Source: a virus
Virus record (IMG/VR): IMGVR_UViG_3300022939_000103
Coordinates: 1 to 27,553 of that record
Strand: one strand, 5' to 3'
DNA: 27,553 bases
Below, piece by piece: positions 1 through 27,553 of this stretch (positions within the stretch are counted from its first letter, which is position 1; each line of letters opens with the position of its first letter). The notes beneath the pieces are model-generated. The model was not told the origin of the DNA, made no database searches, and worked only from the letters and a program-made list of their open reading frames with translations. A program made the translations under genes and the position numbers.

Positions 1-119
1 GTTTCTAAAATGAGACAATTGTCAGGCTCAACTACCTCACCTTTCTCATTGTAGATTTCACGGAATACTACTACACATCTACGGCCGGTGTTAATAACTT
101 GACCTACGTGTTTTAGCAT
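1..119 (-). CDS. Conserved hypothetical protein, 3' part outside window
   Basis: An open frame starts at the ATG at 119-117 and runs off the left edge. It begins MLKHVGQVINTGRRCVVVF and continues without a stop for about 39 codons. A clear Shine-Dalgarno (AGGAGAAAG on the minus strand, 121-130) sits just upstream. It follows the Ala-rich 81-aa gene by 17 bases and is probably co-transcribed with it. The N-terminus looks like small conserved proteins of T4-like marine phages, but I cannot name a function. Confidence 0.7.
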   Translation of the reverse strand, partial: MLKHVGQVINTGRRCVVVFREIYNEKGEVVEPDNCLILE

Positions 120-136
120 ATCTTTCTCCTTTTGCC

Positions 137-382
137 TTAAGCGGCTGGTGCTTCAGCTGCTGGTGCTTCCGCTTCAGCTGCTTCTTTTTGTTGATCAGCA
201 ACATGTTGAACAAATGCTGCAACTTTATCAAAAACTTGTCCAACTTGACCAGCTTCTGCTGCTTTAAATGCTCCACGCTGTACTGCTAGATCAATAACGT
301 TTGCAACCGCTGCTAGATCATTTACGCTCAGTGATGGTGCTTCAGCTTGTTCAGGTGCTGGTGCTTGAGTTTCTTCGCTCAT
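137..382 (-). CDS. Ala/Glu-rich small hypothetical protein
   Basis: 81 aa with an ATG preceded by AGGAG (384-396 region). Both ends are low-complexity Ala-Pro-Glu-Gln (the C-terminus repeats AEAPAA), around a more ordinary centre, roughly residues 18-65, predicted to be helical (SLSVNDLAAVANVIDLAVQR). No membrane segment or catalytic motif is visible. The composition suggests a flexible-tailed helical protein. Proteins of this look recur in marine T4-like phages, but the function is unknown. A promoter-like TTGACA-17-TATATT lies about 145 bases upstream, inside the preceding gene. Confidence 0.75.
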   Translation of the reverse strand: MSEETQAPAPEQAEAPSLSVNDLAAVANVIDLAVQRGAFKAAEAGQVGQVFDKVAAFVQHVADQQKEAAEAEAPAAEAPAA

Positions 383-410
383 TTTTTTATTCTCCTATTT
401 AAAGTATACT

Positions 411-698
411 TTATGAGTTTGAACTTTCAGGGGCTCGTAGTTTATATCCAACTAATTGTTGCTCAAACTCGAGTTTATCCTTGGCGTCCAAGAACCAAAA
501 TTGTAGGACACTCTGGCCCAATATCTTAATATAGTATAAATCTTGAGTATTGTCAAGACCTAAATCGTCAAAACTTGGAATTTTTTTGTTTTCAAAATCC
601 ACAGTAACACGGTTTTTAATCATTTTTTCAATCGTGTCAGTTTTGGCTAATAGCTCTATATCATTATCACTTAAATTCTTATTGTGATACCAATACAT
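411..698 (-). CDS. Hypothetical protein, 95 aa
   Basis: 95 aa, starting MYWYHNKNLSDNDIELL. The start lies 2 bases from the stop of the metallopeptidase/VWA gene, and AAGGCGG in the end of that gene can serve as ribosome binding site. The C-terminal third (YYIKILGQSVLQFWF, then LDAKDKLEFEQQL) loosely recalls the acidic-aromatic C-termini of the small proteins at 1990-2569 and 4243-4870, but too weakly to assign it to that family. No domain recognised. Confidence 0.65.
   Translation of the reverse strand: MYWYHNKNLSDNDIELLAKTDTIEKMIKNRVTVDFENKKIPSFDDLGLDNTQDLYYIKILGQSVLQFWFLDAKDKLEFEQQLVGYKLRAPESSNS
528..556 (-). promoter_or_regulatory. Sigma70-like promoter inside a gene
   Basis: On the minus strand: TTGACA (556-551), a 17-bp spacer, and TATATT (533-528, 5/6 match to TATAAT). 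It lies within the 95-aa gene and would drive the Ala-rich gene starting at 382. Same geometry as the intergenic promoters at 1965, 3771, 4196 and 21503. Confidence 0.5.
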
Positions 699-700
699 AT

Positions 701-1936
701 TTATGCCGCCTTTTTTAAGTTTTCTGAAGGTTCATAATACACACTAGTACCAAATGGTGCTTCAATGTTACGTCCGCCCCAACGAGTGTGGATTAGGAAC
801 AATGTTTCACAGTAGTCTGGGTCACCCCATTCGCCCCAGGGCATACCATCTGTAAACATAATAAACTGTTTAGGCATAATGTTTTCTTGTTCCATATATG
901 CCCAGTTTACCATAAAGTCAGTACCGCCACCGCCAGTAATTTCATACTCACGGATGTCACGTCCATCATCATGTGTAAACTCATCGTAGCCATACACTGC
1001 GGTATCAAACTGCCAAATACGGATACGATACTCACCAAACTGTTCCATAATGCCAGCTACTTCGCTTACAAAGTCTGTTAGCATATTGTTATCGATACTA
1101 CCACTGGTATCAATTGCAAGGCATACGTCAATTTCTTCTTCGCGATCCATGCCTGGCAAAATAGCATCCATGTGCCAGCTCTTACGGCTAGGACGAGCAA
1201 AAGTAAAGTCGCTTTTAATATTGCTTTCAATATCAGCACGGATCATCTCACGCCAGTTCATCTTAGGCTCTGTGAGTTGGTTAATAATACGTTGTATCTC
1301 TGCAGGTACATTGCCAGCACCAGCACCTTGTGCTGCCTGGATCATAGCTTCTTTGAGCTCGTCTTGTAGCTTCTTACGCTCTTCTGGAGACAGTTTAGCA
1401 GGACGACCTTTACCCTGTTGTCCTTCACCTTTGCCATCGCCATTGCCTTCTCCTTGTCCACCACTTTTGTCATCGCCTGACATGTCCAAGTGTACATCCA
1501 ATGTCTGTTGAGGTGCAGCACCACTTTGCAATAAGTCGTCATATACATCTTCACTTGTCCAATCTGCATACTTGGGATCAAGCAAAATTTTAACTTTGTT
1601 AATAACTGTTCCTACACGCTCACGTTTTAAAATCCAGTTGATTACATAATCACCTGCCATGTTCCACAATTGCGGTTGACGATCCTCACGGCGTAGGAAG
1701 TGTTCAAACATACAGTGCCCAAGTTCGTGTCCTACCAAGAACACAACCTCATCTGGGTCTAATTTGTTTACAAAGTCTGAATTGTAATAAAAGTTACGAC
1801 CATCTACTGCCGCTGTAGGGCACCAGTCGTCTGCTTCTACTAGTTTTAGACGCAGTGCAAGTTGTCCAAAAAACGGATGATTAAACAACATTTTTACACG
1901 GGCTTGAATTAGCTTGGTATGTGCGTCAGTATTCAT
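701..1936 (-). CDS. Metallopeptidase-VWA protein, partner of MoxR ATPase
   Basis: 411 aa. The N-terminal half resembles the putative metallopeptidase domain that precedes VWA-like domains: a zinc-binding HELGH at residues 70-74, followed by WNMAGDYVIN near 91-100. A Gly/Asp/Lys-rich linker spans about 153-180. The C-terminal half is a VWA fold with MIDAS residues DTSGS (276-280), TD (339-340) and FTDG (361-364). Such proteins work with MoxR-type AAA+ ATPases in metal insertion or remodelling; here the MoxR gene is at 2627-3733, separated by two small genes. ATG with GAGG upstream, driven by the promoter at 1965-1993. Substrate unknown; phage-encoded pairs of this kind are little studied. Confidence 0.85.
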   Translation of the reverse strand: MNTDAHTKLIQARVKMLFNHPFFGQLALRLKLVEADDWCPTAAVDGRNFYYNSDFVNKLDPDEVVFLVGHELGHCMFEHFLRREDRQPQLWNMAGDYVINWILKRERVGTVINKVKILLDPKYADWTSEDVYDDLLQSGAAPQQTLDVHLDMSGDDKSGGQGEGNGDGKGEGQQGKGRPAKLSPEERKKLQDELKEAMIQAAQGAGAGNVPAEIQRIINQLTEPKMNWREMIRADIESNIKSDFTFARPSRKSWHMDAILPGMDREEEIDVCLAIDTSGSIDNNMLTDFVSEVAGIMEQFGEYRIRIWQFDTAVYGYDEFTHDDGRDIREYEITGGGGTDFMVNWAYMEQENIMPKQFIMFTDGMPWGEWGDPDYCETLFLIHTRWGGRNIEAPFGTSVYYEPSENLKKAA

Positions 1937-1964
1937 AGTCGTACCTCTTTGTTATTACATTATC

Positions 1965-1993
1965 ATGATATGTTATTTGAACCGTATTGTCAA
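1965..1993 (-). promoter_or_regulatory. Sigma70-like promoter for the metallopeptidase-VWA gene
   Basis: Minus strand TTGACA (1993-1988), 17-bp spacer, TATCAT (1970-1965). The -35 box overlaps the TGA stop of the upstream gene. The ATG at 1936 lies about 29 bases downstream of the -10 box, giving a short leader with GAGG. Confidence 0.7.
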
Positions 1994-2343
1994 CTATTAT
2001 CATACATCATTTTAAAAATAATTAGATCTTCTTCGTTGTAAAAGTATATGATCCTGTGCGATCCCTCACCAGCCCAGTCATCAGGTTCTCCATGCCAGTC
2101 CCAATTGTTATATCGTATGTCATATAATAATGGTGGTACTTCTTGTTCTTTTAGTACTTTTCTTGCTTTTGAGATATTTTTAACCGCCATAGTATACGGA
2201 TTATCCCAGGACTCTTTCCATTTACGGATATCACTTGGTCCTGGATTTGCTATGCCCAAATGCTCAATACACAGTCTGGATGTATACAGTCTGTCATTGA
2301 TACGTTTACGCATATCACTTTTTATGTTTATTAGAGATGTCAT
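1990..2343 (-). CDS. Small protein of a duplicated family with C-terminal EED-FK motif
   Basis: 117 aa starting MTSLINIKSDMRKRINDRL. The C-terminus reads IIYFYNEEDLIIFKMMYDNS. The same pattern (aromatic, two residues, E-E-D, hydrophobics, F-K-hydrophobic) ends the neighbour at 2315-2569 and occurs in the proteins at 4243-4602 and 4568-4870, so these look like diverged paralogs. It overlaps the preceding gene by 29 bases and has no clear Shine-Dalgarno, so translation may be coupled. No function known. Trp/Tyr-rich centre (NNWDWHGEPDDWAGEG). Confidence 0.75.
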   Translation of the reverse strand: MTSLINIKSDMRKRINDRLYTSRLCIEHLGIANPGPSDIRKWKESWDNPYTMAVKNISKARKVLKEQEVPPLLYDIRYNNWDWHGEPDDWAGEGSHRIIYFYNEEDLIIFKMMYDNS

Positions 2344-2569
2344 ATGTTAATTTAAATAAAACTAAATCTTCTTCAATTTCAAAACTTAGATACGCCATTG
2401 TGGTTTTATTGTACCCTTCATCAAACCACCATCCCCATTGTCCTTGACAGTTATTTGCGCACCATTCAACAATATCATGTCTTACGCCATCATTATGCAA
2501 AAACATATTATGTTTGAATTGTTTGTTATACCCACAATCTTCTGGGATGTCGCCTACCTTAAATTGCAT
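2315..2569 (-). CDS. Small protein of the EED-FK family
   Basis: 84 aa. It carries the Cys/Trp-rich centre CANNCQGQWGWWFDEG and the C-terminal motif LSFEIEEDLVLFKLTYD. Proteins combining a WC..NC-G-W stretch with a terminal EED-FKL motif are, as I recall, a common small family in marine T4-like phages without a known role. There is no clear ribosome binding site. If the -10-like TATAAT at 2585-2580 is used, the message would start only a few bases before the ATG. The 3' end overlaps the next family member. Confidence 0.75.
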   Translation of the reverse strand: MQFKVGDIPEDCGYNKQFKHNMFLHNDGVRHDIVEWCANNCQGQWGWWFDEGYNKTTMAYLSFEIEEDLVLFKLTYDISNKHKK

Positions 2570-2585
2570 ACTATTACTTATTATA

Positions 2586-2614
2586 GAAAGAACCCAGGCT
2601 TTGACACCTGAGTT
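2586..2614 (-). terminator. Possible terminator after the MoxR gene
   Basis: The minus strand has an 8-bp stem (AACTCAGG with CCTGGGTT, one G-T pair) around an 8-base loop, followed by T-rich CTTTCTATAAT. It lies 12 bases after the MoxR stop codon. The T-run is interrupted, so termination would be partial. A TATAAT (2585-2580) directly after it, with GTGTCA (2607-2602) 16 bp upstream, could also act as a weak promoter for the next gene. Confidence 0.35.
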
Positions 2615-2626
2615 CCATCTGGGGGA

Positions 2627-3733
2627 TTACGCTTCCTTAATAAGGTGTCCGTATTCTTTCATAAATGCAGGCCAGTTTTTAAGTTTACGCAAGTTCGCAG
2701 CAACTTTGTACTGGATGAATACTAGGCGTGTTGCCATAATAATCATTTCTGGATCAAAGTTTTTCATCCAAAAGCCCAAGCAGTTGTCTAGCATATCATC
2801 AAAATCTTCTTTTTCGATGTCTTTGCCAATACGGTCATACTGCTCTTTAAGCTCGTATGCCATGCTAGTGCTTAGTGAGTACAATGCACTGATCTCTTTT
2901 GTTTTAAGCGAGTCAATCTCGCCTTTAAGGATAAGTGTTGGATTAGGCAATTTGCTAGCAACAGCACGGTGTGCTTTAAACTTCAGCGCAAGCCCTTCAC
3001 CAACAGCACCTGACACCATGTCAGTAACTTCCTCATCTGTAAAGCCTGCCGTATCTTCCAACAGCTCGCTAACAAATGCCCAGCTACGTGGTGTACCAAA
3101 CGAACGGTCGTTGCTCTGCGGATCAAAGTTGTAAAGATCTGATTTAGCAAAAGTCAAATAACCAACAACATCTGGATTCTGATTGTTGTTTGTTGCCCAG
3201 TTTAGCCAGTCATCAAAATCAACACGGATCTCATAGTGGATAAAGCGGTTAGTAAGCGGCTTGGGCATACGGTATGTAACGCCTTTATCTGTCTCACGGT
3301 TACCTGCCGCAACAATTACAACGTTATCTGGCAGCTCGTAAGTACCAACACGGCGGTTTAGGATCAACTGATATGCAGCCGCTTGTACGGCAGGAGCAGC
3401 ACCGTTAAGTTCGTCCAAGAACAACCAAATAATGTCATAGTTGGCAGCAAACTCTTTGCTAGGCAACTCATTGGGCGGAGCCCAGTTCATTGTGTTCTCA
3501 ACTGAGTTATAGTGTGGGATGCCTTTAATATCAGTAGGATCCCAAAGAGGCAAACGAACGTCAATCAAGTGACTGTTTTCATATTCGTTGCAAATGCCTT
3601 CAATAAGGTCTGACTTACCGATACCTGGTGGTCCCCAAATCATTACAGGGCGTTTTGTTTTAGCGTGGTGCTTGATATATTTACGAGCTTCGCTTAAACG
3701 TACTGTGCGGGTTTGTGATTCTGTTGCAGCCAT
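2627..3733 (-). CDS. MoxR-type AAA+ ATPase
   Basis: 368 aa. Walker A GPPGIGKS at residues 34-41, Walker B IIWLFLDE at 101-108, sensor-1 region VAAGNRETDKG near 141-151 and an arginine-finger candidate in TNRF (161-164). This is the MoxR branch of AAA+ ATPases, chaperone-like motors that act with VWA proteins to activate or remodel targets. The matching metallopeptidase/VWA protein is encoded 0.7 kb downstream, so the two probably form one system. ATG preceded by AAGGATG; promoter at 3771-3799. The cellular target is not visible from the sequence. Confidence 0.88.
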   Translation of the reverse strand: MAATESQTRTVRLSEARKYIKHHAKTKRPVMIWGPPGIGKSDLIEGICNEYENSHLIDVRLPLWDPTDIKGIPHYNSVENTMNWAPPNELPSKEFAANYDIIWLFLDELNGAAPAVQAAAYQLILNRRVGTYELPDNVVIVAAGNRETDKGVTYRMPKPLTNRFIHYEIRVDFDDWLNWATNNNQNPDVVGYLTFAKSDLYNFDPQSNDRSFGTPRSWAFVSELLEDTAGFTDEEVTDMVSGAVGEGLALKFKAHRAVASKLPNPTLILKGEIDSLKTKEISALYSLSTSMAYELKEQYDRIGKDIEKEDFDDMLDNCLGFWMKNFDPEMIIMATRLVFIQYKVAANLRKLKNWPAFMKEYGHLIKEA

Positions 3734-3770
3734 GTCTACATCCTTATATTGGCGTTTCTATTACTCTTAC

Positions 3771-3799
3771 ACGATAAAGTAAACTGTATCACTTGTCAA
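3771..3799 (-). promoter_or_regulatory. Sigma70-like promoter for the MoxR gene
   Basis: Minus strand TTGACA (3799-3794), 17-bp spacer, TATCGT (3776-3771, 4/6). The -35 box lies in the last codons of the upstream gene. The ATG is at 3733, with AAGG before it. Confidence 0.55.
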
Positions 3800-3980
3800 C
3801 AGTTTTTTTCAACATTTTGTATAATTCTACAATTTCACTAACACTGGCATCACCTTTGTTATCGGTAAAACGCTTGTACCAGATTTTAGCTTCTGATACG
3901 GTTGCTGCATCAATTGCTTGCTGGTCTCTAATAAACTTTTGACTGAGTGCTGTCAAGTTTGGTTCTTTAAAAGTATTCAT
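3789..3980 (-). CDS. Small hypothetical protein, 63 aa
   Basis: 63 aa, starting MNTFKEPNLTALSQKFI, with GGAG seven bases before the ATG. Predicted mostly helical and mildly basic, with no membrane segment or known motif. It lies 3 bases after the small membrane protein gene and shares that gene's promoter. Its last codons contain the -35 box of the MoxR promoter. Confidence 0.65.
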   Translation of the reverse strand: MNTFKEPNLTALSQKFIRDQQAIDAATVSEAKIWYKRFTDNKGDASVSEIVELYKMLKKTVDK

Positions 3981-3983
3981 AGT

Positions 3984-4166
3984 TTACTCCGCTTTTTCGA
4001 TAACAATCTCGCCATCCTGACGAGTACTGACTTTGATGTATTCCTGTGCGGCGAGCATTTGTAGGGTGCCGTCTATCCCTTGTTCTAATCCTTTACGCTG
4101 ACCCATAAAATAGCCTACAAACGTAAAAATAAGGGCAGTCCCTAATAGCCATATCTCGAAATACAT
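3984..4166 (-). CDS. Small membrane protein
   Basis: 60 aa from the ATG at 4166. A GTG one codon earlier is in frame, but GGAG is better spaced for the ATG. Residues 3-21 (FEIWLLGTALIFTFVGYFM) form one transmembrane helix ending in a GxxxG-like segment. The remainder is soluble, ending in a charged tail. First gene behind the promoter at 4196-4224. Function unknown. Confidence 0.7.
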   Translation of the reverse strand: MYFEIWLLGTALIFTFVGYFMGQRKGLEQGIDGTLQMLAAQEYIKVSTRQDGEIVIEKAE

Positions 4167-4195
4167 CACAGTCTCCTTTGTTAACTTACTTATAT

Positions 4196-4224
4196 AATAT
4201 ATATAGTATAGTCAGAGTTGTCAA
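4196..4224 (-). promoter_or_regulatory. Sigma70-like promoter
   Basis: Minus strand TTGACA (4224-4219), 17-bp spacer, TATATT (4201-4196, 5/6), in the 76-bp gap upstream of the small membrane protein gene. The leader contains AAGGAG. The spacer and the following bases are almost all A/T. Confidence 0.7.
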
Positions 4225-4242
4225 GCCGAATTATGCACTTTT

Positions 4243-4602
4243 TTATAATTTTATGCTAGAAATCCAATTTTCATATCCACCTACTAGTTTGAACACAACA
4301 CTGTCCTCTTCACTAAACAGAACAATTTGTTTCTTACTCAAGTAGTAGGGCCACTGCATATTCCTATCCAATGCTATTAAATGTTTAGGTTTTATGATAG
4401 TATCTGACTCTAGTGGATATCTGTAGCAGTCAAATTCTTGTTTAAGTAAATCATAACCTAAATAAGTTAAACGTAGTCCTTTTTTCCTATAATTGTAAAA
4501 TATATCTCGTGGACGCATATCCACACCATGATTACGATATTTGTTTAGTAGATGCTGTATAATTTGATCATGTATCGATATCGTCTTCGTCAATAATTTC
4601 AC
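4243..4602 (-). CDS. Hypothetical protein of the EED-FK family
   Basis: Up to 119 aa. The start is uncertain: GTG at 4602 has no spaced Shine-Dalgarno, TTG at 4593 follows AGGGTG at a good distance, and the first in-frame ATG is residue 29 (MRPRDIFYN). The body has the Tyr/Arg-rich stretch FYNYRKKGLRLTYLGYDLL. The C-terminal part reads IVLFSEEDSVVFKLVGGY, matching the motif of the other small family members here. It overlaps the upstream family member by about 35 bases. No function known. Confidence 0.65.
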   Translation of the reverse strand: MKLLTKTISIHDQIIQHLLNKYRNHGVDMRPRDIFYNYRKKGLRLTYLGYDLLKQEFDCYRYPLESDTIIKPKHLIALDRNMQWPYYLSKKQIVLFSEEDSVVFKLVGGYENWISSIKL

Positions 4603-4870
4603 CCTGTGTAAGTTTAACTACCACAAAATCTTCAGTCTTGAATAATTTGTTCATTCTTTCTGCAAGATTAAATGCATGACCAGGATTACTAAAACTTGTC
4701 TTTTTGTATTTGGGTCCAGGGTAGTTGACTAGACTATTCAAACTCCGCAAGTTAAACGGTTTGTTTTGATAAAAAACTGCATAAATTGCTTCTGCTTCTA
4801 GAACTTGTTCACTTCTGTATGTTGAACTATTTGTATGTTCCATTAAAATATTTGGTTTAGGTCTAGCCAT
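4568..4870 (-). CDS. Hypothetical protein of the EED-FK family, late promoter
   Basis: 100 aa from the ATG at 4870 (MARPKPNILMEH), which has AGGAG six bases upstream. A longer frame up to 4909 would run through the promoter, so I reject it. Near the C-terminus, NKLFKTEDFVVVKLTQG is a variant of the family motif, followed by the acidic tail EIIDEDDID. The perfect late promoter just upstream suggests late expression, unlike neighbours with TTGACA promoters. Function unknown. Confidence 0.7.
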   Translation of the reverse strand: MARPKPNILMEHTNSSTYRSEQVLEAEAIYAVFYQNKPFNLRSLNSLVNYPGPKYKKTSFSNPGHAFNLAERMNKLFKTEDFVVVKLTQGEIIDEDDIDT

Positions 4871-4893
4871 AACATCTCCTACGTTGTCAATAC

Positions 4894-4901
4894 TATTTAT
4901 A
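4894..4901 (-). promoter_or_regulatory. T4-type late promoter
   Basis: A perfect TATAAATA on the minus strand (4901-4894). By T4 rules transcription would start about 6 bases later, close to 4888, leaving a leader of about 18 bases that contains AGGAG before the ATG at 4870. In T4 such boxes are read by the gp55 sigma factor with gp33 and the clamp gp45. Confidence 0.75.
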
Positions 4902-4924
4902 TTAACCACGTAGTTTTTATAAGG

Positions 4925-5254
4925 TTATAGTTTAGGTCCTAACTCATATAATTGATCTAAGTTTTGTCCTGACAGCATTAAACACATATATGATGTACCT
5001 TGTGGTGTAAACATAAGTGTAAAACTTTTAGTATTACTATTAAACCATAGTGTCATTTGCCCTGGTCTTATTTGACCATTACTAGTAAAAATATTTGCAT
5101 CGCCCAGTAGCATAGGATCTTCATCATACTTTTCAATCATCTTTAATGAAGTTTCCATATCACTACAAAGTGCACCAGTTGGTAATGGGAATGACTCTGC
5201 GTTTGCACTAATTGGAAATAGTGCTGCTATCGCTATCGTCAGTAACTTTTTCAT
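4925..5254 (-). CDS. Exported small protein with signal peptide
   Basis: 109 aa from the ATG at 5254, preceded by AAGGAAG. An upstream ATG (5275) lacks a binding site and would hide the signal. Residues 1-19 (MKKLLTIAIAALFPISANA) are a textbook Sec signal peptide with an A-N-A cleavage site. The mature part of about 90 aa has two Cys (about residues 30 and 90) that could form a disulfide in the periplasm, and a beta-rich stretch MTLWFNSNTKSFTLMF. An exported non-lysis protein is unusual for a phage. Possible roles are envelope modification or superinfection exclusion; neither is shown. It overlaps the upstream gene by 47 bases. Confidence 0.75.
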   Translation of the reverse strand: MKKLLTIAIAALFPISANAESFPLPTGALCSDMETSLKMIEKYDEDPMLLGDANIFTSNGQIRPGQMTLWFNSNTKSFTLMFTPQGTSYMCLMLSGQNLDQLYELGPKL

Positions 5255-5708
5255 ATCGCTTCCTTTTAATGGCAAGATTTACATCTTCCTCAGTTTTGAA
5301 AGGACCAATAAAAGGATACGACTTTAGTGTTTTTAGTCGTGGACAATATGCCGAGCTCCACTTTATAGTAGGAAAGAAAATCGCATAATATCCAGCAGCA
5401 TAGTAGTTCGAACTATTTTCTGTCTTTGTGTAAACTGGAACGTTTTCCTCCGTCCTTACATTAAAAACTTTTTCAGCATTGGTTTGATATCCATATACCT
5501 CTTCAAATACTGATTTCTTCTTACTACTATTTACTAGTTTGAACGTTTTTTTGAAGTCTTCTTCAGATAATATTTGTGATGTTTTTGTACTATTGTTAAA
5601 AAATACATATTTGTCATCACTAAATTGCACAGTTCCAATGTTGGAACCGTTATCCATAACTATCCAAAACTTATCTGCTATTACATTTTTTGCTGTTAGT
5701 TTGGTCAT
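5208..5708 (-). CDS. Conserved hypothetical protein, 166 aa
   Basis: 166 aa starting MTKLTAKNVIADKFWIVMD. The N-terminal part looks like a small beta barrel (KFWIVMDNGSNIGTVQF, then KYVFFNN). The C-terminal part contains YPFIGPFKTEEDVNLAIKRK, a 'GPF-T-EED' segment I associate with small marine phage proteins of unknown role, and a polar tail. Neither a strong Shine-Dalgarno nor a promoter is visible, so it is probably translated from the RNase H transcript. Confidence 0.7.
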   Translation of the reverse strand: MTKLTAKNVIADKFWIVMDNGSNIGTVQFSDDKYVFFNNSTKTSQILSEEDFKKTFKLVNSSKKKSVFEEVYGYQTNAEKVFNVRTEENVPVYTKTENSSNYYAAGYYAIFFPTIKWSSAYCPRLKTLKSYPFIGPFKTEEDVNLAIKRKRYEKVTDDSDSSTISN

Positions 5709-5724
5709 AGTCTATTCTCGTAAA

Positions 5725-6711
5725 TTATGCTACATATCCAGCATTAAGGTAAGTAGCATGATCTGTAGCTTGTTCACTTACTTTGATTAGATTATGCTTG
5801 CCACAGAACTTCATAAACTTAATACCAACCTGACTGGTCTTTTCTTTGTTTACTTGTTCGACAATTGCAGCATCTAGCACTGCTTTAATTTCATCAGGTT
5901 GTGCTGTTAAGTCAATCAGTGCACGGTTACGTTGGTAGTCTTCCAATACACGATGCTCTTCGCCTTCATGATCTGTCCAACGCTGTAGCATAAAGTTATT
6001 CCAGTCAAAGCCTTTGTTATTGCGATCAGCAAATGCTTCCTGAATGCCCACTTTGTTCTTTGTACCTTTTTTACGCACACCAGGATATGCACTAAAGATG
6101 TTATCGCTCGTATCACCACGTACACATTTTTCAAACAACAAGTATTCAGGATCTTCAATCATCTTTTGTTCGCCTGTTTTCTTGTCTTTTACAGGTTTTC
6201 CACGATCGTCAAAAACACCATTAAGTGTAATGTGTTGGTTCTGAATACCATTATATTGTGTAACATTTTCACTAATTAACTGATAGAAGTCACTGTCACT
6301 ACTGATAATAACGTGCTCGTCATCTGGATGGTTTTGTATCCAACGTGCAATAAAGTCATCTGCTTCTACTGTAGAATGCTGTAGTACTGTACAGTTAGTC
6401 TTTTCATCAATAAATGTTTTAAACTCATCAAACGCTTCCCAGAACATTTTATCTTCTTCTTGCTCTGCTTCAGTCAATGCTTCACGAGCAACTGCACGAT
6501 TTGCTTTGTAAGGCTTGTAAAAGTCCTTACGCCAACTACGTCCTTCCAAACAGAAAACAACATGCGTTCCATTAAAGTCACGCCATGCTTTGTTTACTGC
6601 ACTGAACATGATATGATATGCCATACCAATTTTAGTTTCAATATCACTACCACGTACTACATGGCGTGCACGAAAGAACATATTTGCTGTATCTACTAAT
6701 ATATAGGTCAT
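5725..6711 (-). CDS. rnh: RNase H / 5'-3' flap exonuclease
   Basis: 328 aa (T4 RNase H is 305). This is the PIN/FEN-type 5' nuclease that removes RNA primers and flaps during lagging-strand synthesis. Metal-binding motifs: ILVDTAN (D7), VEADDF (115-120), ISSDSDF (136-142) and RGDTSDN (198-204), which match T4 YEANDH, SSDGDF and KGDKKDN in order. It directly abuts the upstream 76-aa gene (TAG then ATG). A promoter-like sequence lies 52 bases upstream, inside that gene. The family assignment is firm. Confidence 0.92.
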   Translation of the reverse strand: MTYILVDTANMFFRARHVVRGSDIETKIGMAYHIMFSAVNKAWRDFNGTHVVFCLEGRSWRKDFYKPYKANRAVAREALTEAEQEEDKMFWEAFDEFKTFIDEKTNCTVLQHSTVEADDFIARWIQNHPDDEHVIISSDSDFYQLISENVTQYNGIQNQHITLNGVFDDRGKPVKDKKTGEQKMIEDPEYLLFEKCVRGDTSDNIFSAYPGVRKKGTKNKVGIQEAFADRNNKGFDWNNFMLQRWTDHEGEEHRVLEDYQRNRALIDLTAQPDEIKAVLDAAIVEQVNKEKTSQVGIKFMKFCGKHNLIKVSEQATDHATYLNAGYVA

Positions 6712-6942
6712 CTACTTCTTACACTTGTTAATCATTTCTAGAGCATCAGGATACTCAGACATATTATTAACTATTTTGTCAGCATTGTCAAGTTGTTTAA
6801 GCATATCAATTGCACTGCTTTCATTAATAAAAAACGGAGTACAGTCATATGTAAATTGTAAACTTGCGTTCAATTGATTATATAAATCATCTGTATTAAT
6901 ATTCCAGACAATGTCTTTCCAGGATTCGTGTTCGTTATCCAT
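6712..6942 (-). CDS. Hypothetical protein, 76 aa
   Basis: 76 aa, acidic, starting MDNEHESWKDIVWNIN and ending in MINKCKK. GAGG precedes the ATG and lies within the end of the upstream gene (8-base overlap). Predicted helical; no motif recognised. It ends against rnh and may be translated with it. Confidence 0.65.
   Translation of the reverse strand: MDNEHESWKDIVWNINTDDLYNQLNASLQFTYDCTPFFINESSAIDMLKQLDNADKIVNNMSEYPDALEMINKCKK
6763..6791 (-). promoter_or_regulatory. Possible internal promoter for rnh
   Basis: Minus strand TTGACA (6791-6786), 17-bp spacer, AATAAT (6768-6763, 5/6). It lies within the 76-aa gene, 52 bases before the rnh start. It would give the flap nuclease its own transcript. 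Confidence 0.4.
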
Positions 6943-7216
6943 CTAGTTCCTCATTAATTACACCACGACACAGATCATTAAACCATTGATCAACTACTTC
7001 TTCACCATTCCGTCCACTATAACCAGCATCATATAAACTTTGTACAAATTTATCATTCCAGTCTAGTTCAAAAAAGCCAGTGCTTGGGTCACGTGGATCT
7101 GCCATGGTTACATTTACAACCTTAACCCAAGGTTCGTCATCAATCGTTGCTAACTCTTTTTCTAGTTTTTCGTCTTTTAAACGAACTTTTGCTATTGCTT
7201 TTTTTAAAAACTTCAT
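6935..7216 (-). CDS. Conserved hypothetical protein, 93 aa
   Basis: 93 aa, starting MKFLKKAIAKVRLKDEK. The centre ADPRDPSTGFFELDWNDKFV and the following VVDQWFNDLCR look like a protein I recall as widely conserved in T4-like cyanophages and relatives, function unassigned. AAGGAAAC precedes the ATG. The start overlaps the preceding short frame by four bases (ATGA), which indicates translational coupling. Confidence 0.75.
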   Translation of the reverse strand: MKFLKKAIAKVRLKDEKLEKELATIDDEPWVKVVNVTMADPRDPSTGFFELDWNDKFVQSLYDAGYSGRNGEEVVDQWFNDLCRGVINEELDG

Positions 7217-7299
7217 AGATGTTTCCTTAGTTTTTCGTATTGCTCTTCAGTGTGTATGCCTTTGCTATACTTAGAAACTTCATTAAGTTCCCCAGGCAT
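7213..7299 (-). CDS. Possible 28-aa miniprotein between queE and the next gene
   Basis: A short frame starts at the ATG at 7299 and ends in TGA, overlapping the next gene as ATGA. The peptide ends KYSKGIHTEEQYEKLRKHL, which looks protein-like, and it fills the 66-base gap after queE. It overlaps the queE end by 17 bases. The ribosome binding site is poor (GGAA touches the ATG), so it may depend on readthrough from queE. Evidence is limited to composition and junctions. Confidence 0.4.
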   Translation of the reverse strand: MPGELNEVSKYSKGIHTEEQYEKLRKHL

Positions 7300-8179
7300 T
7301 TCCGAATAGGCTGATGTGGAGTCTAGGGCTGAACCTCCACCCTCGTTCCATACAGAGGTTCGCCACCTCTTGTACGTTGAGCGTGTATTCTTCCGAACGT
7401 CCGCCAAGCGGCATAAGATATACTGGACATTCCACCCCGGCATCCCTGTAAAGCTGAACTGCTCTACCAACTTCATCAACATCGTCTTGATCAGCAACAA
7501 CAAACTTAAAGTACATATCAGCGCCATCCACGCAGGAATACTCACGAGCAACATCAGGCTTGATAGCATCACTCCAAGACTCGCCTGAAACAGAGAGTTT
7601 TGGGGAACACGAAAAAGTAACTTTAATTCTGTCATTGTTGTTGAGATAATTGTAGAAGTCGTCGTGTAACTGTTGTGTAGTGTTTGTTTCAATTGTGACA
7701 TTTTTTAAATCCTGCATGCGTGGATGTTCAAATAGTTCTACGTATAGTCGTTGCCACGCTAACAACGGCTCACCACCAGTTAAGATCAAATGTACATCTT
7801 GTCCATTATCCATAGTCCATTTACCCTCAGGGGTAAGTGAAAGTAAATGTTCTACTACTTCATCAATAGTAGCCAATTTGTTAAAGTCTTTGAACTCTGG
7901 ATAGATACTAGCATATGTATCACAACCTGTGTGTACAATAGGCAGGTCTTCAAACTTTTCAGTCTTTTCTACAATTCCGTCATCTAACAATGCTTTTACT
8001 TCTGCATTGTAGCGATTACCGTCTGCGTGTTGTTTCCAGCGATCACCTACGCTTTTATCAACACCAAAATTCATACAACGGAAGTTGCAACCGAATGTAC
8101 GTAGGAATACACTGGGCACTCCTACGTATTTACCTTCACCTTGTACTGAATAAAATGCTTCACTATATCTAAGTTTCAT
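7283..8179 (-). CDS. queE: 7-carboxy-7-deazaguanine synthase (radical SAM), phage variant
   Basis: 298 aa. QueE converts 6-carboxytetrahydropterin to 7-carboxy-7-deazaguanine (CDG), the base skeleton of preQ0 and queuosine. Support: FYSVQGEGKYVGVPSVFLRT (9-28), cluster Cys C31 and C35 in GCNFRCMNFG, the SAM-binding LTGGEPLL, and the C-terminus RLHISLFGNAWGT. The third cluster Cys is not at CX2C. It appears to be C86 in TGCDTYAS, equivalent to the WCDT of other QueE, after an insertion of about 48 residues. It overlaps the small upstream gene by 11 bases. It belongs with folE, yhhQ and dpdA 4-8 kb upstream. Confidence 0.9.
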   Translation of the reverse strand: MKLRYSEAFYSVQGEGKYVGVPSVFLRTFGCNFRCMNFGVDKSVGDRWKQHADGNRYNAEVKALLDDGIVEKTEKFEDLPIVHTGCDTYASIYPEFKDFNKLATIDEVVEHLLSLTPEGKWTMDNGQDVHLILTGGEPLLAWQRLYVELFEHPRMQDLKNVTIETNTTQQLHDDFYNYLNNNDRIKVTFSCSPKLSVSGESWSDAIKPDVAREYSCVDGADMYFKFVVADQDDVDEVGRAVQLYRDAGVECPVYLMPLGGRSEEYTLNVQEVANLCMERGWRFSPRLHISLFGNAWGT

Positions 8180-8375
8180 TATCTTCTTTCTTTTTTATCT
8201 GCCATGCACCAGGAGTTATTTCTTCCCATATTAGTGTATCGCCATCATCCCAACCAACTTGGTTGAGCATTTCTGGAGGCAGTTCAACATACAATTCTTT
8301 GTCTTTACCGTTTTCTTGTACAGTAACGACCCAGTTATTATCTCTTAGTTTACGATATGGTTCTTTATTTGTCAA
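8169..8375 (-). CDS. Small AbrB-like protein
   Basis: 68 aa if it starts at TTG 8375, which has GAGG at ideal spacing. A GTG at 8399 is in frame but lacks a binding site. The stretch YVELPPEMLNQVGWDDGD followed by TLIWEEITPG resembles the swapped-hairpin SpoVT/AbrB fold (LP-x-L-x-x-hGW-x-x-GD), a DNA-binding or toxin-antidote fold. In phages its role is unknown. It lies between the acidic 262-aa protein and queE, overlapping both by 11 bases. Confidence 0.7.
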   Translation of the reverse strand: MTNKEPYRKLRDNNWVVTVQENGKDKELYVELPPEMLNQVGWDDGDTLIWEEITPGAWQIKKKEDNET

Positions 8376-9153
8376 CTGCTTCTTCCTCTGCACGAGCACG
8401 TTTATCAGCTAGCTCATCATCATAGTATTCCCACATTTCATCCCACATATCTTTATCTGTTTCTTCATTAATATGTGGATCTTCCCAACGTTTGTTAAAC
8501 CATGCTACATGTGCATAATAACCTTTGCCACGACTGTCTACAAAATCATAGTCACAATCGTATTCTACTTTGTTATACCACAAACGTTCAATCATTTCCC
8601 CATGGTCAGTCTCTACCGTGCTAACTGCAACTAAGTCTGGATTAAACTCTTCTCCATCCTCTAGTTCAATACACCAACCGCCAAAGTCACCTTTTTCTGC
8701 ACTATAAAAGACAAGTACTGGCACACTGTCATCTTGATCAGGTTCTTCGTTTTGGTATTCTTCTTGTGTGTAACATTCACGTGAATACAATTGATGTGGT
8801 TCAAAATCAATTCGTGTATCCCAATCATAATCAGGATATTCGCCACTTTCATCAAAATCAAATGCCATGAGTTCAGTACCGTTACCACTGGTATCATGAT
8901 GGATCTCATCACATTCATACCAGTTATTCCAGTGCTCGCCGTCAGCATAAATTGCTGGGCTATCTGGATCAAATCCTTCTTCTTCCTCTGGCGTACCATC
9001 CCAGGATTCTAATGCCATTAGATGCTGAATTAGACGATCATCGCCTTCTTCTTTTACAATAGGCTGCCAGTATTCTACAAACTCTTTTGTAACTTCGCCA
9101 ATTGTCATTTCTCCGCCATAGTTACTGGCACGGATCCAAATTTTCTTACCCAT
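8365..9153 (-). CDS. Highly acidic conserved hypothetical protein
   Basis: 262 aa from the ATG at 9153 (MGKKIWIRASNYGGE), which follows GGGAG at good spacing; an ATG seven codons earlier does not. About 28% of residues are Asp or Glu, with many Trp and Tyr, spread over the whole length rather than confined to one tail. No catalytic motif is recognised. DNA-mimic proteins share this composition, but that alone does not show the function. It overlaps the upstream gene by 8 bases. Confidence 0.75.
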   Translation of the reverse strand: MGKKIWIRASNYGGEMTIGEVTKEFVEYWQPIVKEEGDDRLIQHLMALESWDGTPEEEEGFDPDSPAIYADGEHWNNWYECDEIHHDTSGNGTELMAFDFDESGEYPDYDWDTRIDFEPHQLYSRECYTQEEYQNEEPDQDDSVPVLVFYSAEKGDFGGWCIELEDGEEFNPDLVAVSTVETDHGEMIERLWYNKVEYDCDYDFVDSRGKGYYAHVAWFNKRWEDPHINEETDKDMWDEMWEYYDDELADKRARAEEEAVDK

Positions 9154-9391
9154 TTTCTTTCTCCCAATGGACATCTTCTACATAGTTAATTAAGTTGCTA
9201 AATCCAATTTGCATAGGACTATATTCATTTAGTTCATCTCTAAATGCTTCGATTTCTTCTAGTTGTTCTGGTGTAAGTTCATCTACTTCTTCAATACCGT
9301 AGTGTTCACACACATATTCATATACACTGTCAGTAACATCACGTTCGATGTTTTCTTCCCATTTGTGTATTCTATTCCATTCAAAACTCAT
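9146..9391 (-). CDS. Hypothetical protein, 81 aa
   Basis: 81 aa, acidic, starting MSFEWNRIHKWEENIERD and containing YVCEHYGIEEVDELTPEQLE. AAGGACC precedes the ATG. It overlaps the upstream gene by ATGA and the downstream acidic gene by 8 bases. Helical; function unknown. Confidence 0.7.
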   Translation of the reverse strand: MSFEWNRIHKWEENIERDVTDSVYEYVCEHYGIEEVDELTPEQLEEIEAFRDELNEYSPMQIGFSNLINYVEDVHWEKENG

Positions 9392-9552
9392 TTGTCTGGT
9401 CCTTCACAGTATGCTACTTCGCTTTCAGTAAATGAAGTTTCTAAAACTGCTTGTTCAATATGACAACTCATAGCAGTTTCAAAAGTTTCATAACGAGTGT
9501 ATTTAGGTTCTGCGCTTTCAATAACGCTACTAATAATCCAAAGTGTCCACAT
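9388..9552 (-). CDS. Small protein with hydrophobic N-terminus
   Basis: 54 aa from the ATG at 9552 (MWTLWIISSVIESAEPKYTR), which follows AAGGAG. An in-frame ATG further upstream would overlap the neighbour. The first 11 residues are hydrophobic, too short for a secure transmembrane helix. Two Cys (SCHIEQA and AYCEGP) frame a helical part. I recall similar proteins in cyanophages, without function. Confidence 0.65.
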   Translation of the reverse strand: MWTLWIISSVIESAEPKYTRYETFETAMSCHIEQAVLETSFTESEVAYCEGPDK

Positions 9553-9707
9553 TACGGATTCTCCTTGATCCAAACACATTCTGAAATATCTTCTGGTGTC
9601 GTGTACATACGCTTACATTGTTCGTATGGGTTCAGTGTATCAGCAAGTTCAAACCCTGCTAAAAACGAACCCAACATTAAAAACACCATTACAACAGTAA
9701 TCTTCAT
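9552..9707 (-). CDS. 51-aa membrane-anchored or secreted miniprotein
   Basis: A short frame starts at ATG 9707 and ends with TAA at 9554-9552, overlapping the next ATG by one base (TAATG). Residues 1-19 (MKITVVMVFLMLGSFLAGF) form a signal peptide or membrane anchor. The rest has two Cys (NPYEQCKR, ISECVW) that could pair outside the membrane. It overlaps the upstream gene by ATGA, so both ends are coupled. AAGG touches the ATG. Confidence 0.6.
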   Translation of the reverse strand: MKITVVMVFLMLGSFLAGFELADTLNPYEQCKRMYTTPEDISECVWIKENP

Positions 9708-9868
9708 CCTTGCTGTGCCTTATGCTGTGCAATACTTGCTGCTTTTGCGAGCTCACTAAAACGATCTGCAATCATACGCATTTCACTTTCTGTTAAATTA
9801 GCAGCACCAAACTGCCCAACTGTGCGAGCAATATCGTGCAGTTTAATTACCATTTCACCATCAGTCAT
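9704..9868 (-). CDS. Small hypothetical protein, 54 aa
   Basis: 54 aa from the ATG at 9868 (MTDGEMVIKLHDIARTVGQF), with AAAGGAC before it. A longer frame to 10021 lacks a binding site and lies wholly inside the cytidylyltransferase gene, so I reject it. Predicted amphipathic helices (ESEMRMIADRFSELAKAAS). Function unknown. Confidence 0.7.
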   Translation of the reverse strand: MTDGEMVIKLHDIARTVGQFGAANLTESEMRMIADRFSELAKAASIAQHKAQQG

Positions 9869-10280
9869 TTTTTGTCCTTTCTGATACTCGCCTACGCAAG
9901 TCACTACTTGAAAAGCGGTGTTCACGTTTATTAAAATACAGCTGGATACCCCGCTTTTTGCAAATATCCTTGCCCGTAAAATCCTTTTGTTTGTACTCTT
10001 CGCCCATGATTTTAACATCAATATGGTACATTGTCAAGATGTCTTCTAAATCTTTTTCAGTACAATAAGGTACAATTTCATCTACATAACTTAATCCTTT
10101 AAGTTGGGTATAGCGTTCTACAATAGATTGAATAGGACTATTTTTACTAGCCCTATCAACACTTGGATCTAACTGTAACCCAACTAAAAGATAATCACAC
10201 TGGTCTCTTGCTTCACGTAGCATTTGTACGTGTCCTGCATGTAGCAAATCAAATGCACCAGCAGTGAACCCTACTATCAT
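9861..10280 (-). CDS. TagD-like cytidylyltransferase
   Basis: 139 aa, the typical length of single-domain glycerol-3-phosphate cytidylyltransferases. The nucleotide-binding motif GAFDLLHAGH is at residues 8-17, and the C-terminal SSSDLRRRV fits the family's S-S-[ST]-x-hR motif. Such enzymes join CTP and a phosphorylated alcohol or sugar. The substrate is unknown, and no partner polymerase is visible nearby. A second nucleotidyltransferase of the same superfamily is fused to a cupin at 13747-14571. Confidence 0.85.
   Translation of the reverse strand: MIVGFTAGAFDLLHAGHVQMLREARDQCDYLLVGLQLDPSVDRASKNSPIQSIVERYTQLKGLSYVDEIVPYCTEKDLEDILTMYHIDVKIMGEEYKQKDFTGKDICKKRGIQLYFNKREHRFSSSDLRRRVSERTKND
10009..10037 (-). 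promoter_or_regulatory. Possible internal promoter in the cytidylyltransferase gene
   Basis: Minus strand TTGACA (10037-10032), 17-bp spacer, TAAAAT (10014-10009, 5/6). It would feed the run of small genes starting at 9868. Coding constraints may explain it by chance. Confidence 0.3.
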
Positions 10281-10523
10281 TTAATCACCTATAAACTTAA
10301 TATTTGTAGCATTTAATAAATCTAGTAATTTACGTCTTGCTTGATCTTTTGTAGCGGCTGGTACCCATGCTTTCCCATATCCTAAAAGATCTTCTGCATC
10401 ACGTTCTAGTTCTAATTGAATATTACAATCAGTTGTTTTGTGCATACGTATTTGCATAGGAGTATTAAACTCTATAACATAAATTTGATCTTTTAGGATA
10501 AAAGGAATAACATTATCATTCAT
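10281..10523 (-). CDS. Hypothetical protein, 80 aa
   Basis: 80 aa, starting MNDNVIPFILKDQIYVIEF. N-terminal part beta-like, C-terminal part helical (KDQARRKLLDLLNA). It overlaps the phosphoribosyltransferase gene by 8 bases and abuts the cytidylyltransferase gene. There is no clear binding site; probably coupled to the gene before it. No function recognised. Confidence 0.65.
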   Translation of the reverse strand: MNDNVIPFILKDQIYVIEFNTPMQIRMHKTTDCNIQLELERDAEDLLGYGKAWVPAATKDQARRKLLDLLNATNIKFIGD

Positions 10524-11073
10524 AAGGATATACCAACCATACGTTATCTTCAGCTTTATTAACTTCGTCCCAGTGATAAGCTACTTCACCGAACTCACTA
10601 GATAGATTTTCAGTCATTACAGCAAATCTGACATTATTGCCCCATACAGTATCCCAATTTGGATTATCTGGCAAGCATCCACTTTGCCAATCTTGTTTGA
10701 TCCAGGCAAATGTAGCACCAGTGTCGTTGATGTCATCTACAATGAGAATGTTTTTCTTAACATCTGGGTGACTTTCTAGACTATTCCAAACGTTGTCTCT
10801 ATCCGGAACACTGACATATCCAAATGCATCTTCAGCCATCCACAGATTACTTTCACATCCGTCTTCACCATCAGATAAATCACGCAATTTAACTTTTAAT
10901 GTTTCCATACGGATACCAGTCTTGTGACTTAACAGTACTGCTAGTGGCAGGCCGCCACGTGTTAACCCTACAATATAATCAGGACGCCAATTGTCCTTAT
11001 ACATTTGCATTGCAATGCTGTTAGCGGCTGTTTCCACATCAGCCCAGGTATAAAACTTTTTAGGTATATTCAT
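10516..11073 (-). CDS. Type I phosphoribosyltransferase
   Basis: 185 aa. The PRPP-binding motif ILIVDDINDTGATF is near residues 108-121. YIVGLTRGGLPLAVLLSHKTG (roughly 33-53) forms the pyrophosphate loop region of Gpt/Hpt-like purine salvage enzymes. These transfer ribose-5-phosphate from PRPP to a base, or in some families act as regulators. The long insert before the PRPP loop (DGEDGCESNLWMAEDAFGY) is not typical, and the base specificity is unknown. AGAGGAC precedes the ATG. Confidence 0.82.
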   Translation of the reverse strand: MNIPKKFYTWADVETAANSIAMQMYKDNWRPDYIVGLTRGGLPLAVLLSHKTGIRMETLKVKLRDLSDGEDGCESNLWMAEDAFGYVSVPDRDNVWNSLESHPDVKKNILIVDDINDTGATFAWIKQDWQSGCLPDNPNWDTVWGNNVRFAVMTENLSSEFGEVAYHWDEVNKAEDNVWLVYPYE

Positions 11074-11082
11074 GTTGTCCTC

Positions 11083-11349
11083 TTAAAATGGAATTTCATC
11101 ATCAAAGTCTTGTTCAAAATACAATCCTTCTCCAAGTAACTGTGGTACACGCTCGTTCATTAACTTTTCAGAAACCAATACCTCAGTTATAATACGTTGC
11201 AAGTCTGGATATTTCTTACACAAATATCCTCCACGATCTAACTTTAACAGCCAACCATACTCGCTGTCAAGCATTTCTTTTTCATCTTCTTGGCGCATTT
11301 TCCAAACCATCCAATCATAATACCTTTGCGGCTCAGCGTGATCTCTCAT
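11083..11349 (-). CDS. Hypothetical protein, 88 aa
   Basis: 88 aa, starting MRDHAEPQRYYDWMVWKMRQ and ending in the acidic DFDDEIPF. AGGAG precedes the ATG, just after the strong hairpin at 11364-11395. The acidic-aromatic C-terminus resembles tails that bind SSB or clamps, but that is only a resemblance. Function unknown. Confidence 0.65.
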   Translation of the reverse strand: MRDHAEPQRYYDWMVWKMRQEDEKEMLDSEYGWLLKLDRGGYLCKKYPDLQRIITEVLVSEKLMNERVPQLLGEGLYFEQDFDDEIPF

Positions 11350-11363
11350 CTTTAACTCCTGGC

Positions 11364-11395
11364 AAGGAAAGGGCCCGAAGGCCCTATCCTTTTTT
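11364..11395. terminator. Strong hairpin at the end of the DNA-modification operon
   Basis: The inverted repeat AGGGCC-CGAA-GGCCCT (11370-11385) extends, with one mismatch, to an 11-bp stem (11364-11391). Read on the minus strand, the loop is C(TTCG)G, the very stable tetraloop typical of T4-family terminators. The T-run (TTTTTT, 11390-11395) however follows the stem on the plus strand, while the minus side has only TTTCCTTGCC. It may terminate or process the yhhQ transcript, or stop antisense transcription. Confidence 0.65.
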
Positions 11396-11993
11396 ATTGT
11401 TCTCGTAATTTACCACTAATCAGTTTAAGTAGTATGCCATATGCTGGCAAGAACAAAACAAGTCCAACTACAATTTTAAGTACGACTTGCGAACCTGCAA
11501 TTTCCATCCAGTTAGCAGCCATATACTCGTCTGCACTATTATTAAACGCTACAGCAAAGAATGTATACGTGTCAATAATGTTGGCAACAACTGTTGACAA
11601 TGCTGGTGCAAGCCACCATGCACGGTAGCGTTCACGTAGGTATTGGAATACATATACATCAAGCATTGTGCCTACAGCATAAGCAGTTGCTGATGCAAAT
11701 CCAATACGTAGTGCTACACTTTCAGGAGCACCTTCTGCAAGTACTACAGCAATAGATCCAATAATTGCAAACGGATATGCTGCCGCAATTGTCGCTCGTG
11801 CAATACCTTTACCTAGCATACGAACAGTTAAGTCAGTTGCTAGGACAACGATTGGGAACGTAAACGCCGCCCAAGTAAGTTTAACACCTGCAATTTCTAC
11901 TGGAATTGCCACAAGTGCATTACTGATTACGATTACTACAACATGCAACAGTGCAAGTTTTAGCATCATACTTTTATCAATGTCTTTAAACAT
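11394..11993 (-). CDS. yhhQ: Queuosine-precursor transporter (YhhQ/VUT family)
   Basis: 199 aa with about six membrane helices, for example LALLHVVVIVISNALVAIPV (12-31). The stretch WAAFTFPIVVLATDLTVRM and the later ANIIDTYTFFAV are typical of the VUT family, whose member YhhQ imports preQ0 and preQ1. It lies 16 bases after folE in the same operon as dpdA, which supports a role in supplying 7-deazaguanine for DNA modification. AGAGG precedes the ATG. It ends at the strong hairpin. Confidence 0.85.
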   Translation of the reverse strand: MFKDIDKSMMLKLALLHVVVIVISNALVAIPVEIAGVKLTWAAFTFPIVVLATDLTVRMLGKGIARATIAAAYPFAIIGSIAVVLAEGAPESVALRIGFASATAYAVGTMLDVYVFQYLRERYRAWWLAPALSTVVANIIDTYTFFAVAFNNSADEYMAANWMEIAGSQVVLKIVVGLVLFLPAYGILLKLISGKLREQ

Positions 11994-12009
11994 ATTTTCC
12001 TCTTTCTAG

Positions 12010-12699
12010 TTAACGTGGTGCGAATTCTTGTTGTAGTTTAATGTTATCAAAGAATTCTTTTTTGCATCCTGGATCAGTATGGAAACTACCTTCCAGCACA
12101 GTTGTTTGTGTTAAACTACTGTGAGCCATAATGCCTCGATTCTCACAACAACCATGTGTTGCTTGAATATAAACAGCAACATTTTCACTTCCTGTTGCTG
12201 CCATTATTTCACGAGCAATATCATTTGCAAGTTCTTCTTGCAGCGTACCACGGCGAGCGCACCACTGTGCTATACGTGTATACTTGGATAAGCCGATCAA
12301 TTTCTCTGCCGCAATAATACCAATATATGCGACACCAGTAACTGGCTGATGATGGTGTGAACAAACACTTTTAAGTTCACTACGTACAACCAGCATGCCT
12401 TTGTATCCTTCTTCTACATGATTAGGAAAGGCAGTTGCATTAGGCTTGGGATCATATCGCCCAGCCATAAGTTCGTTAATATACATTTTTGCCAAACGGC
12501 GACCTGTGTCCATGCTGTTTGGATCTGTATGTCGATCAATAACTAAACTGTCAAGTACAGCTTCAAATTTAGGCGTAAGTTCTTCAATAAGACCTTCTTT
12601 ATCGCCTTTTTGCATTATTTCACTGATGTTATCACCAGCCCAATAACGTATTCCAGCGTCTTCAAGACGTTGTTTTAAAATTTCGGAAGTATTTCTCAT
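12010..12699 (-). CDS. folE: GTP cyclohydrolase I
   Basis: 229 aa. It converts GTP to dihydroneopterin triphosphate, the first step of 7-deazaguanine (and folate) synthesis. Zinc ligands by alignment with the family: C113 and H116 in CSHHHQPVTG, and C184 in THGCCENRG. The core LIGLSKYTRIAQWCARR and the following LQEEL match the family. It starts with ATGA overlapping the glycosyltransferase stop and is followed by the transporter. In this context it probably feeds the QueD-like and QueE steps. T4-like marine phages are known to carry folE. Confidence 0.93.
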   Translation of the reverse strand: MRNTSEILKQRLEDAGIRYWAGDNISEIMQKGDKEGLIEELTPKFEAVLDSLVIDRHTDPNSMDTGRRLAKMYINELMAGRYDPKPNATAFPNHVEEGYKGMLVVRSELKSVCSHHHQPVTGVAYIGIIAAEKLIGLSKYTRIAQWCARRGTLQEELANDIAREIMAATGSENVAVYIQATHGCCENRGIMAHSSLTQTTVLEGSFHTDPGCKKEFFDNIKLQQEFAPR

Positions 12700-13775
12700 G
12701 CACTAAGTTCCCTTTTCTTCAAAATATTGTTAATCATAACATTGCTATTTAGATATTTGTCTATCAAAATACGCTGTTGTTGTTTTATTAATACTGCATA
12801 CTTTTCTGGATTGTCGATACGTTCATTAATAAACTGTGTTAAGTTTTCACGATTTTCCTGATATGCTTCATAACTTTCAGTCCAAGCACTGGGATACTTA
12901 AACTCTGGCAAATACATTTCACGATAGCTAGCACGATCTGGAACAATAGGAATGGCTCCTGTTAGTACAGCTTCCATAACACTAATGCCCAAGTTTTCAT
13001 GTAGTGCGCAACTAAAGATTGCAACACTACCAGCCAGTGTTTCATAGTATTCTTGTTTGTTTAAATTCATATTCTGTGTAATTACCATATCATAATCTTC
13101 TGCCAAGTCTTCAGCAATTTCAGGCTGTTTATCAGCATTATAACGATGTGGCCACATAATACGCTTTTGCTTTTCTACAACTTGCAGTTCACACAAGCCG
13201 TCAATAATAAGCTCATGTGGTTGTCCACTGCGTACAGCTTTTGTGCTATACCCTTGTGGAATTTGCAAATTACGTAAAAACATTGTTTTATGAAATTCAG
13301 TTGCATAGTAGTTGTAATCACTACTATAGAACCAACTCTTTTCAGCCTCCCAGGGCCATGGCTTTTGCATCTTGTATCCCAATATGTCACTGGGATCATA
13401 AGCACCTGCATGCCAGATACTGTGTATTTCTACTGGAGTATCCAACAAATCACTCATGTATTTAATTGGTGTAATAATAAAGTTCCAAGCATCAGTTACT
13501 AAAAATTTGTCACCTGCCTTTACTTTTCCTTGACTGAACAAGCGACTTACTTCAGCCGCTTGTGTTGCTTTATATACATTAGTAGCACCAAAATCTAAAA
13601 ACGCACCCGCAGTGCGATTGTCTGGTTTAAAGTCTTCACCATCAATTGTTACAACTTTATAATCCAAATCACGTTCAGCAATCTTGCGTTCAAGCATTAC
13701 TGGAATATTGTCATACCATTGTTTTGTATAACGCTGGTCAATTGGCTCAATTGGAATAATCCAAATCGTATTCAT
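12696..13775 (-). CDS. GT-B glycosyltransferase next to dpdA
   Basis: 359 aa. The C-terminal half shows the donor-binding signature of GT-B enzymes: CALHENLGISVMEAV (256-270), then AIPIVPDRASYREM, the E-x7-E region. Upstream, RIMWPHRYNADKQPE (205-219) holds the Arg and Lys expected to bind the nucleotide diphosphate. This WPHR-x-x-x-[D]K-x-PE pattern and the HE-x-x-G-x-x-x-xEAV stretch resemble the tRNA-queuosine mannosyltransferase family (DUF3524/QTMAN), from memory. The N-terminal half is not recognisably DUF3524. Lying between the nucleotidyltransferase-cupin and folE, it may glycosylate the 7-deazaguanine in DNA. Alternatives are surface glycan or virion protein glycosylation. Confidence 0.82.
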   Translation of the reverse strand: MNTIWIIPIEPIDQRYTKQWYDNIPVMLERKIAERDLDYKVVTIDGEDFKPDNRTAGAFLDFGATNVYKATQAAEVSRLFSQGKVKAGDKFLVTDAWNFIITPIKYMSDLLDTPVEIHSIWHAGAYDPSDILGYKMQKPWPWEAEKSWFYSSDYNYYATEFHKTMFLRNLQIPQGYSTKAVRSGQPHELIIDGLCELQVVEKQKRIMWPHRYNADKQPEIAEDLAEDYDMVITQNMNLNKQEYYETLAGSVAIFSCALHENLGISVMEAVLTGAIPIVPDRASYREMYLPEFKYPSAWTESYEAYQENRENLTQFINERIDNPEKYAVLIKQQQRILIDKYLNSNVMINNILKKRELSA

Positions 13776-14571
13776 TCTTTTCTTCTTCCGTCATACCATA
13801 ATAAGGATCTACACCGTGTCTCTCAATATCTTCTTCGATACAGTTAGTTCCATATTGTATTTCTACTACTCTTACTTCTTTTTCAGTATTATTGCATAAT
13901 TGATGCCAAGTGTCAACTGGAATCTCCAGTGTATCGTGTTTATGTAATTCTACTGTTCTTGGGGTTTCTGGATCATCCAAGTTAACAGTTGCAACCCCAT
14001 AACTTACGTGCCAGTGTTCGCTACGTTCTGCATGTTTTTGCATACTGAGTTTTGCGCCTGGATTGACTGTTAATTCTTTAACTTTAACTTGTGGGCCATC
14101 ACTATGTAGGTTACGATAATATCCCCAAACACGCTCTGTTTTAGGAGATTTCCATTCTTGAAGAATCCAGCTACTACTATTCTTCTTGTCTTCGCCCCCT
14201 ACACCAAATTCAAACGTTAGCCGTTCGTCTTGAATACGCATTTCAGGGATATTATCGTTAGTGCGATCACCACCATTAGCAAAAATGATGTCGCTATAAC
14301 TGTACATATCTAGAACCTGTTGGATTGCATCACATGCACTGCCATCAGTGTCATCAAACTTAATGACACGATCTACACTTTTAATGTTTTCTACAATTTT
14401 TGACCTTTCTTCCCAGGGCATAAACTCTTGCCCCTTTTTCCGCTTTAGCCAATCATCGCTGTTAACACCAACAACAAGCATGTCACCAAGACGTCTTGCT
14501 GCATCAAAATATGCAATGTGTCCACTATGTAGTGGATCAAATCCACCAGTTACTAGAACAATACGGTTCAT
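13747..14571 (-). CDS. Nucleotidyltransferase-cupin fusion (sugar nucleotide enzyme)
   Basis: 274 aa with two domains. Residues 1-125 are a HldE/TagD-type nucleotidyltransferase: GGFDPLHSGH (9-18), AARRLGDMLVVGVNSDDW, KRKKG, and ANGGDR (98-103). Residues about 145-250 are a cupin like the C-terminal phosphomannose isomerase domain: GYYRNLHSDG, metal ligands in KHAERSEHWHV (H180, E184, H186 or H188), and DTWHQL (H223). A likely product is an activated sugar for the adjacent glycosyltransferase. The fusion swaps the usual mannose-1-phosphate guanylyltransferase for a cytidylyltransferase-type domain. The ATG overlaps the dpdA stop (TAATG); it overlaps the next gene by 29 bases. Confidence 0.83.
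   Translation of the reverse strand: MNRIVLVTGGFDPLHSGHIAYFDAARRLGDMLVVGVNSDDWLKRKKGQEFMPWEERSKIVENIKSVDRVIKFDDTDGSACDAIQQVLDMYSYSDIIFANGGDRTNDNIPEMRIQDERLTFEFGVGGEDKKNSSSWILQEWKSPKTERVWGYYRNLHSDGPQVKVKELTVNPGAKLSMQKHAERSEHWHVSYGVATVNLDDPETPRTVELHKHDTLEIPVDTWHQLCNNTEKEVRVVEIQYGTNCIEEDIERHGVDPYYGMTEEEKNEYDLDYSN
13888..13916 (-). promoter_or_regulatory. Possible internal promoter before the glycosyltransferase
   Basis: Minus strand TTGACA (13916-13911), 17-bp spacer, AATAAT (13893-13888, 5/6), inside the cupin coding region, 113 bases before the glycosyltransferase start. Confidence 0.35.
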
Positions 14572-16079
14572 TATACCTCCAGTGCTTCTAAAAACTCTTC
14601 TGCTGCTTCTTCTTGTTCAGCAGTCATTTCATCAAAGTCATCCAATAGTTTATCTTGTACTGCAAACAGATCATTAAAACTGTTTGTAGATGTTGCCAAA
14701 CTCTTTTGGCCATTAAAGTTAGCAAGCATAGGTGCTGCTTCTTCCAGTAGTGTCATAGGAGTTTCACTTTTAAACAGTTCTTCAATAAAGTTAACCATGT
14801 AAATGATATTACGTGGAACATATGGATCAAACTGTCGTTGCTTTTCCTGTTTAGGAGTCAGCTTCTCCCAGTGCTTGTGATTCGTATCAATAGTTGCTGC
14901 ACAGATATCAGTTAGTGCATTAGCACGTTGTACACTTTCAATATGCTGATACACATTGTGTGACATTAGCAAGAAATAGCTGAAACTATCCCAACTAGTT
15001 TTACCTTCTTTACCTACCTTGTTAAGCATACCTGGTGCATAGTGACAAATATCTCCAAGTGTCATACGCTCACCAATTGGCGATCCCCAGGGAAACGGAC
15101 GTTTACTGCCACTTAAACGTTTGTCGTCCATTGCTTTTTCCATAACATACATAAATCTATCGTTCTTATGAATATGTTGTGTATACAATGTACCGTTTGC
15201 TGTAGCCAAGAACGGCGAAGCACAGTCAAACATAACTTCAATATCACTGTTAACATGCTCACGCAGTGCACGTTTGATTGCAGTATATGCTGCTGCCCAC
15301 TCCAGTCTACTAATACCCAAGTAGTGGAGTACATCACGCTTACCACGCTCTAGTTGCTTGTCATCACGCATCTTAATAAGTGTACGCAATACAATGTTGA
15401 TATCATTTTTAGCACTACCACCAAAAGCAAACCCTTCCAAGTCATGCTTTTTCATAGTTTCATACCAGTGTTCTGCTTCAGCCCAGTTACGGCCCTGCAT
15501 AACATTTAGATACTTTGTCTGATACTTACGATTACGTTTAAACCACTCTACGTTAAAGTCTGTAAACTCCAAACACTGATTAAAACTTGTAATACCAGTG
15601 CGCTCAGTAAATGTAGGATCTGCTGCTAGTGTTGGAATATCCAGGATCATACTGTAGTCACCTGTATGTTCCAACCAGTTCAGGATCTTCTGACGTAGTG
15701 TGTCATCAGTTTTAAAGTTAGCCCAGTCACACTGGATAACGCCTTTAATAATCTGGAAACCACCACTATCACATAACATAAAACTGTTATTGCGATCACG
15801 GCCCTGTACCATTGCATCATCTACATTGGCTTTATCCAAGTTAAGTTGTGCGTGTCCTGCTGAATACAGCCCCCACTTATAACTATAATAAGCGTCTGGA
15901 TTAAGGAAGTTACAACCTTCAATACCTTGTTCAAATCCATCAGGAATACGATCAGCGGGCACTGCATTAGGATTGGCCCGCTGTTTTGCAATATAGTTGT
16001 TGTAGAACGTACTAATACTAGGCAGGAATACTGCATAGTCTTCATTACGTTCTGTTAAATTAATTTTAGTAGCTGTCAT
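14571..16079 (-). CDS. dpdA: DpdA-like 7-deazaguanine DNA transglycosylase
   Basis: 502 aa. It belongs to the tRNA-guanine transglycosylase superfamily. CDSGGFQI (103-110) holds the first catalytic Asp (D104); VMQGRNWAEAE (193-203) and FGGSAKND (219-226) match the substrate loop; MFDCASP (283-289) has the nucleophile Asp (D285). It is about 130 aa longer than tRNA TGTs, and I do not see the CxCxxC zinc site, as expected for phage DpdA rather than Tgt. DpdA proteins exchange guanine in DNA for preQ0 or related bases, which protects phage DNA from restriction. It lies between the clamp and the sugar enzyme, with AAGGAAG before the ATG. An acidic tail (EEAAEEFLEALEV) ends it. Confidence 0.87.
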   Translation of the reverse strand: MTATKINLTERNEDYAVFLPSISTFYNNYIAKQRANPNAVPADRIPDGFEQGIEGCNFLNPDAYYSYKWGLYSAGHAQLNLDKANVDDAMVQGRDRNNSFMLCDSGGFQIIKGVIQCDWANFKTDDTLRQKILNWLEHTGDYSMILDIPTLAADPTFTERTGITSFNQCLEFTDFNVEWFKRNRKYQTKYLNVMQGRNWAEAEHWYETMKKHDLEGFAFGGSAKNDINIVLRTLIKMRDDKQLERGKRDVLHYLGISRLEWAAAYTAIKRALREHVNSDIEVMFDCASPFLATANGTLYTQHIHKNDRFMYVMEKAMDDKRLSGSKRPFPWGSPIGERMTLGDICHYAPGMLNKVGKEGKTSWDSFSYFLLMSHNVYQHIESVQRANALTDICAATIDTNHKHWEKLTPKQEKQRQFDPYVPRNIIYMVNFIEELFKSETPMTLLEEAAPMLANFNGQKSLATSTNSFNDLFAVQDKLLDDFDEMTAEQEEAAEEFLEALEV

Positions 16080-16088
16080 ATTTCTTCC

Positions 16089-16832
16089 TTAAACTGTTAG
16101 TGCTGGAAGAATGTAATCATATTTGCCAATTCCACTATCAACACTAATCTGCAATGCACCACGCTTTGAGATCTGCATTACACAACTGCCACTCATTCCT
16201 AGTTTTAGAATGCCCAAAACTTGTGCTAGTGGCCAAGCATAGCCTTCAGTAAGCTCGCCATTTACATTTTTAGCAAATGTACGCTTACCAGTAAAACTAC
16301 CATCATCTGCACCTACTGTGATAACCAAATCACCGTTTTCAGTGCGTACTGTAAAGTTAGGCGCAACACCACTATAAATGCTTGCAACTTGTGTGAGTTC
16401 AGCAACTTTAGACTTTGTAGGTTCAAAAGTTACGTCCCATTCAACACCTTTAAATGTTACAGTTTGTAGTGTTTGATCAATGATCTCTTTGCTCATAAAG
16501 CGATAGCGGTCATTGTTACCAGATGCATCTTTAAACAACAAGTGATCTGGGGATTCAGTACCATTACGCTCACGCTTTACAACTTCTACAGTTGCATCAT
16601 CACCAGCATAGTTTGGCAGTTTACTAACACCACTTAGGAACCCCAAGTTACCCAAACCAAATTCGCCTGTAAAGTCAGGCTCAACATTGTGTAGTTTTGC
16701 TTTAAGGATAACTGTACGATCTGGATCCATAGCATCCAGTGTTGTGTCTGTTGATGTACCAGTTACCTTTACATTTTCAATAAAGCCAAGACCTGCTGTG
16801 TGCTTGACGATATCTGCAATAATGTCTTTCAT
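16089..16832 (-). CDS. gp45: DNA polymerase sliding clamp
   Basis: 247 aa (T4 gp45 is 228). This is the trimeric processivity ring for gp43, and in T4 also the mobile activator of late transcription. The C-terminal third (YAWPLAQVLGILKLGMSG, MQISKRGALQISVDSG, KYDYILPAL) matches T4-like clamps. It is the first gene behind the strong promoter at 16860-16888, with AGGAG before the ATG. Unlike T4, the polymerase lies upstream, not downstream, and dpdA follows directly. No clamp loader genes (gp44, gp62) are in the window. Confidence 0.88.
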   Translation of the reverse strand: MKDIIADIVKHTAGLGFIENVKVTGTSTDTTLDAMDPDRTVILKAKLHNVEPDFTGEFGLGNLGFLSGVSKLPNYAGDDATVEVVKRERNGTESPDHLLFKDASGNNDRYRFMSKEIIDQTLQTVTFKGVEWDVTFEPTKSKVAELTQVASIYSGVAPNFTVRTENGDLVITVGADDGSFTGKRTFAKNVNGELTEGYAWPLAQVLGILKLGMSGSCVMQISKRGALQISVDSGIGKYDYILPALTV

Positions 16833-16859
16833 TAGACTCTCCTATAAGTTATTGATTTT

Positions 16860-16888
16860 ATTATATGATGATATTTAGACCAAGTCAA
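16860..16888 (-). promoter_or_regulatory. Strong sigma70-like promoter of the clamp-dpdA operon
   Basis: Minus strand TTGACT (16888-16883, 5/6), 17-bp spacer, TATAAT (16865-16860, perfect). It lies between the terminator at 16932-16961 and the clamp gene, so it marks the start of a transcription unit that includes clamp, dpdA, sugar enzymes, folE and transporter. Confidence 0.8.
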
Positions 16889-16931
16889 GAAAACATTGAT
16901 AAAATAGGTCATTTTTTGATATTTTTCATAT

Positions 16932-16961
16932 AAAAAAGACGTCCCCTGAAGAGAGAACGCC
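16932..16961 (-). terminator. Intrinsic terminator of the polymerase operon
   Basis: Minus strand GGCGTTCTC (16961-16953), loop TCTTCA, GGGGACGTC (16946-16938): nine pairs including three G-T, followed by TTTTTT (16937-16932). It lies 11 bases after the stop of the 95-aa gene and before the clamp promoter. Confidence 0.75.
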
Positions 16962-16972
16962 AAGTTGATTTA

Positions 16973-17260
16973 TTAAATCCAGGGGTACTGAAATGTACCA
17001 ACGTGGATTTTAAGTTTTTTAGGGCTACGCTCAGCACTAAACTTAACTGAAACATCATATGTAATTGCGCTGTCGCGGTCACTACTATGAATTTCATAAT
17101 CCTTGATGTATCCGCCACGACGCAAGTCTGACAGATATGCATTAAATAATTTGTAAACTGGTCCGCTTTGTGACTTTTCTAATAAACCATCCCACGGAGC
17201 AATAATTTTCAGCAAATCATATTTTACATCATTAATGTTGATAAAATTATTACGAGCCAT
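16973..17260 (-). CDS. Conserved hypothetical protein, 95 aa
   Basis: 95 aa from the ATG at 17260 (MARNNFININDVKYDLLKI). GAGG in the last codons of the upstream gene is well spaced for it; ATGs further upstream are not. Predicted alpha/beta with YLSDLRRGGYIKDYEI and the basic RSPKKLKIHVG near the C-terminus. I recall relatives in T4-like marine phages; function unknown. Last gene before the terminator. Confidence 0.7.
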   Translation of the reverse strand: MARNNFININDVKYDLLKIIAPWDGLLEKSQSGPVYKLFNAYLSDLRRGGYIKDYEIHSSDRDSAITYDVSVKFSAERSPKKLKIHVGTFQYPWI

Positions 17261-17261
17261 C

Positions 17262-17639
17262 TTATGCCTCAAAATTGATTGTTGCGCCATTCTCGCCATC
17301 CTCACTGACAGTGATAGTTACTTCACGGCCTGGATAACGAGCACTAATTTGTTCATACAAATCATCTGCAATCATTTCACAGGATTTGTAATCAAGTTGT
17401 ATAATACCATCACCATACAACGACTCTAACCAGCGTTTAAACTGGATAAATTCAATGTCACGATCGTCATGAAATACTTCAATCTCGACTTTGAAATGAA
17501 ACATATGTCTGTGTGGGTAACCAAGGAAACTCACATCATACATATCGCCAGTAGCAAGTTTAGGATCTTCTAGTGCTGCTGGATATTTGTGGATGCCTTC
17601 TTTCTGAAAGGTAACCCAAATTTTACTTTTCTTCTTCAT
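17262..17639 (-). CDS. Divergent QueD/PTPS-like protein
   Basis: 125 aa, the size of 6-pyruvoyl/6-carboxytetrahydropterin synthases (T-fold). Three His in the right order could bind zinc: H17 in GIHKYP and H43/H45 in YPHRHMFHF. EFIQFKRWLESLY matches the family's 'IDF-x-x-LK' helix, SCEMIADDLYEQI the 'TSEN-x-x' helix, and E113 in VSEDG the substrate-binding Glu. However, the catalytic Cys between the His groups is absent, and the usual DH pair reads D83-Y84. It could be a QueD with altered chemistry or a non-catalytic relative. QueD would be the missing step between FolE and QueE. Confidence 0.5.
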   Translation of the reverse strand: MKKKSKIWVTFQKEGIHKYPAALEDPKLATGDMYDVSFLGYPHRHMFHFKVEIEVFHDDRDIEFIQFKRWLESLYGDGIIQLDYKSCEMIADDLYEQISARYPGREVTITVSEDGENGATINFEA

Positions 17640-17820
17640 CTGTTTCTTCTTCAGTTGACACTACACGTAGATTTTTTTCAAGACGCTGCATTGTCTGCAA
17701 TGTTTCCCACAGCTTCCAATCCATACTTTTTAATAGTTCAATAACAGCCTTAGCTGCATCTCCTGCGTCCAGTGCTTCGTCGTCTTTTTCTTCTTCGACT
17801 AGGCGGATCTTCTTAACCAT
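17623..17820 (-). CDS. Small acidic hypothetical protein
   Basis: 65 aa with acidic ends (EEEKDDEALDAGD and TEEETDEEEK) around a central helix ELLKSMDWKLWETLQTMQRL. AGGAG precedes the ATG. It overlaps the upstream gene by 8 and the downstream gene by 17 bases. Function unknown. Confidence 0.7.
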   Translation of the reverse strand: MVKKIRLVEEEKDDEALDAGDAAKAVIELLKSMDWKLWETLQTMQRLEKNLRVVSTEEETDEEEK

Positions 17821-18019
17821 TATTTTCTCCTATAAGGTTAGATAGTTGTTTTTTAAAGTTTGTGATTTCATCATTTAATTTGACTTTTTGCTTTTTCAAA
17901 TTGTTAATATATTCATCATTTACCCGTTCAGCATACAGTACTTCAATACGATTGTCAATATCTTTTTTCTTCGCCAAAAGGCTTTGAATACGACTTTCAA
18001 TTTTATCAGGTTTGGTCAT
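17813..18019 (-). CDS. DUF465 (YdcH)-like coiled-coil protein
   Basis: 68 aa, nearly all coiled coil. The layout (LLAKKKDIDNRIEVLYAE, then YINNLKKQKVKLNDEI) matches the DUF465/YdcH pattern of an N-terminal helix, a D-x-x-L turn and LKK-x-KL-x-h-x-DEI. Function of this family is unknown. GGGAG precedes the ATG, 12 bases after the polymerase gene. A weak TTGACA-17-TATGCT at 17930-17958 lies inside. Confidence 0.7.
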   Translation of the reverse strand: MTKPDKIESRIQSLLAKKKDIDNRIEVLYAERVNDEYINNLKKQKVKLNDEITNFKKQLSNLIGENNG

Positions 18020-18031
18020 GTTATTGCTCCC

Positions 18032-20674
18032 TTATCCAAACTCAAACAAGTCACTGAACGTGTTCTTGTCATGAGCACTACGCAAGTCCCACTTTAGTAC
18101 ACCTAAAAGGTTTTCAATCTTTTTTGTAATAATTGCGTCTTCCATTGCTTCGTCATCAAAAGGCAGTTCCTTAAACCAGTCTGGTATACGCTTTTCGTCA
18201 GTGGGAATACCAATACTTGTCATTTTAAGCGGATTGTCTTTTAGTTTACAAACGATAGTTTTCATACCGTCAGTAATCTCCATACTATAGGCATCGCTAT
18301 TCATTTTGCGAAGTCTATTGTAATTAATTGCAGCCATTGCATGCCCTACCCCACACTTACCAGTCTTGCTATATATAGCAGTGTGATTGGTTAGGTTGTT
18401 AACCCGCTTGGGTGTACCTTTTTCCCAACTGGGCATATTACGGAATGGTTTTCTAAACTCTTTAATGCGTTCAATTACAGCATTTTCACCTCGACCTGTC
18501 AGTGTCATAACAAGCAATTCGTGTAAAAATTCCTGCATAAACTTTGGCGTATCACTACGCTTGAGATCTAGGCCCATTGCTTTAATTTTACCTGGCTTGC
18601 CATCAGTATCTTCACGGAAGCCTTCGTTATCATATACAAGGATAGCATAACGCTTTTTAGTAATAAAGATACCAGCAACGCCAACAATCTCTCTACCAGC
18701 AGCAATAATGCTACCAAATTCACTTGGACAATTGTGTGCCTGATTCATATATGTTGGAAATGTTTCATTTGCCGCTTCACATACAGCTTCATAGTATTCA
18801 GTAATCTTATCACGTGTCCATTCCAGATCACCGTTTTCAATTTGCTCTTTAAGTATAGGATATGCACTAAAGTAAACAGAGTCAGTATCACCATATATAA
18901 TGCTTGGGCCAGTGTGATCATATGTGCCTTCAATCACACGATTAACTTCTGCACTCATGTGACGTGCAATACAGCGTCCTGTTAGTGTAGTACTCTGTCC
19001 TAGTCGCTGATCAAAGAACCTACAGCCAGGATTTAGTAGCGCACCATACAAACTGTTCAAGTTAATCTTTTTAACCAGTTGTCGCTTATCCCAGAACGCA
19101 AACTTTTCATCATCTACACCTTTTTGCTCTTTTGCTTTTTTCTGTAGTTCTTTACGTTCTGCATACCACTGTTCTAGTAGTCCAGGAATAACGCCCTTAA
19201 CATCATGACGGAAAATAGTACCGTTAGCACTAAAGATCCAGGGCTGTCCGCTCAGGAATATCAAGTCATAAATCTCAGCACCTGTTGCCTCCAGTGTCTC
19301 ACCATTCTCAAAATCAACAAACAACATTGTTTCTCGATCTTTAGCCATAACAAGTTCATACTCTGGGCATGCAAACTTACCTTCCCATGCTTCTGAAACT
19401 GTTTTAAACTGTGTGAGCATTTCACGAGTAAAACTGTGTCTCACTTGTCCAACAATAGTTTCTGTGCTCATGTTACCTGCACGTAGGATACTGGGATACA
19501 GACTGTTCAAGTCCATACTAGCGATCCACTCATGCATACCTTTTACTGGTGTTGCAACATATGCACCAGCAGCTTGTGTGTTACCTTCATGGTTACGCTT
19601 ATCAGGTACCTGCATACCACGAGCATGTGCCGCATTAATGATCGCTTGATCTGTCTGTGCAACCGCACCCATTGTTGTCTGTAGCAACACTGTGTTAGAG
19701 TGTGCAAGTACGTTAGCCAAATCAATAAACTGTAGTTTTTTGTCTAGTTTTACAAGTAGATCAACGTCTTGTCTGTTATAACCAATAAACTTTTCAAAGT
19801 CATTGTTGTATAACTGATCCAGTGTACCTTCATAGTCAACTTTTGTTTCGCCCAGTTCATATTCGCCAATGGCATCCAAACTGTAGCTGTGCATTTCATG
19901 ATATGTATACTTACGATACAGTTGCAAGTAATCCAAGTGCACACGCCCTACTGTATCAAAAGTCTCTTGTGTTTTACCATAACTGATGTATTCACGCCGC
20001 TTGGGATATTTGTTCCATAAACAGAAGCGTCTAGTATGCTCTTTACCAAGCACTCTAGCAACACGATTAACCATGTAGGGAATATCAAAGCCTTCACTGT
20101 TCCAACCAGTCATTACATCTGCATCGTCAATAAGATCTAGGAATGTACCTAGCAAATCTTCTTCACTTTCCATAAGCAGTGTATCTGGAAACTTGTCTAC
20201 AATCTTTTGTGCTTGCTCTTGATTAAGTGTTTTAGGTGCTATCGCTAAACAAATTGTACGCCCTAACCAATTTAAATGTACTGCGATTGCTGTAACTGGA
20301 TTAAACGGATCACTAGGATCTGCAAAGCCCAAGTCTTTGTTAAAGTCAACTTCAATATCGAAAAAAGCAATGTTTAGTTCAGGCGCATCTGCTTCCAGAT
20401 AGTTCTCCGCCAAACAACGGAACACTGGATTCATATCACTTTCAAACAATTGCTTTTGACTGTGTATTTTCTTTTCACGGTTAAATGCTTTGCCGTTCGT
20501 GCATACTACACGCTCTAACGGCTCCCCCCAGATACTTTTAAATTTGCCACGTGGATCTGGATAGTAAAATACATAACGTGCAGGATATTGTAAGTACTTA
20601 CGCTTGCCATCCTTACGCTCTACAATATTAATAATGTCACGATCTCTATCAATGATACCGTCTACATAACTCAT
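18032..20674 (-). CDS. gp43: DNA polymerase, T4 gp43 family B
   Basis: 880 aa (T4 gp43 is 898). Proofreading exonuclease motifs: FFDIEVD (104-110), GWNSEGFDIPYM (190-201), YNRQDVDLL (299-307). Polymerase motifs: MDLNSLYPSI (387-396), LNSLYGALLNPG (motif B region) and YGDTDSVYF (motif C, two catalytic Asp). The C-terminus NTFSDLFEFG resembles the clamp-binding tail of T4 polymerase. All motifs are intact and the frame is full length. It starts with ATGA overlapping the membrane protein gene. Confidence 0.97.
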   Translation of the reverse strand: MSYVDGIIDRDRDIINIVERKDGKRKYLQYPARYVFYYPDPRGKFKSIWGEPLERVVCTNGKAFNREKKIHSQKQLFESDMNPVFRCLAENYLEADAPELNIAFFDIEVDFNKDLGFADPSDPFNPVTAIAVHLNWLGRTICLAIAPKTLNQEQAQKIVDKFPDTLLMESEEDLLGTFLDLIDDADVMTGWNSEGFDIPYMVNRVARVLGKEHTRRFCLWNKYPKRREYISYGKTQETFDTVGRVHLDYLQLYRKYTYHEMHSYSLDAIGEYELGETKVDYEGTLDQLYNNDFEKFIGYNRQDVDLLVKLDKKLQFIDLANVLAHSNTVLLQTTMGAVAQTDQAIINAAHARGMQVPDKRNHEGNTQAAGAYVATPVKGMHEWIASMDLNSLYPSILRAGNMSTETIVGQVRHSFTREMLTQFKTVSEAWEGKFACPEYELVMAKDRETMLFVDFENGETLEATGAEIYDLIFLSGQPWIFSANGTIFRHDVKGVIPGLLEQWYAERKELQKKAKEQKGVDDEKFAFWDKRQLVKKINLNSLYGALLNPGCRFFDQRLGQSTTLTGRCIARHMSAEVNRVIEGTYDHTGPSIIYGDTDSVYFSAYPILKEQIENGDLEWTRDKITEYYEAVCEAANETFPTYMNQAHNCPSEFGSIIAAGREIVGVAGIFITKKRYAILVYDNEGFREDTDGKPGKIKAMGLDLKRSDTPKFMQEFLHELLVMTLTGRGENAVIERIKEFRKPFRNMPSWEKGTPKRVNNLTNHTAIYSKTGKCGVGHAMAAINYNRLRKMNSDAYSMEITDGMKTIVCKLKDNPLKMTSIGIPTDEKRIPDWFKELPFDDEAMEDAIITKKIENLLGVLKWDLRSAHDKNTFSDLFEFG

Positions 20675-20937
20675 TCTTCTTTAGCCTTGTGCCATTTATA
20701 TAGGCCCCACATACTCATAGTGGCCCAAAATATTTCTAATGTAATGTTTGCAATAACAGGTTTATAGTACAAATTAATACCCAACAGTATAGCAACAATT
20801 AGGTTGTTAAAACTATACCAGAAGCCTTTTGCATCTATACGATCTGTTTGTAGCATCCAAAAAGTTCCAACAAGCAATAACATACCGCATTGACCAACCA
20901 CATCGCTCCAGTGTAGTGTATAATAATCTACCACCAT
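20671..20937 (-). CDS. CBU_0592-like small membrane protein
   Basis: 88 aa with about three membrane helices. The pattern DVVGQCGMLLLVGTFWMLQT, then SFNNLIVAILLGINLYY, then IFWATMSMWGLYKW matches the CBU_0592 family of bacterial membrane proteins, whose function is unknown. GGAG lies ten bases before the ATG. It overlaps the upstream membrane protein gene by 10 bases and gp43 by 4. Confidence 0.75.
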   Translation of the reverse strand: MVVDYYTLHWSDVVGQCGMLLLVGTFWMLQTDRIDAKGFWYSFNNLIVAILLGINLYYKPVIANITLEIFWATMSMWGLYKWHKAKEE

Positions 20938-21212
20938 AACATTGCTACTCCGAATCCAAATACATTAACAAAAAGAAAGTAAAATGTCAACATCATTGGC
21001 CACGCTAATTTGCGCCTGTAATAGCCATATAGTCCTGCAATACTTCCTAGAAAAAAGCCAGGATATACAATACGCATATCTGGCTGGTCAGCAGTTACCG
21101 CTAACGTTAAGCTGGCGCCAACAGTCAGGACAAAACTAATCAGTTCAGCAACAAATGCCTTACGATCAGTCTCCCAACTGTGCCACCAAAAGTTTACGAT
21201 TTTTGTTATCAC
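20928..21212 (-). CDS. Small membrane protein, 94 aa
   Basis: 94 aa with about three hydrophobic helices: ELISFVLTVGASLTLAV, YPGFFLGSIAGLYGYY and MMLTFYFLFVNVFGFGVAML. It forms a pair with the next membrane protein and starts with ATGA overlapping dsbA. No domain recognised; the pair may act together in the host membrane. Confidence 0.72.
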   Translation of the reverse strand: MITKIVNFWWHSWETDRKAFVAELISFVLTVGASLTLAVTADQPDMRIVYPGFFLGSIAGLYGYYRRKLAWPMMLTFYFLFVNVFGFGVAMLWW

Positions 21213-21463
21213 AAATTACGTCCAACAGATTCGAGAATTGTTTCCAATTCATCAAATTCTTCTCGTTTTTTACTAAACTCTGCTTTATATGCAATTGTAA
21301 TTGCTTTGTTGAGTACCGCAGGTTTAATGTCCATTTCTTCAGCAATTGCTGCTACTGTGTCTTTAAGACCGTCACGCAATGCTTCCATTTCACTTTTTAC
21401 TTGAATGCCCTCGTTGATGAGTTGTTTTAGTTTATTAATATCCGCATCAGTAAATGTAGTCAT
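21209..21463 (-). CDS. dsbA: DsbA-like double-stranded DNA-binding protein
   Basis: 84 aa (T4 DsbA is 89). The helical pattern MEALRDGLKDTVAAIAEEMD, KPAVLNKAITIAYKAEF, and a final EEFDELETILES parallels T4 DsbA (KDIRIRAKDELGVDGKMFN and so on). In T4 this protein binds dsDNA near late promoters. It is first behind the promoter at 21503-21531, which would give early or middle expression with the polymerase. The match is by pattern and length. Confidence 0.75.
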   Translation of the reverse strand: MTTFTDADINKLKQLINEGIQVKSEMEALRDGLKDTVAAIAEEMDIKPAVLNKAITIAYKAEFSKKREEFDELETILESVGRNL

Positions 21464-21502
21464 AGTTGATGTTACTCCAGTTCATTGTTATATAATAGTC
21501 AT

Positions 21503-21531
21503 ATAATAATGGGATCTGGACCAAATGTCAA
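21503..21531 (-). promoter_or_regulatory. Sigma70-like promoter of the dsbA-gp43 operon
   Basis: Minus strand TTGACA (21531-21526), 17-bp spacer, TATTAT (21508-21503, 5/6). A leader of about 35 bases with GGAG leads to the dsbA ATG at 21463. Confidence 0.72.
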
Positions 21532-21535
21532 CAAC

Positions 21536-21610
21536 TTATTTTCCTTTTTCACCATACTTGCTCGATTGCTTCAGGTTTTCTTTTTTCTTTTGAGCCCATG
21601 ATTTAGCCAT
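21536..21610 (-). CDS. 24-aa basic miniprotein
   Basis: ATG at 21610 directly follows the TAA of the upstream membrane protein. AAGG is nine bases before it. The peptide begins MAKSWAQKKKENL and is about one third Lys. It ends five bases before the dsbA promoter. Start signals and position support it; with 24 codons chance remains possible. Confidence 0.5.
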   Translation of the reverse strand: MAKSWAQKKKENLKQSSKYGEKGK

Positions 21611-21775
21611 TTATTTTTCCTTTTTAAATAGTGTCCAAGCACCGTATGCAATTGCGCCATATGCTACTAGGCTTGCAATTGGTTTAAAGATTAAAAACGC
21701 AACACCTGCGCCAATTAACACTGCCCCGTCTAGTGTTGTGCGTTCACTTAATCTAGCATTAATCCATTTTCTCAT
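21611..21775 (-). CDS. Small membrane protein, 54 aa
   Basis: 54 aa from the ATG at 21775 (MRKWINARLSERTTLDG), with AAGGAGAG before it. Two hydrophobic segments, AVLIGAGVAFLIFKPIASL and VAYGAIAYGAWTLF, then a KKEK tail. A longer upstream frame is the shadow of the 35-aa gene. I recall similar proteins in marine phages; role unknown, though a holin-like role cannot be ruled out in this lysis region. Confidence 0.7.
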   Translation of the reverse strand: MRKWINARLSERTTLDGAVLIGAGVAFLIFKPIASLVAYGAIAYGAWTLFKKEK

Positions 21776-21776
21776 T

Positions 21777-21884
21777 TTACTCTCCTTTTTGTCTGTAATT
21801 CCTCCAATATGTATTCCTGTCATTAGTTGATGTTCTATCTGCTTCATGTTGTTTAAGCATTTTAATATAATGACTGATATCCAT
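21777..21884 (-). CDS. 35-aa miniprotein
   Basis: ATG at 21884 with an excellent AAGGAG nine bases upstream. The peptide MDISHYIKMLKQHEADRTST is followed by a Tyr/Arg/Trp-rich end. The stop lies one base before the next ATG. The fit to both neighbours suggests a true gene, function unknown. Confidence 0.6.
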   Translation of the reverse strand: MDISHYIKMLKQHEADRTSTNDRNTYWRNYRQKGE

Positions 21885-21894
21885 ATTGTACTCC

Positions 21895-22170
21895 TTACTT
21901 TTCTAACTTGTCTAATCTAGCTTCAATATCATCAATCTTTTTAGTAATTTTAGGATATTTTTGACGCCAAGCATCTTCTGGTTGTTCTAACCAAGTAAGT
22001 CCCCAACGCTCTACTAGATAATCAACAAATCTATCAATCTGTGCATAGGTCCAGAGACCAATACGTGTTGTGCTCATATAAGCTACAAAAATAGCACCAA
22101 AAGCACTGCCAGCTAATGCTGTATAAATCCAAAGCCTGTCACTGGCCATTCTTTCAACCATTTCCCACAT
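21895..22170 (-). CDS. Membrane-anchored protein with coiled-coil end
   Basis: 91 aa from the ATG at 22170 (MWEMVERMASDRLWIYTALA), preceded by GAGGAG. One membrane helix (about 13-33, LWIYTALAGSAFGAIFVAYM), a Trp-rich part VERWGLTWLEQPEDAW, and a C-terminal coil IDDIEARLDKLEK. Relatives occur in T4-like marine phages as I recall. Function unknown. Confidence 0.72.
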   Translation of the reverse strand: MWEMVERMASDRLWIYTALAGSAFGAIFVAYMSTTRIGLWTYAQIDRFVDYLVERWGLTWLEQPEDAWRQKYPKITKKIDDIEARLDKLEK

Positions 22171-22183
22171 ATTGGTCTCCTCT

Positions 22184-22324
22184 TTATTTTTCCTTAGTAC
22201 ACTGATCACATCTACAATGATCACATACTTTAATTACGCCACGTCTGTTGTCGTATACATCACGGTATTCCTCATGTAACGGAGTACCGCAATGACTTGG
22301 TTTACCACAATTTTGACAATGCAT
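22184..22324 (-). CDS. 46-aa zinc-binding miniprotein
   Basis: Short frame from the ATG at 22324, which overlaps the endolysin TAA (TAATG). It begins MHCQNCGKPSHCG and ends VCDHCRCDQCTKEK, giving CxxC...CxxCxCxxC, a likely treble-clef or zinc-ribbon site. No separate ribosome binding site, so translation probably couples to the endolysin gene. Possible roles are nucleic acid or protein binding. Confidence 0.65.
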   Translation of the reverse strand: MHCQNCGKPSHCGTPLHEEYRDVYDNRRGVIKVCDHCRCDQCTKEK

Positions 22325-23163
22325 TAGGTAATACCCATTGCTCGTAGTGTTGCTGGACCAACTACACCATCAGGAATTAATCCATTGCGTCTTTGCCAAT
22401 CTTTAACACTTGCTTCTGTACCTGGTCCAAAATCTCCGTCAGCAGTAACGCCCAGTGCACGTTGTACTGCTACAACTGTATCACCTTTGCTGCCACGTCT
22501 TACTGTACTGTGTACAACTGCTGGTGGCTCCCAATGTCCGCCTAGTACTTCAAGTGCATGTGCATAGTGCTTTTTACGATCTTCTAAACCAATTGTACCA
22601 CCGTTGATACGCTTTGTCATACCAACAACATCTTGCTTGTCAGCATACTTGTTGATATTGTTTGTATCCCAGAACCAGCATGCACTCTCCAGTGCACCTT
22701 TTTTACTTTTTAGGTATTTGATTGCTTGCTCAGGTGATAAACTTAAACTTTCACCAAATTTAGTATAATTATGGCGTCCTGTCAACTGAATAACACCACG
22801 ACCACGGAATCTCCAGCCATCGCCGCTAGCAGTATCGCCATTATCCATGCGGTTAGCATATACTACGTTTGCAATCTTTTCTGGTTGTCTGTGGTACTCT
22901 TGTGCATTTCTGCCTGCTTTTACAAAGTACTTGGGAAATACAGCGTTAAGTCCTTTAGCACTGTAATTTAGATTTTCCTCTGTAATACGGAAGTTATTAC
23001 TTTCGTGTGCACACTGTGCAATAAATCCAGCAACCCGGTTTACAGTGTTAATTTCATAATATGGAAGAATCTCTTCCATAGCCTCAAACCATTCATCTGC
23101 TTCGTGGTTGCCTTTTAAAAGTTCTCTTACTTGATCTTCATTGAAGTCGAATTCAAAACTCAT
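22324..23163 (-). CDS. Endolysin: GH19-type domain plus peptidoglycan-binding domain
   Basis: 279 aa. Residues about 1-210 are a chitinase-class GH19 lysozyme-like domain: AGFIAQCAHESNNF (45-58, catalytic E54), TEENLNYSAKGL, GWRFRGRGVIQLTGRHNY, and ACWFWD. Residues about 216-279 are a PG_binding_1 domain (VRRGSKGDTVVAVQRALGV, DGDFGPGTE, DGVVGPATLRAMG). It degrades the host wall at lysis. It has its own late promoter and AAGGGG before the ATG. No signal peptide, so a holin is needed. Confidence 0.92.
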   Translation of the reverse strand: MSFEFDFNEDQVRELLKGNHEADEWFEAMEEILPYYEINTVNRVAGFIAQCAHESNNFRITEENLNYSAKGLNAVFPKYFVKAGRNAQEYHRQPEKIANVVYANRMDNGDTASGDGWRFRGRGVIQLTGRHNYTKFGESLSLSPEQAIKYLKSKKGALESACWFWDTNNINKYADKQDVVGMTKRINGGTIGLEDRKKHYAHALEVLGGHWEPPAVVHSTVRRGSKGDTVVAVQRALGVTADGDFGPGTEASVKDWQRRNGLIPDGVVGPATLRAMGIT

Positions 23164-23189
23164 GGCTATACCCCTTTTATGTATGTAGT

Positions 23190-23197
23190 TATTTATC
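23190..23197 (-). promoter_or_regulatory. T4-type late promoter of the endolysin gene
   Basis: Minus strand GATAAATA (23197-23190), 7/8 match to TATAAATA. The predicted start is about 6 bases on, giving a leader of about 20 bases with AAGGGG before the ATG at 23163. The box includes the stop codon of the upstream gene. Confidence 0.65.
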
Positions 23198-23831
23198 TGT
23201 AGTAAAACCCAATGCGTGGATTTTGCATTGTTTTATCAGCATCCTCATAACTTTCATAGAAAGTGTACTTGCTGTTTTCGTACATCATGTGCTGATCCAT
23301 TTGTGTATCTTCAAATACTGGAATAATTTCTGTACTGTTAAATGGAAAGTCAAATCCATGACGTCCGTGTATTTCAATAATCTTACCATCTATAAACTCA
23401 ATGTTTATGTGGTGTGCCTCCATCGTGCAACTAATCCAGTCTGGTATATTGTAGTCTGGTATTTCTTCCAGTAGTTTCCATTTACTAAATCTATAAAGTT
23501 CAACACTGCTATTCCAGCCTTGTGCTGCATTTATTGGTATGAGTTCACCCCTGCGCCAATTGTAATTTATGCTTATGTGATCACCAATAAAGCGTTCACA
23601 CCAAAAATATCCTGGCGGTACATCATGATCTTGGTTTGCTTTTAATTCTGTAATATATGCAGTTGCGCCCATACCACTTAAATTAATAATAGGACGTACT
23701 ACATATTCTCCTGTTACAGGAACAGGAACGCCGGCTGGACCGGCGTTATAACCTAATTTAAGGCTTAGATCTAATTTATTGTATATGTGTCGCATTGACG
23801 GATGTTTAAGCCATACTTGATAATCGTCCAT
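23193..23831 (-). CDS. Conserved hypothetical protein, 212 aa
   Basis: 212 aa, starting MDDYQVWLKHPSMRHIYNKL. GVPVPVTGEYVVRPIINLSG, then PPGYFWCERFIGDHISINYN, then RGELIPINAAQGW look like a compact alpha/beta enzyme; the order faintly resembles an ATP-grasp core, but I cannot confirm it. EIHGRHGFDFPF is a candidate active site segment. I recall relatives in T4-like marine phages. Weak AGGG before the ATG. Two tandem hairpins lie inside the coding sequence (23710-23747). Confidence 0.75.
   Translation of the reverse strand: MDDYQVWLKHPSMRHIYNKLDLSLKLGYNAGPAGVPVPVTGEYVVRPIINLSGMGATAYITELKANQDHDVPPGYFWCERFIGDHISINYNWRRGELIPINAAQGWNSSVELYRFSKWKLLEEIPDYNIPDWISCTMEAHHINIEFIDGKIIEIHGRHGFDFPFNSTEIIPVFEDTQMDQHMMYENSKYTFYESYEDADKTMQNPRIGFYYR
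23710..23747. repeat. Two back-to-back perfect hairpins inside a gene
   Basis: Plus-strand CCTGTT-acagg-AACAGG (23710-23726, 6 bp) is followed without a gap by AACGCCGG-ctgga-CCGGCGTT (23727-23747, 8 bp perfect). Both also form in the minus-strand mRNA, in the codons for GPAGVPVPVTG. The second stem is unusually GC-rich for this genome. Confidence 0.6.
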
Positions 23832-23845
23832 GCGCTGACCCTGTA

Positions 23846-24160
23846 TCAGTTACTGACGTTCTTGGCTTTGCCCTTACGCTCAGGGTTAGGGTCTTTGGAT
23901 TTTTTACGCTTAACTGCACGGGCAATTCCCGCTTTTCCATCTTTTTTGCCGTCATTATCTTTGTCTGCATTACGCAATTTAGCGGCTGCACTTTTGCTCA
24001 AGCATTTGGGTTTACCCTCGCCAGGTTTACTATCACCACATTTACCTATACGCTCGCCTTTGGTATTGTAACGGTCCCAGCCGCCGCCACCAGCACCGCC
24101 TTTTTTACCTTTACCAAACCACGCACGTAGGTCTTCTGTTGTGATATCATTTATTTTCAT
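23846..24160 (-). CDS. Lys/Gly-rich internal-head-protein candidate
   Basis: 104 aa. It begins MKINDITTEDLRAWFG, a peptide related to the N-termini of the three neighbours. The body has GWDRYNTKGERIGKCG, KPKCLSKSAAAKLR and a basic C-terminus AVKRKKSKDPN. NADKDNDGKKDGKAG looks like an EF-hand or dockerin-type calcium loop. Proteins with these blocks recur in T4-like marine phages as small domains of unknown function. A DNA-associated head protein is an inference from charge and N-terminus. Confidence 0.75.
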   Translation of the reverse strand: MKINDITTEDLRAWFGKGKKGGAGGGGWDRYNTKGERIGKCGDSKPGEGKPKCLSKSAAAKLRNADKDNDGKKDGKAGIARAVKRKKSKDPNPERKGKAKNVSN

Positions 24161-24166
24161 TTCTTT

Positions 24167-24505
24167 TTACTCTGGTGCCTTTGTGCCCCAATGTCTTTGA
24201 TATGTATTATCGCTAGTGTATTCGTTAGCCCAACGATTTTCCGTAAACTTAGCAAAGTCAATTAGTGCTTCGATATCTTCGTAGTTTTCAGTAATCCATT
24301 GCTCATGGGTTGCTAAAATTTCTTTCATATCTTCAAGGTCACGTTCTTTATTGATTTGTCTTGCTATTGTCATTTCGGAAGTTAGTGTTTCGACTTCTGC
24401 TTTGAGTGTTTCTATTGTTTGTGCTTGTTGTGCTGTCCACCATACAAATGCACTGACCTGTAGTACAATTGCAATAACCACACCTATACTGAATTTGTTA
24501 TTCAT
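24167..24505 (-). CDS. Membrane-anchored coiled-coil protein
   Basis: 112 aa. One N-terminal membrane helix (residues 7-24, GVVIAIVLQVSAFVWWTA), then coiled coil (IETLKAEVETLTSEM and on), then an acidic helix and a Trp/Tyr tail ending HWGTKAPE. The layout fits an inner-membrane spanin (Rz type) as well as other anchored proteins; no overlapping outer-membrane lipoprotein frame was noticed. ATGA overlap with the upstream gene. Confidence 0.7.
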   Translation of the reverse strand: MNNKFSIGVVIAIVLQVSAFVWWTAQQAQTIETLKAEVETLTSEMTIARQINKERDLEDMKEILATHEQWITENYEDIEALIDFAKFTENRWANEYTSDNTYQRHWGTKAPE

Positions 24506-24909
24506 TTTTTACTATTACCCCAGTTTTTAGCACCTACTTTACGACACTTTACTAATGCGCCACTTGCATATGCACTGGGCCATACTTTGTAACGAGCCTT
24601 AACTTTGTGATAGCAAGCATCTTTTTTACCTGCTGCTTCGTCAAATTGTTCTTCTGTTAGTGCCGCCGATTCGTCAAAAGGCATACCCTTTAAACGCTCT
24701 GCTTCATATGCGCCCGCTTTGTCAAGAGCTGGCTCAATTTCAGGGTCTAGTTCACTTACAGGATACCCAGCGCCTTTAGAAATCCACTGTTGACCATCCC
24801 ATCTATACCACTGTGTAATTTCAGGTTTAGGATGTTTGACCATTAATCCAATTGGCCAGTTACGTTTATCTGTCCAATCTTTTGCTTCTGTAAGTTGGTG
24901 TAATCGCAT
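24502..24909 (-). CDS. Basic protein with capsid-targeting-like N-terminus
   Basis: 135 aa. It begins MRLHQLTEAKDWTDKRNW; L-T-E at 6-8 fits the (L/I)-x-E cleavage rule of T4 gp21 protease. The central part contains QWYRWDGQQWISKG. The C-terminal 50 aa, KKDACYHKVKARYKVWPSAY then ALVKCRKVGAKNWG, is a basic two-Cys module that I recall from many marine T4-like phage proteins. TAATG overlap with the 621-aa gene. Probably a virion or DNA-associated protein. Confidence 0.75.
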   Translation of the reverse strand: MRLHQLTEAKDWTDKRNWPIGLMVKHPKPEITQWYRWDGQQWISKGAGYPVSELDPEIEPALDKAGAYEAERLKGMPFDESAALTEEQFDEAAGKKDACYHKVKARYKVWPSAYASGALVKCRKVGAKNWGNSKK

Positions 24910-26774
24910 TATTTTTTCCCTGTGGTATTAATTTTACTTTTAATACTTGTAAAGAAGTCAATTGCTTGTTTTTCAAGTTGCTGTTCTGCACTTTCGGCAT
25001 GCATTGCTGCCATGTGCTTTTTATACTTAGCAGTGCCTTTTTTGTGTGGGCTGTGGCCTTCTGTAGCAGTTTTAGGTTCATCCATAAGATGTGCATCAAT
25101 ACCTGCTGTTGAATTCATCTTCCACTGTGCCGCAGCTTTTTTAGCTGCTTCATAACTTGAGCTTGCTGTGCATTTCATAGTGCCTTTTTTAGCATGTACG
25201 CACATATAATGACGCTCATCAGCTTCACGCATTGTTGCCAAATATCCGCCTGGATTACGAGTATCTCTTGGGAAGATTTCCTTCATAATACCAGGGTGCA
25301 TTTTGTTAATATGGTCAAGTACACGCTCACGTGGTTCAGTGTCACCATCTAAAATTGCTGCACGGATTTCTTTGATGTCATGCCCCATTACGGCACGTGC
25401 AATATCACGGAAGTAATCAGCATCCATACCATCATCAGCATCATCCTGCATTGCCATTTGATTCAAATGCATTGCAAGTTGCTTGTGTTCGTCAACATCG
25501 TCCATATCTTCTTCAACTGGGCCCTGTGCTGGCATTTCTTGATGATGTGGATTCATTTCTTGATACTCTAAATAGTGCTTAACACTGCTCATATCTTCAC
25601 TTGCACGAGTGATTTTTGCTTGAATCCATGGTTCAAGGTTATCAGTGTCTTGAATCATTGCATGTAATTTAATAGCATACTTTGCCATTTTGTACAGTTG
25701 GCTTTTTGCCATCCATCCGTCTTCGTCAGTATCATCAAGCACGCCTTCAGATAGCTGATCCTTGTTATTAGATTTACTTTCTTGTTTCATTTTATCTACC
25801 TTATGCATGTTTTCTTGGTCTAACTTTCTAAAGTCATCGTAACTAATGTACATATCCGTATCTGGATCATAATACATGCCTTCTTTCTCATCATAATAAA
25901 CTACTTTGCCACTGCGTGTTGGGATTGGTCCCTCTAATCCATCACGCTTTTGGTAACGGTCACGGTCAATTGGAGGAAGTTCGTAATATCCTTCGACAAA
26001 AACTTCTACCATGTCATCGCCGTTACGTAGTGCGCCTTTTTTGACTCGTACATTCTCTTTACCGAACTCTTTAGCTGCCGCTTCTGGAGACATGCTAGTT
26101 TGCTTCCAACGTTTTTCTGCTGATTCAGTTTGTAGACCATAGCTTGCAAACATCTTAATGATATCGTCTTTGTTGTCTTGTAGCCAATCACGTTGGTATG
26201 TATCCTTTGCCATGCTATACACATGGCCAAAAGCATCATAGGCGTGCATGCCGTGACGAATAGCATTGTATGCGTGGTCTTCCATATCTTCATATGGCCA
26301 GTTAATCTGATGTGCTTCATTAACACTTTCGCCTTTAGCACGTTTGGTTGCAACAGCATACATAACACTTTCAGCGTCTTTTCCGTACCGCTTTTCAAAG
26401 TCACCTTTATGCTTCTTTAATTTTTTAACGTTAGCTTCACGGCTACGCTTTTCACCTGGTGTAAGTTGACGCTCTCGCATGTCATTTTCCTCATCATCTA
26501 TTTCCATACCTGCAATCCGCAGTTCTAATTCATCAATGATATCTTCTAGTTCGTCTATAGTCTTGCCATTTTTTGTAATTTCAGCACTGTGTTCTTTATC
26601 CTTGCCCCAACTTGCATCTCTTAATTGTTGCACTGCTTTAACTAGTGCACTCAATGCGTCAGGAGCATTTGGATAACGCAGTCTCAAGTCAGCCATAAAT
26701 TGGGCAGTCTTTGCATCAAACCCTTTGATCTTTTCTTGTTTATCTGCCTCTTGTATGAACTGATTAATTTTCAT
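24909..26774 (-). CDS. Large modular protein with capsid-targeting-like N-terminus
   Basis: 621 aa. It begins MKINQFIQEADKQEK, close to T4 MKTYQEFIAEA (Alt is larger, internal proteins share this start). Modules in order: LTPGEKRSREANVKKLKKHK with GDFEKRYGKDAESVMYAVAT (about 107-145); a Tyr/Asp-rich part GMYYDPDTDMYISYDD; AKSQLYKMAKYAIKLHAMI; an acidic part; ADYFRDIARAVMGHDIKEIR; and RHYMCVHAKKGTMKCTASSS with GTAKYKKHMAAMHAE near the end. The modules look like separate domains found across marine T4-like structural genes. No enzyme motif seen. AAGGG precedes the ATG. Confidence 0.8.
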   Translation of the reverse strand: MKINQFIQEADKQEKIKGFDAKTAQFMADLRLRYPNAPDALSALVKAVQQLRDASWGKDKEHSAEITKNGKTIDELEDIIDELELRIAGMEIDDEENDMRERQLTPGEKRSREANVKKLKKHKGDFEKRYGKDAESVMYAVATKRAKGESVNEAHQINWPYEDMEDHAYNAIRHGMHAYDAFGHVYSMAKDTYQRDWLQDNKDDIIKMFASYGLQTESAEKRWKQTSMSPEAAAKEFGKENVRVKKGALRNGDDMVEVFVEGYYELPPIDRDRYQKRDGLEGPIPTRSGKVVYYDEKEGMYYDPDTDMYISYDDFRKLDQENMHKVDKMKQESKSNNKDQLSEGVLDDTDEDGWMAKSQLYKMAKYAIKLHAMIQDTDNLEPWIQAKITRASEDMSSVKHYLEYQEMNPHHQEMPAQGPVEEDMDDVDEHKQLAMHLNQMAMQDDADDGMDADYFRDIARAVMGHDIKEIRAAILDGDTEPRERVLDHINKMHPGIMKEIFPRDTRNPGGYLATMREADERHYMCVHAKKGTMKCTASSSYEAAKKAAAQWKMNSTAGIDAHLMDEPKTATEGHSPHKKGTAKYKKHMAAMHAESAEQQLEKQAIDFFTSIKSKINTTGKK

Positions 26775-26982
26775 CGTATACCCTTTTGATTACATTAGGA
26801 TAGCCAGGTTGTTTCTTGCTTTCCTTTTTGTCTGTCTTACGAGCCTTTTTACTGTTAGGACCATATCCAAAAGGATCAACAGCCTTGCGAGCTTGGCTAG
26901 GCTTAGTTCCTGGTGTCATAGGCATTGCGACACTAGCAACGCCGCCAGCAGTCATTTCAGTTATGATATCATGAATCTTCAT
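26764..26982 (-). CDS. Small basic protein with capsid-targeting-like N-terminus
   Basis: 72 aa, starting MKIHDIITEMTAGGVASVAM; I-T-E (7-9) fits the prohead protease site. The rest is Lys/Pro/Gly-rich (SKKARKTDKKESKKQPG) and unstructured, as in small T4 internal proteins. No Shine-Dalgarno; a late promoter box ends five bases before the ATG, so the mRNA could be leaderless. It overlaps the 621-aa gene by 11 bases. Confidence 0.72.
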   Translation of the reverse strand: MKIHDIITEMTAGGVASVAMPMTPGTKPSQARKAVDPFGYGPNSKKARKTDKKESKKQPGYPNVIKRVYDEN

Positions 26983-26987
26983 AATGT

Positions 26988-26995
26988 TATTTATC
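26988..26995 (-). promoter_or_regulatory. T4-type late promoter before the head-protein genes
   Basis: Minus strand GATAAATA (26995-26988), 7/8 match. With T4 spacing the transcript would begin at or next to the ATG at 26982. It would serve the four genes with similar N-termini. Confidence 0.6.
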
Positions 26996-27004
26996 AGTTT
27001 AACA

Positions 27005-27232
27005 TTAATATAGTTTTTTTAGATTACGTGATTTGGCACGTTCCAATTTAGTAGTACTACGTTGTATTTTCTTCTTTTTAGCACGTACTTCACGTTCTAC
27101 TTTGGGCTGTAATTGACTTAGATGTTTTACTTCCGGTGCACCTGCATATACTAGTGCATCATCTTTTGCTACACTGTTCATAGGTGCAGTTTTCTCTTCA
27201 AGAATTTCTTCTAATTTATGTGATTTTTTCAT
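27005..27232 (-). CDS. Small basic hypothetical protein
   Basis: 75 aa, starting MKKSHKLEEILEEKTAPMNS and ending in a Lys/Arg-rich coil (VRAKKKKIQRSTTKLERAK). AAGGAG precedes the ATG. LEE near position 10-13 could also be a prohead protease site, less clearly than in the neighbours. Likely nucleic-acid binding by charge; function unknown. Confidence 0.68.
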   Translation of the reverse strand: MKKSHKLEEILEEKTAPMNSVAKDDALVYAGAPEVKHLSQLQPKVEREVRAKKKKIQRSTTKLERAKSRNLKKLY

Positions 27233-27244
27233 AGTAACTCCTTA

Positions 27245-27553
27245 CTATTTTTTACGACCAGCTTTCATGTTTGCACACCAGTGATACATTTTTTGTTTTT
27301 CGCCACTACTATTTTTTGCCTTGCGTCTTAACTCAGTAACACTACCGTTGCAACTAGCACCAGCACGTTTTACACGCCCTGGTCTGCTTTTGCCTTTTAC
27401 TTTACCGTCCGCAAAGTTTTCATTCAATCCAAGTTCATCGACCATTATTTCTAACGCTGAATCTACATCATTTAAACCATTTTCTTCTTTTGTGCGCTCA
27501 TACCAACTTCTTACAAAGTTTGATGCTGAGTGTCCATAAGTATCTGGAGCCAT
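27245..27553 (-). CDS. Basic conserved protein, 5' end at window edge
   Basis: The frame is open to the edge; the Met at 27553-27551 is the first in the window, but the true start may lie beyond. Acidic N-terminal part, then FADGKVKGKSRPGRVKRAGA and the basic two-Cys end (SCNGSVTELRRKAK, GEKQKMYHWCANMKAGRKK). I recall this module in many marine T4-like phages; function unknown. It shares its Lys-rich, two-Cys character with the protein at 24502-24909. Confidence 0.72.
   Translation of the reverse strand: MAPDTYGHSASNFVRSWYERTKEENGLNDVDSALEIMVDELGLNENFADGKVKGKSRPGRVKRAGASCNGSVTELRRKAKNSSGEKQKMYHWCANMKAGRKK

Follow-up and report, generated by a model that had tools for sequence, protein, structure and literature searches.

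Does the run of genes around a dpdA-like gene in this DNA of a marine phage encode a pathway that inserts a 7-deazaguanine into phage DNA and then attaches a sugar to it, as the initial annotation proposed? The window, which is the whole stretch of 27,553 nucleotides that was analysed (IMG/VR record IMGVR_UViG_3300022939_000103), carries all six ORFs of this run on the minus strand (Table 1). Nine nucleotides separate the clamp and DpdA genes, a TAATG overlap joins the DpdA gene to that of the cytidylyltransferase/isomerase, which in turn overlaps the glycosyltransferase (GT) gene by 29 nt, an ATGA overlap links GT and FolE, and 16 nt lie between FolE and YhhQ. The six genes are thus as tightly packed as had been described. 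The limit at six does not hold: the same-strand run extends upstream to a gene for a protein with the QueD fold and downstream to genes for a phosphoribosyltransferase (PRT), a second cytidylyltransferase and QueE. The proposed promoter just after a terminator is real on both counts. Its score is on its own not rare; the pattern TTGACW–TATAMT is found at the same spot in five relatives (L083, L089, L092, L094 and L099), and the terminator hairpin is followed by a U tract. The hairpin after yhhQ, which had been taken as the other operon boundary, is indeed stable. It is not a canonical terminator on the minus strand, where it lacks a good U tract, and need therefore not end the operon. No tRNA or Rfam elements were found in the window.

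Table 1. Positions of the genes and signals of the locus in the window, with the main evidence for each
Feature	Position	Strand	Evidence
QueE, 7-carboxy-7-deazaguanine synthase	7283..8179	-	phrog_2076 E 6e-52
Second, stand-alone cytidylyltransferase	9861..10280	-	PF01467 E 2e-15
6-oxopurine phosphoribosyltransferase (PRT)	10516..11073	-	PF00156; profile matches purine PRT 1vdm E 8.5e-24
Stable UUCG hairpin after yhhQ	11364..11395	-	z -2.6; no good U tract on minus strand
YhhQ-type (YhhQ/Vut_1) preQ0/preQ1 transporter	11394..11993	-	PF02592 E 1e-24; TIGR00697 over cut-off
FolE, GTP cyclohydrolase I	12010..12699	-	PF01227 E 1e-38
GT4-type glycosyltransferase, DpdA partner	12696..13775	-	AlphaFold2 pLDDT 94.6
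Cytidylyltransferase fused to type II mannose-6-phosphate isomerase cupin	13747..14571	-	PF01467 59 bits, PF01050 72 bits
DpdA-type DNA guanine transglycosylase, DSGGFQ signature	14571..16079	-	TGT superfamily model E 8e-4
Probable sliding clamp	16089..16832	-	41% identity to annotated clamp of Sinorhizobium phage Phosso
Sigma-70-like promoter, TTGACT-17-TATAAT	16860..16888	-	11/12
Intrinsic terminator hairpin upstream of promoter	16938..16961	-	z -5.1, U tract
Conserved 110-aa gene between QueD-fold gene and clamp	16973..17305	-	Homologs in most close relatives
QueD-fold (T-fold) protein, 125 aa, HRH + KSCEM motifs	17262..17639	-	AlphaFold2 pLDDT 95.6
Family B DNA polymerase (PolB), module neighbour	18032..20674	-	phrog_262 E 1e-199

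The identity of the transglycosylase was tested by profile comparison because PF01702 gives only sub-threshold matches on the module genomes. The window protein matches a profile that contains DpdA2 of phage nt-1 (hhalign E 1.9e-7) and one of phage proteins with a TGT domain (hhalign E 3.3e-11), and Asp104, Ser105, Gly106, Gly107 and Gln109 of its signature are invariant. A sequence-profile search of the PDB returned no matches for it. Together with the TGT superfamily model, these comparisons bear out the dpdA assignment, and the sequence is best read as that of a divergent TGT/DpdA. Homologs in X1 and Menderavirus are annotated as tRNA-ribosyltransferases.

For the GT, the PDB sequence profile gave one marginal match that disappeared with a deeper profile. 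Its predicted structure is confidently that of a GT4 enzyme: the GT-B fold matches GT4 enzymes across the full length (Z 26–27), with BshA at E 6e-10. Like BshA and the other GT4 enzymes, with which it is only about 11% identical, it keeps the nucleotide-sugar residues of the E-x7-E and R-x4-K motifs. Across 44 homologs, R211-x4-K216 and E268 are invariant, while residue 260 is Glu in 38 and Asp in six. Fold and residues agree with the glycosyltransferase that had been placed between dpdA and folE. The modelled fold by itself does not point to an acceptor, and no T4 glucosyltransferase is among the structural matches listed.

The acceptor is suggested by genomic linkage. DpdA is present at 46 of the 48 GT loci on viral contigs and at 18 of 19 in bacterial and archaeal assemblies, and the reverse search finds the GT at 50 of 51 DpdA loci; the loci surveyed are mostly metagenomic fragments. 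After dereplication, GT and QueD-fold gene are both found in 68 of 70 DpdA lineages, and the QueD-fold gene is a near-obligate partner of the DpdA–GT pair. This GT gene is therefore not equally common without dpdA. One GT family pairs with two distant DpdA types, that of the window and that of ACP17 and X1, the latter being related to DpdA2 of nt-1. Several alphaproteobacterial chromosomes have the GT beside DpdA without a phage polymerase or clamp, and such chromosomal islands often include the QueD-fold gene. The linkage survives changes in gene order, changes in DpdA type and the move into chromosomes.

Exceptions are few. Two loci, L139 and L157, have no DpdA beside the GT; in L157, as in Phosso, DpdA lies elsewhere in the genome, and in L139 (416 kb) the DpdA profile finds none. 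One GT-less lineage (L205, L206, L214 and L234) retains DpdA, FolE and PRT, and the nearby QueD-fold gene and sugar enzymes are absent together with the GT. Vibrio phage 2.275.O has clamp, DpdA, YhhQ and FolE and no such GT in the stretch concerned. A distant GT of PhiXhv-15, considered as a counter-example, was dropped, as a QueC-domain protein lies beside it and the genome contains a DpdA-like ORF.

The second sugar-related gene behaves differently. Its reading as a cytidylyltransferase/isomerase is confirmed by PF01050 (72.3 bits against a cut-off of 23.6) and by PF01467, also over its cut-off. Just 12 of the 70 lineages have it next to dpdA, and for 79 close homologs the neighbourhood contains no dpdA. 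Judged by their surroundings, such loci would serve as dpdA-free controls (dpdA at none of 17 with flank). The only near-complete genome among them has DpdA and GT elsewhere, and the comparison consequently holds for the neighbourhood only. The cytidylyltransferase/isomerase appears to be an optional part of the module, and at least one sugar-nucleotide enzyme cluster is present at 92 of 148 GT loci. The clamp is a probable assignment, supported by the annotated homolog in Phosso and by PolB, which it adjoins in most loci, and set against the lack of a PDB match for its sequence profile. The earlier suggestion that linkage to the clamp lets modification follow replication finds no specific support, since the bacterial islands hold GT and DpdA without clamp or PolB.

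Which base would be inserted? FolE and YhhQ were correctly named, as PF01227, PF02592 and TIGR00697 show; YhhQ also matches NF008406 (E 5e-57), below the cut-off of that model. The initial annotation did not mention QueE, PRT or the QueD-fold gene, nor the apparent lack of QueC. FolE and QueE, both needed for CDG synthesis, are present, with QueE strong in 18 of 19 module genomes. No convincing QueC was found in the 19 module records, which include four isolates and show one partial match just over the cut-off, or in BUCT-ZZ01; the window's own contig is a fragment. This gene content makes a deazaguanine of the CDG type more likely than one of the preQ0 type: with QueC not convincingly found, the base would probably be 7-carboxy-7-deazaguanine or a derivative, and not preQ0.

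The QueD-fold protein falls in a PHROG of unknown function. Its best structural match in the PDB is Escherichia coli QueD (4ntk, E 3e-5), with which it shares the T-fold; unlike that enzyme, it is missed by the PTPS Pfam model. A PTPS match is absent from the 50 kb contig of the window and from 11 of the 19 module genomes, and several phages encode both a QueD-fold protein and a QueD. Phages such as Cellulophaga phiST, with neither this GT nor a profile-detected DpdA, have the gene as well. Bacterioferritin matches of its PDB profile (E about 0.1) and a photolyase match were dismissed after modelling. A candidate identity is DpdL, a predicted CDG decarboxylase, and the distribution of the protein in phages with QueE and without QueC fits this.

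We consider it probable, from gene content and linkage, that DpdA inserts a 7-deazaguanine and that the GT then glycosylates this base in DNA, the genes together forming a module for the hypermodification of phage DNA. 7-Carboxy-7-deazaguanine would be made by FolE and QueE, with the QueD step falling to the QueD-fold protein, to a phage PTPS or to the host; alternatively, the QueD-fold protein may process 7-carboxy-7-deazaguanine. DpdA would replace guanine in replicated DNA, and the GT4 enzyme would move a sugar from a nucleotide sugar to the inserted base, or possibly to the free base earlier. We infer DNA as the substrate and likewise the sugar and the site and type of the glycosidic bond. 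Sugar would be supplied here by the cytidylyltransferase/isomerase and in other phages by epimerases, dehydrogenases or aminotransferases, and may vary from phage to phage. The PRT, found in 42 of 70 DpdA lineages, possibly recycles guanine released by DpdA, and the expected benefit would be shielding from restriction. The proposal of insertion followed by glycosylation, with its putative modified base, thus gains strong support from linkage in both search directions, in phages and in chromosomes.

Against glycosylation, a 7-deazaguanine that offers just a plain C7–H or a carboxylate would be an uncommon acceptor for a sugar, and no enzyme that would make a hydroxyl was identified. The base might be only 7-carboxy- or plain 7-deazaguanine, with the GT acting on another phage base or another target. 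QueE without a detected QueC fits such a base, and dCDG and dDG were reportedly found in phages by Cui and co-workers in 2023. This is nevertheless unlikely: 5hmC and 5hmU require thymidylate synthase-like genes, which only six of the 19 records contain, and the GT accompanies DpdA into bacterial chromosomes.

It is also improbable that the GT works on a pterin or on free deazaguanine, small molecules that FolE and the QueD-fold enzyme would produce, with DpdA as a neighbour for other reasons. FolE, a QueD/PTPS-fold protein and a GT4 enzyme do resemble cyanobacterial biopterin glucoside synthesis, and one structural match of the GT, at rank 33 (Z 22.0) and among many other GT4 enzymes, is a tetrahydrobiopterin glucosyltransferase. 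The bacterial islands keep GT and DpdA with no FolE nearby, and pairing with DpdA in nearly every lineage would be unexpected. Slightly less plausible still is modification of tRNA by DpdA and GT to a glycosylated queuosine-like nucleoside. The annotations in X1 and Menderavirus favour it, Tgt is a tRNA enzyme, and the animal glycosyl-queuosine enzymes glycosylate deazaguanine nucleosides. However, the DpdA of the window is of a divergent type related to DpdA2, a DNA-modification family (PMC6884629), and its neighbours in phages are replication genes; QueA or QueG genes were not noticed either, in an inspection not aimed at them. Finally, that GT and sugar enzymes serve surface polysaccharides or host-directed products and lie beside dpdA by chance or shared early expression, as cyanophage sugar clusters are interpreted in PMC7824862, is very improbable, as the linkage outlasts changes of order, DpdA type and chromosomal setting and the PolB relatives Atu_ph07 and 121Q are absent from the GT and DpdA matches.

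Glycosylation of an inserted deazaguanine thus remains our preferred reading. That the transglycosylase–GT pair recurs across scores of phage lineages, and on bacterial chromosomes too, suggests a sugar-bearing DNA base not described before, and we are inclined to see the DpdA/QueD-fold/GT4 trio as marking a widespread class of sugar-bearing 7-deazaguanines, with phage-specific sugars, in jumbo and marine phages and alphaproteobacterial islands. If so, the class of DNA hypermodification in which a transglycosylase exchanges the base would be joined with the class in which sugars are added, with bearing on the phage response to restriction and Cas nucleases and on the role of similar islands in bacterial chromosomes. 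The trio would serve as a gene signature for finding such bases, and BUCT-ZZ01 (Synechococcus elongatus PCC 7942), the Paride/PA5oct group, ACP17 and Phosso are isolates suited to direct study.

An incomplete literature search returned no published account of the GT–DpdA pairing, which does not prove its absence. A deazaguanine system was noted by comparative genomics in PA5oct, an isolate that carries the trio; in the passages concerned (PMC7824862), the account covers synthesis and incorporation and does not link a GT to the system. Phage DpdA systems for 7-deazaguanine DNA modification are known from 9g, CAjan and nt-1 (Hutinet 2019, PMC6884629), and the module shares with them a DpdA-type transglycosylase, FolE, QueE and YhhQ, its DpdA profile matching one that contains DpdA2 of nt-1. 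Unlike these systems, it has no convincing QueC and has a QueD-fold gene and a GT4 enzyme with sugar enzymes tied to DpdA. The proposed order of events, a modified DNA base followed by post-replication transfer of a sugar, resembles that of glucosylated 5-hydroxymethylcytosine in T4, whereas the route would differ: T4 replaces cytosine at the nucleotide level, and the module would swap guanine by a transglycosylase.

The run initially annotated as one operon consists, at the positions first given, of six minus-strand genes that overlap or are spaced by no more than 16 nt. It extends beyond these on the same strand, with the gene of a 125-residue protein upstream and a purine phosphoribosyltransferase (PRT), a second cytidylyltransferase and QueE downstream. 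The window, a virus record of 27.5 kb, matches a 50 kb IMG/VR contig. Of the two hairpins thought to bound the run, the one preceding the promoter is a convincing terminator, while the one following yhhQ is stable, yet no proper U tract adjoins it on this strand. The promoter, described as strong, has 11 of 12 hexamer matches, a score that recurs at further sites within the scanned 7.5 kb, but its placement before the clamp gene is kept in five relatives.

Genes of the run and its immediate flanks
Product	Position	Strand	Remark
QueD-fold protein, 125 residues	17262-17639	minus	predicted T-fold, QueD best match
Probable sliding clamp	16089-16832	minus	
DpdA	14571-16079	minus	
Sugar-nucleotide enzyme	13747-14571	minus	cytidylyltransferase fused to type II mannose-6-phosphate isomerase cupin
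GT4 glycosyltransferase (GT)	12696-13775	minus	
FolE	12010-12699	minus	
YhhQ	11394-11993	minus	
Purine PRT	10516-11073	minus	downstream of the six genes

Profile searches drew 80 viral loci with the GT and 80 with DpdA (74 of them new). Among loci with sufficient flanking sequence, 46 of 48 GT loci also have DpdA, so that the GT is not equally common without dpdA, and 50 of 51 DpdA loci have the GT, on the same strand throughout. GT locus L157 has no DpdA nearby and one elsewhere in the same genome; L139 belongs to a genome without a DpdA detectable by profile. With a QueD-fold profile added, all three genes occur in 112 of 114 DpdA loci and in 68 of 70 DpdA lineages (dereplicated at 80% DpdA identity). 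One GT-less lineage (loci L205, L206, L214 and L234) keeps the clamp, DpdA, FolE and PRT, and has no sugar enzymes and no QueD-fold gene nearby; these parts and the GT are therefore coupled. These four loci offer a natural comparison for an unsugared base.

The sugar enzymes of the module (DpdA, GT, QueD-fold gene and neighbours) differ among phages: cytidylyltransferase/cupin proteins are found in 43 loci, epimerase/dehydratases in 27, oxidoreductases in 27 and 26, UDP-glucose dehydrogenase in 16 and an aminotransferase in 11. The proposed tie of both sugar genes to dpdA holds for the GT, whereas the cytidylyltransferase/isomerase shows a looser association (12 of 70 lineages); one near-complete genome in which it is set apart also carries DpdA and the GT. 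Such a distance from the DpdA–GT pair is seen in a phage genome of 219 kb (G024, the record of locus L067, 192403-197120; L292). A 174-residue family without Pfam or PHROG match (L180, 8277-8801, and 76 other loci) often follows dpdA where this enzyme is absent. The recurrence of a purine PRT in 42 of 70 DpdA lineages suggests salvage of the guanine released by DpdA. The PRT in the dpdA run of BUCT-ZZ01 is annotated as xanthine-guanine type. The suggested coupling of modification to the clamp is supported by synteny and by nothing more specific.

Using the window and ACP17 GTs as queries, 20 of 50,697 phage records were matched. DpdA and the QueD-fold gene are present in 11 Wroclawvirus records (including Paride, PA5oct, MIJ3 and Callisto) and likewise in ACP17, X1, Phosso and Synechococcus phage BUCT-ZZ01, the last with QueE, guanine PRT, QueD, FolE, a second GT4, DpdA, QueD-fold gene and GT in a single run. 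The four other records are distant (22-25% identity). In one of these, PhiXhv-15, a QueC-domain protein adjoins the GT and a DpdA-like ORF lies elsewhere, perhaps a separate sugar-deazaguanine design; the locus in this Xanthomonas phage (L261, 5822-9056) also holds a BshB-like deacetylase. In the literature searched, which did not include the main 2013 and 2023 papers, no account of the DpdA–GT pair was found; the deazaguanine system of PA5oct is mentioned in PMC7824862, there without a GT.

Across bacteria and archaea (84,980 genomes), 19 loci matched the GT profile, some of them phage contigs in MAGs, with DpdA adjacent in 18. Stretches with GT and DpdA, free of phage PolB or clamp, occur in Magnetospirillum, Devosia, Aurantimonas, Azospirillum and others. 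That of Devosia also holds a Vut_1/YhhQ-like gene and a resolvase, and that of Magnetospirillum a QueD-fold gene, PTPS and an integrase, possibly a bacterial DNA modification island. On Magnetospirillum chromosomes (L283, L284, L286-L288) GT, QueD-fold gene and DpdA (with PTPS in L284) have an integrase and a CoiA-like nuclease as neighbours.

The model of the 125-residue protein (pLDDT 95.6) adopts a T-fold, with Escherichia coli QueD as the closest solved structure. The protein could be QueD, a predicted decarboxylase of 7-carboxy-7-deazaguanine (CDG), reportedly put forward by Cui et al. in 2023, or something new. The GT model (pLDDT 94.6) best matches GT4 enzymes such as BshA (Z up to 27 across about 320 residues); among 44 homologs Arg211, Lys216 and Glu268 are invariant and residue 260 is Glu or Asp. 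The sugar might attach to the carboxylate if the base is CDG, and to carbon 7 alone if it is 7-deazaguanine. Thymidylate synthase-like genes, a class that includes hydroxymethylases, are found in only six of 19 module genomes, and 5hmC or 5hmU is therefore not a general acceptor.

No Pfam model reaches the window DpdA, and TGT models match it weakly. In profile comparisons it matches phage TGT-domain proteins (E = 3.3e-11), one of which clears the Pfam cut-off, and, with E = 1.9e-7, a profile that includes the DpdA2 of phage nt-1. PMC6884629 names this DpdA2 family. In Menderavirus Ps15 (L268, 3020-4270) a myo-inositol-1-phosphate synthase lies within the FolE–QueC–TGT–QueE cluster. Among the 19 module genomes QueE is strong in 18 and PTPS is present in 11, while QueC gives weak partial matches alone, one just above the cut-off. 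As the QueC-bearing DpdA phages nt-1 and Ps15 are without this GT, the GT belongs with the QueC-less branch, in which the base, judging from gene content, is expected to be CDG or a compound derived from it.
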